From Candidatus Zixiibacteriota bacterium (lineage in GTDB: Bacteria; Zixibacteria; MSB-5A5; UBA10806), in the NCBI GenBank assembly GCA_020344055.1, contig CP070813.1, positions 597,048-653,398 of the forward strand: a stretch of 56,351 nt of DNA, given 5' to 3'. The notes beneath the pieces are model-generated. The model searched no databases. It was given only the letters and a program-made list of their open reading frames with translations, and was not told the origin of the DNA. Both the position numbers and the translations under genes were made by a program. Positions 1-56,351 of this stretch are shown in pieces. Positions within the stretch are counted from its first letter, which is position 1. Every line of letters starts with the position of its first letter.

Positions 1-380
1 CCAAATTTCGGGCGAAACGATGAAACTCTAAGAGATTAAAACCTGAATGGCCCTTCTGAAAGTAAGATAGTTATAATCGTCGATCTGTCAAGAGGGAAAA
101 TAATAAAATATCCGAATTGGCCAGGTTGCCGCAAACGTTCTACATGCCCCAAACTCACCAAATTCAACCTAATGCTAATTTCTCAACCGCGGGAGTGGAG
201 CGACAAGGCCTCCAAGTCAGCCACAGACGGCTTAGCCCTGCAGATAGGGTACAGGTATTGTAAATCGCTAAAGAAGTGGGGTTGCGATTTGCAGCCCCAT
301 TTTTCAATCCTTTGAGCAAAGGGACCCATTTAAAAGACTGGTGCTTTCTCAACCCGTTTATCTAATTGAACTTAGAAACA
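1..380. other. No gene recognised
   Basis: I see no convincing coding region, RNA or element here. A 62-codon open frame on the minus strand (164-352) lacks a ribosome binding site and looks like no family I know. Confidence 0.5.
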
Positions 381-1280
381 TTAGTAATTCCACCAAACCG
401 GAACATTATAAAAGTATTTGCCGGTTGGACCGGGACCAATGCCTTTAAAATAATTTACAAGATAGGTCACATCGAGTCCGTTGCAATCACCGCTATTATT
501 GGCGTCGCAAGGAAGTATTGTGGGTGAGAATGGGCATATAATATCATCGCCAGCACAATTTCCCGATGACGCAAAATAGAAGTAAGGCGGGCCGTGTATT
601 GGGTCTTCGACTATCCGGAGCAAACTATTGGGCGCTCCTTGCTGTGCATCTACAGTGATATCAAAAATACGTGTTCCTCCAATACCCATAGGATAGCTGC
701 CACCATTGGCGGGGCTGCCCGGATCAATTAAAAAAGCCACTATATTCTCTCCACCAACAAAAGACCTTTCGGAAGCAGAAACGAAGACGTTTGAACCTAA
801 ATTACCGAAACTGAATCCGGCTATATCCGCCGGATCATATTTAAAGGTAAAATTAATAGCGTAAACATCGCTGGATGCTTCGATGTATACTTCAAATGTC
901 GCTTGATCGGAATTAGAATTGGTGACCGGGATTAACCAGATTTCCGCCTGTTCGTTATTATCGCACGTAACTATTACATCCGGACACAATCTTATTGGCG
1001 AAGGGCCTCCATATATTAAAAAGGATATCAAATACGTCAAGTCAAGACCATTAACTGTGCCGCTACCGTTGGCGTCAGCGCCTTCTGGACAAAAGTTGGG
1101 ACCAGTACATCCCGATATCCATCGAGTCAATACAACGATATCGGCCATATTACACCAACCGTCATGGCTTGCATCACCAAGCTTGTAATACTGCTGGCAA
1201 TAGGCGTCCTGCGCACCGTGAAGCGAGATGAGAAAAAATCCCAGAATCAAGCCTGTACAGTACTTTTGAAATTGCCTCAT
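381..1280 (-). CDS. Secreted dockerin/cohesin-like protein
   Basis: A 299-residue exported protein. The start at 1280 is chosen because AAAGGAGG lies just upstream; a longer frame exists but has no such site. Residues 1-29 form a signal peptide ending near YCQQ. Two dockerin type I calcium-binding repeats follow (about 34-58 and 66-92, with D-x-N/S-x-D/S-G loops). A middle beta-rich region (about 105-250) resembles a cohesin-like fold, and a third single dockerin-like repeat (CDANNSGDCNGLDVTYL) lies at about 256-284. Dockerins normally pair with cohesins to assemble extracellular complexes or hold domains together. Repeats at both ends could close the protein on itself, but that is inference. 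There is no T9SS sorting domain, and the partner is unknown. Confidence 0.85.
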   Translation of the reverse strand: MRQFQKYCTGLILGFFLISLHGAQDAYCQQYYKLGDASHDGWCNMADIVVLTRWISGCTGPNFCPEGADANGSGTVNGLDLTYLISFLIYGGPSPIRLCPDVIVTCDNNEQAEIWLIPVTNSNSDQATFEVYIEASSDVYAINFTFKYDPADIAGFSFGNLGSNVFVSASERSFVGGENIVAFLIDPGSPANGGSYPMGIGGTRIFDITVDAQQGAPNSLLRIVEDPIHGPPYFYFASSGNCAGDDIICPFSPTILPCDANNSGDCNGLDVTYLVNYFKGIGPGPTGKYFYNVPVWWNY

Positions 1281-1412
1281 TACTCCTCCTTTGTTAATTA
1301 TTGAAATTCCCACAATCCTAATATACCTTTAAAAGTGATAATTCGCTGAAAATTAAAACCATCTATCCCATCCTATTAATTTCATTGGCAAATTATAGCT
1401 TCAAAGGGCATA

Positions 1413-3206
1413 TCAAGCCCTTACGACGGTTCTTTTCCTCCTCACAACCGCCACCGTCCCCACTGCCAGCAGCAACAACCCCATAATCAGCATGCCCCAT
1501 TCGGAGAGGGTGGGGATTGTTGTTAAGCTGCACCCTACACCAAGGGCACCGATATTAACTCCTCCTTGTCCAGCACCAATACAACACGATGAATCGGCGA
1601 GATAATAATTACCGTTATCAGGGTCACAAAACATCGGATCGCAATTGATGTTCCCTACGCCTGTCCAGCCACCTTGAACGTCGCAATAGGTGATTACCGG
1701 TGATCCGAGATATGAATATATCTCCGGCCAATCTGGCGCGCTGTCACCCCAGAAGATGGTGTTGGTTATTACTGGATTGGACTGCCAGCAATAAATGCCG
1801 CCACCGTAGTTGGCTGAATTTGTACTGATGGTGTTGTTGCTCATCGTGGGATTGGAACTATCCGCGCAAAGAATCCCGCCGCCGTAGTCGGCTGCATTTC
1901 CGCTTATGGTGTTGTCGGTGATCACGGGACTGGAACTATTCCAGCAAAAAATCCCGCCGCCGGCACTCGTGGCAGAATTTCCGCTTATGGTATTGTTTGT
2001 AATCGTGGGGCCGGACCACGTGCAATAAATCCCCCCTCCATTTTCAGCTGCATTTCCGCTTATGGTGTTGTCGGTGATCACAGGACTGGAACTATTCAAG
2101 CAAGCAATCCCGCCGCCCCGCACAGTATAACCGTTTTGTATCATGAATCCGGTAATAATGGCGGCGTTATCTTCTCCATTATCGAAAGTAACAACCGAAC
2201 CGTTTGCACCGCCATCAATAATCGTTGACGAGATAAACGAGGTATCACCGGCATCCAGAAACCATGAGCCGACGACGATATTTTTGCCGCTGAAGTCGAT
2301 GTTCTCAACATAAGTGCCCGGCGCAACCCGCACCGTGTCGCCGTGGGAACTGGCGTCTATGCCTTCCTGGATGGTCGCGTAATCAGCCGGGATATTGATT
2401 GTATAGGGGAAATGACAGCCTGCTCCGAAAGCGCCGATATTAACTCCTCCTTGTCCAGCACCAATACAACACGATAAATCGGCGAGATAGTAATTACCGT
2501 TATCAGGGTCACAAAACATCGGATCGCAGCTGATATTGCCCGTGCCCGGCCAAAGCGTATCCTGGATATCGCAGTAGGTAATTACCGGCGATGACGAGCC
2601 ATATAAAAAAATCTCCGGTCCAATCGATGCGCCATCACCCCAGAAGATGGTGTTGGTTATTACCGGACTGGAATCAAGACAGTAAATCCCGCCTCCGTAG
2701 ATGCCGCTATCATTTCTGCTTATGGTGTTATTGCTGATCGTGGGACTGGAATAACCGCAAGAAATCCCGCCGCCGGCCCCATTGGCAAAATTTCCGTATA
2801 TGGTATTGTAGGTGATCGTGGGACTGGACAATTCGCAATAAATCCCCCCGCCAAACATAGCAAGACCGTATTGTATCGTAAATCCGGTAATAACAGCACT
2901 ACTATCCTCACCATTCAAAAAAGACACAACACTTCCTGACTCGTTACCATCAATAATCGTTGACGAAATATAGCTCGTATCCCCTGTGGTCAAAAACAGT
3001 GATCCCAACACAATATTATGGCCATTAAAATTAACATTCTCAACATACGTACCTGGCTGTACTAAAACGGTATCACCGTCACTTGATCCGTTTATTCCGC
3101 CTTGAATTGTTGATGAATCGCCAGGTACATTAATAATTGTCGCAGGAGCTGCGCTAAAACAAAAAACGATCATGGCGATTGGAAACCAACATACGGATTT
3201 ACACAT
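1413..3206 (-). CDS. Parallel beta-helix protein with IPTL-CTERM anchor
   Basis: A 597-residue exported protein with a signal peptide (residues 1-22) and a GGAGGAG ribosome binding site next to the ATG. The body is two tandem copies of a right-handed beta-helix module (about 23-270 and 272-555). Each begins with TIQ-GI-SS-GDTV-V-PGTYVEN and continues with rungs containing NTISGN and GGGIYC. Both modules end with a near-identical FCDPDNGNYYLAD segment, so internal duplication is clear. The last 35 residues carry IPTLSEWG, a hydrophobic stretch and a basic tail (RRKR), the IPTL-CTERM surface-sorting signature. Such helices often bind or cleave polysaccharides, but I see no catalytic set. Neighbouring cargo mostly uses T9SS instead. 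Confidence 0.88.
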   Translation of the reverse strand: MCKSVCWFPIAMIVFCFSAAPATIINVPGDSSTIQGGINGSSDGDTVLVQPGTYVENVNFNGHNIVLGSLFLTTGDTSYISSTIIDGNESGSVVSFLNGEDSSAVITGFTIQYGLAMFGGGIYCELSSPTITYNTIYGNFANGAGGGISCGYSSPTISNNTISRNDSGIYGGGIYCLDSSPVITNTIFWGDGASIGPEIFLYGSSSPVITYCDIQDTLWPGTGNISCDPMFCDPDNGNYYLADLSCCIGAGQGGVNIGAFGAGCHFPYTINIPADYATIQEGIDASSHGDTVRVAPGTYVENIDFSGKNIVVGSWFLDAGDTSFISSTIIDGGANGSVVTFDNGEDNAAIITGFMIQNGYTVRGGGIACLNSSSPVITDNTISGNAAENGGGIYCTWSGPTITNNTISGNSATSAGGGIFCWNSSSPVITDNTISGNAADYGGGILCADSSNPTMSNNTISTNSANYGGGIYCWQSNPVITNTIFWGDSAPDWPEIYSYLGSPVITYCDVQGGWTGVGNINCDPMFCDPDNGNYYLADSSCCIGAGQGGVNIGALGVGCSLTTIPTLSEWGMLIMGLLLLAVGTVAVVRRKRTVVRA

Positions 3207-3400
3207 TTCTCTCCTCCTCAGAATACAAGAATCTCTTTTTTTTCAAATCATCCGCAGAAGATATATAACGATGCAAATCAGAGTAATTCAGCCCGATCCC
3301 AAACACTCTCCGTGTTGAACAAAGGAGCATTTAAGATGGACGCAAAATACGCTTTTGCTTTGCAAATGTCAATACCCGAGACAATTCAACCCAAAATCGT

Positions 3401-3470
3401 CCCCCTTAACACACTGTTCGCACTTTTCTTAGGGCAGATCGGTTAAGTCTCTATTATGTTGGGCATTACA
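3401..3470. repeat. 70-bp imperfect direct repeat, copy 1
   Basis: Aligns with 3571-3640 over its whole length at about three quarters identity by eye. Shared words are CACACTGTT, CACTTTT, GGGCA, GGTTAA and a terminal TTACA. The origin is unknown; it could be the end of a decayed element. Confidence 0.55.
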
Positions 3471-3570
3471 AAAAGTAGACAATCCTGAAATGGTGAACAT
3501 ATATGGAAGTTTCTACGCCGACGCTTCTCCACTGAACGAAGTCATTATAGTCATGAGCCCGAAAAATCCC

Positions 3571-3640
3571 CGCCCTTACACACTGTTGACACTTTTTCCG
3601 GGGCACTTTGGGTTAATCCATTAACTTATTGAGTGTTACA
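3571..3640. repeat. 70-bp imperfect direct repeat, copy 2
   Basis: Second copy of the repeat at 3401-3470, in the same orientation and starting 170 bases later. Words are in the same order and the same TTACA ends the unit. Confidence 0.55.
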
Positions 3641-3851
3641 GCCAGAAATCCAGTCAAAAAATTCAAGAAATTGTATATATTTATGACAAAAACCGGCGGT
3701 AAAAAGCCTATTTTAGCCGCCCAACCCGAAGAGCACACGGTCCGCCGTCAAAATTCCCTGTAAGATTTTATAGAATAAAGGATTACGGCAAATGCAAAAT
3801 CCAAATTTGTGGTACATTTATGGTAAACTTATATTTTTTTAAGGCTAGCTG

Positions 3852-4064
3852 TCATTTGTGCTGTTTATGGAAGCTATCCCTCAACTGCCATGTCTGCCGA
3901 TTCGACCCGTTAAACTGCGGGAAAAACATCTCTTCGGGACTCTTGCGCTTTTTCCGGGAGCGATAGGTCGGGTTGCGGCATTTACGGTATTTGAAATGAT
4001 CGCCGTATGGTGCGTAGTATGGTTTTGCGAAATTCTTCAGGCATACGATACAAAACAGCCAGTG
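3852..4064 (-). pseudogene. Possible zinc-ribbon protein remnant
   Basis: An open minus-strand frame of about 70 codons with no start codon, bounded upstream by a stop. It reads FCIVCLKNFAKPYYAPYGDHF and continues with YRKCRNPTYRSRKK. The spacing of CxxC, then K-Y-x-P-G, then RKC-x-x-TYRS, resembles the C-terminal zinc-binding region of a common small hypothetical protein family. The second cysteine of the distal pair is degraded (CR rather than CxxC). This is a weak call. Confidence 0.3.
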
Positions 4065-4068
4065 TTAG

Positions 4069-4526
4069 GACGCCGTAAAGGTCCCAATTGGAGAGCTGCC
4101 CAATAATCGCTTTCGTTCAATGAGCGAAAAGGATTTTATCCGCAACATTTCCAAGACAAACAGCAAATTTGAATGAAATGTCGCTAATCGGCAAAAAAAA
4201 AGAAAAGTATATCCCCATGATGTCATCATATTTGAAAAGGAACATTATGAACAGCCGTCGAATGTTCTCGGTTTTCCAACTATCTGTAAAACCCGGGACA
4301 CAGTGCAGTATTTTCCCCTGAATTGCCAACCCGGTTTATTAATTTATTTACTCGAAAGGGTGATCCGGTTTTCGACCCTTTCGCCGGAATTGGGACAAAT
4401 GCAATTGCGGCAACCTTACTTGAAAGACGTTACCTTGGTATAGAGATTGTTGCCGAATATGCCCGGACGGCGAGGAAAAGAATACGACAGGCGAAATCTC
4501 TATTCAAGAAAAACACAGGCAAATAA
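4069..4526 (+). pseudogene. Broken site-specific DNA methyltransferase (C-terminal part)
   Basis: Two plus-strand frames join into the C-terminal part of an N4/N6 DNA methyltransferase. The first (from about 4069) reads RSMSEKDFIRNISKTNSKFE, a stop (TGA 4174-4176), then KKRKVYPHDVIIFEKEHYEQ and on to PTICKTRDT near 4303. The second (from about 4290) reads NPGHSAVFSPELPTRFI, then LFTRKGDPVFDPFAGIGTNA and a LGIEIVAEYA tail to 4526. DPFAGIGT is the cofactor-binding loop. A stop plus a frameshift between the halves, and no catalytic DPPY/NPPY motif upstream, make it non-functional. No restriction partner remains nearby. Confidence 0.75.
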
Positions 4527-5207
4527 TTTCTTTGGTGAAGAAGGTTTTATATAGAAATCAGCAACTATTTCTTTTCTTTGTTGGGATTTTTACTGGATAG
4601 ATTAAAGCCTGGAAGCAAGTGCTGACCATCCAATTTTTTATATAAAATTTGCTACAAAACGACGAAAAATAGCCCGCGCTTTTAAAAGCCCTTATTCTCA
4701 CGTTGCCCTACCCCCCTGGCTGTCCCCTGCCGGCGGGGGTGGTCCCCTTTTGCCCGAATTTTATTTTACTGTCATGAGCACGTATTTTCCATCATTCATA
4801 ATCTGCGTTTGGCGGACCCACAGGGGTGGGTCTGGGTTTTCTTTTTTATGGTCGCGGGGGATCGCTTTTCATGCGCCGTATTTAGGCGAAAAATCTATCC
4901 CATGGCCGGCTTATGGTTCCCCCGGTGGTTTAGGGTGTAGGTGACGGGTCCGAGAACTTATTGTAAGCCATCGAGATACCTTTTAAAATGTCGCTTATGG
5001 TAGTCTTTTATATCTAATCTATAATTAAATATTGCATGATCCCTGCATTTAGAATAGATTTATAGAGCAGGATTCAGGAGATTTGCTTAAAATCGGAGCC
5101 GTCCTTGGGCTTAATGACGAATTTATATACGATAATACTTTCTCCGATACTGAAACCTCTATCCCGGGCTATGCATCCGGCGAATATTTCATGTAGGGGG
5201 AGGCAAG
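4527..5207. other. Intergenic, no gene recognised
   Basis: There is no credible gene. A 64-codon plus frame at 4750-4944 has no ribosome binding site and low-complexity composition. A hairpin followed by T-rich sequence (4813-4847) is listed separately. The ribosome binding site of the next gene (GGGGGAGG) lies at the right edge. Confidence 0.5.
4813..4847 (+). terminator. Hairpin with T-rich tail
   Basis: GACCCAC and GTGGGTC form a 7-bp stem around a short loop, followed by TGGGTTTTCTTTTTT. It could end transcription from the degraded methyltransferase side. It may also belong to the dispersed palindrome class seen elsewhere in the window. Confidence 0.4.
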
Positions 5208-6659
5208 ATGTTAGGCGGTCATAATAAGATTTCTCGACGGGGATTTGTGGGCACCATAACCGGATCGGCGGCTTTGGCTTTAATCTCCTTTGACCGGAAG
5301 GCAATTGCGGATATCGCCCCCGGAGGGAATATGTTAACCGATTATGAAGGGCGGTTATGTTATAATGAGAATCCACTGGGACCTTCTCGTCACGCTATTG
5401 ATGCGCTGCATGGGCAGGTGGAGATGTGCCATCGTTACCCTGATTGGTTTGCTGGCTCATTGGTGGCCAAATTGGCGAACGTTCATCAGGTTTCCAACAA
5501 TCAGGTTGTTTGCGGCGCCGGCGCCACGGAGATACTAAGGTTATGCGCAATGGCCTTCGCCGAACCGGGCAGTAATATTGTTGCCCCGTATCCATCATAT
5601 TCTCAATTCCCGAGTGATTCAGAACTCTTTGGATCGTCCGTCAGATACTCAAATCTTGATAGCAACTATCGAGTTGACCTGGTCGATATGCTGAGTCTTG
5701 TAGATAATGACACAACGGCTGTCTGCATAACCAATCCCAACAATCCAACCGGGACAATTGTCGACGCCGTAGACCTATTTAACTTCGTGGACGTTCTACC
5801 CTCGGGGGTCGTTACGATTATAGATGAGGCTTATTATGAATATATCAATGATTCCAATTACCCCACAGCGGTCGAATTGGTTAGGCAAGGTAAAAACGTT
5901 GTAATTGTAAAAACCTTCAGCAAGATTTACGGCCTGGCGGGCGCTCGTATCGGATATGCTATAGGAAAGGAACTAAGAATAAATGAGATTAAGGCAAAAA
6001 GAATAATGGCAACCGTTTCTCGTCCCGCTCTGGAAGCCGCTAAGGTTTCATTGCCCTCCAATCATTATCTGGAAAATCATACAGACAGGACAAGGAATCT
6101 CGCCAATGAAACCAAAAATTATTGCTATGGTGAATTTAATCGATTGAATTTGAGCTATATACCCTCCGAGACAAGTTTTTTCATGGTGGATGTAGGCAAT
6201 GGTGATTCCGTTCGATCTCAGCTGGCGTCATACGGAGTTTATGTGCGTTCTGGATGGGGTATGCAGAGTTTTATACGAGTATCTACCGGCACAATGGAAG
6301 AAATGGAGTATTTTATTTATGTTTTAGAATCAATCCTTCAGGAGCGCCACCGGCCGAAATCCGATTCGATGTTTCTTCCGAATGCTGTGGAGCTTTTCCA
6401 GGCGTATCCCAATCCTTTTAATAGTTCGACGACAATCAGGATATTTTTGCCTGAAGAGAGGAACACAAAGCTCGAAATATTCGATATAAACGGGCGGTTA
6501 GTTAAGCAACTCGTCAGCAATTCGCTGAGTGCAGGGGAGCATTCCTTTAAATGGAAGGCTACTAATAGTAGCGGCAATTCGGTCTCGTCCGGGTCATATT
6601 TCTATAGATTGACCGCCGGTAATGACGCTCTAATAAGACGAATGATACTTATCAGGTAA
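5208..6659 (+). CDS. Exported HisC-like aminotransferase with Tat signal and T9SS sorting domain
   Basis: A 483-residue PLP-dependent fold-type I aminotransferase of the histidinol-phosphate aminotransferase-like group. The N-terminus carries a twin-arginine signal (SRRGFVG, residues 9-15, then a hydrophobic stretch to about 27). The enzyme domain runs about 43-378. It has YNENPLGPS at the start, N176 in TNPNNPTG, D206 and Y209 in IIDEAYYEY, the Schiff-base lysine K239 in TFSKIYGLAG, R247 and the carboxylate-binding R357. Residues about 396-483 are a T9SS type-A sorting domain (YPNPFNSSTTI, then SGSYFYRL, ending RRMILIR). A GGGGGAGG site precedes the ATG. The likely route is folded, cofactor-loaded export by Tat and then surface delivery by T9SS. 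The substrate is unknown, and there are no histidine genes nearby. Confidence 0.9.
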   Translation: MLGGHNKISRRGFVGTITGSAALALISFDRKAIADIAPGGNMLTDYEGRLCYNENPLGPSRHAIDALHGQVEMCHRYPDWFAGSLVAKLANVHQVSNNQVVCGAGATEILRLCAMAFAEPGSNIVAPYPSYSQFPSDSELFGSSVRYSNLDSNYRVDLVDMLSLVDNDTTAVCITNPNNPTGTIVDAVDLFNFVDVLPSGVVTIIDEAYYEYINDSNYPTAVELVRQGKNVVIVKTFSKIYGLAGARIGYAIGKELRINEIKAKRIMATVSRPALEAAKVSLPSNHYLENHTDRTRNLANETKNYCYGEFNRLNLSYIPSETSFFMVDVGNGDSVRSQLASYGVYVRSGWGMQSFIRVSTGTMEEMEYFIYVLESILQERHRPKSDSMFLPNAVELFQAYPNPFNSSTTIRIFLPEERNTKLEIFDINGRLVKQLVSNSLSAGEHSFKWKATNSSGNSVSSGSYFYRLTAGNDALIRRMILIR

Positions 6660-7198
6660 TTAAAGTTATCGATCAATGCAGGTCTGCAGATAGGATATTC
6701 CCGTAACCGGAAGAGATTTTTTCCGCTTGGTCATACTCAGAGCTATTTTCGCACTTTAAGCTATCCTACGGATATTTGAGACAGATTCCCCTTTTCGGGC
6801 GTTTGTAGGCTGTTGGTATTACCGACGTCAGGAAACGCTAAAATCGGCCATATAAAACCGCGGCTTGTATATATGTGAAAATCCCTACCCGAAGTCGCAC
6901 GCAGAGGCGGGCGACCTTCGATGTTGTATGCCGTGGTTGACCTTGATCGAGCAGACTCCCATCCAAGTCACCGGGCTAGTCAATACACCCTCCATAGCCC
7001 CTCTCAGAGACCCGTAATTGTATTCTGCGAGGCTTGTGGCGAACAGGCAGTAAAGACGGATCAGGAAAGATATTTAATTTTGGGCCTGATTAATGTTTAA
7101 AGGCATCTTATTAAGAGATACTGAAGTAGTCACTGAGCCGATGACTCGTAAAAAAAGCCGTGGAAGGCGGCCTCGCAACTCGTTGATTTTCAACCAAA
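6660..7198. other. Intergenic, no clear gene
   Basis: This separates the aminotransferase from tRNA-Thr. A 59-codon plus frame at 6921-7100 contains a CxxC (FCEACGE), but I see no ribosome binding site or family match. I find no recognised structured RNA. Confidence 0.45.
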
Positions 7199-7271
7199 AG
7201 CCACCGAGCGGGATCGAACCGCTGACCTGCTGATTACGAATCAGCTGCTCTACCGGCTGAGCTACGGTGGC
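7199..7271 (-). tRNA. tRNA-Thr (anticodon CGU)
   Basis: Read on the minus strand, the acceptor GCCACCG pairs with CGGTGGC. The D-arm is GCTC...GAGC, the anticodon stem GCTGA/TCAGC encloses TTCGTAA with anticodon CGT, and the T-arm is AGCGG-TTCGATC-CCGCT. The 73-nt cloverleaf is complete with a T discriminator, and no CCA is encoded. CGU reads ACG codons. Confidence 0.95.
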
Positions 7272-7328
7272 TTATCTCTTGTCTTATCGTCGGTATTCCT
7301 TTAGAATTGATCCGAAACCGACGAACGC

Positions 7329-7356
7329 AGTATATAATCTTAAACACGAAAATCAA
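7329..7356 (-). promoter_or_regulatory. Candidate promoter for tRNA-Thr
   Basis: Minus-strand TTGATT, a 16-nt spacer and TATACT lie about 57 bases upstream of the mature tRNA 5' end. It is a reasonable sigma-70 match by eye. Confidence 0.45.
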
Positions 7357-7405
7357 GATAAATGTTTATGGGCTAACCGATTGCCTGAATTTTCTGTTAC
7401 CGCTA

Positions 7406-7433
7406 TTGACAGAATGCCCCGATCCATAATAAT
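7406..7433 (+). promoter_or_regulatory. Candidate promoter for exported amidase
   Basis: TTGACA, a 16-nt spacer and AATAAT (5 of 6 to consensus) lie about 35 bases before the amidase ATG. Confidence 0.45.
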
Positions 7434-7468
7434 AAATATCGGTTAGAAAATTTAACAGGGAGAAAAAT

Positions 7469-9136
7469 ATGCAATCCAGAATTGCCGGTTTTATGATGTT
7501 GCTTGCGACGGCTACCATGACCTTAATCGTTCCTTGCGCCGCCCAGGAGGATACATTAAAAATCAAAACGTCTCAAATCGAGAATGCAGAAATAATAATC
7601 GGTATGGAATTCATACCATCCGAACGGGATTCCATGCTGGATGATCTCAACTACACCCTGGGACTTTATGAAGATCTGCGGGACGTTTCCATAGATAACT
7701 CAGTCTCCCCTGCTCTCATATTCAGTCCCTTGCCGCCAGGTGTAAGACCGACCAGGGAGCAAAAGCCTCCCGTATACAGCCCAATAGGTGAAGTCAAACG
7801 ACCGGAAAACCTCGAGGATCTGGCGTTCTATTCGGTTCGAGAACTTGCGGAACTGATAAGAACCCGCAAAGTAAACTCGACCGAATTGACCGGGCTGTGC
7901 TTAAACCGACTGAAAAAATATGATCCGCAACTTCACTGCGTAATAACTCTTACTGAAGAACTGGCTTTCAAACAGTCTGCCCGAGCCGATTCCGAGATCG
8001 CCGCCGGTAATTATCGCGGGCCGCTGCACGGTATCCCCTACGGAGCCAAGGACCTTCTGGCCGTAAAAGGCTACAAAACAACCTGGGGGGCTATGCCCTA
8101 TAAAGACCAGATGCTGGATTACGACGCTACCGTCATTAAGAAACTCGAAGGAGCGGGAGCGGTGCTGGTCGCCAAATTATCAATGGGGGCGTTGGCCTGG
8201 GGCGATGTCTGGTACGCAGACACCACCCGCAATCCATGGAATACGGAAAAGGGATCCAGCGGATCGTCAGCCGGATCGGCTTCGGCGGTTTCAGCAGGCC
8301 TGGTGCCGTTCGCCATCGGTACCGAGACCTGGGGCTCTATCGTTTCGCCCTCAACAGTATGTGGCACCACCGGCCTGCGGCCCACCTACGGGCGAGTCAG
8401 CCGGGCCGGGGCAATGGCGCTCAGCTGGTCCATGGACAAGATCGGCCCCATCTGCCGCAGCGCAGAGGATTGCGCCATCGTTTTCGACGCTATCCGCGGG
8501 CCGGATGGCGTCGATATGAGCGTAATCGATGCCGCTTTCAACTACAATTACAATATCGATCTAAAAAATCTCAGGATAGGATACCTGAAAGAGGATTTCG
8601 ATAATGATACGTCCTTTGCTGAATCTAATGCCGCGACATTAAATGAACTTCGCCAACTGGGCGTTGAACTGATTGAAATTAAGCTCCCTGACTTGCCCAT
8701 CGATCCCATGCAGATAATTCTTTCCGCCGAGGCCGCGGCGGCGTTCGACGAGCTGACCCGCTCCAACCGCGACGATCTGCTGGTACGGCAGATCAAAAAC
8801 GCCTGGCCCAATTCATTCCGTGTTTCGAGGTTTATACCGGCGGTGGAATATATTCAGGCCAACCGGATAAGAACCATGCTGATCGCACAGATGGCGGAGC
8901 TTATGGCCGACATCGACGTTTACGTATCGCCATCATGGGAGGGCGACAACCTGCTTCTGACCAACCTCTCCGGCCATCCCTGCGTGGTACTCCCCAGCGG
9001 TTTCGACGAGGGAGGCGAGCCCACCAGTATAACGTTTATTGGACGATTATTCGACGAGGCCACCGTGCTGGCGGTGGCGAAAATCTACCAGGACGCCACC
9101 GATTTTCATAAAAAACATCCGCCGCTGTTTAAGTGA
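7469..9136 (+). CDS. Exported amidase-signature (GatA-like) hydrolase
   Basis: A 555-residue protein with a signal peptide (about 1-25, ending CAAQ). An N-terminal extension (26-115) matches no domain I recognise, and an amidase-signature domain follows. The Ser-cisSer-Lys triad is visible: K194 in GIPYGAKD, S263 in the KGSSGSSAGS loop and nucleophile S290 in GTETWGSIVSPS. The usual nucleophile context GTDTGGS is altered to GTETWGS. GatA makes the amide on mischarged tRNA in the cytoplasm, but this copy is exported and has no GatB or GatC neighbour. It is therefore more likely a periplasmic or extracellular amidase of unknown substrate. It stands alone, with GGGAG before the ATG. Confidence 0.9.
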   Translation: MQSRIAGFMMLLATATMTLIVPCAAQEDTLKIKTSQIENAEIIIGMEFIPSERDSMLDDLNYTLGLYEDLRDVSIDNSVSPALIFSPLPPGVRPTREQKPPVYSPIGEVKRPENLEDLAFYSVRELAELIRTRKVNSTELTGLCLNRLKKYDPQLHCVITLTEELAFKQSARADSEIAAGNYRGPLHGIPYGAKDLLAVKGYKTTWGAMPYKDQMLDYDATVIKKLEGAGAVLVAKLSMGALAWGDVWYADTTRNPWNTEKGSSGSSAGSASAVSAGLVPFAIGTETWGSIVSPSTVCGTTGLRPTYGRVSRAGAMALSWSMDKIGPICRSAEDCAIVFDAIRGPDGVDMSVIDAAFNYNYNIDLKNLRIGYLKEDFDNDTSFAESNAATLNELRQLGVELIEIKLPDLPIDPMQIILSAEAAAAFDELTRSNRDDLLVRQIKNAWPNSFRVSRFIPAVEYIQANRIRTMLIAQMAELMADIDVYVSPSWEGDNLLLTNLSGHPCVVLPSGFDEGGEPTSITFIGRLFDEATVLAVAKIYQDATDFHKKHPPLFK

Positions 9137-9158
9137 GCGGCGGGTTGTAATACAAATC

Positions 9159-9187
9159 CTGGTTGCGAAGCGGCGCTTCGCAACCAG
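9159..9187. repeat. Palindrome after amidase gene
   Basis: TGGTTGCGAAGC and its reverse complement form a 12-bp perfect stem with a 2-nt spacer, 23 bases after the amidase stop. There is no T-run, so it belongs to the palindrome family rather than being an obvious terminator. Confidence 0.6.
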
Positions 9188-9203
9188 ACTAAAGCCAAAG
9201 GCT

Positions 9204-9231
9204 GTAGGTCGGGGGCTCGGCCCCCGACGCC
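9204..9231. repeat. GTAGGTC palindrome
   Basis: GTAGG, then TCGGGGG-CTCGG-CCCCCGA, then CGCC. It sits between the converging amidase and propeller operons. A near copy is at 14396-14423, also just before a T9SS gene's stop. Confidence 0.65.
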
Positions 9232-9235
9232 TAGC

Positions 9236-10042
9236 CTATTTCAAATACACCATCCGTTTCGTCTCTTCAAAATCCCCCGCCTTTATTTTATAAAAATACA
9301 CCCCCGACGAATAGCCCGATGCATCCCACATAACCCGGTGTTGACCGGCCTGCTTCACCTCATCGAAAAGCGTCTCCACTTTGCGCCCCCGCAGGTCATA
9401 TATTTCAATTGTTACATGTCGGGTTTCTGTAATAGTAAACTCAATTGTCGTGGTAGCGTTAAATGGATTGGGGTAGTTATGAAATGCGGATATACGAAAT
9501 GGATTGTTATGAACTCCATCGATAACGGTTATATCATCTATAACGAGTCTACTGACTTCCTCTCTATAAATAATGATAATAGTACCTGTTGTATCGGAAA
9601 AGACGCTCATAGCACTCATAATTTGAAGAGTGTCGCCGATATATGACGGATCAATATCCATTCTGAATGAAAAATCAGCAAGGTGTACAAATGAATCGGG
9701 AGGATTGGCCGAGATAAATCCCAAAAGCTGCCGGGAATGTTCCGGATAATAGACCGGTTCAAAAAATGTATATGACCACGGAAGATAGAAGTTGCCGCCG
9801 AGTCTTTCTGAAACAGCGTAATTTAGAGTTGTAAGATCAATAGATCCACCGCCAGTGCCATATGGATTCATCCAGACAGGAATATCGACTATTCCCTGAT
9901 AGGGAACATGAAAAGGCGAGCCGTCAGGATTTCCGATAAATAACGTGTCGTAAGCGTGAATCTGCGCCGAAACCTGGGCGGCCATAAAAATTAAAAGACA
10001 AAATACGAAAACTGGCATTTTTATATTATTATTCTTAAACAT
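9236..10042 (-). CDS. T9SS-sorted secreted protein with cohesin-like domain
   Basis: A 268-residue protein, last gene of a three-gene operon (13-nt gap to its upstream neighbour). The ATG is preceded by GGAGG at a good distance. A signal peptide covers about 1-27 (ends SAQ). Residues 30-175 are a beta-rich domain (VDIPVWMNP, then LGFISANPPDSFVHLADFSF) that resembles cohesin-like or choice-of-anchor folds; this is a weak match. A T9SS type-A sorting domain covers 186-268, with YPNPFN at 190-195 and SGVYFYKI near the end. The terminal ETKRMVYLK is shared with neighbouring cargo. The binding partner is unknown. It is probably delivered to the cell surface with the propeller proteins of the same operon. 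Confidence 0.85.
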   Translation of the reverse strand: MFKNNNIKMPVFVFCLLIFMAAQVSAQIHAYDTLFIGNPDGSPFHVPYQGIVDIPVWMNPYGTGGGSIDLTTLNYAVSERLGGNFYLPWSYTFFEPVYYPEHSRQLLGFISANPPDSFVHLADFSFRMDIDPSYIGDTLQIMSAMSVFSDTTGTIIIIYREEVSRLVIDDITVIDGVHNNPFRISAFHNYPNPFNATTTIEFTITETRHVTIEIYDLRGRKVETLFDEVKQAGQHRVMWDASGYSSGVYFYKIKAGDFEETKRMVYLK

Positions 10043-10055
10043 CTCGAGCCTCCAA

Positions 10056-12491
10056 CTATTTCAAATACATCATCTTCTTCGTATCCACAAACTCCCCCAC
10101 CTCGATGCGATAGAAATAGACACCTGACGAATAGCCCGATGCATCCCACACGACCTTATGATGGCCGGCATGTATCTCTTTATCAACTAACGTTTCAAGC
10201 TTACGCCCCAGCAGATCGTAAATATCGATCCTCACACGCCCCACCTCCGGCAGGCCGTATTCGATGGTGGTGGAGGTATTGAAGGGGTTGGGGTAGTTGG
10301 GTCGAAGCGAAAATCGCTCCGGTTTTGACATTTCGGTAGGATCTTCTATGCCGGTAATAACGCTCACATTAATCAATACGGATATATTATTTGTAAGGTC
10401 ATTTGTTACAGCCAGGTCATTGTCGCCGTCGCCATCGAGATCGGCTGCAAAAACTGATGAAGGAATATTCCCGGCCCCATAATTAGCTGTTGTATAAAAT
10501 ATCCCGTCACCGTTATTAAGAAGAACTGAAACACCGCAAAAGCGACCGCCAGCTACGGCGAGATCATTATCGCCGTCTCTATCAAGATCTGCCGCGAAAA
10601 CCGAAAATGGAATTCCGCCGGTGCTGTAATTAACTGCCGTTTGAAATGTCCCGTTGCCATTATTTAAAAGGACTGAGACGTTGTCAGACCAGACATTAGC
10701 TACGGCAAGGTCTTTATCGCCGTCGCCGTCTAGATCGGCCGCGAAAACCGAAATAGGCGCATCTCCGACCCCGTAGTTAAACGCGGCCTGAAATGTCCCA
10801 TCGCCGTTATTAAGAAGAATAGAGATATTATCGGAATATGCGTTGACCACGGCCAGGTCATTGTCGCCATCGTCATCGAGATCAGCTGCGTATACCGAAT
10901 TAGGATTGTCTCCGACCCCGTAATTAATTGCCTCCTGAAATGTCCCGTCTCCATTATTCAGAAAAACTGAGACGTTTCCGGGATAATTGCTGGCAGCCAC
11001 TGCGAGGTCATTGTCGTTATCGCCATCGAGATCAATGGCGAAAATTGATGTAGGCCGACCACCGGCCACATAATTGACAGCCTGCTGAAATGTCCCGTCT
11101 CCGTTATTCAGAAGAATTGAGATATCCTCGGAGGTCAAATTAGCCACAGCCAGGTCATTATCACCATCGCCATCGAGGTCGGCCGCGAAAACCGAATAAG
11201 GACGACTCCCAACCTCGTAATTAACTGCCGTCAGAAACGTCCCGTCACCGTTATTCATAAGGATTGAAACACCCAAAGATTCATTATTGGCAACGGCCAG
11301 ATCGTTGTAGAAATCACCATTGAAATCTAGCACAAATATCGATGACGGACGACGCCCGACACCGTAATTAATCGCCTTTTGAAATGTCCCGTCGCCTTTA
11401 TTCCGGAAGACTGAAAAATCATCGGAAAAAAGATTAGCAACGGCAAGGTCGCTATCGCCGTCGCCATCAAAGTCGACCGCAAAAACTGATACCGGATGGT
11501 TCCCCGCCTCGTAATTAGCCGTCATCTGAAATGTCCCATCACCGTTGTTCAGAAGAACCGAAACATCGAAGGAAGCTATATTGGCCACGGCCAGGTCATT
11601 ATCGCTATCGCCATCGAAGTCAGCCGCAAAAACCGATGTCGGATTATTCCCGACTCCATAATTACCTGCGGGTTGAAAAGTCGCATCTCCATTATTACTA
11701 AAGATAGAGACACTACCATCGTAATAATTAACCACGGCAAGGTCAATGTCATTATCGCCATCGAAGTCAGCCGCGAAAACTGATGCCGGATAACCGTCGG
11801 CTTCGTAACTAACCGGAGGTTGAAATGTTCCATTACCGTTATTGAGAATAATTGAAATGCCACCTGAACCGTAATTTGTAACGACCAGATCGATGTCGCC
11901 GTCGCTATCAAAGTCAGCCGCGAAAACTGCCAGAAGTCCATTCCCGACTCCATAATTGACCGCTGCCTGAAATGTTGCGTCACCGTTATTAAACAGGATC
12001 GACACATCATCGGAGCCATGATTTACTATTACGAGGTCATTGTCGCCGTCGCTGTCGAAGTCAGCCGCGAAAACCGAGTAAGGGCTTATCCCGACCGAAT
12101 AGTCAACCGCCTCCTGAAATGTCCCGTCGCCGTCATTCAAAAGGATCGAGACATTGTCGGATTCGCGGTTGGCCACCGCGAGGTCACAATCTCCATCGCC
12201 GTCTAAATCAACTGCGAATATGGAAACAGGCGAATCGCCTGCTCCGTAATTAACCGCGTCCTGAAATGTCCCGTTACCGTTATTTAGAATAATCGAGACG
12301 TCGTCTGAACCGGAATTAGCTACGGCCAAATCATTGTCGCTATCGCCATCCAGGTCCACCGCAAATATCGAATAAGGATGGATTCCGGTTTCGTAGTCTG
12401 TTCTTGCTTCAAATAGCAATTCAAAAGCGTTAGTCTCTAATGCCGAAATAAAGAACAATATCGCTATCATAAATAGAATCGAACGATACAT
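10056..12491 (-). CDS. 14-repeat FG-GAP/VCBS beta-propeller with T9SS sorting domain
   Basis: An 811-residue exported protein. A signal peptide (1-21) precedes 14 tandem repeats of about 49 residues, each with NYG-G--P-SVFAADLDGDGDND and LAVAN-------VSILLNNGDGTFQ. The DLDGDGDND loops are calcium-binding FG-GAP/VCBS type. Fourteen equals two seven-bladed propellers, the usual size for this fold. A T9SS domain (YPNPFN, SSGVYFYRI) closes the protein at about 735-811. It is the middle gene of the operon: 10 nt from the upstream gene and 13 nt from the downstream one. Surface adhesion or binding is the general role of such proteins; the specific ligand is unknown. The 147-bp DNA period is coding, not an intergenic repeat. 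Confidence 0.92.
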   Translation of the reverse strand: MYRSILFMIAILFFISALETNAFELLFEARTDYETGIHPYSIFAVDLDGDSDNDLAVANSGSDDVSIILNNGNGTFQDAVNYGAGDSPVSIFAVDLDGDGDCDLAVANRESDNVSILLNDGDGTFQEAVDYSVGISPYSVFAADFDSDGDNDLVIVNHGSDDVSILFNNGDATFQAAVNYGVGNGLLAVFAADFDSDGDIDLVVTNYGSGGISIILNNGNGTFQPPVSYEADGYPASVFAADFDGDNDIDLAVVNYYDGSVSIFSNNGDATFQPAGNYGVGNNPTSVFAADFDGDSDNDLAVANIASFDVSVLLNNGDGTFQMTANYEAGNHPVSVFAVDFDGDGDSDLAVANLFSDDFSVFRNKGDGTFQKAINYGVGRRPSSIFVLDFNGDFYNDLAVANNESLGVSILMNNGDGTFLTAVNYEVGSRPYSVFAADLDGDGDNDLAVANLTSEDISILLNNGDGTFQQAVNYVAGGRPTSIFAIDLDGDNDNDLAVAASNYPGNVSVFLNNGDGTFQEAINYGVGDNPNSVYAADLDDDGDNDLAVVNAYSDNISILLNNGDGTFQAAFNYGVGDAPISVFAADLDGDGDKDLAVANVWSDNVSVLLNNGNGTFQTAVNYSTGGIPFSVFAADLDRDGDNDLAVAGGRFCGVSVLLNNGDGIFYTTANYGAGNIPSSVFAADLDGDGDNDLAVTNDLTNNISVLINVSVITGIEDPTEMSKPERFSLRPNYPNPFNTSTTIEYGLPEVGRVRIDIYDLLGRKLETLVDKEIHAGHHKVVWDASGYSSGVYFYRIEVGEFVDTKKMMYLK

Positions 12492-12501
12492 AATCCACCC
12501 C

Positions 12502-14292
12502 TTATCTCAAATACACCATCCTCCTTGTTTGCGAATTTTCCCCTGCCTGGATTCTATAATAGTATATGCCTGATGCGTAACCTGTTGCGTCCCAGATTAA
12601 TCGATGCGTTCCCGGCTGCCTTACCTGGCTTAAAAGAGTCTCAATTCTTTTACCCAGCAAATCGAATATCTCGATTTTGACAAACTCCCGTTCAATTAAC
12701 AAAAATTCTATGGTCGTGGTTGCGTTAAATGGGTTGGAGTACTGCCTTACCAGAAAAGCTCTATCGGGAACAGTAGTTTCATCCTCTATAGAGACCTGCT
12801 GGCCAAGGATGGCGAATGCCGCTGGAGTAGTCGCCGTCGCCGTATCCTGCCCCGTGAGAGTGAGTTTTATATAGCAACTGTCCGAAAGGACATACCACGG
12901 CCAGACCAGCTGGTGCTTTCCGTTATTGGGAAGGCTGTCGGCCAGTAATACATACGGCCCGTTATATCCTTCGGTAGATAATTCTAACTTAACTGTCGCC
13001 GGTTGTCCCCCGACGATTTCCGTCGTCCACTCTATCCATCCCGCCGAGCCGCCTATAAATGTCTCATGACCACGGGGATATAACGGAACAATGCGAGTAG
13101 TATCCGGCGTCGAGGTTTCCATGAAGAACATGCAGTAATTGCGATAAGTCATCCAGCTGAGCTGTTTTCTGTTCACCAGCACGATATCGCCGTAGCCGTT
13201 GTTGTCGACATCCGCGCCGGCCCGGAGCGCCTGATTGTAACCGGGGCTCGGCGTCGTGAAGGAATAGGCCAACGACCAGGAGCTGCCGCCGTCCCCGAAC
13301 AGTATATGGCAGTTGCCGGAGCCGTGGCCCACCACGTCCAGGAAACCGTCGGAGTTCATGTCGGCGATATCGATCGCCTCTTTGCTGGGATAATTACGAA
13401 GTTCGCCGCTCATATCGGTCCAGGTCTGCCCGTCGGTGTTGAGCTTCCAGATCTCCATGACGCCGCTATTGACTATTCCGACCTCGTCTTTGCCGTCGTT
13501 ATCGATATCGCCCAGCGCCACATCGTAGTAGCCTATATTCCCCGGCGGTGGTAATCCCCCGCCGGTAAGCTGGTAAAAGCCTCCCGAGCCGTCGTTCATG
13601 AAAACCGCCACGTCCTGTATGCAGACCACTGCGTCGGGATAACCGTCGCCGTCGATATCTCCAAACTCGGCGTAAAGGTTGGAGTTGCGGTGGGAGGTGC
13701 CGTGGACATAGGACCAGGTGCCGTCGCCTTCATTACGATAGATCCGCATCCCTGCGCCGTACCCGAACGACGCGCTTACCAGGTCGAGGTCGCCGTCGGC
13801 GTCGATATCGGCGAAGTCGGTGCCGAACATCCCCCAATCCTCGCCGGTGGTGGCCAGGTTGTCGTCCCAGGGGATCCAGTTCATGCCGGTGCCGTCGCCC
13901 AGCGCCACCTCGATCAGCTGGTCGCCGAAATCGGTGGACGAGTAATCGTGATGCATCCCGTAGCCCACATCTGGGTAGCCGTCGTTGTTGACATCACCTA
14001 CCGCGATACCGCCGTAACCGAAATTGCCGTTCTGGTAGACCGACCAGTTCCCGGCGCCGTCGCCGAACCAGACCATGATGCCGTGCTGGTCGGTGTTGAT
14101 ATAGGGCGAGCCATGATCCCCGATACAGAGGATATCGATATAACCGTCGAGGTTTATATCGTAAAACTCCAGCTCCGTATGGCCGCCCTCCATATCGGGC
14201 GGAATAAGCCCGTTGGAATGTTCCGTCCATACCTGCCCCCACGCGCATGATACAGTAAACATAATAAATGTTACAATCGCTGCCGTCTTCAC
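12502..14292 (-). CDS. 7-repeat FG-GAP beta-propeller with Ig-like domain and T9SS sorting domain
   Basis: A 596-residue exported protein, first gene of its operon. The start is GTG at 14292 with GGAGAG upstream. A signal peptide (1-19) precedes seven diverged FG-GAP repeats, each with D-N/D-x-D/N-G (for example DINLDGYID, DVNNDGYPD, DIDADGDLD), which suggests one seven-bladed calcium-binding propeller. Next comes an Ig-like segment (about 400-500; PLYPRGHETFIGGSAGWIEW) similar to the Kre9/KNH-like surface domain. A T9SS type-A domain with a YSNPFN variant closes the protein and ends RRMVYLR. The base composition of the propeller region looks more GC-rich than in the two neighbouring repeat genes. 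It lies 135 bases from the operon upstream, with palindromes between. Confidence 0.92.
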   Translation of the reverse strand: MKTAAIVTFIMFTVSCAWGQVWTEHSNGLIPPDMEGGHTELEFYDINLDGYIDILCIGDHGSPYINTDQHGIMVWFGDGAGNWSVYQNGNFGYGGIAVGDVNNDGYPDVGYGMHHDYSSTDFGDQLIEVALGDGTGMNWIPWDDNLATTGEDWGMFGTDFADIDADGDLDLVSASFGYGAGMRIYRNEGDGTWSYVHGTSHRNSNLYAEFGDIDGDGYPDAVVCIQDVAVFMNDGSGGFYQLTGGGLPPPGNIGYYDVALGDIDNDGKDEVGIVNSGVMEIWKLNTDGQTWTDMSGELRNYPSKEAIDIADMNSDGFLDVVGHGSGNCHILFGDGGSSWSLAYSFTTPSPGYNQALRAGADVDNNGYGDIVLVNRKQLSWMTYRNYCMFFMETSTPDTTRIVPLYPRGHETFIGGSAGWIEWTTEIVGGQPATVKLELSTEGYNGPYVLLADSLPNNGKHQLVWPWYVLSDSCYIKLTLTGQDTATATTPAAFAILGQQVSIEDETTVPDRAFLVRQYSNPFNATTTIEFLLIEREFVKIEIFDLLGKRIETLLSQVRQPGTHRLIWDATGYASGIYYYRIQAGENSQTRRMVYLR

Positions 14293-14320
14293 TCTTCTCT
14301 CCTAAATTTAATTGGCTGTC

Positions 14321-14382
14321 GTAGGTCAAATCCCCCCGGGATTTGACGCATCGCCGTCAGGTCTTGGGGAGACCTGACCTAC
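14321..14382. repeat. GTAGGTC...GACCTAC compound palindrome
   Basis: Outer arms GTAGGTC and GACCTAC enclose two hairpins: CAAATCCC-GGGATTTG and CAGGTCT-AGACCTG. An almost identical unit is at 20761-20828. It lies between the two propeller operons. Confidence 0.75.
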
Positions 14383-14393
14383 AATTTTTCTTG

Positions 14394-14424
14394 TCGAAGG
14401 TCGGGGGCTCGTCCCCCGACGCCC
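14394..14424. repeat. AAGGTCGGGGG palindrome
   Basis: Near-identical to 9204-9231 (TCGGGGG-CTCG-CCCCCGA then CGCC). It sits immediately before the stop codon of the minus-strand gene at 14428. Confidence 0.65.
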
Positions 14425-14427
14425 GGC

Positions 14428-16857
14428 CTATTTCAAATACACAATCCTCTTAGTCTCAATAAATTCACCCGCCTTTATGCGATAAAAATACAATCCCGAT
14501 GAAACATCGCCAGCATTCCAGATTATTTGATGATACCCGGCTTGTTGTGGCTTGCTTATAAGCGTTTCAATCTTGCGGCCGAGGATATCGTAGACGTCGA
14601 TCGTCACCCATGATGCTTTCGGCAATTCGTATTTGATAGTAGTGTAGGCATTGAAGGGATTAGGATAGTTTTGAGAAATCCTGAAACTCTCAGGTAAAGA
14701 ATTTTCAGGGGAATAATCCACACCTGTCATGATTGTCTGATTCATCATTATATAGATGTAATATCCGGAGGCCCCCAGTACAAGGTCATTATCTGTATCG
14801 CCATCGAGGTCGACCACAAATACTGAGGCACCTCCCACGGTACCATAATTAATGGGCCTCTGAAATGACCCGTCACCGTTATTCGATAGAATTGATACAT
14901 TTCCCGAAAGAGCATTCGGCACGGCCAGATCATAATCACCATCACCATCGAGGTCAGCCGCGAAGACATTACGAGGAAAAATTCCCACACCATAATTGAC
15001 CGGTTCCCGAAATGTCCCGTCGCCGTTATTTATAAGAATTGATACATTATTAGATAGCATATTGGACGTCGCCAGGTCATTGTCCCCATCACCATCGAGG
15101 TCTATGCCAAAAATTGAAAGGGCGCCGTAACAGGCTCCGTAATTAATCTCCCCCTGAAATGTGCCGTCGCCGTTATTCAGAAGTACTGAAACGTAGCCCC
15201 CGATAGGGTTAGTCGCGGCCAGATCTTTGTCGCCGTCGCCATCGACGTCAACTGCGAATACGGAACTAGATCCTTCCTGTGTATGATAATCAACCGCCGC
15301 CTGAAATGATCCGTCACCGTTATTGAAAAATATCGAAATATCGCCATCATTAACAACTGCCAGATCATTGTCGTAGTCACCATCGAGGTCAGATGCGAAT
15401 ACTCCTTCGGGTTGATTCCCGACCGCATAATTAGAGTCCACTTGAAATGTCCCGTTGCCGTTATTAAGCAGGATGGTGACGCTATCCAAATCACGATTGG
15501 CCATCGCCAGGTCATTGTCCCCATCGCCATCGAGATCAGCCGCGTATATTGATTTAATACCAAATTCAAACCAATAATCGTAAGGCGCCTGAAATGTCCC
15601 GTCACCGTTATTCAGAAGTATAGAGAGAATGCCGGTTACATGAGCCACGGCCAGGTCATTGGCTCCATCGCCACTGAAGTCGATCCCGAAAACTTCGGTC
15701 GGCCGGTCATATAGCTCAATAGAATACACCGACGGAAATGTCCCATCACCTTTATTGAAAATCACAGAGGCACTTCTTGAGTGATCATTTGCCACGGCCA
15801 GGTCATTGTCGCCATCCCCATCCAGATCGACGGCAAAAACAGATTCTACATCTCCGGCTTTGTAATTACTCGACTCTTGAAATGTCCCGTCACCGTTATT
15901 TAGAAGGATTGAGACACTGTTAGAACCTGCATTGGCAACGGCCAGGTCGTTGTCGCCATCGCCATCCAGATCAGCCGCAAAAACTGATATAGGAAGAATT
16001 CCGGTATCGTAATTAACGCGCGCCTGAAAAGTCCCATCACCGTTGTTCAAAAGGATTGAAACATTGCCGGACAATTCGTTTGCTACGGCGAGGTCGTTGT
16101 CGGCATCGTTGTCGAGATCAATCGCATAAACCGAATAGGGAAAATCCCCGGCCTCATAATTAATCGGCGCCCGAAATGTCCCGTCGCCATTATTCAGAAG
16201 AATCGAAACATAACCCAAAGTGTCGGGATATGAATTTATAATGGTCACGACAAGATCATTATTGCCGTTACCATCTATATCAACTGCGAAGATTGAAGAA
16301 GGATTTTCCCCGACGGCATAATAAATCGCTTGCTGAAACGTCCCGTCGCCATTATTAAAAAATACTGAGATCTCGTTGGTAAAATCGTTGGCCGTCGCCA
16401 GATCATTGTCACCGTCGCCATCGAGATCATCAGCGTAAATCGAGATAGGACAACATTGGATAATGTAATTAGCAGCAAGCTGAAATGACCCGGCGCCGTT
16501 ATTCAGGAGGACTGAGACATTGTCGGATCCATAGTTGGCCACGGCGAGGTCATTGTCGCCATCGCCGTCAAGATCGGCGGCGAAAATTGAGATCGGATAT
16601 TCCCCGGTACTGTAATTAACCGCTGGCTGGAACATCCCGTCACCGTCATTCAGTAGAACAGAGATATTATCGGAACCACTGTTGGCGACAGCCACGTCAT
16701 TATCGCCATCACCGTCAAAATCAATCGCAAATACCGACCGAGGATCTTCATCTGCCCAGAAATCTATTCTGGCATCAAATAGCGGCTCAAAGGCATTGGT
16801 CTCTATCGCTGTCAAAAAGAACAATGTTAACATTATACATAAAACCAGACGTTTCAT
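14428..16857 (-). CDS. 14-repeat FG-GAP/VCBS beta-propeller with T9SS sorting domain
   Basis: An 809-residue paralogue of the gene at 10056-12491. A signal peptide (1-22) precedes 14 repeats of about 49 residues with DLDGDGDND and LLNNGDGTFQ. Repeat 4 is extended by an insert (SYPDTLGY), and repeats 7, 8, 10 and 14 are slightly short. A T9SS type-A domain (YPNPFNAYTTIKY, then SSGLYFYRI) ends the protein. It is the last gene of the upstream three-gene operon, 10 nt after its neighbour, with GGAG before the ATG. Two seven-bladed propellers are likely. The repeat sequences are mostly more alike across the two proteins than to other FG-GAP proteins in the window, which suggests a shared origin. 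Confidence 0.92.
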   Translation of the reverse strand: MKRLVLCIMLTLFFLTAIETNAFEPLFDARIDFWADEDPRSVFAIDFDGDGDNDVAVANSGSDNISVLLNDGDGMFQPAVNYSTGEYPISIFAADLDGDGDNDLAVANYGSDNVSVLLNNGAGSFQLAANYIIQCCPISIYADDLDGDGDNDLATANDFTNEISVFFNNGDGTFQQAIYYAVGENPSSIFAVDIDGNGNNDLVVTIINSYPDTLGYVSILLNNGDGTFRAPINYEAGDFPYSVYAIDLDNDADNDLAVANELSGNVSILLNNGDGTFQARVNYDTGILPISVFAADLDGDGDNDLAVANAGSNSVSILLNNGDGTFQESSNYKAGDVESVFAVDLDGDGDNDLAVANDHSRSASVIFNKGDGTFPSVYSIELYDRPTEVFGIDFSGDGANDLAVAHVTGILSILLNNGDGTFQAPYDYWFEFGIKSIYAADLDGDGDNDLAMANRDLDSVTILLNNGNGTFQVDSNYAVGNQPEGVFASDLDGDYDNDLAVVNDGDISIFFNNGDGSFQAAVDYHTQEGSSSVFAVDVDGDGDKDLAATNPIGGYVSVLLNNGDGTFQGEINYGACYGALSIFGIDLDGDGDNDLATSNMLSNNVSILINNGDGTFREPVNYGVGIFPRNVFAADLDGDGDYDLAVPNALSGNVSILSNNGDGSFQRPINYGTVGGASVFVVDLDGDTDNDLVLGASGYYIYIMMNQTIMTGVDYSPENSLPESFRISQNYPNPFNAYTTIKYELPKASWVTIDVYDILGRKIETLISKPQQAGYHQIIWNAGDVSSGLYFYRIKAGEFIETKRIVYLK

Positions 16858-16867
16858 AATTAATCTC

Positions 16868-19000
16868 CTATTTTAAATACACCATCCTCTTCGTCTCTGC
16901 AAAATCCCCCGCTTCTATACGATAAAAATAAACGCCCGACGAATACTCAGGCGCATCCCACGCGGCGTTGTGCCGCCCGGCCTGTTTCTCCTCATCAACA
17001 AGCGTTTCGACCTTGCGGCCCAACAGATCATAGATATCGATTCGCACCCGCCCCGTTTCCGGCAGGCCGTACTGGATGGTTGTGGAGGAGTTGAAGGGGT
17101 TGGGGTAGTTGGGGCGGAGATAAAAATCTGAAGGCAGTGAGTAGTGATCATCAAGTATTCCGGTTAAATTTAAACGAAAGATAAGTTCGGCGTTTGTATC
17201 GGAGAGGTAAATAAGATTACCCAAAACGAAAACATCAACAGAATAGCCGTAAGTATCATATTCGGTAAGATATAAAGGCTGTGCCGGATGGGATATGTCG
17301 ATCAACATAACCCCCGAACTCCATGCTGCGATAACGCCATAATCGCCGGTAAGCGCCACGTCATAAGCCAGATCAGATAAACCCAGGCTCCCCGCTAAAT
17401 TGGGTGCAGACGGAGTAGAAATGTCTATTACTTTAAGCCAACCCCTTTCAGGATAATATTCAATAGAAGAAATGAAAGCATAAATATCCTTAAAATCAAG
17501 ACCGGTAAAGTAGGCGAAGTACTGCGTATAGTTTCCCAGTGCCTGTATATTGGGGGGATCGGAGATATCATAAATACAGAGATTCGTGATATCAACGTAT
17601 GCTTCGAGCGTAAAAAGTACGTCTCTATAAATAGCCATCTTTGTAACGTAAAGACTCGGAATAATATTGCCGACCTGAAAAGGATTGTACGGATCTGAGA
17701 TATCAACCACGCGTATATCATCATAGCCCACGTAGGCATATTGACCTGATACAGCTATTGCCGGAGCATAAGTACCATCCATATAATGAGAAAGCGGAAT
17801 GGGATTCAGCGGATCTGTAATGTCCAGAATCGTCATTCCGGATATGGATATCGCCAGATAAGCGTAATTGCCGTCCACAATTATATCCGAAGGAGTTCCC
17901 GGTATTTCATTTTCATAATGGCCGAGTCTTGAAGGCATATACGGATTCGAAACGTCTATAATATGAAAACCCTCCTTGTGAATTATATACGCGCGGTTAT
18001 TATCCACGACGGTTTTATAAACAGGATCCGGGGTTCTATAATCCCCGATTTGAATAGGATTAATAGGATCTGAAACATCGATTATCTGTATCGATCTGAA
18101 GTCGGCAACCCACAGGTTGTTATCGCACAGGCAGGATCTCATGGCATAATACGGAGTATCATATGAGCTCACAATATATGGCTGCGATAAATTTTCAATG
18201 TTTATTATGTATATGCCGGATAAGCCATTGGAAACATAGGCATATTGCCCGGATAAAGTAATTCCCAGTGCCATATCCGGGGTATCACAGGAACCTATAA
18301 GATCGGGATTCTCAGGATCCGATACATCGACAACCAGGAATCCCGCCTGCCCGTATGCAAGAAAAGCGGTACCGCCGACCACCTCGACATCGAAAACACG
18401 TTCGGAGTTTGAAAAGCCCCCTATTCGTTGAGGAATTAATGGATTGCTTATATCAAATATATTAAATTCGAAACTCTCGTTAGCTGTATAGGCGTAATTT
18501 CCATCCAGAACGATTGACCGCCCAAAACCGGGTGCCTGGGAAATTCCGACGATCGTAGGATTAGAGAGGTCACTAATATCAATTACGTAAAGGCTCGAGT
18601 CATAACTGGTTACAAAAGCGTAACTTCCCTGAACCGCAACATCAAAACCACTTTCGATATCAGGGTTATTTCCCACCAGCGCCAGATTGTGAGGATCGCT
18701 TATATCAATAATATTCAATCCCGTAAAAAAGGAAGTGATGAAAGCATAATTACCGACAATATTAACATTGGGAACATGGCCCAATCCGATATGATCTACA
18801 GTTATGGGTAAAATGGGATTTGAAATATCGAAAACCTCGAGAAATTGCCCAATTCCGCAATAGGCGTAATTACCCACTATTTCTATATCATCCACTCCCG
18901 CCCGGTAAATCGATTCAACATATTCAATCGACTGAGCCTTCAGATTTGCCGCCGTACACAGTCCAAAAATAAACGTAATACATAATTTTAAAGTATTCAT
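16868..19000 (-). CDS. 14-repeat LVIVD beta-propeller with T9SS sorting domain
   Basis: A 710-residue protein. The ATG at 19000 is preferred over a GTG nine bases upstream because a clean signal peptide begins there (MNTLKLCITFIFGLCTAA, ending KAQ). The body is 14 LVIVD-type repeats of about 42 residues, each with G-YAYV-----GL-IIDISDP--P and a following aromatic step. Such repeats form seven-bladed propellers and occur in surface proteins. A T9SS domain with YPNPFNSSTTIQYGLPE and SSGVYFYRIEAG closes it. Only 9 nt separate it from the stop of the upstream gene, so it is probably translationally coupled. No enzymatic residues are visible. Repeat 11 and repeat 12 carry short inserts. Confidence 0.92.
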   Translation of the reverse strand: MNTLKLCITFIFGLCTAANLKAQSIEYVESIYRAGVDDIEIVGNYAYCGIGQFLEVFDISNPILPITVDHIGLGHVPNVNIVGNYAFITSFFTGLNIIDISDPHNLALVGNNPDIESGFDVAVQGSYAFVTSYDSSLYVIDISDLSNPTIVGISQAPGFGRSIVLDGNYAYTANESFEFNIFDISNPLIPQRIGGFSNSERVFDVEVVGGTAFLAYGQAGFLVVDVSDPENPDLIGSCDTPDMALGITLSGQYAYVSNGLSGIYIINIENLSQPYIVSSYDTPYYAMRSCLCDNNLWVADFRSIQIIDVSDPINPIQIGDYRTPDPVYKTVVDNNRAYIIHKEGFHIIDVSNPYMPSRLGHYENEIPGTPSDIIVDGNYAYLAISISGMTILDITDPLNPIPLSHYMDGTYAPAIAVSGQYAYVGYDDIRVVDISDPYNPFQVGNIIPSLYVTKMAIYRDVLFTLEAYVDITNLCIYDISDPPNIQALGNYTQYFAYFTGLDFKDIYAFISSIEYYPERGWLKVIDISTPSAPNLAGSLGLSDLAYDVALTGDYGVIAAWSSGVMLIDISHPAQPLYLTEYDTYGYSVDVFVLGNLIYLSDTNAELIFRLNLTGILDDHYSLPSDFYLRPNYPNPFNSSTTIQYGLPETGRVRIDIYDLLGRKVETLVDEEKQAGRHNAAWDAPEYSSGVYFYRIEAGDFAETKRMVYLK

Positions 19001-19009
19001 ATTTCCCAC

Positions 19010-20638
19010 TTATTTCAAATACACCATCCTCTTTGTATCCACAAAATCTCTTGCCTCTATACGGTAAAAATACACCCCTGACGAATACTCAGACGCATCC
19101 CACACGGCCTTGTGCCGCCCGGCCTGCTTCTCCTCATCAACAAGCGTTTCGACCTTGCGCCCCAGCAAATCATAAATATCTAATCTTACACACCCCGCCT
19201 CCGGCAGGCCGTACTCAATGGTGGTGGAGGAGTTGAAGGGGTTGGGGTAGTTGGGGCGGAGGAAGGCGCAATGCGGGATAGTAAATTCATTTTTAACCCC
19301 GGTGATCAAATCTAAATCATAGATTAATAGAGAATTATCCTGCAAAGAAAGGATCTCGTCTCTGCGGTCATCATTTAAATCTGAAACATGAGATATATCT
19401 TCGATAAACTGGCTTATTACCGCTGTTAATAATCCCGTTTCTCCGTCATATAATCGATACTCATAAATAATGTCTCCAAAACCACAAATTATCTTCTTTG
19501 ATGCATAAAGAGAATCATTTTCGTAACTGTTTATTACCGATGCCAGATCATTTAATTCACTATTCGACCAATATTGCTGTCCTCCATCCAGCGAGCTTAA
19601 GCATAATGATTCGGATATCGCATATGATATCTCTGACACCGGATCTAAAGAAATAAAATTATCGAGTACATACCCATTCAATTCGTCCAGCCATTCTCCC
19701 GGAGAAGAAGCCATGTTAAATTCGCTTATTACAGAATCCTTTCCGATAATGAAAATATCCGTACCAAAATATTCCCCCAATGCCCAAACGACCTCGGAAT
19801 CAGCAATTGCAACCAATAAATTTTCATTATCTATGTTCTCTATTGAATTATATCTCATAGTACCGATACTGCTAATGACCGAGGTATCTAAAGTAACGCT
19901 TTCGATAATTCTTACAAATCCGGAATAATCCAATCTCCAGTGCAGACCGACGTAAATTCTTTGATAAACCGATGAATAAATGACAAAACAACTTTCTAAG
20001 TGCGATAATTCGCCCAGATCGGCCATAATTATCGCGAATGGCGCTTCCTTATACTGGTACTGAGGATAATATGTATTTTCATAATTCGGATATAACAGAA
20101 TAGCTGTGTCTTGCGCAGAAAAAAACGGGCCATTATATATTATAACCCACGAGGTATCCATATTATCATCGTCGTTAATCCTGCTGAACCACTCTTTCGT
20201 GACTATCGCCACATCTATCCAATCATCGTCGTTCCGATTGCCTATGGTATAGCACCTATAGGTGCTGTCCAGCGGCGGGCTGGTCCAAATTGCCTGGGGC
20301 GTGTGCGGGTCGAAGAGATGGATGTTAGTATTGTCTTTTACGGATAGATCAATTAAACCATCACCGTTTATGTCCTCAAACAATAGGTCCGTCGGCGAGT
20401 TCAAAGGCGGGCTGGTCCATTCCACCTGATAGGTCTGGCTGTTGTAGATATAAATATGATAATCGGTGCAGATGATTATCTCCTTCAGGCTGTCGCCGTT
20501 CAGGTCCTCAACGTACAGCTCTGTTATCTCCAACGGCGCCTGGATGGAGCCGATCTCCACGAGTTGCAGCGTGTCCACCTGCGCCGACGCGGCCGCAGAG
20601 ATAAATACCACCATTATTATGACAAATAAGTACCGCAT
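19010..20638 (-). CDS. FG-GAP-type surface protein with T9SS sorting domain
   Basis: A 542-residue exported protein, first gene of a three-gene operon. A signal peptide (1-20, ending SAQ) is followed by a propeller-like body. Only a few clear calcium loops remain (DLNGDSLKE, DINGDGLID, DLNDDRRDE), spaced irregularly, so the middle (150-400) cannot be assigned to blades by eye. The T9SS type-A domain covers about 465-542 (YPNPFNSSTTIEYGLPEAG, then SSGVYFYRI). Its DNA is very close to that of the next gene's sorting domain. A GGGGGCG site precedes the ATG. The function is unknown beyond probable surface display. Confidence 0.85.
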   Translation of the reverse strand: MRYLFVIIMVVFISAAASAQVDTLQLVEIGSIQAPLEITELYVEDLNGDSLKEIIICTDYHIYIYNSQTYQVEWTSPPLNSPTDLLFEDINGDGLIDLSVKDNTNIHLFDPHTPQAIWTSPPLDSTYRCYTIGNRNDDDWIDVAIVTKEWFSRINDDDNMDTSWVIIYNGPFFSAQDTAILLYPNYENTYYPQYQYKEAPFAIIMADLGELSHLESCFVIYSSVYQRIYVGLHWRLDYSGFVRIIESVTLDTSVISSIGTMRYNSIENIDNENLLVAIADSEVVWALGEYFGTDIFIIGKDSVISEFNMASSPGEWLDELNGYVLDNFISLDPVSEISYAISESLCLSSLDGGQQYWSNSELNDLASVINSYENDSLYASKKIICGFGDIIYEYRLYDGETGLLTAVISQFIEDISHVSDLNDDRRDEILSLQDNSLLIYDLDLITGVKNEFTIPHCAFLRPNYPNPFNSSTTIEYGLPEAGCVRLDIYDLLGRKVETLVDEEKQAGRHKAVWDASEYSSGVYFYRIEARDFVDTKRMVYLK

Positions 20639-20728
20639 AACCGCCCCCTGTGGCTAAATTGTTAACTCCATATGTAAGATACTATTAACCCGATTCATGT
20701 CAAGGAGAATCTGGATTCGGCACTGCGC

Positions 20729-20754
20729 GCAGTCAGGAATCCCTTCCTGACTGC
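20729..20754. repeat. GCAGTCAGGAAT palindrome
   Basis: GCAGTCAGGAA-TCCC-TTCCTGACTGC. A similar unit with changed stem bases is at 56101-56125. Confidence 0.65.
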
Positions 20755-20760
20755 AATTAA

Positions 20761-20828
20761 GTCGCAGGTCAAATCCCCCCGGGATTTGACGCCAGGAAGT
20801 CAGGTCTCGGGGAGACCTGACCTACGAC
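20761..20828. repeat. GTCGcAGGTC...GACCTaCGAC compound palindrome
   Basis: Near-duplicate of 14321-14382, with the same two internal hairpins (CAAATCCC/GGGATTTG and CAGGTCTC/GAGACCTG). It lies between the propeller operon and the small barrel gene. Confidence 0.75.
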
Positions 20829-20857
20829 TATGCATTTAGGTATGATAAATCAAACAA

Positions 20858-21448
20858 CTACTGCCAGTAAAAACTCAGCAGAATCGCCACAAACGAGGTA
20901 TAATCGGTAACCTTTATTTCGTAACCGTAGGCTTTCGACTTTGCCCGGGCATACCTCACCCCCGCCTCGGCTCCCAGCGAAAAGGTCGGGGCGAAATAAT
21001 ACTCGGCCCCGAAAGAAAGCCAGCCACCGGAATCGCCCAGCATATCCTTGAGGTATCGCCGGTCTTCCGGGGTCATAACCGATTCATCGGCCTCCACTTT
21101 AGCGAAGCTTTTATAATAATGCATGCCGATAAAGGGATTGATCCTGGTGGCGTTAATTTTGTCCGACGAAAACAGTTGATAGCGATAACCGATATTGGCC
21201 GTGAACCTGCGCCCGTAAAATGTGGTATCGGCCCTTTCGTTTTTGTGACGGTCGTAATCGAGTCCCAGGAAAACGACGTTCTTCTTCTCCTTTAAACCGA
21301 TAAAGGCGCCGAACCGTCCGCGATCGCCGGTGAAATCCGTTCCCTGCAGCACAGGCTCATTCAGATTCGAATAGCGGATACCGAAAATCAACGCAAACGC
21401 GTTTTCAGCGGTCAGCAAAATCAAAATCGTTAAAAAAAACTTTTTCAT
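20858..21448 (-). CDS. Small outer-membrane beta-barrel protein
   Basis: A 196-residue protein. A signal peptide covers 1-19 (ends FAL). The rest alternates aromatic and polar residues in strand-like blocks and ends in FVAILLSFYWQ, an aromatic C-terminus as in outer-membrane barrels. About eight strands are plausible (for example FLGLDYDRHKN, ANIGYRYQL, WLSFGAEYYF). I can assign no specific function. It sits alone, 46 bases after the PfkB kinase gene on the same strand, so it may share its transcript. Confidence 0.7.
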   Translation of the reverse strand: MKKFFLTILILLTAENAFALIFGIRYSNLNEPVLQGTDFTGDRGRFGAFIGLKEKKNVVFLGLDYDRHKNERADTTFYGRRFTANIGYRYQLFSSDKINATRINPFIGMHYYKSFAKVEADESVMTPEDRRYLKDMLGDSGGWLSFGAEYYFAPTFSLGAEAGVRYARAKSKAYGYEIKVTDYTSFVAILLSFYWQ

Positions 21449-21494
21449 ATCGCTTCTGGATTCTATGACAGGGAGGAATTATTGTCAATGCCGA

Positions 21495-22439
21495 TTATTT
21501 AATTTTAACCGGCTCCGCGCCTTTCCCCATGTTGTCGATAATCGAATCTATGCTTTTAAAACCGTCGAGCCCCGCGAATGTCACCTTCGCCGCCGCATAA
21601 CGGTTGGCGGTAACCGCAGATTGAAGAAGATCTCCCGATAACAGGTAATTATATAAAAACACCGCCGCCAACGTGTCGCCACAACCGGTGGGATCGACTT
21701 CGTTCTGCACGGCGATAGGGGGCAAATGATATACCGCTCTACCTTTTTCCACTGATAAAACCAAGCCGTTGCGCCCCAGAGTTATGATACAGATATCCGG
21801 GCGCAGGCCGTGAATCATACTGCAAACCGCGATTATATTGCCGAAACTGAGCCCCCCAACGCCGCTTATGGTGGCCAGTTCGGCGACGTTCATCTGCACA
21901 ATATCGGCCTGCGAAAGGTATCTCTCCCATTCGGGATGCTTTCGATAAAACCGTTTTCCATCACTGTCGCGGCCGAGAGCGAGACTATGATAATCGCAGA
22001 AGATCAAACCGCTGAAGCGATCCCTGAATTCGCTCAACTCGTCTGCGCTGAAATCATCGCCTGAAATAAAATTGACCAGGACCGCGTCAACATCATTGCC
22101 TATATTCTCCAGCGACAGCCTTTCAGGTATTCGAGAGTTCCACTCTTCCCGGTTGCCGTCGCTATTATATACGAGGCGGTTTACAACATTGGGCAGCGCC
22201 GTCTTCCTGACCGCCATCGAATCGACAATATCATATTTTCCGAAATATTCCTCATATAGATCCTCTTTATCGGACCCGATCTCGCATACGGGAATGACCT
22301 TCCCGCTTTTCATAATAGATAATAGAGCTGCCAGGTTGTAAGATATCCCTCCCAGGGCCGACACTCTTTCGCCGCCGGCGTAGAAAATCTCATCGGCCAC
22401 CAGGTGGCCGGCCACCGCTATTTTGGGTTCAACAATCAA
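21495..22439 (-). CDS. PfkB-family carbohydrate kinase
   Basis: A 314-residue cytoplasmic kinase of the ribokinase/PfkB family, which transfers phosphate from ATP to a sugar or nucleoside hydroxyl. The start is TTG at 22439, with GAGG about six bases upstream and no in-frame ATG nearby. The N-terminal GG motif (ALGGISYN) is at 29-36. The C-terminal signature DPTGCGD is at 249-255, where D255 is the catalytic base and GCG the anion hole. The typical order of substrate domain and lid is retained and the length is normal. The substrate cannot be deduced from sequence. There is no sugar transporter or isomerase nearby. Confidence 0.9.
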   Translation of the reverse strand: MIVEPKIAVAGHLVADEIFYAGGERVSALGGISYNLAALLSIMKSGKVIPVCEIGSDKEDLYEEYFGKYDIVDSMAVRKTALPNVVNRLVYNSDGNREEWNSRIPERLSLENIGNDVDAVLVNFISGDDFSADELSEFRDRFSGLIFCDYHSLALGRDSDGKRFYRKHPEWERYLSQADIVQMNVAELATISGVGGLSFGNIIAVCSMIHGLRPDICIITLGRNGLVLSVEKGRAVYHLPPIAVQNEVDPTGCGDTLAAVFLYNYLLSGDLLQSAVTANRYAAAKVTFAGLDGFKSIDSIIDNMGKGAEPVKIK

Positions 22440-22477
22440 TCCTCAAAATTATATAATAATTAAACACAATTGAGAAA

Positions 22478-22504
22478 GTAAAAAAGGGCGCCAAAAGGCG
22501 CCCT
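22478..22504 (-). terminator. Rho-independent terminator
   Basis: On the minus strand AGGGCGCC-TTTT-GGCGCCCT forms an 8-bp perfect stem followed by a T-run. It ends the four-gene receptor/PorV operon after the lipoprotein gene at 22530. Confidence 0.85.
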
Positions 22505-22529
22505 GATCGGTATCAAAAGAATTTACAGT

Positions 22530-24146
22530 TTATTCTCCCAGGAACCATTCGAGCATGACATCACCGGCCTGGAATGCGGATTCATCGTCTATGAAATATA
22601 ACGGGAACATGAAACATGATGTTTTATAAGTGCCGGAGTCATATCGATTCGCTACCGGAAAACCGTGGAATAGGGATGTCTGGTGCAAAGCGTCGAAAAC
22701 ATACAAAGCTTCGGATTCACCCACTCTTATCATCCAGCCCACGCCAAACAAAGCTTCGGAGTACTGGTTTGCGCCCGCAGATGTATAAGAAACTCTCAAC
22801 GTGTCGACATGAAGATTCGGTAAACCGGCCATAATCGACACAGCCCCCGTAAATTCGACGCTGTCGCGATTAAGGGGTACGTTGAGGTAGGCGCCGTCTA
22901 AATCCATATATACGAGCGGAAGGCCGGTGCCGCCGTACGCCACCGCCCCGGTATCCGGTATCCCGTCAAAACTCCTTCGCCCCAATAACCACAAATTACC
23001 GCCGACATCGAGATATTCGCCGTATTCATCTTGCTGATCATCCGAAACCCTCAATCTCCAATCGGTATCTATTGCCATTACCATTCTGTAAAAGTATAGG
23101 GTATCTCGCCCAACGAGAGATATATCGGCGTCATACCAGTCAAAGTCATCATCCGAATACCCGGCCGCCAGGATCATATCAGAATAAAAACCTTCGACGC
23201 TATCCTGGTAAGTCGGCCCCAATTCACCCCAGACACCAGGCATATATCTGGTATGATTAACTACAAGAATATCCCTCGCCTCATCGGGATTATGAATCCA
23301 ATGTGGCTCATATACTTTAAATATACCCAATGAAGGTACAGAGGGCACGTTAGCGTCGTCAAAATTGCGAACGACGAGTATGTAATAACCGGTTCTAAGA
23401 TCAACCAGACTGGCCGCAGTCACTTCGATTCTTATCGAGTCCTCATCCAGATCTTCATCCACCAGATAGCGTAGAAAATACACCGCGGATGTGTCCGGAT
23501 CCAGAGAATCAGGCTCGCTGTCATATGGGCCGAATATCCTGACCTCCCAGATAAAGTCGGGCTGCGCGCCGGTGTAATCCAGCGAATCGCCACCTTCCCA
23601 GGAGACGTTAACCCCATACCAAGTGTCCGTGGGTTCGGGTAATACCCACTGTGGTTCCAGGGGAACTGTTACGATACAGGTGGGCCGGTGGTTAGTCCTG
23701 AAAAGATACCTGTTAATTACGTCAGACGAATCGCCGGCGTCGTCGATGGCCATCAAGACGACATATTGACCGACGGTGTCGGATGAATCGGGAGAGGCGA
23801 AAAGAGGTATGGTAGCGGACGTGACATTACCCAACGATATCCAGGTCAGGGTGTCAGGGATAACCAGGGATGTTTCTCTGGATACAGAATCCATATAGTC
23901 ACCCTGGAAAACCCCGTATATAATATCGTTGATCTGCCCGTCCAGATCGTTACCGAACCATTGCAGCTCTGGATTGAAAGAATGGATCATAGAATCCGAG
24001 GGCACTATGGCCCATTTCACCCACGGCCTTACATTTTCCAGTTCCGGGCCTTCAACATCCAGAGGGTCACATCCGAAAAACAAAAGCATTGAAAACAGAA
24101 TCGCGGCGGCCAGAAGCGATATCGGTATTATCAACCTTTTTTTCAT
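22530..24146 (-). CDS. Large surface or periplasmic lipoprotein
   Basis: A 538-residue lipoprotein. The signal peptide ends in the lipobox LFFGC (C26), so it is lipid-anchored. The mature part is beta-rich and acidic, with fibronectin/Ig-like segments (about 45-290), then a region with TRYMPGVWGELGPTYQDSVE and SDDFDWYDADISL that I do not recognise. It is the last gene of the receptor cassette, 18 nt after the PorV-like barrel, and is followed by a strong terminator. Conserved placement with a TonB receptor and PorV homologue suggests a substrate-binding or cargo-handling role at the outer membrane, but that is inference. Confidence 0.75.
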   Translation of the reverse strand: MKKRLIIPISLLAAAILFSMLLFFGCDPLDVEGPELENVRPWVKWAIVPSDSMIHSFNPELQWFGNDLDGQINDIIYGVFQGDYMDSVSRETSLVIPDTLTWISLGNVTSATIPLFASPDSSDTVGQYVVLMAIDDAGDSSDVINRYLFRTNHRPTCIVTVPLEPQWVLPEPTDTWYGVNVSWEGGDSLDYTGAQPDFIWEVRIFGPYDSEPDSLDPDTSAVYFLRYLVDEDLDEDSIRIEVTAASLVDLRTGYYILVVRNFDDANVPSVPSLGIFKVYEPHWIHNPDEARDILVVNHTRYMPGVWGELGPTYQDSVEGFYSDMILAAGYSDDDFDWYDADISLVGRDTLYFYRMVMAIDTDWRLRVSDDQQDEYGEYLDVGGNLWLLGRRSFDGIPDTGAVAYGGTGLPLVYMDLDGAYLNVPLNRDSVEFTGAVSIMAGLPNLHVDTLRVSYTSAGANQYSEALFGVGWMIRVGESEALYVFDALHQTSLFHGFPVANRYDSGTYKTSCFMFPLYFIDDESAFQAGDVMLEWFLGE

Positions 24147-24164
24147 AGTCCTTACGTCCCTTCC

Positions 24165-25127
24165 CTAAAACTTCAACCCGAGCGAAAACCTGTTGACGGA
24201 GTCGAGCCATCCGAGATCCTGGTAGGCATAATCCAATGCGAGCTGATAATCGGAAATCATGAGCCTGGCGCCGGCGCCGAACGTCATGCCCCCGAATGTG
24301 TCGCTTTCGTCATAGTAGTCGTAGTTGAATTTCTTGCCCGCCCTGATGGCGAACATACTGTTGTACCAGTATTCCAGCCCGAAATTGTATTTTTCCAGGT
24401 TGTCGTTGGGATGCGAGGCCTGGGCCGCGAAGGTGAGCTGAGAACTCGCTGAATTGATAACGTCGATGGAAGTGCCGAACCGAAAATCGATGGGAAGAGG
24501 ATAAGGCTCTTCTATGAACTTCATATCCGGTCCGAAGTTGGCCAGCGCCATGCATATTTTAAAGTTGCGAAATCCGGTATCATAGTAGGTGCCGATATCG
24601 GCCGCCCAGCCGGTGGCGCTTTCTTCCTCAATATACTGAGCGATATATTTCAGTGTTAAACCGAGGGAAAAGCGATCCGTTAATCCGGCTCCATACGAAA
24701 CGCCGAGGGCGTAATCCTTGGCGGTAAAGGTCTGCCCGGTGTTGCCTACGGTGCCTGTCCGGCTGTTGTAGCCGGTGACCGCCATATCGTCCATACCGAG
24801 CATATAGAACGACATTCCGAACGTACCCGCGAAGCTCGGGGCCGGAATCACCAGGCCGGCGAACTCGTAATTGATTTCGGCGGGATAATCTATATGAGTA
24901 AAAATGGCCTCTTTCTGTGTGAGCAACGAGAGCGCCGCCGGATTGTAATACAGAACCGACGCGTCATCGGCAACTCCAAGGAAGGCCTCACCCATACCCA
25001 TCGCCCGCGCCGATACGCCGATTTCAAGGAACTGCGCCCCCGCCGTACCAACCTTCGCCTGCCCGAAACCTGTATTCGGAAACAGGAGAACAACCGCAAG
25101 GGGCAACAACAGCAATATTTTTCTCAT
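24165..25127 (-). CDS. PorV/PorQ-family outer-membrane protein
   Basis: A 320-residue barrel with a signal peptide (1-22). The mature start GTAGAQFLEIGVSARAMGMG is followed by VADDASVLYYNPAAL, the hallmark of the PorV/PorQ family. FadL-like strands follow, ending in a typical C-terminal aromatic strand (RFSLGLKF). In Bacteroidetes PorV carries T9SS substrates from the translocon to the attachment complex. Here it is sandwiched between T9SS cargo (15 nt upstream) and a lipoprotein (18 nt downstream), which fits that role. I cannot tell from sequence whether it is the main PorV or a dedicated paralogue. A GGAGG site precedes the ATG. Confidence 0.9.
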   Translation of the reverse strand: MRKILLLLPLAVVLLFPNTGFGQAKVGTAGAQFLEIGVSARAMGMGEAFLGVADDASVLYYNPAALSLLTQKEAIFTHIDYPAEINYEFAGLVIPAPSFAGTFGMSFYMLGMDDMAVTGYNSRTGTVGNTGQTFTAKDYALGVSYGAGLTDRFSLGLTLKYIAQYIEEESATGWAADIGTYYDTGFRNFKICMALANFGPDMKFIEEPYPLPIDFRFGTSIDVINSASSQLTFAAQASHPNDNLEKYNFGLEYWYNSMFAIRAGKKFNYDYYDESDTFGGMTFGAGARLMISDYQLALDYAYQDLGWLDSVNRFSLGLKF

Positions 25128-25142
25128 CAGAAGCCTCCGATC

Positions 25143-27731
25143 CTATTTGATAATCGCTATCTTTCCCATCTGTTTATATCCATTATCCGATTCTATGGCG
25201 TATATGTAAATCCCGGAGACCACCGCCTGAGTATTACGGCTGATCAGATCCCAGGATATTACATTGTTAGCGTCAACGGCGGGATTGTATTCCAGCTGCC
25301 TGACCAGATCTCCGTCAAGGCTGAATATCCTCACCGTGCTTTTCGCCGGAAAACCGGAAAACCATATTCTTCTGTCAAGCTGTGTATTGCCCGATCGATC
25401 GGAATCCTCATAACCCTGTTCAAGATAATACGCGGTATTGGTGGTCTTGTAGGGATTGGGATAAACATACACTTTCTCAGATCCCGCACCGCCGGCTATG
25501 GGATAGACGAATTTAGCGTTTATTGTCTGGGCCGATTCCAGCGGCGAGAGCTTGGTCACCGGATTGCCGAAATCATAGGCAGTTACGGCGAAATAGAGAC
25601 CCACCGTTTCGGAAAGATCCGTGACCGTGAAGGAATAGATTGAAACGCCTTCAGCTATGGCGTCGAACCCGGTGTTCCAACCATAAGGAATCCAGTTATT
25701 GCTGGAGGCGACGTAATCGGCTACCCAACCAAGTGAATCCGGATCGGTAGGAAATAATGCCGGATTGGAGCTCGTATCATTAGGATCGAGCTGAGTGCCC
25801 AGAAGCTGCTCCAAAGTGTGTGGAGGCTGATCCCACGTCTTCCATACAGGCGGGGATACAGTCTCGTCGAGATAATAATAGTCAAAGTCTATTCTATCGT
25901 AGTCCGCTATCAACGTATACTGCCCCAACTGCCCGGTACGGGACATATAGATTCTATAACCCTCGAAATCCGGAAGTTTCAGGAATGAATCCTCTTTCGT
26001 CTCCGTTTCGCTGCCATCCCAGGTCAGAACTACCCGGCCCGGGGCTGTTACCGCAGTTAAAACGGGCGATAGCGGAGGCGGCGGGCCCGCGAAATCGGGG
26101 ACATCGTCTCCTGCGTACCAGAATGTGTCTATTACGAGCGGGTCAAGACTGATCGTATCGGCGTTAAAAAGGCCGAAAAAGCCATCCCTGTCAGTATAAA
26201 CGCCGTTTCCGTCGTAATCTCTGAAGGGTTCTCCGGAATCCCATTCATCGTTACCATTCAAATCTGCAAACGGCTCCCGGGTGTCGACGCCGGGATTGTC
26301 GTAAACCCACGCGGCCCACTGAGAGTTGGTAGCGAAATCAGTAAAATCGAGACTGGTATAAAACACCCGGATACTGGATTCGTCAGTTGTTTGGTTGTAG
26401 AGATTTCTCTGGAAGTTCGTAGGGTCTACATGTAGATTTTCACCGCAAATATACCCGGTAGTTAATTTCAGGATATCGCCGGGCAGTATCGTCTCGAATT
26501 CGCCGAAAGAGAACAGATATCTGGTATCGTAACCGTCGGCGAGATCGGAGGCTTGCGGTGACGGAGGTCTCCATCCTAAGTCTTCCCATATATCAAGGTT
26601 ACACCAGATCTGGTCATAGTCAAACTCGTGGTTCGACATAACTCTGTACTTCGCTTTGTCTCCGCCGGGAGTGCCGTCACCACCGCCGGGGAAAGGACCG
26701 CGGTAATTTATCTGCAGCTGCGGCCCCCAATCGTAGCTGGACGTGACGTTAGAGATCCACCAGTTAAATCCGAATTCAACATCCCCCGGGGCTCTCACCA
26801 CCCTTACCCCCGAAAGACCCTTGGGAGAGGTATGATCGAATTGCCCCAGCTGGGGATCGCCGTCGTTATCGGCAATCCAGGCGGTGTTAATATAGGTAGT
26901 ATCTCCCCCCAGTGAAACGTAAACCGAGTCGAAGCCGCATATATCGTCCTGCGCTCCAACCTGCCCCGGAATGGACGTATGGAAAACGTCGGCGTCGATA
27001 TACATACCGATCCAGACCTTATTGACATTATTCCGCCCGATGTTGGCTATGTCAAAATCGAGAAGCACGAAATCCTCGGCGTACTCATAACTCCAGGCGT
27101 AGCTCCGCTGCTCGATTTCAATACCTAAAGGTATATGTTCTCTCTGGTCGTTGGGATCGGGAACAACCAGAGTCGATGTCACCGTATCGTAATAAATAGC
27201 CACATAATCCTGTTCTGAGATGGCATCGGTCGTATCCCCGTAGGGATATACGTTTTCAGGCCTGATCGATCTCACCCCCACTCCGCCCGGACCCGTCAGG
27301 CCTGATCCTTCCACGGGAAAGAACTCAAATACATTTCCCCACCAACCGTCGTTACCTATGGAAACAAGGGTATCGAAAACCTGAACGGTATTTCCGAACG
27401 CATCGGTGGAATCATATTGGAGCTCGGCACCGATCCAGAGCGCGCCCTGGAACAGATAGTCAAGGTTGGATCCTCCGGGGAATTCGCATCCGGGCGCCGG
27501 ATCATGAATGCCGGCGGCGTCGTCAAATTCGCCCTCCTGGCTACCGAAAAACCCGAAATTCGTCACCGACAGCCATACTTTCCCGACATCATGCACTCGT
27601 AGCTGGGTGTTGGGCAACGCCGCCGGTTTGGCAGCCTGATTCCCGCCGCCGCCCAGGCTCTCATCCAGCACCGTCGCGTTTGCCGTCCCAACCATGAATG
27701 CCAACAACAGCAACCAGGTTATTTTCTTCAT
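25143..27731 (-). CDS. Large T9SS-type surface protein with calcium loops
   Basis: An 862-residue exported protein with a signal peptide (1-19). The body is beta-rich and Trp/Asp-rich. It holds two clear D-x-N/D-G-N motifs (DLNGNDEWD and DYDGNGVYTD, about residues 490-510) and a fibronectin-like segment (PGRVVLTWDGSETETKEDSF). The C-terminus (about 775-862) has YPNPYKTTN, then SGIYIYAIES and a terminal GKIAIIK. This is a diverged T9SS sorting domain of the type found next to such receptors. It is the second gene of the receptor cassette, and the TonB receptor shares its calcium motifs. Ligand or enzymatic activity is not evident. A GGAG-type ribosome binding site precedes the ATG. Confidence 0.85.
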   Translation of the reverse strand: MKKITWLLLLAFMVGTANATVLDESLGGGGNQAAKPAALPNTQLRVHDVGKVWLSVTNFGFFGSQEGEFDDAAGIHDPAPGCEFPGGSNLDYLFQGALWIGAELQYDSTDAFGNTVQVFDTLVSIGNDGWWGNVFEFFPVEGSGLTGPGGVGVRSIRPENVYPYGDTTDAISEQDYVAIYYDTVTSTLVVPDPNDQREHIPLGIEIEQRSYAWSYEYAEDFVLLDFDIANIGRNNVNKVWIGMYIDADVFHTSIPGQVGAQDDICGFDSVYVSLGGDTTYINTAWIADNDGDPQLGQFDHTSPKGLSGVRVVRAPGDVEFGFNWWISNVTSSYDWGPQLQINYRGPFPGGGDGTPGGDKAKYRVMSNHEFDYDQIWCNLDIWEDLGWRPPSPQASDLADGYDTRYLFSFGEFETILPGDILKLTTGYICGENLHVDPTNFQRNLYNQTTDESSIRVFYTSLDFTDFATNSQWAAWVYDNPGVDTREPFADLNGNDEWDSGEPFRDYDGNGVYTDRDGFFGLFNADTISLDPLVIDTFWYAGDDVPDFAGPPPPLSPVLTAVTAPGRVVLTWDGSETETKEDSFLKLPDFEGYRIYMSRTGQLGQYTLIADYDRIDFDYYYLDETVSPPVWKTWDQPPHTLEQLLGTQLDPNDTSSNPALFPTDPDSLGWVADYVASSNNWIPYGWNTGFDAIAEGVSIYSFTVTDLSETVGLYFAVTAYDFGNPVTKLSPLESAQTINAKFVYPIAGGAGSEKVYVYPNPYKTTNTAYYLEQGYEDSDRSGNTQLDRRIWFSGFPAKSTVRIFSLDGDLVRQLEYNPAVDANNVISWDLISRNTQAVVSGIYIYAIESDNGYKQMGKIAIIK

Positions 27732-27842
27732 AATCTTAAACTCCTTTCCTCCGGGATTTATGCGGCCATGGAAAATTCGTTACAGAGGGACTTTTTTTAT
27801 TTTTCGTAATCATTATTATCTTGCCAAAATATTTAATAGAAG

Positions 27843-27862
27843 GGGGCCGCATTAACGGCCCC
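27843..27862 (-). terminator. Hairpin between receptor-cassette genes
   Basis: On the minus strand GGGGCCG-TTAATG-CGGCCCC forms a 7-bp stem but is followed by only a short T stretch. It may attenuate transcription from the receptor gene into the rest of the cassette. Confidence 0.45.
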
Positions 27863-27870
27863 GCTCCTTT

Positions 27871-30800
27871 TTAGAAATTAAGACTCAATCCAAATCTGAT
27901 GTTTCTTCCGGCATCGAAATTGGCCGGATCATCATCCCTGGGCGAGAAACCGGTTATAATCTGCCCATTATCATTCATGTTCGTGGTTGCCAATCCGGTG
28001 CTCTCGTATACGTCGTTGACGTTGGTGTTGTCGAACAGATTATCGACCCGGACCGTGGCCGTATAGTTGAGTTTCCAGATCTGGAAATTCTTGTCGAATC
28101 TCAAATCGACCGTGGATGTAAACGGCATTCTCCTGGAATTAGTCAGCGGCTCCTGTTGTCCGATCAGCACCAGGCCGGGATAATTTTCATTCGGCGTAAA
28201 TGGCTTTCCAGTCTTGAACTGCCAGATGAAGTTCAATGCCCAGTCATCCGGAAGCTTAAATACGCCTATCTTGGGATGACGACCCTTGGCGGCCCGGATA
28301 TCGCCGGTGAGCGTTATCTGGTGCCTTATATCCCAGTCGAGAGGCCGCTCCGAAATCGGAATCTCCTGGTTTCGGAATCGACGAAAGTAATCGGCGCTGT
28401 TGGTCGAATTTTTCCCGAAAGCGTAAGTATATTCATACTGTAATTCGCCCGCAAAGAAATGCCCGTAACGTTTCTCGACGGAGAACTCGAATCCCCTCGT
28501 TCTGGAATAATCGATATTTCCATATACGTCGGTCGAAATCGGCCCGTATGTTTCCCTGATAGAGTTTAAAAGACCATAGTAGTCTTTGTAGAAACCTGAT
28601 ATGGTCAGGATATAATCGATTCCGATCCTGGTTTGAATTCCCAGCTCATAGGAGATGGTTTTCTCAAATGATAGGTTTGGATTTCCGACAATACCGAACG
28701 CGTTGGAGGCTTGGGTGGGACGGCGGAAGAAATAACGAAATTCCGGAAGCTGATAGAAATGACCGTAGTTGAAGAAAAGCTTGGCTTTATCCGAGACGGG
28801 GAATGAAAACGCCACCCGGGGCTGGAATTTGTTCTGCGAGCTGTATATATTACTTTCGACCACAGTTTCGCTCACGGCACCGGGATCCCCCAGAAGCTCG
28901 TTGGCCTGGATATAAAAGTCATACCTGAAGCCGATGTTGGCGATCATTTCGCCGTATTCCATCTTATCCCTTATATAGAAAGATCCCTGCTTGGGTTTCC
29001 TGGTATAGAAATCACGGAATACGCCTCTCTCCGGCCAGTCTCCTCCATCAGGGTCACCATCATACGGCAAATGAGGATATTGAACCTCATTCATCTCCAG
29101 AGTCAGATCCTGGAATTTAACGCCCGATTTGACCTCATGCTGTTTGGCGACCTGACTGGTCAGATTAAGATCAAAAGTGTAGATCGTCTGATTGGTCCTG
29201 TGGTAGAGAGCCCACTGATCGAATCCATGATCCCAGAAAAGATCGCTATAATCAAAACGTCCGTTGCCATTCAAATCCACATATTCTTCGCCGTAATCGT
29301 AAACCGTGTTGGGGGCGTCGTAAATACCGTTATTGTTCAAATCCCTGTAAGGCACGCCCTCCACATAGGGGTCATCCGGTCCGTCGTGCCGACCGTTATG
29401 ATTCAGATCCCAGGCCCCGATGAAAATGTCCGGGCCGACGGGATCGTTAGGTAATCCGTTAAAATAACCATTAAGATCCACGTCAATATAGGGCTCGCCT
29501 AATATTACGTCACCGTCAATAAAAGGCTCGGGTCTGTCCTCATTAATAACGTCCCGCAACTGAGGATCATAGACACCGTTACCGAATCCCTCCGGGTCCG
29601 TATAGGCCGAATCCCCTTCGTCAAAAATACCGTTTCCGTTGACATCATCCCAATAGCGATCGTTTATCAACACTTCCGCGACGTCCCAGACACCGTTACC
29701 GTTCAAGTCCGAAAACGGCTCGCCAATATTATCATCGTATAAGCTGTCGCCGTCTAGGTCATGAATGTTAACATCGAAATTGTCGACGAAAGGCTCGTAT
29801 ATTCCATTTCTGTTAACGTCCTCAAATGGTTCCCCGAAAAATCCGTCCTCATAGTAGTCAATAAACGGTTCCGCGGGGTCCCAGCGACCGTTATTGTTGG
29901 CGTCGATGTACCTCTCGTAATTGTCTGACATCACAAAATCACCGGGTACCTGCCCGCCGGGCTTCTGCTCGAACTTCTGAACATAACGGTTGATCTTTAA
30001 TTCGCCGAAAGTGTCCTTGAGGAAGGTTGGGGAGAAGGAGAATGTGGCGCCGTAAAGCTCTTTGGATTCCGATTGCGTCGGGGCCGTCTGCGGAGTGTAA
30101 AGGAACTGATAAGCGAATCCCGTAATATCCTGCCAGGTCTTGAAGTAGTTCACGGAAAGCCGATATCTCGCATTGGCATCCATTTTCCATGTAATCTTGG
30201 CCGAACCCGTATACTGATTCTGCCTGCGACTGGGAATCGCTATACCCAGAAATTTCTCTTCACCATAATTGATTTTGGAACTGGGCGCATCATAATTATT
30301 ATAGTCAACCCAGTTATCGGATTTATCCGCCGAAAAACTAATAAAGTAGGCCATTTTCTCGCCCGGCCATTTCAGTCCGAGGGCCGGGAAAAGCCTGTCC
30401 GAAACGGCCGGAACCGGCCCCGAAAGATTCCACTCCAGACGATCGGAATTGAACGAATACTTGTTAAGTTCGTTAAAACCGAAATCGTCCGTCAGGAACT
30501 CTATCCTCCCGGTGGTCGCCCTGATATCGCCCTCTTTTCTCACGATATTAATGATGGCCGAGTTGGAGCCTCCGTATTCCGCGTCATAATTGCCTTTTAA
30601 GACGGAGAGCTCGGAAATATCGGTGGCGGAAATGTCGAGATTGTCGCGCAGGGTCGACCCATAACCACCCAGGACATTTTTGATCTCAATACCGTCAACC
30701 ATGTAAGAGATCTCGCCTCCGCGGCCGCCGCGGGCATGGAACCTGCCGCCCTGACTAACGAAACCGGACGTTGTCCTCAAAACATCGGAAACGTTGGTAA

Positions 30801-31242
30801 CGGGCATATGCGCTATATCGTCGGCATCCTTCTTTATCTCCGTGGTGGTTACGTATTTATCGATGGCCGGCGCCTCGGCTTCGACTATGATATCCTCGAC
30901 CTTTTCGGCTACTGAATGCAGGTCGAAATTAAGCTCGGTTGTAACGTCTGCCTTAACCTTCACGTCCGTCTGGGTTACCTGGTTATAACCGATCGTCCTC
31001 GCGTTAATCGTGTAATCTCCGGGCCGGACGTTTAAAATAACATACGATCCGTCGAACGTAGTGGCGGCGCCTATGGACGTTCCCTCAAGCTGTACTGACA
31101 CCCCGGGTATGCCCTCGCCGGTGGATTTGTCGGTAACGACTCCCATAATTTTCCCTACCGTACCGGCCAATGCGCCACCGAATAAAAATAGCGTCAGAAG
31201 CGCGACGGTAATCGCTCCGAACTTATTAGGACTAAGCTTCAT
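27871..31242 (-). CDS. TonB-dependent receptor with inserted calcium-motif segment
   Basis: A 1123-residue outer-membrane receptor. The ATG at 31242, with AAAGGAGG at the right distance, is preferred over the TTG just before it. A signal peptide (1-27) precedes a carboxypeptidase-regulatory-like domain (about 30-110), a TonB plug (about 130-235, with YMVDGIEIKN and DAEYGGSNSAIINIV) and a barrel ending in NIRFGLSLNF. Unusually, residues 446-673 of the barrel hold about nine D-x-N-x-N-G loops rich in Asp and Pro, presumably an extracellular calcium-binding loop. It is first of a cassette with T9SS cargo, a PorV-like barrel and a lipoprotein. TonB-energised import of an unknown ligand is the likely job. 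Confidence 0.92.
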   Translation of the reverse strand: MKLSPNKFGAITVALLTLFLFGGALAGTVGKIMGVVTDKSTGEGIPGVSVQLEGTSIGAATTFDGSYVILNVRPGDYTINARTIGYNQVTQTDVKVKADVTTELNFDLHSVAEKVEDIIVEAEAPAIDKYVTTTEIKKDADDIAHMPVTNVSDVLRTTSGFVSQGGRFHARGGRGGEISYMVDGIEIKNVLGGYGSTLRDNLDISATDISELSVLKGNYDAEYGGSNSAIINIVRKEGDIRATTGRIEFLTDDFGFNELNKYSFNSDRLEWNLSGPVPAVSDRLFPALGLKWPGEKMAYFISFSADKSDNWVDYNNYDAPSSKINYGEEKFLGIAIPSRRQNQYTGSAKITWKMDANARYRLSVNYFKTWQDITGFAYQFLYTPQTAPTQSESKELYGATFSFSPTFLKDTFGELKINRYVQKFEQKPGGQVPGDFVMSDNYERYIDANNNGRWDPAEPFIDYYEDGFFGEPFEDVNRNGIYEPFVDNFDVNIHDLDGDSLYDDNIGEPFSDLNGNGVWDVAEVLINDRYWDDVNGNGIFDEGDSAYTDPEGFGNGVYDPQLRDVINEDRPEPFIDGDVILGEPYIDVDLNGYFNGLPNDPVGPDIFIGAWDLNHNGRHDGPDDPYVEGVPYRDLNNNGIYDAPNTVYDYGEEYVDLNGNGRFDYSDLFWDHGFDQWALYHRTNQTIYTFDLNLTSQVAKQHEVKSGVKFQDLTLEMNEVQYPHLPYDGDPDGGDWPERGVFRDFYTRKPKQGSFYIRDKMEYGEMIANIGFRYDFYIQANELLGDPGAVSETVVESNIYSSQNKFQPRVAFSFPVSDKAKLFFNYGHFYQLPEFRYFFRRPTQASNAFGIVGNPNLSFEKTISYELGIQTRIGIDYILTISGFYKDYYGLLNSIRETYGPISTDVYGNIDYSRTRGFEFSVEKRYGHFFAGELQYEYTYAFGKNSTNSADYFRRFRNQEIPISERPLDWDIRHQITLTGDIRAAKGRHPKIGVFKLPDDWALNFIWQFKTGKPFTPNENYPGLVLIGQQEPLTNSRRMPFTSTVDLRFDKNFQIWKLNYTATVRVDNLFDNTNVNDVYESTGLATTNMNDNGQIITGFSPRDDDPANFDAGRNIRFGLSLNF

Positions 31243-31633
31243 CAAAAACCTCCTTTGGTATCCTCGTTAAAGGAAGTGTTTATATTTTTTGTTTTTCTAA
31301 TTCCAGTCCGAACCAAGATAGAAAATACAAATCTATGCCTGTATGTCAGTTGCGTTCCTCCTCCTTATTCTCTCCTGCTCTCCAGGTTCTTCATGACAAA
31401 TACAATCAAACCCGGAATTTATTCCCCGAATTTGGCTTTTTTTTTCCTCAAAGTCAAGGCATTTTTGGACATTAAAATAACCTTCTTGTCAAAAATCCCA
31501 ATCCATTCTTTATCATCCTGCTACACCCACAACAGTATGCCATAACGTCAATGTTTCATGACAATCGCTTTTTTATTCCGCAAAAAAAACGGAGCCCCTG
31601 GGGCTCCGCAAAATAAAGAATTTCTGCCAATCT
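31243..31633. other. Intergenic upstream of receptor cassette
   Basis: There is no gene. It holds the strong ribosome binding site of the receptor gene at the left edge and, at the right, the terminator of the paralogue array (31582-31609). The AT-rich middle may hold the receptor promoter, but I cannot fix one. Confidence 0.5.
31582..31609 (-). terminator. Rho-independent terminator
   Basis: Minus-strand GGAGCCCC-AG-GGGCTCC followed by a run of eight T. It ends the gene at 31634. Confidence 0.85.
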
Positions 31634-33367
31634 CTATTTAATCAACGCCATTTTGCGCGTTGCGCTTTCGGTTCCTGATAGCAGCCTGTAATAGTAAATC
31701 CCCGACGAGTATTCGGACGCATCCCATTCTACCGAATGCACACCGGACTCCTTCAGTCCCTTTGTCAATGTCGTAACCTTCGCTCCCGTAACATCATAGA
31801 TTGATAGGTCTATTTCGGCCGGGCTCTCCAGCTCAAACTCTATTCGAGTCGAGGCGTTGAAAGGATTGGGATAGTTCTGCGCAATTTTAAAGGTCCTCGG
31901 AACGTTCTCTTGCTCTTCAATACCGGTTGCCGTTACCGCAAGATACAAAACCGGATTGTCGGTAACTGAACCCTCAGTCTGGGGAATACCGCCGGCGTCT
32001 TTATCATTTATATAGGTAATATGCAAAGATCCATCCACATTATCCGCTACGTTTGCCCAGTGATCGGAATCGCAATTCCCCGGAGTACAACCGGGGGTTT
32101 GAGAATCGGTCAAATTAAGAGGCGTGCTCCAGCTGGCGCCGCTATTGGCTGAAAACTGCATATAAAGATCACCGTTGGCATAGCCGCCTGCCGAACAGTC
32201 GCTTGAGTCAAACCCGGCATAAACGGCGAACAGCGTATTCGACGGTTCATGCACGCCAAACGACATCTTGGTCACCGCCCGGTTCCAGACACCGTAAGCG
32301 CATCCCGCCGGCCACAATCCGGGCGTTTCGTGCATCTGGGTAATAGTCTGCGATCCGGTGCTGTAATGGAACAGGTAGGTCCTGTAATAGACCCCGGCAT
32401 CCGTAACCCACTGGGCGTTCCAGATCAGATTGAGATTGTCGTTGTAATCGTAGATGGCGTCGATATCGATATAAGCGAAAAGCGAGTCCGGGGCGCCATA
32501 GTTGGTGACATTGACCTTGCCAAATCGCCAATCCCATGTCAACCCATCATCCGACTGGATATACATAATATCGTTTCTCCACTGGGTTTCGTAATCGAGT
32601 GGATGTGTGTACGCTATAGCCACCTTATCCGAGACGGGACTGGATACCACCACAGCGGACAATGTCATCAAAGTATCCGCCTCCACCAGGGCGCTCCAGG
32701 TGTCGCCGTCATCGGTCGACATGGTGTAGGCCATCAAATGAGGGTCGCCTGCGTTGGGTGCCTGTTCATTCACAACCATATGGATATTTCCATTGCGGTC
32801 GACCGTTACATAGGGCCAGTAGCAGCGCACGCCGCTTACAAAATCGGGAGGATCGTAATAATTGAATATCCCGAAACCGCTGAAGGCGTCGATAGCCAGT
32901 ATGGCCCAGGGACTTGCTTGCCATTGATGATAGGCGGCGACGGCCCTGTCATCAGCGGTCAGATCCAGCTGGCAGTATCCCGCGCCGCTGGCTTGCGAGA
33001 CCGCGGAGCCGGTTCCGGGCACCAGCCAGTTGCCGGCGTTATCCTTATAGTTGTAATAGACATGTCTCAACGAGGGATAGGTGATGCCGTTCATCCAATC
33101 AATATGTATGCCCCCCTGGCTGTCCAGCGCGATCCTCCTGCCGGTAGAACCGTTGGACTGGTAATCGTACTGGGTTCCGCCAACGACCTCCCCGGGCGAA
33201 TCGGTGGTCATTCCGGGCTGAGATGGGTAATAGGGAACATCCGGCAACGGCTCGTTCCCCACAATAAACGGGAGATTCTCCGGCCGCGGCCCGATTTTAT
33301 CCCCCGATAGCGAAATAGCGAAAAGAAATAGCAGGAAAACGGGCATTAAAATTAGCGCTTTTTTCAT
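31634..33367 (-). CDS. Asp-box (BNR) propeller-like protein with T9SS domain, paralogue 1
   Basis: A 577-residue exported protein. The ATG at 33367 has GGAGGA upstream; a longer frame starts earlier without one. The signal peptide (about 1-22) is followed by DKIGPRPENLP, also found in paralogue 6. The body holds Asp-box-like turns (STDDGDTWS, SANSGASWS) typical of sialidase-fold propellers. It also holds blocks shared across the array: YDYQSNGSTG, FGIFNYYDPPD, SSPVSDKVAI, DSSDCSAGGYANG and CTPGNCDSDHW with a conserved Cys pair. The T9SS domain (YPNPFNASTRIEF, SGIYYYRL) ends it. The sialidase catalytic arginine triad is not evident, so binding or structural roles are as likely as enzyme activity. 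Confidence 0.88.
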   Translation of the reverse strand: MKKALILMPVFLLFLFAISLSGDKIGPRPENLPFIVGNEPLPDVPYYPSQPGMTTDSPGEVVGGTQYDYQSNGSTGRRIALDSQGGIHIDWMNGITYPSLRHVYYNYKDNAGNWLVPGTGSAVSQASGAGYCQLDLTADDRAVAAYHQWQASPWAILAIDAFSGFGIFNYYDPPDFVSGVRCYWPYVTVDRNGNIHMVVNEQAPNAGDPHLMAYTMSTDDGDTWSALVEADTLMTLSAVVVSSPVSDKVAIAYTHPLDYETQWRNDIMYIQSDDGLTWDWRFGKVNVTNYGAPDSLFAYIDIDAIYDYNDNLNLIWNAQWVTDAGVYYRTYLFHYSTGSQTITQMHETPGLWPAGCAYGVWNRAVTKMSFGVHEPSNTLFAVYAGFDSSDCSAGGYANGDLYMQFSANSGASWSTPLNLTDSQTPGCTPGNCDSDHWANVADNVDGSLHITYINDKDAGGIPQTEGSVTDNPVLYLAVTATGIEEQENVPRTFKIAQNYPNPFNASTRIEFELESPAEIDLSIYDVTGAKVTTLTKGLKESGVHSVEWDASEYSSGIYYYRLLSGTESATRKMALIK

Positions 33368-33502
33368 GTTCGTTCCTCCAATTATAATTACTTTAAATTC
33401 TTCATGTCGCTGCAATGTTCAGTTACTTGCCGGCGGCCAACTAATCATAGTCAATTTAACCAATTTTCTGATTTAAGCAACACCTAAATTGCCCGAGCCG
33501 TA

Positions 33503-33538
33503 GTAGGTCGGGTTTGATCTCTCCCCAAACCCGACGCC
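33503..33538. repeat. GTAGGTC palindrome
   Basis: GTAGGTCGGGTTTG-ATCTCTCC-CCAAACCCGACGCC. A near copy is at 56235-56271. It lies in the gap between array paralogues 1 and 2. Confidence 0.7.
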
Positions 33539-33544
33539 CGCACC

Positions 33545-35161
33545 CTATTTTATCAACACCATTTTAAGCGTTTTCGATCTCGTCCCGGTCGTTATCCTGG
33601 CGAAATAAGTCCCTGACCCGTAACCGGTTGCGTCCCATTCAACGGAATGCCTCCCTGCAACCATATGGGCGTCAACCAATTCCTCCACCCTCGCCCCGGT
33701 GATATCGTAAATGGTCAAATCTACGTCTCCCGGTTCGGCCAGATCAAACTCGATGGTGGCGCGGGCGTTGAAGGGGTTGGGGTAGGCGCGGAGGAGTTCA
33801 AATCCAAAAGGATAAATAGCATTTTCTTCGTTCACTGATACGGGGATTAAAATATCCGTATCAACTTCGAGATACATCACCGGGTTTATAGTCCGGATAC
33901 CCTGACCATAAGCTCCGGCGTCTTTATCGTCTATATATAAAACATGAAGTTTACCGTCTACCTTCTCGGCCAATGATACCCAGACATCGCAATCGCATTC
34001 TAGGGGTACACAACCGGGAGTGGATGAATTGGTGATATTTACTTTCGGCGACCACCAAATACCGTAATCAAAGGAATAGGCGGCATATAACTCACCATTA
34101 GAATAACCGCCTGCAGAAACGTCATTATAATCCATCTCCGACCAGACCGCGAAAAGAATATTATCGATATCCACACCGAGATTTGGTTTAGCCACGCAAA
34201 GACAGTCGGCCACCTGGGCGCATCCGGAATCGGAGCCTGTAGTTATGACATTATGCCCGGTGCTCTGATACCAGTGACGCAGTTGAGTGCTGTTAAGGGA
34301 AATATCACCCCCTTGGACAATCGCAGCTAGGTAAATAATATGAATATCATCATTGTAGTCATAAACAGCGTCAATATCAGACCAGGTCGATAGGGAGTCA
34401 TCGGCTGTGAATCCGGTTATGTTTACAGGGAAACGAAAATCCCAGGCTATGCCGTCCATGGACTCATTGTAAAACACATCATAAAACTCCCCCGTACTAT
34501 CCTGTTTGCAATATAGTATGGCAGTTTTATCCGAAACAGGCGAGGCAACAATTATGTAGCCCATTAAATCCGCAGTATCAACGAGAGCATAATCCGACCA
34601 CGTCACGCCGTTATCAGTCGAGTAGGTATATTGCAGTGCAAAAGAGTTCTCAAGCAATGTCGTAACCATATGTAATCTACAACTTAAGACATTGCGTGCG
34701 ATATGAGGAAAGAAATTCTCATCGGAAGAATTGACGCTGTATTCGGTAAATATCCCGAAACCTCTGAACGCGTCGATTGCCATTGTGGAATGCGCCGGCG
34801 TGGCGTCGGCCGAATGGTAAGCCGCGATCATCTCACCTCCTAGAAATAAATCGAGGGTTACATAACCTGTTCCATTCTCTGCTGAAATGGCGGTCCCATC
34901 CGGGTTGTGCACCCACACACTATCGATCTCGCTGCGGAAATTATAATAAACATACCGCGGCCGATTGCCCCAAACGGTTTTCGTCCATACCGCGTGTATT
35001 CCGCCGAATTGATCGACAGCGATCTTGTTTCCCATAGAACCCTGGGATTGGCTTTCGAGTGTTGTCACTCCTATAATCTCCCCCGGTGATTGCGCATGAA
35101 GGTTCGAACCGCAAAAAACAATCGCAATTGATAATGAAATTAGCCCGTATCGAATTAACAT
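33545..35161 (-). CDS. Asp-box (BNR) propeller-like protein with T9SS domain, paralogue 2
   Basis: A 538-residue exported protein with a signal peptide ending LHAQ and GGGGG before the ATG. The shared block order is as in paralogue 1 but lacks the GPRPENLP leader. Asp-box turns are STDNGVTWS and SFDYGIWWS, and the DVSAGGYSNG block has lost the cysteine of the array consensus DCSAGGYANG. The Cys pair region reads CVPLECDCDVW, with an extra cysteine. The sorting domain (YPNPFNARATIEFDLAEPG, then SGTYFARI) ends in KMVLIK. It probably arose by tandem duplication. The 106-bp gap upstream resembles the gap before paralogue 4. Confidence 0.87.
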   Translation of the reverse strand: MLIRYGLISLSIAIVFCGSNLHAQSPGEIIGVTTLESQSQGSMGNKIAVDQFGGIHAVWTKTVWGNRPRYVYYNFRSEIDSVWVHNPDGTAISAENGTGYVTLDLFLGGEMIAAYHSADATPAHSTMAIDAFRGFGIFTEYSVNSSDENFFPHIARNVLSCRLHMVTTLLENSFALQYTYSTDNGVTWSDYALVDTADLMGYIIVASPVSDKTAILYCKQDSTGEFYDVFYNESMDGIAWDFRFPVNITGFTADDSLSTWSDIDAVYDYNDDIHIIYLAAIVQGGDISLNSTQLRHWYQSTGHNVITTGSDSGCAQVADCLCVAKPNLGVDIDNILFAVWSEMDYNDVSAGGYSNGELYAAYSFDYGIWWSPKVNITNSSTPGCVPLECDCDVWVSLAEKVDGKLHVLYIDDKDAGAYGQGIRTINPVMYLEVDTDILIPVSVNEENAIYPFGFELLRAYPNPFNARATIEFDLAEPGDVDLTIYDITGARVEELVDAHMVAGRHSVEWDATGYGSGTYFARITTGTRSKTLKMVLIK

Positions 35162-35237
35162 AGCTGCCCCCTTCAGTTATTTCCACGAGTCACGGCTTGC
35201 CGCGATCCCATTTAACCATCAATTGCCTTGTTGGTTA

Positions 35238-35256
35238 CCGCTCCTGTAAAAGCAGC
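35238..35256. repeat. Conserved array-gap hairpin, copy 1
   Basis: CCGCT-CCTGTAAA-AGCaG, a degraded 5-bp stem, followed in plus sense by AAAATTAACACC and the 3' end of paralogue 3. The same context is at 37092 and 38838. Confidence 0.5.
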
Positions 35257-35267
35257 AAAATTAACAC

Positions 35268-36986
35268 CTATTTCAACAACACCATCTTAATACTCTGCGA
35301 ATATCCTCCCGCCTCCATCCTGGCGAAATATACCCCTGACGCAACTCCATCCCCATCCCATAAAATCGAATGCCTTCCAGCTTTCAATCCCGGCCGCCTG
35401 ATCGTCTCCACCTTCGCCCCGGTGATATCGTAAATGGTCAATTCCACGTCGCACGGCGCGGCCAGATCAAACTCGATGGTGGCGCGGGCGTTAAAAGGGT
35501 TGGGGTAGGCGCGGAGTAGATTAATTGTGAATGGCAATTCAGCCTTATCCTTCTTACCCGTCGTAACTGCCGGGTAGGCGAGATAAAGCATCGGGTTAAG
35601 GGTCACCGTTCCTTCCGTTTGCGGGATTCCGCCCGCGTCTTTATCGTTTACATAAAATATATGCAAATAGTCGTCGATATGCTCCGCCATGGATGGCCAG
35701 TGGTCCGAATCACAATCGCCCGGGACACAATTGGGCGTTAATGAATTCGTAATATTCTCGGGCGCAGACCAACTCGAGCCGCCGTCCAATGAATACTGCA
35801 TATATAAATCTCCGTTGGCGTATCCGCCCGCGGAGCAGTCAGAAGTATCGAATCGGGTATATACTGTATAGAGATTGTTTGATTCGTACTGAATCCCGAT
35901 AGACATTTTACAGATCGGCCGGTTCCAGGCGCCCGGATTGCATCCTGAAATCCACACCGAATCGGAGCTCGAAACTTCGCTGATAATCCCCGATTGAGAA
36001 TCGTAATGGAACAGGAATGTTTTGTAATAAATCACCTGATCGGTGGCCCAGTGCGCATTCCAGATGATGTGGAGATTATCGTTGAAATCATAAACCGCGT
36101 CCAGATCCACACAGGCGAACAAAGAATCATTATTTTGGCCGTATTCGGTAATATTAATCCTATCATTAATCCAATCCCAGTTGAGCCCGTCGGGCGTTTC
36201 CACGTAGTGAACATCGTTACGCCACGAGTACCCGCCTGTGGTGGGATGAGCGAAAACGACGGCGGTTTTCCGCGAAACCGGGCTTGAGGTTACGATCGCC
36301 GACGGGCTTTCAACTTTATCGATGTTATGTATGGTCCATAAATTTCCGTCATCAGTCGCTCCCATATAATAAAGGTTTAACGGAAACTCATAATTGGGGC
36401 TGTATTTGTAGCAGACGATATGAGGATAGCGATTGTTATCAATGCTGATATAGGGATTGAAGGCAGAATCTATGCCGGTCTGGAAGGATCGGAAAATATT
36501 ATGCTGCAGGCTGAAATAGCTATACCACAGGTTATTCAAAATGCTGGTACTCTTGTAGGAAAATCCAACATAGTCCTCCGTATCGGCGGCTGCCTGTGGA
36601 AAACCAGCGTTCTCAACTATTGGAATACCCTCATACGGCCATAATACGTTACCTAAAGAGTCTATGTGATTATACCAGATTCCCGGCGGATAAAGATTTG
36701 ACCCGGTTCTTACCCAGAAAACGTGGCTTCCTCCTATTTCATCCAGCACTATCCGTTGACCGGTTGAGCCGTTGCATTGATAATCATAGTAGGTCCACCC
36801 TACGGTATCCCCGGGCGACGAGGTTATTACTCCTGAACCGGCTTGATAAACAGGTGATTCACGATCAGGGATGGTTTCAAAAATTAATTTAGGATTATCG
36901 AGCTTTTGATAACTTATTAAATTATTACCGTCCGTTTGACATGGAAATAATATCGCCGCTGTTAGAATCAGTATCAGTGTTTGCAT
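35268..36986 (-). CDS. Asp-box (BNR) propeller-like protein with T9SS domain, paralogue 3
   Basis: A 572-residue exported protein. The ATG at 36986 follows AGGGGG; a 63-base longer frame lacks a site. The signal peptide is about 1-21. It has YDYQCNGSTGQ near the start, SSPVSRKTAVVFAHP, the Asp box SLDGGSSWS, DTSDCSAGGYANG and CVPGDCDSDHW. The sorting domain (YPNPFNARATIEFDLAAPC, then SGVYFARMEAGG) has DNA nearly identical to its neighbours' over long stretches. It lacks the FDPPD block seen in paralogues 1, 4 and 6. The ligand is unknown. Confidence 0.87.
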   Translation of the reverse strand: MQTLILILTAAILFPCQTDGNNLISYQKLDNPKLIFETIPDRESPVYQAGSGVITSSPGDTVGWTYYDYQCNGSTGQRIVLDEIGGSHVFWVRTGSNLYPPGIWYNHIDSLGNVLWPYEGIPIVENAGFPQAAADTEDYVGFSYKSTSILNNLWYSYFSLQHNIFRSFQTGIDSAFNPYISIDNNRYPHIVCYKYSPNYEFPLNLYYMGATDDGNLWTIHNIDKVESPSAIVTSSPVSRKTAVVFAHPTTGGYSWRNDVHYVETPDGLNWDWINDRINITEYGQNNDSLFACVDLDAVYDFNDNLHIIWNAHWATDQVIYYKTFLFHYDSQSGIISEVSSSDSVWISGCNPGAWNRPICKMSIGIQYESNNLYTVYTRFDTSDCSAGGYANGDLYMQYSLDGGSSWSAPENITNSLTPNCVPGDCDSDHWPSMAEHIDDYLHIFYVNDKDAGGIPQTEGTVTLNPMLYLAYPAVTTGKKDKAELPFTINLLRAYPNPFNARATIEFDLAAPCDVELTIYDITGAKVETIRRPGLKAGRHSILWDGDGVASGVYFARMEAGGYSQSIKMVLLK

Positions 36987-37091
36987 TTTTCCCCCTTTTT
37001 TAAAAGCACTTACCTGACTTGAGTGATTGGCTCGCCTCCAGGCGGCCAATTCTGCGCCGGCAGACGAGGACGTCCGCCAACCATAAATATC

Positions 37092-37111
37092 ACCGCTCCT
37101 GTAAAAGCGGT
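37092..37111. repeat. Conserved array-gap hairpin, copy 2
   Basis: ACCGCT-CCTGTAAA-AGCGGT, a 6-bp perfect stem, 12 bases after the stop codon end of paralogue 4 (read on the minus strand). It may mark transcript ends in the array. Confidence 0.55.
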
Positions 37112-37122
37112 AAAATTAACAG

Positions 37123-38760
37123 CTATTTCAACAGCACCATCTTAATACTCTGCTCGGACCCTCCCGCATTCATGTGGGCAAAATACACCCCCGAGGACGC
37201 ATCTTTCGCGTCCCACACAATCGTATGCCTGCCCGCCTGCAATCCCGGCCTCCTGACAGTCCCCACACTCGCCCCGGTAATATCGTAAATAGTCAACTCC
37301 ACATCGCCCGGATCCGCCAGAGCGAACTCGATAGTGGTGCGGGCGTTGAAGGGATTGGGGTAGGCGCGGAGGAGGGAAAGCACGCAAGGCAATTTATGTT
37401 GTTCTTCATATAATCCTGTTTGCCACACGTTATATTTATGATAATAAATGGGTTTATTTATTTCCATAGCACCGCCGCTTCTGTCGTCAATATATGATAA
37501 ATGCGCAAAATACTCGCCGACTCTATCCGCCAGAGAGGGCCATACCTCAGAATGGCAAGTTCCTGTTGTACAACCAGGTGTTTGCGTGTTTGTAATATTC
37601 ACATCATCACTCCAGATAGATCCCCCATCCAGTGAATACTGTAAATATACGTCGGCATTCGCATAGCCATAGGCGGAACAATCACTAGTATCAAACATTG
37701 AATAGGCAACAAATAGCACCGATTCAAGACTATCGTTTATCGCCATGGACATATTGCATATAGGATAATTACCAGCCGGTATCCGGCAGGTGGTATCTGG
37801 CGGCCAGGTAATACTGTTCATTCCAGTAATAATTCCAGAATCGAAATCGTAATGATACAGAAACATGGTAGGGTTAATGCCGGTATCGGTTACCCAGAAT
37901 GCGTTCCAGACTATATGAAGATTGTCGTTGTAGTCGTATAACGCGTCAAGTTGGTCAAAGGCAAAAAGAGAATCGTCGTTCTGACCGTATTCAGTGACAT
38001 TTACCGGTAGGCTTCTATAATCGATAAAACTATCGTCAAATTTGATCTGCCTGAAATATATGTCATTCTTTATCTGCCGGCTGAAATCTATGGGATGACA
38101 ATAGACAATAGAAACTTTACGCGATACAGGACTTGAGATAACAATCGCCGATACGGTCGTTAAGGTATCGATAGCCACGAATTTCGACCAGACAAATCCT
38201 CCATTTGTTGAATAGCAATGCCCCAATATCATCGGATCGCCGGCATTTGGAGGATTCTCCGTGGCTATAATATGTATGAACTCATCCCTATCAATAGTAA
38301 GCTTCGGCCAATAACACCTGTAGCGAATCAAATCCGGCGGATCGAAATACTGGTATATGCCAAAACCTGCAAAGGTGTCTTCCGCATATATAACATAATT
38401 CTCAATACCGGGGCTGTACGCAGAATGATATGCTATTCCTGCGCGATCTCCATGAGCTATGCTGAGTTGGGGATATCCAGAACCATTCACCGGTGAAACG
38501 GCGGTTTCCGTAAGCCAGTTTCCCTCACTATCCACGTAATTATAGTATACTAATCGAAAGGATGGATACGCTATATATTTCATCCAGGTAAAATGTACTC
38601 CGCCATTATTATCAATTGCTATTCTATCGCCGGGCGAACCACCGGATTGAGCAGATCCATAAGTACTGCCAATGATGATAGGATCATATTGGGCGTACAG
38701 ATCCGATCCCCATACAATAATCGCCAGTAATAATGTTATTAATCCGTATCCAATTAACAT
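37123..38760 (-). CDS. Asp-box (BNR) propeller-like protein with T9SS domain, paralogue 4
   Basis: A 545-residue exported protein. The signal peptide closely matches that of paralogue 2 (MLIGYGLITLLLAI against MLIRYGLISLSIAI), and so does the leader DNA, so these two genes share an upstream region by duplication. The body has FGIYQYFDPPD, NPPNAGDP, SSPVSRKVSIVYCHP, the Asp boxes STNGGFVWS and SLDGGSIWS, and DTSDCSAYGYANA. The usual C-P-G-C-D-S pair is CTTGTCHSEVW here. The sorting domain is YPNPFNARTTIEFALADPG, then SGVYFAHMNAGG. Surface display is likely. No catalytic set is recognised. Confidence 0.87.
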   Translation of the reverse strand: MLIGYGLITLLLAIIVWGSDLYAQYDPIIIGSTYGSAQSGGSPGDRIAIDNNGGVHFTWMKYIAYPSFRLVYYNYVDSEGNWLTETAVSPVNGSGYPQLSIAHGDRAGIAYHSAYSPGIENYVIYAEDTFAGFGIYQYFDPPDLIRYRCYWPKLTIDRDEFIHIIATENPPNAGDPMILGHCYSTNGGFVWSKFVAIDTLTTVSAIVISSPVSRKVSIVYCHPIDFSRQIKNDIYFRQIKFDDSFIDYRSLPVNVTEYGQNDDSLFAFDQLDALYDYNDNLHIVWNAFWVTDTGINPTMFLYHYDFDSGIITGMNSITWPPDTTCRIPAGNYPICNMSMAINDSLESVLFVAYSMFDTSDCSAYGYANADVYLQYSLDGGSIWSDDVNITNTQTPGCTTGTCHSEVWPSLADRVGEYFAHLSYIDDRSGGAMEINKPIYYHKYNVWQTGLYEEQHKLPCVLSLLRAYPNPFNARTTIEFALADPGDVELTIYDITGASVGTVRRPGLQAGRHTIVWDAKDASSGVYFAHMNAGGSEQSIKMVLLK

Positions 38761-38837
38761 AGCTGCCCCCTTCAGTTAACTGTTCATGTCACGGCCTGCC
38801 GTGGCCGCCGTTTAGCTATTAATTGCCCTGATGATCT

Positions 38838-38855
38838 CCGCTCCTACAAAAGCGG
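38838..38855. repeat. Conserved array-gap hairpin, copy 3
   Basis: CCGCT-CCTACAAA-AGCGG, in the same context as the copies at 35238 and 37092, 12 bases beyond the stop of paralogue 5. Confidence 0.55.
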
Positions 38856-38867
38856 CAAAATTAACAC

Positions 38868-40499
38868 CTATTTCAACAGCACCATCTTAATACTCTGCTC
38901 GAACCCTCCCGCCTCCATCCTGACAAAATACACCCCCGACGCCGCATCCTTCGCGTCCCAAATAATCGAATGCCTTCCGGTTCCCAAGCCCTGCCGCCTG
39001 ATCGTCTCCACCTTTGCGCCGGTTATATCGTAAATGGTTAGCTCAACATCTTCTGGCTCCGCCAGCGCGAACTCGATGATGGTTTTGCTATTGAAAGGAT
39101 TGGGGTAGGCGCGCAGAAGCATATACTTTTCCGGTATAACCTCGGTATCGTCTATGCCGACTATCGGCTCGATGGTTACAGGCAGATAATAGACGGTATC
39201 GGGATCATCGCCATAATTCCTCATGACATATGTAAGATGCGCATCATAAGGCCAACCTACTATCGCTTCCGAAAACGAGGGGAACTCCTCGGACTCGCAA
39301 TCCCCCAGGCAATTGGGCGTAATTGTCTCCGTAATATTTCTTGCCCACCACAGATGCCAGTAACTGCTCCCGGCCGCCGCGTACAGGTCTCCCACACAAT
39401 TGTTATCCGCGGACACAACCGAATCGGTAAATCCTGTGAAAACAACACCGATAGCTACACGTCCCGGATTTTCCGACGCCAGGGTTATGGTGGGCATGGC
39501 GATGGCAGAGTTCATCGGCCCCGGATCGCAGTTTAACAGGGTATCTGGCATCCAGGTTATTGTCTCAATGATTTCGTAATAACTGTCGTAATAGCACAAT
39601 CCCGTGGCGTCGTCGATGAAACTGCCGTCCATCGCTATATTGTTGATCACCCAGACCATATGAATGTCGCCAAAATCATCATATGCCGCGTCCTGCCCCC
39701 AGGGGCAGAATATGTCCTCGTTGTCGTTGAGGTAATCGGTGATATTTATGGGATATCTGAAATCCCAAACGCGGCCGTCGGACGATTCATGATAGCATAC
39801 ATCGTTCTTCACCACGCTGTATGATGAATAATCGGTGGGCTTGAGATATACAATCGCTACCTCCCCGGTGGGCGACGCCGTAATCGTCGCCACCTGCGAC
39901 GTCACCGAATCGACAACGACAGGATTAAGCCATGTCAATCCTCCATCTTCCGATCTCGTGTATGCCAGGATCTGATATTCGTCGCCGCCCATCATATGCT
40001 CGGTTATAAGCACGTGAATATCCCCGTTGGCCGAAATCGCTACCTGCGGCCAGAATCCGTGATTTCCGCCGGGCAAAAGATCGGGAACGTCATAATAATT
40101 GAAAACGCCGAATCCCGGAAAATTATCCACCGCCAGCCGGGCATAGTTGTTTGACAAATTATGGTAGGCGGTAGCCGCGGCCCCGTTCGATTGAAGAGCC
40201 ATTGACGCGAACCCTGCCCCGCCTGACTCGTTGACCTGGACACCGGTACCCGGCGCCAGCCAGATGCTGTCCGCGTTTCGATAATTATAATAGACATGCC
40301 TGCTCGGCGAAACACCTCTCGTCCACGTAATATGTATTCCGCCAAGACTATCAAAAGCAATCCTTTGCGAAGATGCCCCGTAAGCCTGTACAGAATATTC
40401 CGTTATCCCCACCATCTCCCCTGGCGGGTCGCAATACTGAGCATAGCCGGGGAATGCGCCTATAACCGTAATTGCCAATAAAATAATAGCTGTTTTCAT
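38868..40499 (-). CDS. Asp-box propeller-like protein with T9SS domain, paralogue 5 (diverged)
   Basis: A 543-residue exported protein, the most diverged member. A signal peptide ends GYAQ. It keeps FGVFNYYDVPD, SEDGGLTWL and PINITDYLNDNED. It has lost the DCSAGGYANG block, and the second Asp box is degraded (AAAGSSYWHLWW). A Cys pair remains in CLGDCESEEF. The sorting domain (YPNPFNSKTIIEFALAEPE, then SGVYFVRMEAGG) matches the neighbours far better than the body does, which suggests the ends were homogenised. GGAGAGAG precedes the ATG. Confidence 0.86.
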   Translation of the reverse strand: MKTAIILLAITVIGAFPGYAQYCDPPGEMVGITEYSVQAYGASSQRIAFDSLGGIHITWTRGVSPSRHVYYNYRNADSIWLAPGTGVQVNESGGAGFASMALQSNGAAATAYHNLSNNYARLAVDNFPGFGVFNYYDVPDLLPGGNHGFWPQVAISANGDIHVLITEHMMGGDEYQILAYTRSEDGGLTWLNPVVVDSVTSQVATITASPTGEVAIVYLKPTDYSSYSVVKNDVCYHESSDGRVWDFRYPINITDYLNDNEDIFCPWGQDAAYDDFGDIHMVWVINNIAMDGSFIDDATGLCYYDSYYEIIETITWMPDTLLNCDPGPMNSAIAMPTITLASENPGRVAIGVVFTGFTDSVVSADNNCVGDLYAAAGSSYWHLWWARNITETITPNCLGDCESEEFPSFSEAIVGWPYDAHLTYVMRNYGDDPDTVYYLPVTIEPIVGIDDTEVIPEKYMLLRAYPNPFNSKTIIEFALAEPEDVELTIYDITGAKVETIRRQGLGTGRHSIIWDAKDAASGVYFVRMEAGGFEQSIKMVLLK

Positions 40500-40573
40500 C
40501 TCTCTCTCCGTGCCTGAATGATCGTTGTTCTGCCAACTGAATACAATTTAGTCAATTTCCCTGAAATATCAAT

Positions 40574-40602
40574 ATAAAACAGGGGCCGCCCCCCGCGGCC
40601 CC
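40574..40602 (-). terminator. Rho-independent terminator
   Basis: Minus-strand GGGGCCGC-GGGG-GCGGCCCC, then TGTTTTAT. It ends the gene at 40628, before paralogue 5. Confidence 0.65.
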
Positions 40603-40627
40603 GCTCCAGGATGCCGGTCAAAGCGGG

Positions 40628-42373
40628 CTATTTCAACAACGTCATTTTTCTTGTATAACTATCCGAGCCGGCCTCAAGACGGTAAAAATATACCCCGGAT
40701 GAAAACCTCTCGGCGTCCCAGATTACAGAATGGTTGCCGGCTTCCATAACACCATTCGTAAGAACTTCAATCTTCCGTCCGGCGATATCATAAACCGATA
40801 AATCAACAGTTGCGGCATACCCCAGGTTGAACGCTATCTCCGTTTGCGAGTTGAACGGATTGGGATAATTCTGATACAATGAAAATGTCACCGGGAGGTT
40901 GTCATCGTCCTCGATCCCCGTAGGGCACCACGGTCCCGCCACTGCCAGATACCTCATGAAATTATCGGTTACCGCTCCCTCGGTCTGAGGAATACCTCCC
41001 GCGTCACGATCCTCGACATAAATTATATGTATTCCTCCGTGGATTATGTCGGCGGCGCTTGACCAGTGATCCGATTCGCAGCTGCCCGGCAGACATCCCG
41101 GTGTGGGAGAATTGGTCAGATTTACAGGAGGATCCCAGGTTACTCCGGCGTCATATGAATACTGCATATATATCTCACCGTTGGCATACCCGCCCGCCGA
41201 GCAATCCGAGGTATCGAAAGCGGTATATACCGCCGCCAGCCCCTCGTCCGCATTCCGGCAGGCCGCCATGGACATTTTGCAGATCGGCCTGTTCCAGGCT
41301 CCAAAGTCACATCCCGGTATCCAGTTATCCTGGCTCGAGGATATTTCCCTGATGACCCCGGAATCCCGATCAAAATGCAGAAGATACGTCTTGTAATAGA
41401 CTGAGGTGCTCGTCACCCACTGCGCGTTCCAGATGATATGAAGATTATCGTTGTTATCGTAGATGGCATCGAGATCGGTATAGGCGTAAAGGGAATCCGG
41501 CGGGCCGTATCCGGTGACATTTACTTTGCCGAACCGCCAGTCCCACGTCAGGCCGTCCTGGGATTCGATATAATAAATATCATTCTGCCACTGCGTATCG
41601 TAGGTAAGCGGATGTGTATAAACGATCGCTGATTTATCTGAAACCGGGCTGGAGACTACGTTTTGAGACAGGGTCATGATAGTATCAACCGGCACAATGG
41701 CACTCCATGTCGATCCGCCGTCCGTGGAATTTGTATATCCCAACGCCTGTTCATCCCCCGCGTTGGGAGGATTTTCGGCGCTCAAGATATGAATTACGTC
41801 ATTCCTATCGATAGAAAGATACGGCCAGTAACATTGAATCGTAAGCATATCGGGCGGATCGAAATACTGGAATATCCCGAAGCCCGGAAACTGATCTATT
41901 GCCAGAGTAACGAAATTTTCTACAGAAGGATTCTGAGATGAATGATAGGCAATTGCCGCCCGGTTATCATTCGTAACCGTGATCTGGGCGTAGCCGGCCC
42001 CGTTCACCTGTGAAACCTCGACCGCACTCAGCCAGTTGCCCTGCGCATCCACATAGTTATAGTAGACAGCTCTCTCGCTCGGATATGATATGCCATTCAT
42101 CCAGGTGAAATGCACCCCTCCATCCGAATCCACCGCGCATCGATTGCCGGTTGAACCGTTGCTCTGATAATCATACTGCGTCATGCCGACTATGACTCCG
42201 GGCGATGCGATGGTCGGAGGAATCGAGGGAGCATAAATCGCTTCCTCGAACCGTTCCTCTCCCGTCAGTAGTGGGAGGTTCTCTGGCCTCGGGCCCATTT
42301 TATCGGCGATACCGGATGAAGCCGATATCAGATTAATCGCTATAATCATAGCAATTGTAACCGTTGTTCTCAT
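40628..42373 (-). CDS. Asp-box (BNR) propeller-like protein with T9SS domain, paralogue 6
   Basis: A 581-residue exported protein, the closest relative of paralogue 1 in the array. The ATG at 42373 has GGGGAG upstream. The signal peptide is followed by DKMGPRPENLP. It has YDYQSNGSTGNR, FQYFDPPD, NPPNAGDE, SSPVSDKSAIVYTHP, the Asp boxes STDGGSTWS and SYDAGVTWD, DTSDCSAGGYANG and CLPGSCESDHW. The sorting domain is YPNPFNSQTEIAF, then SGVYFYRLEAGS. Paralogue 1 and paralogue 6 bracket the four shorter members. It is followed by a strong GC-rich terminator, so it is probably transcribed separately. The function is unknown. Confidence 0.88.
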   Translation of the reverse strand: MRTTVTIAMIIAINLISASSGIADKMGPRPENLPLLTGEERFEEAIYAPSIPPTIASPGVIVGMTQYDYQSNGSTGNRCAVDSDGGVHFTWMNGISYPSERAVYYNYVDAQGNWLSAVEVSQVNGAGYAQITVTNDNRAAIAYHSSQNPSVENFVTLAIDQFPGFGIFQYFDPPDMLTIQCYWPYLSIDRNDVIHILSAENPPNAGDEQALGYTNSTDGGSTWSAIVPVDTIMTLSQNVVSSPVSDKSAIVYTHPLTYDTQWQNDIYYIESQDGLTWDWRFGKVNVTGYGPPDSLYAYTDLDAIYDNNDNLHIIWNAQWVTSTSVYYKTYLLHFDRDSGVIREISSSQDNWIPGCDFGAWNRPICKMSMAACRNADEGLAAVYTAFDTSDCSAGGYANGEIYMQYSYDAGVTWDPPVNLTNSPTPGCLPGSCESDHWSSAADIIHGGIHIIYVEDRDAGGIPQTEGAVTDNFMRYLAVAGPWCPTGIEDDDNLPVTFSLYQNYPNPFNSQTEIAFNLGYAATVDLSVYDIAGRKIEVLTNGVMEAGNHSVIWDAERFSSGVYFYRLEAGSDSYTRKMTLLK

Positions 42374-42533
42374 TACGCTCTCCCCTTTTTTGAAGTTATA
42401 GAATCTACGAAAACAGATTTGCTCCATAAGCCCTCCCTTATTTTTCGCTCCCACATAAGAAATTGAGTTAACATTTTTGGCAAGCGTCCGGGAAATCCGC
42501 TTTGTGAGACTGACCGCGCTGCAAAAATATTAT

Positions 42534-42604
42534 GTCATTGCGAGGCTCACGTCCAAGACGGGGGCCGTGGCCCCGCCTTCGGCGGGGGACTCCTCGCGAT
42601 GACT
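42534..42604. repeat. GTCATTGCGAGG...CCTCGCGATGAC palindrome
   Basis: Outer 12-bp arms pair with one mismatch and enclose a GC-rich hairpin (GGGGCC-GTGG-CCCC and CCCCGCC-TTC-GGCGGGG). A related unit with the words TCATCGCGAGGAG and CGAAGCGATCTC is at 54759-54812. Confidence 0.65.
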
Positions 42605-42623
42605 GCAATTATTATGTACCGGG

Positions 42624-42665
42624 AGGACAGACATTTCCTGCGGATCCGTAGGACCTGTCTGTCCT
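42624..42665. repeat. AGGACAGAC palindrome
   Basis: AGGACAGACA...TGTCTGTCCT arms around a GC-rich loop containing GTAGGAC. Related to 56048-56075. Confidence 0.6.
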
Positions 42666-42687
42666 GCAGAGGCCTGTATCCATAAAA

Positions 42688-42712
42688 GCCGGACAGGAAT
42701 GTCCGGCCTACC
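42688..42712. repeat. GCCGGACAGGAATGTCCGGC palindrome
   Basis: A perfect stem with CCTAC at its right edge (GTAGG on the other strand). The same unit in inverse orientation is at 56003-56028. Confidence 0.7.
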
Positions 42713-42744
42713 ATGTAATTACTTTTCTATCAGTCGAATCGTTA

Positions 42745-43869
42745 CTACGGCGAGACCATATCCAGGTATTTAAACTTGCTGTCTTCGATTTTCAGTATGA
42801 CCGCCGGCTTAATGGCGTTCCTGTTTTCGTCGATGGTGATCGGGCCGGCGACGCCGGGAAAATCCTTCGTTTCGGCGAGCGCCTTTCGAATCATTTGAGG
42901 ATTATCGGTACCCGCCCTTTTGATGGCGTCGAAAAGCGCCATGGCCGCGTCATACGCCAGTACGGCATTGGCATCGGGAGTCTGACCCTTATAGGCGGCC
43001 CGGTATTTCTCCACGAAATCTTTAACCGCCGGTAAATCAATTTCAGGAGAAAAATGATTGCTGAAATAAGAACCCTCGAGTTCTTTACCTGCCGCCTCCA
43101 ACAACCTCGGCGAATCCCAGCCGTCGGTGCCGAGGAAGGGGATTTTCAAACCCAGTCTTCTCGCCTGTACGGCGATCTTGGAAACCTCGCTGAAATACCC
43201 GGGCAAAAATACCGCCTGGGGAGCGGAGTTCTGTATCTTTCGTATCTGAAAGGAAAAATCGTTATCGCCTTCGCTGTAGAATTCCGTGGTGATAATTTTT
43301 CCTCCCAGATCGGCGAATTTATCGTTGAAAATCCGTCCCAGATTCATGGAGTACTCGTTTTTCAGGTCCATAAAGGTGGCAATAGTTCTCAGTTTTAAAT
43401 TATTGTAAGCGTAAGAAGCCATAACCTCGCCCTGGAATGGGTCTATAAAACAGGTCCTGAATATATAATTCCCCACATTCGTAATTTCCGGATGCGTGGA
43501 GGCCGGCGTTACCATGGGGATCTCGGCCGCCTGGCAAAACGGAGCCGCGGCATGCGTTCGGGTGCTGATTACTTCTCCTAAAATGGAGCAGACCCCCTCA
43601 TTTTCGATCAGATTTTTCACCGCCATGACCGCCATGTATGAACGCGAGGCGTCGTCAACGGTTATGATTCTTACATTCTTGCCCAGCAGGCCGCCCGATT
43701 CATTGATTTCGTTCAGCGCCATATCAAATCCCCTCTTGGCTGATATGCCATATGAATCGGTCGGGCCGGTCAACGATAGATAAGCCCCGATCCTGACCTC
43801 GTCGGGCCTATCTGAACACGAAATTAATATTATCAAGACACTTAGAATTTGCCATAAGGATTTAAACAT
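42745..43869 (-). CDS. Branched-chain amino-acid-type ABC transporter binding lipoprotein
   Basis: A 374-residue lipoprotein (lipobox ILISC, C18). It is a type I periplasmic binding protein of the LivJ/Peripla_BP_6 family. It has RIGAYLSLTGPTDSYG, then GFDMALNEINESGGLLGK, VITxxDDAS-like segments, SILGEVISTRTHAAAPF, and AVLAYDAAMALFDAIKRAG at the end. Such proteins bind amino acids, urea or other small ligands for an ABC importer. No permease or ATPase genes lie nearby, so its transporter must be encoded elsewhere or it acts as a sensor. A divergent promoter lies upstream and GGAGGAG precedes the ATG. Confidence 0.9.
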   Translation of the reverse strand: MFKSLWQILSVLIILISCSDRPDEVRIGAYLSLTGPTDSYGISAKRGFDMALNEINESGGLLGKNVRIITVDDASRSYMAVMAVKNLIENEGVCSILGEVISTRTHAAAPFCQAAEIPMVTPASTHPEITNVGNYIFRTCFIDPFQGEVMASYAYNNLKLRTIATFMDLKNEYSMNLGRIFNDKFADLGGKIITTEFYSEGDNDFSFQIRKIQNSAPQAVFLPGYFSEVSKIAVQARRLGLKIPFLGTDGWDSPRLLEAAGKELEGSYFSNHFSPEIDLPAVKDFVEKYRAAYKGQTPDANAVLAYDAAMALFDAIKRAGTDNPQMIRKALAETKDFPGVAGPITIDENRNAIKPAVILKIEDSKFKYLDMVSP

Positions 43870-43899
43870 ATCTCCTCCCGGTATTTTTTGATGATAGTT

Positions 43900-43928
43900 A
43901 TCATAACCGAAAAGAGAAACGGTGTCAA
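43900..43928 (-). promoter_or_regulatory. Promoter of binding-lipoprotein gene
   Basis: Minus-strand TTGACA, a 17-nt spacer and TATGAT lie about 30 bases before the start codon. This is a strong sigma-70 match. It is divergent from and adjacent to the promoter at 43940. Confidence 0.7.
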
Positions 43929-43939
43929 GGCAAAAACGG

Positions 43940-43968
43940 TTGACCGGTTCTTATGGAAAAGATACAAT
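43940..43968 (+). promoter_or_regulatory. Promoter of UbiB-family kinase gene
   Basis: TTGACC, a 17-nt spacer and TACAAT lie 38 bases before the ATG at 44007. The two divergent -35 boxes are only 11 bases apart, so they may compete or share a regulator. Confidence 0.65.
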
Positions 43969-44006
43969 AATACAGTCCGGAACTTATGCTAAAAGGAAGC
44001 TTTTGA

Positions 44007-45683
44007 ATGCCGATCCCCAGGCCCGATTTAACGATAAAAAATATCAAGAGATACAGAGCCATAGCCGGCGTTTTTATCAAGTATGGATTCGGGGAGATAA
44101 TCGACAGGCTCAATCTGCGGGCCGCGTTCAGGCTGGGTAAAAAGGTCTTGAGGAGGAAACCGTCCCCGGAACTGTCTTTCCCGGAAAGGATCAGACTGGC
44201 ATTGGAGGAGCTCGGCCCCACCTTCGTGAAGCTGGGGCAGGTCCTCTCGATGCGGCCGTTTTTGATCCCTTATGAACTGGTCGTGGAGCTCACCAAACTG
44301 CACGACCAGGTGGCTCCCATGAAACCCGAAATCGCCCGTAAAGCGATCGAGGAGAACCTGGAATGCCGGATCGACGAGGCTTTCAAATCCCTGGATCCCG
44401 AGCCGGTGGCTTCGGCCTCGCTTTCCCAGGTTCACAATGCCGTACTGCATGACGGCACCAGAGTGGTGGTGAAAATTCAACGTCCCGGAATAAAGGAAAT
44501 TATAAACTCCGATATGATAATTTTAAAGGATCTGGCCTCGTTATTGGAAAAACATATTCCGGAATCCAGGCAGTATGAACCGCTGGGAGTTGTATCCGAG
44601 TTGGAAAAATCAACCAATAAAGAGGTAAATTTTCTTTATGAAGCCCGCAATATCGAGATATTCGCTCGGAATTTCAAGGATGACGACCGCATCTTTATCC
44701 CCAGGGTTTTCTGGGAGTATACTACCCGCCGCATGTTAACCATGGAGCGGATCGAGGGGATCAAGATAACCGACACCGAAAAATTGCGGGATTCGGGCAT
44801 CGATCCCATAAAGATTTGCGAGGCCGGCGGGGAGATCGTTTTCCAGATGGTTTTCGATCACGGATTTTTCCACGCCGACCCGCATCCCGGAAATCTATTT
44901 GTTACGCGGGACGGTAAAATCGCCCCTGTGGATTATGGGATGATGGGCGTGCTTTCAAATTCCCAGCTCAATGAACTGGGGGATATTCTTACCTCCGTGG
45001 TTTCAAACGACGCCGAATCGCTGGTTTATTCGTTCTCGCGGGCCGGAGCTCTTCCCGAAACCATCAATAAACAGTCTCTGGAGGCGGACATCGGCGAGAT
45101 GCTGGTGCGATATCATAAAATCCCCCTCTCCAGGATAGACATGTCCACCCTGTTTGATGAATTTTTCGATATTATCCATCGTCATGAAGTCAGCGTGAAA
45201 TCCGAGTTTATGATATTCGGGAAAGCCGTTGTGACATACGAGGAGGTTGCCCGGAAACTGAATCCCGATTACGATCTTATCAAGAGCGCCATACCGTTTG
45301 TAAAAAGACTGATGTTGCGGAAAATGAGCTTTTCGCAATTGAAGAGGGATCTCAGAGTCAGCGCCACCGAATGGCGGGATCTGGTCACCAAGGTCCCCAT
45401 GGAAATCCGGGAGTTCACGTCCAAGCTTAACCGGGGGAAAGGCAAAATCGGTCTGGATGTTATCGGGCTTGCCAGATTGATAAGCGAACTCGATAAAGCG
45501 TCAAACAGGCTATCGTTCGCACTGGTTATAGCCGCCATCATCGTGGGATCGTCCCTGGTTCTTACCATCGATATCGGTCTAAAGGTTTACGGAGTGCCGG
45601 TATTGGGATTGATCGGCTATCTTTTCGCCGGTATTCTGGGAGCCGGCCTGGCCATATCGATTCTTCGTTCGGGAAAACTGTAA
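44007..45683 (+). CDS. ABC1/UbiB-family atypical kinase
   Basis: A 558-residue member of the AarF/ADCK/UbiB family, which supports quinone or isoprenoid lipid metabolism. The KxGQ motif is at 75-78 (KLGQ), the A-rich-loop equivalent at 135-143 (ASASLSQVH), K156 in VVVKIQRP, HADPHPGN at 289-296 and the metal-binding DYG at 309-311. Two transmembrane helices near the C-terminus (about 505-525 and 530-553) place it on the membrane. Length and motif order are normal. AAAGGAAG precedes the ATG. It is monocistronic in this window: 90 bases and a separate promoter lie before hrcA. Confidence 0.93.
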   Translation: MPIPRPDLTIKNIKRYRAIAGVFIKYGFGEIIDRLNLRAAFRLGKKVLRRKPSPELSFPERIRLALEELGPTFVKLGQVLSMRPFLIPYELVVELTKLHDQVAPMKPEIARKAIEENLECRIDEAFKSLDPEPVASASLSQVHNAVLHDGTRVVVKIQRPGIKEIINSDMIILKDLASLLEKHIPESRQYEPLGVVSELEKSTNKEVNFLYEARNIEIFARNFKDDDRIFIPRVFWEYTTRRMLTMERIEGIKITDTEKLRDSGIDPIKICEAGGEIVFQMVFDHGFFHADPHPGNLFVTRDGKIAPVDYGMMGVLSNSQLNELGDILTSVVSNDAESLVYSFSRAGALPETINKQSLEADIGEMLVRYHKIPLSRIDMSTLFDEFFDIIHRHEVSVKSEFMIFGKAVVTYEEVARKLNPDYDLIKSAIPFVKRLMLRKMSFSQLKRDLRVSATEWRDLVTKVPMEIREFTSKLNRGKGKIGLDVIGLARLISELDKASNRLSFALVIAAIIVGSSLVLTIDIGLKVYGVPVLGLIGYLFAGILGAGLAISILRSGKL

Positions 45684-45726
45684 GATATTTCAACCGTTCG
45701 CCTGGCAGAAGGAAACCTTTATGCCC

Positions 45727-45754
45727 TTGACTGGTTATAAAAGATAATTATATT
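45727..45754 (+). promoter_or_regulatory. Promoter of hrcA
   Basis: TTGACT, a 16-nt spacer and TATATT lie 19 bases before the ATG. I find no CIRCE inverted repeat (TTAGCACTC-N9-GAGTGCTAA) here, although HrcA normally represses its own gene through CIRCE. Confidence 0.55.
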
Positions 45755-45773
45755 AGGTTGAAGGCGGTTAGAG

Positions 45774-46820
45774 ATGTCGTTTGAGAATCTGTCTGAAAGA
45801 GAAAGAAAAATACTGAAAGTCCTTATAGATCATTATGTTTTGACTGCGGAACCTGTAGCCTCCCGGGCTATCGCCAAAAAATACGGGCTGAAGCTGTCTC
45901 CGGCAACCGTCAGAAATACCATTAAAGATCTCGAGGAGATAGGCCTGGTCAGCCAGCCGCATACGTCCGCCGGCAGAGTTCCGACCACCGAGGGCTATCG
46001 TATATATGTGAATTACCTGCTCCAGCCCGACGAGCCTTCGGAACCGGATCAACAGATGATAAGCGATTTCCTCAGCGGCGCCCTATCGGGTATCGACCAG
46101 ATTCTCGAGCAGACCTCGAGAGTACTCGGTTCGGTATCCAGCCAGCTCGGCATAACGATCGCGCCGCAGTTCGAGTCCGGTATTATTACGAGACTGGAGT
46201 TGATCCCGGTGGCCGAAAGAAGAGTGCTGGTGGTGCTGGCTATGAAATCGGGCCTCGCGAAAACCGTGCTGCTGGAGGTGGAGACCGAGCTCAAGGATAT
46301 CGGTCTACGTGAGACGGCCTCGATATTGAATGAGCGGCTGTGCGGCTTGAGCATCGGCGAGTTGAAACGGACCATTAAGAGGCGTCTGGCGGAACCGACG
46401 CGGGGCAATCCCCAGCTGATAAAGATGTTTATCGAATCCTCGGATGAGCTTCTGAGTTTCTCCGGAGAGAGAGATATACACTTTGGCGGGACAAGCTATT
46501 TGATGAATCAGCCGGAGTTTAATGATCCCGGAAAAATGAGGGAGTTGCTGAATCTGCTTGATCGGAGAGAGACGGTCGGGAGGTTGATGTCGGAAGCCTC
46601 CGGTGTCGAGGGAATCAGAGTGGTAATCGGAGTCGATTCGGAGGAGAAATCCGATGAGATCGGCAGGACGGCGGAGCTTTCGATTCTATCATCCACGTAC
46701 ACGGCCGGTAAATTTAAGGGCGTTTTGGGGATAATGGGCCCGACGCGAATGCCCTATTCGCGGCTCATCGGAATCGTGGACTTTACGGCCAAAAGACTTT
46801 CTCAAATTTTATCCGAATAA
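45774..46820 (+). CDS. hrcA: Heat-inducible transcription repressor HrcA
   Basis: A 348-residue repressor of class I heat-shock genes. The N-terminal winged helix (about 1-75) has LSERERKILKVLIDHYVLTAE at its start, then SPATVRNTIKDLEEIGL, and HTSAGRVPTTEGYR at the end, the most conserved block of the family. The remaining GAF-like and dimerisation regions are complete to IVDFTAKRLSQIL. It is normally folded by GroEL and binds CIRCE operators. It is first gene of the heat-shock cluster, with GAAGGCGG upstream of the ATG. Its operator is not visible near any gene here, so its target must have a diverged sequence or lie elsewhere. Confidence 0.97.
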   Translation: MSFENLSERERKILKVLIDHYVLTAEPVASRAIAKKYGLKLSPATVRNTIKDLEEIGLVSQPHTSAGRVPTTEGYRIYVNYLLQPDEPSEPDQQMISDFLSGALSGIDQILEQTSRVLGSVSSQLGITIAPQFESGIITRLELIPVAERRVLVVLAMKSGLAKTVLLEVETELKDIGLRETASILNERLCGLSIGELKRTIKRRLAEPTRGNPQLIKMFIESSDELLSFSGERDIHFGGTSYLMNQPEFNDPGKMRELLNLLDRRETVGRLMSEASGVEGIRVVIGVDSEEKSDEIGRTAELSILSSTYTAGKFKGVLGIMGPTRMPYSRLIGIVDFTAKRLSQILSE

Positions 46821-46823
46821 GCC

Positions 46824-46853
46824 TTGACACATAATTTTTGTACCCCATAAAAT
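46824..46853 (+). promoter_or_regulatory. Internal promoter before grpE
   Basis: TTGACA (perfect), an 18-nt spacer and TAAAAT lie between hrcA and grpE, starting 3 bases after the hrcA stop. It would let grpE and the genes after it be transcribed apart from hrcA. Confidence 0.6.
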
Positions 46854-46882
46854 ATGAAACTTCTTTTGAAGGTATGAGCGCG

Positions 46883-47392
46883 ATGAAGAAAAATAAATTG
46901 CATCCCGCGGCCGAATTGGCGGCGTACAAAATGGGGATCTTAAAATCGAAAACGGCCGCGGAAGATGAAGAAAAATTTATTCGTCTGGCAGCAGAGTTCG
47001 ATAATTACCGAAAAAGGTCATCGAAACAGTTCGCCCAATTGATGAAAAGCGCCAACGAGGAACTGATCCTGGAGGTCCTGGACGTGGTGGACGATCTCCA
47101 GAGGGCTCTGGAGACATTGTCTTCCCCGGATTCCGGGACCGGCATCGAAAACTGCGAGAACGTGCTGGCGGGCATGAGGCTCATTTATGAGAAGCTGATG
47201 TCCGTTTTAACAAACAGGGGCATCAGGGCGATAGAGGCCCTCAACAAACCGTTCGATCCCAACTACCATGAGGCCGTAATGCAGACGGCGTCGGAGGAAC
47301 ATGTGGCCGGCACCGTGATAAATGTCGTATCCCCCGGATACATGCTGGACGATAGAGTAATAAGGCATTCGAAAGTAGTGGTAGCTTCATAA
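46883..47392 (+). CDS. grpE: Nucleotide exchange factor GrpE
   Basis: A 169-residue DnaK co-chaperone that drives ADP release. The ATG at 46883 is favoured by a GAAGG ten bases upstream; an ATG at 46874 is possible. The helix (FIRLAAEFDNYRKRSSKQ) and the beta-domain signature (PFDPNYHEAV, then GTVINVVSPGYMLDDRVIRHSKVVV) are both clear. The N-terminal acidic tail is short compared with many GrpE proteins. It lies 62 bases after hrcA with its own promoter and is followed after 47 bases by the ParA-type gene, so the usual direct grpE-dnaK adjacency is broken. Confidence 0.96.
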   Translation: MKKNKLHPAAELAAYKMGILKSKTAAEDEEKFIRLAAEFDNYRKRSSKQFAQLMKSANEELILEVLDVVDDLQRALETLSSPDSGTGIENCENVLAGMRLIYEKLMSVLTNRGIRAIEALNKPFDPNYHEAVMQTASEEHVAGTVINVVSPGYMLDDRVIRHSKVVVAS

Positions 47393-47439
47393 AACAGACC
47401 GATTTTTTAATATCATTTAAATCCGGAAAGGCGAATCGC

Positions 47440-48399
47440 ATGTCAAAGATTATTGCAGTCATGAATCAAAAGGGTGGAGTTGGGAAAACGACCACCACAG
47501 TTAATCTGGGCGCGGCCCTGGCGGGAAAATCATTCAAAGTGCTGCTTGTGGACCTCGATCCCTCGGGCAGCCTCTCCAACTGGCTGAGCAATGAGGACGG
47601 TGAAGGATTCTCCGGTCTCGGCGAGCTCGTTTACGGCCGGGCTGCGGCAGCCGATATCATAAGAAAATCAGACGTTTTAGGATTGGATTATATCCCCTCC
47701 GGAAACAGTCTCCGGGAGGTCCTGCCCAAGGGAAGTTTCAGTATCTACTCGCTGACCGAGAGTATCAGGGAATTGAAAGATAAATATGAATATATCATTC
47801 TGGATTGTCCGCCCTCATCGGATTTTCTAATAGGGAACGCCCTCATAGCCTCCGATTCCATAATTATCCCGATACAAACCGAAACGCTCCCTCTACAGAG
47901 CGCGGTAAGATTTCTGGATTGGCTCGATAATTTTATCAACACTCAGAACCGTTCTATCGATATTCTGGGGATACTTCCGTGCATGTTCGATTCCCGAACC
48001 AGGCTGTCCAACATGGTTCTGGAAACGATGAAATCCAGCGAAAACCTGGGGCCCCTTGTTTTTGATACCGTCATAAGAAAAAATGTCAAACTCGCGGAGA
48101 TCGCCGTTTCCGGCAAATCTATTTTCAAGTCGGCGTCGGGCAGTTTCGGGGCCGAGGATTACTGCAAACTTGCAGAAGAGGTTATCGAAAGAACCGGGAT
48201 GACCATCCGGGAACCGGAAAATGAAATCCAGACGGAATCTTCCGACCCGGCCGTCGACGATGCGGATGATCCGGTGACAGTTGGCGTTTCCTCGGACGAC
48301 ATTTCTCATGAAGCTCAAGATCCGCAGGAGGAACATGTTTACCGGCAAAGCAGTTATATTGCAAATGCCGGAGACAACATTGAAAGCGGGGAGAATTGA
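47440..48399 (+). CDS. Orphan ParA/Soj-type ATPase with acidic tail
   Basis: A 319-residue ATPase of the ParA/MinD superfamily. The deviant Walker A KGGVGKTT is at 11-18, with D38 and D40 in LLVDLDPSG (40 being the A' aspartate), and Walker B in YIILDCPPS. The core ends near residue 255 (LAEEVIERTG). A 60-residue acidic tail follows, rich in Asp, Glu and Ser, that I do not recognise. No ParB, parS or plasmid replication gene is nearby, so chromosome segregation is unproven; it may position another cargo. Its TGA stop ends one base before the selenoprotein ATG, so the two are probably co-translated. AAAGG precedes the ATG. Confidence 0.9.
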   Translation: MSKIIAVMNQKGGVGKTTTTVNLGAALAGKSFKVLLVDLDPSGSLSNWLSNEDGEGFSGLGELVYGRAAAADIIRKSDVLGLDYIPSGNSLREVLPKGSFSIYSLTESIRELKDKYEYIILDCPPSSDFLIGNALIASDSIIIPIQTETLPLQSAVRFLDWLDNFINTQNRSIDILGILPCMFDSRTRLSNMVLETMKSSENLGPLVFDTVIRKNVKLAEIAVSGKSIFKSASGSFGAEDYCKLAEEVIERTGMTIREPENEIQTESSDPAVDDADDPVTVGVSSDDISHEAQDPQEEHVYRQSSYIANAGDNIESGEN

Positions 48400-48400
48400 A

Positions 48401-48628
48401 ATGAAGATAGCTATTGAATATTGCGCCGTCTGAAAATACGATCCCGACGCCGTCAGTTTGGCGGGCGCCATAGAAAAGAAATTCGGGATAAAATCGGAAT
48501 TGATCGCCTCCGATGGCGGAGCCTTCGAGGTTTTCATCGATGGCGAAAAGATCTTCTCAAAGTTACAGGCCGGTCGATTCCCGAAACACGAGGAAATTCT
48601 CGGCGCTATAGAGAAAAGAAATCCATAA
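48401..48628 (+). CDS. SelW/Rdx-family selenoprotein (UGA = Sec at codon 11)
   Basis: A 75-residue thioredoxin-like protein read through one in-frame TGA (48431-48433). The N-terminus is MKIAIEYCAV-U-KYDPDA, with CxxU at 8-11, the redox motif of the SelT/SelW/SelH family. It continues with FGIKSELIASDGGAFEVFID, then IFSKLQAGRFPKHEEI. GGAFEVFIDG and FSK-GRFP-EEI are family blocks, and the frame then stops at TAA. GGGGAG lies eight bases before the ATG, and the ATG is one base after the parA stop. A hairpin with a GU-leading loop follows the TGA (listed separately). An alternative is a sequencing error or a broken gene, but no other defect is present in the frame. Confidence 0.88.
48442..48464 (+). 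promoter_or_regulatory. Candidate bacterial SECIS hairpin
   Basis: CCCG (48443-48446) pairs with CGGG (48461-48464) and CC (48450-48451) with GG (48460-48461 region), with a left bulge, enclosing the loop GUCAGUUU at 48452-48459. The loop starts 18 bases after the UGA, within the usual spacing, and begins with GU as in bacterial SECIS elements. Drawn by eye, with no energy calculated. Confidence 0.6.
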
Positions 48629-48649
48629 TAATGGGGGATCGTAGATTTC

Positions 48650-48676
48650 GCCCCTTCGCCGCGTCGGTGGAGGGGC
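48650..48676 (+). terminator. Hairpin after selenoprotein gene
   Basis: GCCCCT and AGGGGC arms form a stem 22 bases after the stop. No T-run follows, so it may be a stabilising or weak terminator structure. Confidence 0.3.
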
Positions 48677-48735
48677 TTGTCATTTGATGGATCCGGGCCC
48701 GGTCGGTTTTATGGGCAATATAAAATTTTCCGCCC

Positions 48736-48764
48736 TTGTATTTTTGGATTTCATATCTTATTAT
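48736..48764 (+). promoter_or_regulatory. Candidate promoter before membrane protein gene
   Basis: TTGTAT, a 17-nt spacer and TATTAT lie about 57 bases before the TTG start at 48821. Confidence 0.4.
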
Positions 48765-48820
48765 AAATTCCATGTTCGATTTTCGGGATATCGCCTGTGT
48801 AAATAGTGCCGGGAGGTAAT

Positions 48821-49615
48821 TTGATCACATTAATCAGGTATGCCGTTAGCATTGTCGTCTGGGCTATAGTGGCGATTGTGCTTCTTTTGACAGGTAAAGT
48901 CGTCTATCTGATGTTCTGGTTCCTGCTGGGGGCCCTGCTGGTAATCGTATGGCTCGGGCATACGGCTTATAGAATCATTTATTTGTTCAATCCCGATTTT
49001 AAAGCCATCAAAATCGTGCTGGTATTCTTGATTTTGATAGCGGCCGGCATCGCCTATTTCAAGTTTGTCGTGACGCCCTCCTGGAATAACTGGAATTCCA
49101 CGCCTGAAGAAATAGACGACACATACGTCGCCGACCGATACTGCCCCGACGCCGAGCTCAGGACTGTCAGAACCCTTGAGGTTAATGTTCCCCGGGATTA
49201 TATTTTCCGATGGATCCGGCAGTTGCCTGAGGTGGGATCATACGGTTCCGGTTTTTTGGGCATCGGCGGCGGGAAAACGTTCGACAGGCTTATGGATGAC
49301 CTGCCCGAATTGAAAGAGGGCGATAGCTTTTTGATGGGGCGCGTGGTGGATATTGAACCGGGCAAAAGTATTACGTTTAATATAGGCGAAGATCCCAAAT
49401 TCCCCAAGCTGGGCATCGACTGCTTTTACGGGGGGTATTATCTCAGGGAAGCGGGCGGCAACAGGACCAGAATCAACATGGTGATGCGCGCCGACTATGA
49501 GGGTTTCTGGGGATGGTTTTACTCGCAGGTTATTATCGAGTTCGGGGATTTTCTCATAGCTACAAAACAGCTCTCGAAATTAAAAGAGATGGCCGAAAGA
49601 AATTTCAAAGAATAG
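48821..49615 (+). CDS. Membrane protein with SRPBCC-like soluble domain
   Basis: A 264-residue protein. The start is TTG at 48821, with GGGAGG four bases upstream; a GTG fifteen bases earlier lies before that site. Three hydrophobic helices (about 5-28, 30-55 and 62-85) are followed by a soluble domain (about 90-264). That domain has EVNVPRDYIFRWIRQLPEVG, then DDLPELKEGDSF and an IEPGKSITF segment, which resembles a SRPBCC/polyketide-cyclase-type lipid-binding fold tethered to the membrane. I do not recognise the family beyond that. It lies between the selenoprotein and dnaK and is probably transcribed with the small membrane protein 40 bases downstream. Confidence 0.7.
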   Translation: MITLIRYAVSIVVWAIVAIVLLLTGKVVYLMFWFLLGALLVIVWLGHTAYRIIYLFNPDFKAIKIVLVFLILIAAGIAYFKFVVTPSWNNWNSTPEEIDDTYVADRYCPDAELRTVRTLEVNVPRDYIFRWIRQLPEVGSYGSGFLGIGGGKTFDRLMDDLPELKEGDSFLMGRVVDIEPGKSITFNIGEDPKFPKLGIDCFYGGYYLREAGGNRTRINMVMRADYEGFWGWFYSQVIIEFGDFLIATKQLSKLKEMAERNFKE

Positions 49616-49655
49616 TCTCGCAAATATCGAGCTAAACAAACTGTGAGGGTGATAA

Positions 49656-50120
49656 ATGGCTAAAGCGGACGAAATTAACAAACAGGCGTTGTGGTGGACG
49701 ACGATTATTGTGACGATTACCAGCACTTTAATCGATAAATTGTTCGATGTTATTAATAGAGGCGTTAACAGCGATGCTTTCGCTTCAGCGCCGGGCTATT
49801 TCTCTTCGTCACAACCCGACTATTTTCCCCTGATATATATGATCGTTGTCTTTTTTGCGACCCTGATCACGGTCTGGCTTTACGCTATCCTTCAATCCCG
49901 TATGCCGAAAAACTGGATCATAAAAGGTATTATAGTCGGTATTATTTTATTTATTGTGGCCGATCTGGCCAATATGGTGGAAACCGGATATGCTACCGCC
50001 ATCCCGGGAGCCGCCGCGCGGGGGAAAACTTTTTTGGGCCTGCTGGCAAGCCTTGTAAACGGATGCATCCTTACTTATATTTATAGCTGGGTTTCCGGTG
50101 AAAGGAAAAAAAGCAAATAA
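49656..50120 (+). CDS. Small multi-pass membrane protein, unknown function
   Basis: A 154-residue protein with about four hydrophobic segments (about 12-32, 58-80, 88-108 and 125-145), a short loop (GVNSDAFASAPGYFSSS) and a basic C-terminus (ERKKSK). I do not recognise the family. GAGGGTG precedes the ATG. It lies 40 bases after the SRPBCC-like gene and 54 bases before dnaK, inside the heat-shock cluster. Confidence 0.65.
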   Translation: MAKADEINKQALWWTTIIVTITSTLIDKLFDVINRGVNSDAFASAPGYFSSSQPDYFPLIYMIVVFFATLITVWLYAILQSRMPKNWIIKGIIVGIILFIVADLANMVETGYATAIPGAAARGKTFLGLLASLVNGCILTYIYSWVSGERKKSK

Positions 50121-50174
50121 GGATAGAGGATTTAAGAATATAATATAGGCAGTTTAACGGAGGTTTGAAATAAA

Positions 50175-52112
50175 ATGGGCAAGGTAATAGGAATAGACCT
50201 GGGGACGACAAACTCATGTGTGGCCGTTATGGAGGGCGGCGACCCGGTCGTAATTCCGAACCCCGAAGGCGGCCGGACTTCTCCATCAATCGTGGCGTTC
50301 AGCAAGGATGGTCAGAGGCTGGTGGGGCAGGTCGCCAAACGGCAGGCCATAACCAATCCCGAGAACACCATTTTCTCCATCAAGAGGTTTATGGGGCGGC
50401 GTCATTCCGAGGTGGCGTCCGAAGAGAAGATCGTGCCCTACAAGGTCGTGGGCGCCCCGAATGACGATTGCAGGGTGGTCGCCCTGGATAAAGAATACGC
50501 CCCGCCGGAGATATCCGCCATGATTCTCCAGTATCTCAAGAAAACTGCCGAGGATTATCTCGGTTCCGAGGTCAAACAGGCCGTTATTACCGTACCCGCC
50601 TATTTCAACGATTCCCAGAGGCAGGCCACCAAGGATGCGGGCAAAATTGCGGGAATGGAAGTGTTGCGCATTATCAATGAACCTACGGCGGCGTCGCTGG
50701 CCTACGGGCTTGACAAGAAAAAAGACCAGAAGATAGCGGTATTCGATCTCGGCGGCGGCACCTTCGATATCTCGGTGCTGGAGCTGGGCGAAGGCGTATT
50801 CGAGGTCCGCTCCACCAACGGCGATACACATCTCGGCGGTGACGATTTCGATCAGCGGATAATCGATTGGATGGCGGACGAATTCAAAAAGAACGAGGGC
50901 ATCGATCTTCGAAAAGACAGGATGGCGCTTCAGAGGTTGAAAGAAGCCGCCGAGAAGGCCAAATGCGAGCTTTCCACCACAGCGCAGACCTCGCTGAATC
51001 TGCCCTTTATCACCGCTGACCAGAACGGCCCCAAGCATCTCGACCTCACCCTTACCAGGGCGAAATTCGAGCAGCTGGTGGACGATCTTATCGAAAGAAC
51101 CGTCGAACCCTGCAAAAAAGCGTTGGCCGACGCCAAGATGAAACCGTCCGATATCGACGAGGTTATCCTGGTGGGCGGTATGACGCGTATGCCCAAAGTG
51201 CAGGAGACCGTGAAAAGCCTCTTCGGCCGCGATCCCCATAAGGGGGTGAACCCCGACGAGGTGGTCGCCGTGGGAGCCGCTATCCAGGCGGGCGTACTGG
51301 CCGGAGATGTAAAGGACGTACTGCTTCTTGACGTAACCCCCTTATCCCTTGGAATCGAGACCCTTGGAGGTGTGTTCACCAAGCTAATAGAAAGAAACAC
51401 TACCATACCCACGCGCAAATCGCAGATTTTTTCCACCGCATCGGATAATCAACCGGCCGTATCCATCCATGTCCTTCAGGGCGAAAGGGAGATGGCCGTC
51501 CACAACCGTACTCTGGGCAAATTCGACCTGGTGGGTATTCCGCCTGCGCCCCGGGGCATACCTCAGATCGAGGTAACCTTCGATATCGACGCCAACGGCA
51601 TTTTCGATGTATCCGCCAAAGACCTGGGTACCGGCAAGGAGCAGTCCATAAAGATCGAATCATCTTCCGGTTTATCGGAGAATGAGATCGATAAGATGGT
51701 CAAAGATGCCGAAGCCCACGCGGCCGAGGATAAAAAGGCCCGCGATCTTGTTGACGCCCGTAACAAAGCCGATTCCACTATTTATCAGGTGGAGAAAAGC
51801 CTGAAGGATTATGGCGATAAGTTAACCGAGGACGATAAGAAGAAAATTCAGGACGCCATTGAGAAGGCGAACAAGGCCAAAGATTCCGAAGATGCCGCGG
51901 AGATAGAGAAAGCGGTCGAGGAGCTGCTTTCGGCCTCGCACAAAATGGCCGAGGAGATGTACAAACAACAGGCATCCCAAGAGACAGCGGGAGCAACCCA
52001 GGAGCAGGCGGCCGGCGCCGAGTCAGATAAAGATGCAGGAACCAAAGGCGATGAAGGCGCCGTCGACGCCGATTTCGAGGTGGTCGACGACGAGGATAAA
52101 GAGAAATCTTAG
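50175..52112 (+). CDS. dnaK: Chaperone DnaK (Hsp70)
   Basis: A 645-residue Hsp70. The nucleotide-binding domain (about 1-383) has [39 protein letters not shown] and [14 protein letters not shown]. The linker ([15 protein letters not shown]) leads to the substrate domain and a helical lid. The C-terminus ends in [15 protein letters not shown] with the acidic EVVD-type tail. It works with GrpE (46883) and DnaJ (53574), encoded in the same cluster. A TATAAT box is 31 bases before the ATG, but its -35 is poor. GGAGG sits at 50159-50163. The stop lies only 3 bases from the converging serpin stop, so there is no room for a separate terminator. Confidence 0.98.
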
Positions 52113-52115
52113 TCT

Positions 52116-53315
52116 TTAACCGGACGTAGGATCGGCAATCTTCCCCAGAAACATTATCGTACCGGAACCGGATTCTCGTATCAGGAACAGAAACGGTCTA
52201 TCGACTCGCATAACGAATTTCTCCGAGGGCCCGGCGCTGGTCGCCATGCCGACCGATGTTACCGCGGCCGCTTCGGTCCCTTCCTCGTCCACGTCAACAT
52301 AAGTTTTGTGTTTCACGAAACTTATGAACATTTGATCTTGCGCGCTGATCCCGGAGAAATCGGCGGCGCCGGAGAAGGCCATTCCCATTCCCAGAGATGA
52401 TAGCATATCCGTCAGGGTTTTGTTATATTCCAGCTTGAACCTGGGCATCGAGATTGTTCCCTTACGGCTACGGAGATTGCCCGTCCAAAGCTTCAGGCTA
52501 GCATCGTCGAGACGTCCTATCAGATCGTCGATCCCTGCATCGGGTTTAGGTAGAAAGATTATCATGCTGAAGGCGCGGTTGCCATACGGAAGCTCGACAG
52601 CCTGAAAGCTGTCATTCTCCAAATACCGAAAACGATTCTCCTGATTCATCATCTTACAGGTAACCCTGGAACCGTCGGTTAGCGTGAACTCATCGTCTTT
52701 GGTATCTTCGACGTCGAATTTCCTCGTCCAGTCGCCATGAAAATAAATGGCATTAATTAGGATCATCAAGAGATCCGGGTTTATCGGCTTTTCGACTATG
52801 TCCGGAATCTTGCCGTTTGTATTCCTGTATACCCAGGCATTAATGGTATCCGCGGTACCCGGATCGCCGAAATTGCAGGGGCTGATTTCGGCGTTGAAAA
52901 ACGACCTGTTCATATCGAGAAAATCGTCTTCGACGTGAAGGTTTTGACGATACCATATGGAGTTGGCAATCTGAAATACGACCGCGGAGTCAAGCGTCAT
53001 CAATGTTTGGCTCAGGTTCCTATAGGATTCGTTGATTTTGTCTATTGATGTGCCGTTCAGCTCCAGCGTTCCGGCCATCGCTTCCCTCGTTTCTCCTTCG
53101 GCTCCGTTATAGACCATCGACAGCGCCATGGAAACCGACAGGGGCGAGATCATAACGTTTTTGCCTTCTTTCTCTTTAATAACTTCTTCGAATAGTTTCA
53201 GACCGAAGCTGTTAATCGAAGCGCCCAGATTGCCGTCCTCGGCATGGCCAGAATCTGCAAAGAAGGCGAAAATCATAATAAACGCTATTGCCCGAATAGA
53301 TCTTTTTGCGCGCAC
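52116..53315 (-). CDS. Exported serpin (serine protease inhibitor)
   Basis: A 399-residue serpin. GTG at 53315 is chosen because GGGAGGAA lies directly before it, whereas the ATG twelve bases upstream has no site. A signal peptide (about 1-25, ending GHAE) exports it. Serpin blocks are complete: NVMISPLSVSMALSMVYNGA, ANSIWY, INAIYFHGDW, then the hinge DEEGTEAAAVTSVG (about 343-356) and VDRPFLFLIRESGSGTIMFLGK. The small-residue hinge indicates an inhibitory, not merely structural, serpin. Counting from the hinge puts P1-P1' at about Ser360-Ala361, which suggests an elastase- or subtilisin-like target. Bacterial serpins are sporadic and often viewed as acquired. It is convergent with dnaK. Confidence 0.95.
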   Translation of the reverse strand: MRAKRSIRAIAFIMIFAFFADSGHAEDGNLGASINSFGLKLFEEVIKEKEGKNVMISPLSVSMALSMVYNGAEGETREAMAGTLELNGTSIDKINESYRNLSQTLMTLDSAVVFQIANSIWYRQNLHVEDDFLDMNRSFFNAEISPCNFGDPGTADTINAWVYRNTNGKIPDIVEKPINPDLLMILINAIYFHGDWTRKFDVEDTKDDEFTLTDGSRVTCKMMNQENRFRYLENDSFQAVELPYGNRAFSMIIFLPKPDAGIDDLIGRLDDASLKLWTGNLRSRKGTISMPRFKLEYNKTLTDMLSSLGMGMAFSGAADFSGISAQDQMFISFVKHKTYVDVDEEGTEAAAVTSVGMATSAGPSEKFVMRVDRPFLFLIRESGSGTIMFLGKIADPTSG

Positions 53316-53508
53316 AATTCCTCCCATTTAAAATAATTTATCGCGAAAATTCCGCGTGCTTGTGGAGTTATTATACGACGATCTTAAACGTTCGTTCAAG
53401 GTAATTTTGCAAATCACATTAAAGCTCTTACGAAACCTTGCTTGCTACCCTTGCGTTTGATGGTTGGTGGTGATGAATAATGCTGATTTGTTCCGGGGTC
53501 ATGGCATA

Positions 53509-53537
53509 TTGACTTAAGGATTTATATCCGATATATT
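53509..53537 (+). promoter_or_regulatory. Promoter of dnaJ
   Basis: TTGACT, a 17-nt spacer and TATATT lie 36 bases before the ATG. No CIRCE repeat is visible. dnaJ thus seems to have its own sigma-70 promoter apart from dnaK. Confidence 0.65.
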
Positions 53538-53573
53538 TAGTGAATTTGAAGAGGAACGAGAATTGAGCAACAG

Positions 53574-54737
53574 ATGGCGCGAAGAGACTACTACACGATA
53601 CTCGGAATAGGCCGGGACGCCGGCGAAGACGAGATAAAAAAAGCCTACCGCAAGCTCGCCGTTAGATACCATCCCGACAAAAATCCGGGGGATAAATCGG
53701 CGGAGGAGTCTTTCAAAGAGGCCACCGAGGCCTATGAGATCCTGAAAGACCCGCAAAAGCGCCGGATTTACGATCAATACGGCCATGAGGGGCTCCGCGG
53801 GGGAGGTTTCGGAGGCGGTTTTAACGGTTTCGGCGGATTCGATCTCGCCGATGCCCTGCGAGCCTTCATGAGAGATTTCGGGGGTTTCGGCGGGCTGGAT
53901 GATCTCTTTGGATTCGGATCAACTACCAGGACCGAGCGCGGGGGGGGCAGGCGAGGTCAGGATCTTCAGGTTAGGCTCGAATTGACCCTGGAGGAGATCT
54001 CGCAAGGCGTCGAGAAAACCTTAAAGGTCAAACGTTTCGTCAAATGCGAGAGCTGCAAGGGAAGCGGCGCCGAACCCGGAACCGCGCCATCCCGATGCCC
54101 CACCTGCGCCGGGCAGGGTCAGGTTAGACGCGTCTCCAGGACTTTATTCGGGCAATTCGTCAACGTTCAAACCTGTCCCAACTGCGGCGGATCGGGTGAT
54201 ATCATAGAGAAAAAATGCAGAAATTGCGGGGGAAGCGGCCTGGAGAAAGCCTCCACAAAGATAAAAGTCAAAATCCCCGCCGGTGTGGCGGCCGGAAACT
54301 ACCTGACCGTCAGGGGTTCGGGCAATTTCGGCCAGCAGGGCGGCCCTCCCGGCGACGTACTGGTGGTGATCGACGAAAAAGAACATGAATACTTCACCCG
54401 CAGGGGCGATGACGTTATCTTCGATCTCCCTATCTCGATCTCTCAGGCGGTCCTGGGAGCGGAGATCGATATAGCGACCCTGGATGGTTCAGAAAAACTT
54501 AAAATACCGGCGGGCACGCAATCCGGCAAAATATTCCTGATGAAAAACAAAGGCATCCCTCATCTGAACAGCTACGGCAGGGGAAGTCAGCTGGTGCGGG
54601 TATTCGTATGGACTCCCACCCGTCTATCCGATGAGGAAAAGGATCTTTTCAAAAAGCTGGCAGAGCATCAGGGCGAAAAACCGCCCGAACCGAGCAAATC
54701 GTTTCTGGAGAAACTGCGCGAAACACTAGGAGTGTAG
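53574..54737 (+). CDS. dnaJ: Chaperone DnaJ (Hsp40)
   Basis: A 387-residue type I Hsp40. The J domain (about 3-68) carries HPD at 33-35 ([10 protein letters not shown]). A Gly/Phe-rich region (about 73-118) leads to four CxxCxGxG-type zinc motifs ([32 protein letters not shown]). The C-terminal substrate domain ends the protein. It stimulates the ATPase of DnaK. No strong ribosome binding site is visible directly before the ATG (GAAGAGG lies about 20 bases upstream). The serpin gene separates it from dnaK on the opposite strand. Confidence 0.97.
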
Positions 54738-54758
54738 GGGAATCCTAAAAGTAAAAAT

Positions 54759-54812
54759 CGTCATCGCGAGGAGTCAAATCTCGCCATTGGGGGAGGACGA
54801 CGAAGCGATCTC
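54759..54812. repeat. CGTCATCGCGAGGAG...CGACGAAGCGATCTC repeat
   Basis: A REP-like interspersed sequence with outer words CGTCATCGCGAGGAG and CGACGAAGCGATCTC, and a GC-rich middle. It is related to 42534-42604 and lies between dnaJ and rsmE. Confidence 0.55.
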
Positions 54813-54877
54813 AACATTTTTTGAAAGATAAAGGTAAATAAGCTATTTTATCCCATTAGATCATAAAGAGGTTTATT

Positions 54878-55630
54878 ATCGAAATTAATCTAACCAATTT
54901 TATAGTCGAGCCATCCGATGTCCACAGCCACACGATCATTCTCAAGGGCGACGAGGCCAAACACCTGGTAAAAACCCTCCGTGCCCGGAAGGGCGATTCG
55001 TTCTTCGCCATCGACGGCACCGGCAAGAGGTATCGCGCGGTTATCGAAACAGCATCACCGAAAATAGTCAAGGGGATTATCTCCAATGTTACCCGGTTGG
55101 AGAAAGAACCTTATGTCGATATCACCCTGGCCATGGGGATCTGCCGTCCGGCCAAAATGGACGAGGTGGTTGAAAAAAGCACCGAGCTCGGCGTCTCATC
55201 TTTTCTGTTCTATTTTTCGGAGAAAAGTTATCTGCATAATTACGATGAAAACACCGCCGGAAGGAAAATAACCCGCCTGAGAAAGATCGCCCGCGCCGCC
55301 GCCAAACAATCCCTGCGGTCGGTTATCCCGGAGATACGCGATTTTGTCATGTTCAAAGACGTTATCAAGCTCAGTATTGATTATGATATTGCCCTGGTTG
55401 CCGAATCGAAATCGGGGTCTAAATCGGTGGATGAAACATTATCGCCATCCGCCGATGCCAAAAAAATTCTGCTTTTAATAGGCCCCGAAAGTGGATTAAC
55501 CGATGACGAGTACGAGACCGCTGTGGAATACGGATTCAGCCCGATCAATCTCGGCATCCGTCGTCTGCGGGCCGAGACCGCCGGTATTATATTTCCAGCG
55601 CTGGTATTAAACAGGCTGGGGGATTTATGA
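54878..55630 (+). CDS. rsmE: 16S rRNA m3U1498 methyltransferase RsmE, non-standard start
   Basis: A 250-residue SPOUT methyltransferase. Reading the frame back from the clear C-terminal part gives a complete PUA-like N-terminus (NLTNFIVEPSDVHSHTI, then LKGDEAKHLVKTLRARKGD). No ATG, GTG or TTG occurs in it before residue 74. The likely start is ATT/ATC at 54875-54886; 54878 (ATC) is entered because AAAGAGG lies six bases upstream, and ATT at 54884 is an alternative. The catalytic domain has LAMGICRPAKMD, the SAM-binding GPESGLTDDEY and LGIRRLRAETA. It shares ATGA with the HIT gene. RsmE is a frequent neighbour of dnaJ. Confidence 0.88.
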   Translation: MEINLTNFIVEPSDVHSHTIILKGDEAKHLVKTLRARKGDSFFAIDGTGKRYRAVIETASPKIVKGIISNVTRLEKEPYVDITLAMGICRPAKMDEVVEKSTELGVSSFLFYFSEKSYLHNYDENTAGRKITRLRKIARAAAKQSLRSVIPEIRDFVMFKDVIKLSIDYDIALVAESKSGSKSVDETLSPSADAKKILLLIGPESGLTDDEYETAVEYGFSPINLGIRRLRAETAGIIFPALVLNRLGDL

Positions 55631-55962
55631 TCGAATGTATCTTCTGCAAAATCGTTCAGAGAAAAGCGCCCGCCAAAATAATATATGAGGACGACGACTG
55701 CCTGGCTTTCGAGGACGCCCATCCCCAGGCTCCGACACACTTTCTGGTGATCCCCAAAAAACATATCGAGACCGTTCTGGAGGCCGACGAGGCAATTCTC
55801 GGCAAACTCACCCGCGTCGCCACCACCTTAGCCGATAAAAAGGGCGTTTCCGAAAACGGTTTCCGCACGGTGATAAACTGCAACCGCCACGCCGGCCAGA
55901 CTGTGTATCATATTCACGTGCATGTCATGGGCGGCCGCTGGTTCTCCTGGCCCCCGGGATAG
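55627..55962 (+). CDS. HIT-family nucleotide hydrolase (HINT-like)
   Basis: A 111-residue cytoplasmic protein of the histidine triad family, which hydrolyses nucleoside phosphoramidates and related adenylates. The triad HIHVHV is at 95-100, with H97 the nucleophile by homology to HINT. IFCKIV at the N-terminus and APTHFLVIPKKHI (35-47) are typical. It overlaps the rsmE stop by ATGA and is therefore translationally coupled. The length is normal for HINT. Confidence 0.95.
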   Translation: MIECIFCKIVQRKAPAKIIYEDDDCLAFEDAHPQAPTHFLVIPKKHIETVLEADEAILGKLTRVATTLADKKGVSENGFRTVINCNRHAGQTVYHIHVHVMGGRWFSWPPG

Positions 55963-56002
55963 GCCGTAGCTGTGACCTGGGTCAAATGTAATCACGTCCA
56001 GT

Positions 56003-56028
56003 GGTAGGCCGGACATTCCTGTCCGGCC
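56003..56028. repeat. GTAGGCCGGACA...TGTCCGGCC palindrome
   Basis: GTAGG followed by GCCGGACA-TTCC-TGTCCGGC. Inverse orientation to 42688-42712. Confidence 0.7.
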
Positions 56029-56047
56029 TCTATTAGCGCAGCCCTTC

Positions 56048-56075
56048 GTAGGACAGACAGGAATGTCTGTCCTAC
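56048..56075. repeat. GTAGGACAGACA palindrome
   Basis: GTAGGACAGACA-GGAA-TGTCTGTCCTAC, a perfect 12-bp stem. Related to 42624-42665. Confidence 0.7.
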
Positions 56076-56100
56076 CGGTTTGTTTTTTATTTACCACAGC

Positions 56101-56125
56101 GCGGTCAGGAACCCATTCCTGACCG
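56101..56125. repeat. CGGTCAGGAA palindrome
   Basis: CGGTCAGGAA-CCCA-TTCCTGACCG, a 10-bp stem. A variant of 20729-20754. Confidence 0.65.
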
Positions 56126-56137
56126 ATAACTGTCAGG

Positions 56138-56163
56138 AAATCCCGCCAAAGGCGGATTTTTTT
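56138..56163 (+). terminator. Rho-independent terminator, plus strand
   Basis: AAATCCCGCC-AAA-GGCGGATTT with one bulge, then a T-run. It would end transcription coming from the rsmE-HIT side. Confidence 0.65.
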
Positions 56164-56183
56164 AATCTGAATAATAATGGCGT

Positions 56184-56214
56184 AAAAAAAATCGGGGTCC
56201 CGAAAGACCCCGAT
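56184..56214 (-). terminator. Rho-independent terminator, minus strand
   Basis: ATCGGGGTC and GACCCCGAT arms with a run of seven A on the plus strand (T-run on the minus). It would end the T9SS gene at 56283. Confidence 0.75.
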
Positions 56215-56234
56215 AGAGTTCAACTTGCGTTGCC

Positions 56235-56271
56235 GTAGGTCGGGTTTGATTCCTGCCCAAACCCGGCGTAC
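56235..56271. repeat. GTAGGTCGGGTTTG palindrome
   Basis: GTAGGTCGGGTTTG-ATTCCTGC-CCAAACCCGGCG, near-identical to 33503-33538. It lies 12 bases before the stop of the truncated T9SS gene. Confidence 0.7.
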
Positions 56272-56282
56272 AGCCAGAGGAA

Positions 56283-56351
56283 TTACTTCAGAAGAGTCAT
56301 CTTCCTGGTAAGCTCTTCCCCGTTGGAACGCATCTTGTAGTAGTAAACGCC
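56283..56351 (-). CDS. T9SS-sorted protein, C-terminal end only
   Basis: The last 22 codons and stop of a gene that continues past the window. The residues GVYYYKMRSNGEELTRKMTL, then LK and TAA, are the end of a T9SS type-A sorting domain (compare SGVYFYRL...RKMTLLK of the gene at 40628). The rest of the protein is outside the window. Confidence 0.8.
   Translation of the reverse strand, partial: GVYYYKMRSNGEELTRKMTLLK

Follow-up and report, generated by a model that had tools for sequence, protein, structure and literature searches.

Under the standard code, the small frame that opens at position 48401 of the window (the whole stretch of 56,351 nucleotides analysed here) ends after ten codons. 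Does the TGA at that point stop translation, or is it read as selenocysteine (Sec) within a gene that goes on to a TAA? The sequence-only reading had proposed the latter, namely a selenoprotein resembling selenoprotein W (SelW) and lying one base behind a ParA-type gene, with a ribosome binding site in front of it. The coordinates of the proposed frame turned out to be exact (ATG at 48401, TGA at 48431–48433, TAA at 48626–48628), the upstream gene does end at 48399, and a Shine-Dalgarno-like site lies 7 nt before the ATG. With the TGA read as a residue, the product is MKIAIEYCAVUKYDPDAVSLAGAIEKKFGIKSELIASDGGAFEVFIDGEKIFSKLQAGRFPKHEEILGAIEKRNP, in which the blocks YC-A-V-U, GGAFEVFIDG and FSK-GRFP-EEI, singled out beforehand, are all found. 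The features of the locus are as follows.

45774–46820, + strand: hrcA, heat-shock repressor (PF01628, 7.2e-46)
46838–47392, + strand: grpE (PF01025, 1.4e-42)
47440–48399, + strand: parA, ParA/Soj-type ATPase (PF13614, 1.7e-39), closing with an ordinary TGA stop codon, one base ahead of selW
48388–48393, + strand: Shine-Dalgarno-like GGGGAG, 7 nt upstream of the selW ATG, read from the sequence
48401–48628, + strand: selW-like gene of 75 amino acids, CxxU active site C8-A-V-U11, reading from ATG to TAA with TGA as Sec
48431–48433, + strand: Sec-UGA codon, residue 11
48450–48464, + strand: bacterial SECIS hairpin, stem 48450–48454/48460–48464 and loop AGUUU 48455–48459, recognized by conserved motif, pairing and covariation
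48650–48676, + strand: terminator-like hairpin of 12 pairs after selW, from a pattern scan only
48806–49615, + strand: conserved membrane-type protein, the next gene after selW, its order kept in the family and the order
50175–52112, + strand: dnaK (PF00012, 3.5e-275)

Taken together, the match to the Rdx/SelW family, the conserved UGA, the covarying hairpin and the sel genes support the proposal, and 48401–48628 is almost certainly a functional SelW-like selenoprotein gene, the UGA of which would be read as Sec by means of the hairpin and of the Sec machinery of the same genome to give a redox protein. The checks that the sequence-only reading had suggested all came out in its favour, and none of the outcomes it had named as refuting turned up.

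Family, fold and the conserved UGA

Over residues 2–72 the selW product matches both the Pfam family Rdx (PF10262; 1.2e-18, 67.5 bits against a cut-off of 22.6) and NCBIfam TIGR02174 (1.1e-17, 64.1 bits against a cut-off of 34.2), and in the alignment with SelW/Rdx proteins the Cys forms carry, as had been anticipated, CxxC at 8–11. The best NCBIfam match is NF041051 SelTWH_Campy (5.1e-23, residues 3–70), with 81.1 bits, below the cut-off of 88 for membership of that equivalog. The nearest solved relatives by sequence are human MIEN1, which ranks first (6e-11) and has Cys at the UGA position, and bacterial SelW-related proteins. An AlphaFold2 model built from eight sequences (mean pLDDT 92.8) has the thioredoxin-like fold; by fold it comes closest to bacterial selenoprotein W-related proteins, to MIEN1 and to mouse SelW (among the structures matched are 2fa8, 2obk, 2oka and, for mouse SelW, 2npb), with thioredoxins next, and C8-A-V-U11 lies at the end of strand 3–8. 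The product would be a small thioredoxin-like oxidoreductase, thiol- or glutathione-linked, in which C8-x-x-U11 most likely alternates between the selenenylsulphide and the selenol/thiol states.

Within the phylum, 25 of the 132 genomes contain a match to SelW, for a total of 26 copies, 25 of which have one TGA, the sole exception being a Cys copy of a different subfamily found in genome G127. The codon position was compared in 23 of the 25 TGA copies (L046 and L048, which lie outside the search pattern, were left unaligned), and in all 23 the TGA occupies the same codon, as it does in relatives from other phyla. In another phylum, that of L011 (297 genomes drawn), 39 of 42 SelW copies have a TGA, and Cys is aligned at this position in MIEN1 and in three further sequences (L024, L073 and L074). 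Viral contigs yielded just two partial matches. One SelW copy (L093; G249:C32:38641-38850) contains, in addition to the Sec-UGA, a second in-frame TAG; no PylS exceeds the cut-off in that genome, which makes pyrrolysine unlikely at this codon and sequencing error or decay the more likely cause.

Could the TGA be a sequencing or assembly error, the true codon being TGC or TGT and the protein a Cys member of the Rdx family? Cys forms of the family exist, and the host genome, a single 3.83-Mb contig that is 90.3% complete, is probably a metagenome-assembled genome (MAG) of Zixibacteria, as is its nearest named relative, the Candidatus Zixiibacteriota chromosome CP070742.1. However, the triplet is also present, at the corresponding codon and amid 29 third-position changes, in a second chromosome of the genus that was assembled separately, and its recurrence in all 23 aligned copies, that is in independent genomes, refutes an error, which we regard as highly improbable. 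To about the same degree we discount a pseudogene or split gene, in which translation would truly end at the UGA and what follows would be a remnant. In this genome UGA does serve as an ordinary stop codon, as the end of parA demonstrates, but after the UGA the changes relative to the nearest relative (L008) number 8, 6 and 26 at codon positions 1, 2 and 3, respectively, a distribution indicating that beyond the UGA the frame remains constrained as coding sequence; conservation of the downstream blocks argues in the same direction, and so does the presence of a conserved hairpin together with the Sec machinery in the same genome.

The hairpin downstream of the UGA

The recoding of the selW UGA as Sec would be guided by a hairpin lying within the coding sequence, the AGUUU loop of which sits, in the consensus structure, 21 nt after the UGA. 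A hairpin with a GU-leading loop had been expected to begin 18 bases after the UGA; the hairpin itself stands, while its start had to be moved to 14–16 nt depending upon the register. Folded as a single sequence by RNAfold, the region gives a stem at 48448–48467 with a GUU loop and –9.0 kcal/mol, a stability not above that of dinucleotide shuffles (z = +0.3). Bacterial SECIS elements are described as having a loop of 3–9 nt, a stem of 4–16 bp, a distance of 16–37 nt from the UGA and a minimum free energy of –7.5 or lower, the first two positions of the loop containing a G, after which there is mostly G or U (PMC13188914); compared by hand, the selW hairpin, with its 5-nt loop (G and U in positions 2 and 3), 5-bp stem, 21-nt spacing and –9.0 kcal/mol, falls within these limits, so that the bacterial SECIS check proposed at the outset has a favourable outcome. 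An Rfam scan of the entire window returned only a tRNA, at 7199–7271.

The hairpin becomes significant only by comparison across sequences. With positions numbered from the U of UGA, C24, G26, U29 and G30 are shared by all of 29 UGA-containing sequences of Zixibacteria and other phyla while the encoded residues vary, C24 being the third position of GCC, ACC, TCC, GTC and CTC codons; the resulting motif C.G..UG occurs in 29/29 sequences vs 2.7 expected upon synonymous recoding with local codon use. The five-pair stem is formed in 130 of 145 cells (89.7%), compared with 92.8 ± 4.0 cells after synonymous recoding, which thus destroys the hairpin, and its covariation exceeds that of all 500 shuffles (0/500) and of all slid registers. 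The same structure was then applied unchanged to 26 further sequences that had no part in its definition, and here 127 of 130 cells (97.7%) are paired vs 90.6 ± 4.1 on recoding, the covariation being again above all 500 shuffles (0/500); since each set consists of related sequences, these counts cannot be taken as probabilities in the strict sense. Examples of the exchanges are the closing C-G pair, which is G-C in Cytobacillus, and the third pair, which is A-U in Thermomicrobium. As to the Cys paralogues, L024 and L074 form 3/5 of the stem pairs and L073 1/5 (the counts for L024 and L073 were made by eye from the sequence), and all three also have the loop motif, via Trp-Leu or Trp-Met codons.

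Selenocysteine machinery and the fate of such genes in annotation

The search for sel genes that the sequence-only reading had recommended found the complete set in the same genome: tRNA-Sec with anticodon UCA (68.8 bits), selA (452 bits), selB (366 bits) and selD (343 bits), the tRNA being over its cut-off and the three protein genes over their curated ones. The three genes are clustered at C1:1600362-1604601, and selD is a selenoprotein gene too.

L066 5502-6626, equivalent to G000:C1:1603663-1604601, – strand: selD, with an in-frame TGA in the active-site motif CAGUAAK

With this equipment, Sec would be made by SelA and SelD on the tRNA-Sec of the host genome and inserted at codon 11 by SelB and Sec-tRNA; actual insertion is what we infer from the conserved codon, the hairpin and these genes. 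That UGA might instead be reassigned to Trp or Gly throughout the genome, so that the frame would be open by plain readthrough, is hardly conceivable, being refuted by the TGA terminating the adjacent parA and opposed by the alignment of the site with Cys/Sec rather than Trp/Gly and by the presence of tRNA-Sec and SelB.

Across the 132 genomes of the phylum, tRNA-Sec over the cut-off was found in 106 and selA in 116, making these two components nearly universal in this uncultured phylum. A separate case is the Zixibacteria MAG G127, rated 100% complete, which contains a SelW copy with UGA, its hairpin intact (L049), and a separate Cys paralogue (L024), and in which none of selA, selB and tRNA-Sec is over the cut-off. 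Since selC adjoins selA in its sister genomes, a single assembly gap could explain the missing genes; otherwise, a recent loss of Sec decoding would have to be assumed.

What happens to such genes in public records? It had been predicted that standard gene callers would drop the gene or call a short downstream fragment, and relatives bear this out: the Rdx protein WP_012642931.1 of Thermomicrobium roseum (L071, NC_011961.1) is annotated with a start after the in-frame UGA and is therefore truncated, while the SelW(Sec) gene of Cytobacillus spongiae (L072, NZ_CP089998.1 370650-370865) is absent from the gene table of PLSDB, a table that is itself incomplete. The latter gene is carried by a 690-kb plasmid, where it is flanked by selD and an Hsp20 gene, with selA nearby. 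SelW genes of the UGA type can still go missing or be truncated in public records, and a reading of the raw sequence alone is able to find a genuine recoded gene.

Gene neighbourhood and comparison with known SelW-like proteins

The run hrcA, grpE, parA, selW and membrane-type protein is found in the genus, in the family and in the sister family within the same taxonomic order, and dnaK closes the run in most relatives for which the fetched stretch suffices. Two conserved membrane-type genes, 48806–49615 (no Pfam match over the cut-off) and 49656–50120, lie between selW and dnaK, their order being kept across the family, and a serpin gene (52116–53327, – strand; PF00079, 1.3e-118) lies between dnaK and dnaJ. 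The terminator-like hairpin after selW may end an hrcA-grpE-parA-selW unit, such patterns occurring in the region at near the chance rate (10 found vs 7.5 expected). No CIRCE operator for HrcA is present at ≤3 mismatches anywhere in the window, so that control of the selW cluster by HrcA is not supported.

Gene neighbours were also considered as a pointer to a general functional partner of SelW, an idea that was rejected: next to selW, other Zixibacteria carry genes for SDR or phytoene synthase, and in other phyla the neighbours are unrelated, which makes the heat-shock setting a matter of local synteny. The position between hrcA-grpE-parA and dnaK is a fresh detail, conserved only in this order of Zixibacteria, and a functional tie of selW to the neighbouring heat-shock genes is speculative. 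A more specific form of this idea, that in this order the selW product serves the DnaK-GrpE-DnaJ chaperone system specifically, as redox partner or sensor, and that selW is co-transcribed with hrcA-grpE-parA, appears to us improbable; if true, it would tie selenium supply to heat-shock control.

A full-text literature search of partial coverage found no earlier report of the SelW copy of this genome, and the one paper it returned in which both the words Zixibacteria and selenocysteine occur concerns marine deltaproteobacteria (PMC8318568). As a family, bacterial SelW-like selenoproteins are common and have long been known, since 2005 (PMC1088965, PMC1794560, PMC2398784); they form the largest family in the GOS table, with 427 Sec and 56 Cys members (PMC2398784), and among sequenced organisms they are known from Deltaproteobacteria, Clostridia and others, Cys homologues being few where Sec is used (PMC1794560). 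That Sec forms outnumber Cys forms among the copies surveyed here agrees with these surveys (PMC2398784, PMC1794560).

How, then, does the gene compare with those already described? Eukaryotic SelW and MIEN1/Rdx12 (C17orf37) share the fold of the selW product, but MIEN1 has Cys (CxxC) where the latter has Sec (CxxU), and eukaryotic SelW relies on a SECIS of a design other than the bacterial one (compared in PMC1088965). On the other hand, the SelW-like proteins of the Sargasso Sea, the GOS collection and sequenced genomes (PMC1088965, PMC2398784, PMC1794560) have, like the protein described here, an N-terminal CxxU, membership of the Rdx/SelWTH family and a bacterial SECIS after the UGA. Nothing essential sets selW apart from them, the differences being the host, a Zixibacterium, and the location in a heat-shock cluster; the gene leaves the biology of the family unchanged and is a well-evidenced, ordinary addition to a known selenoprotein family.
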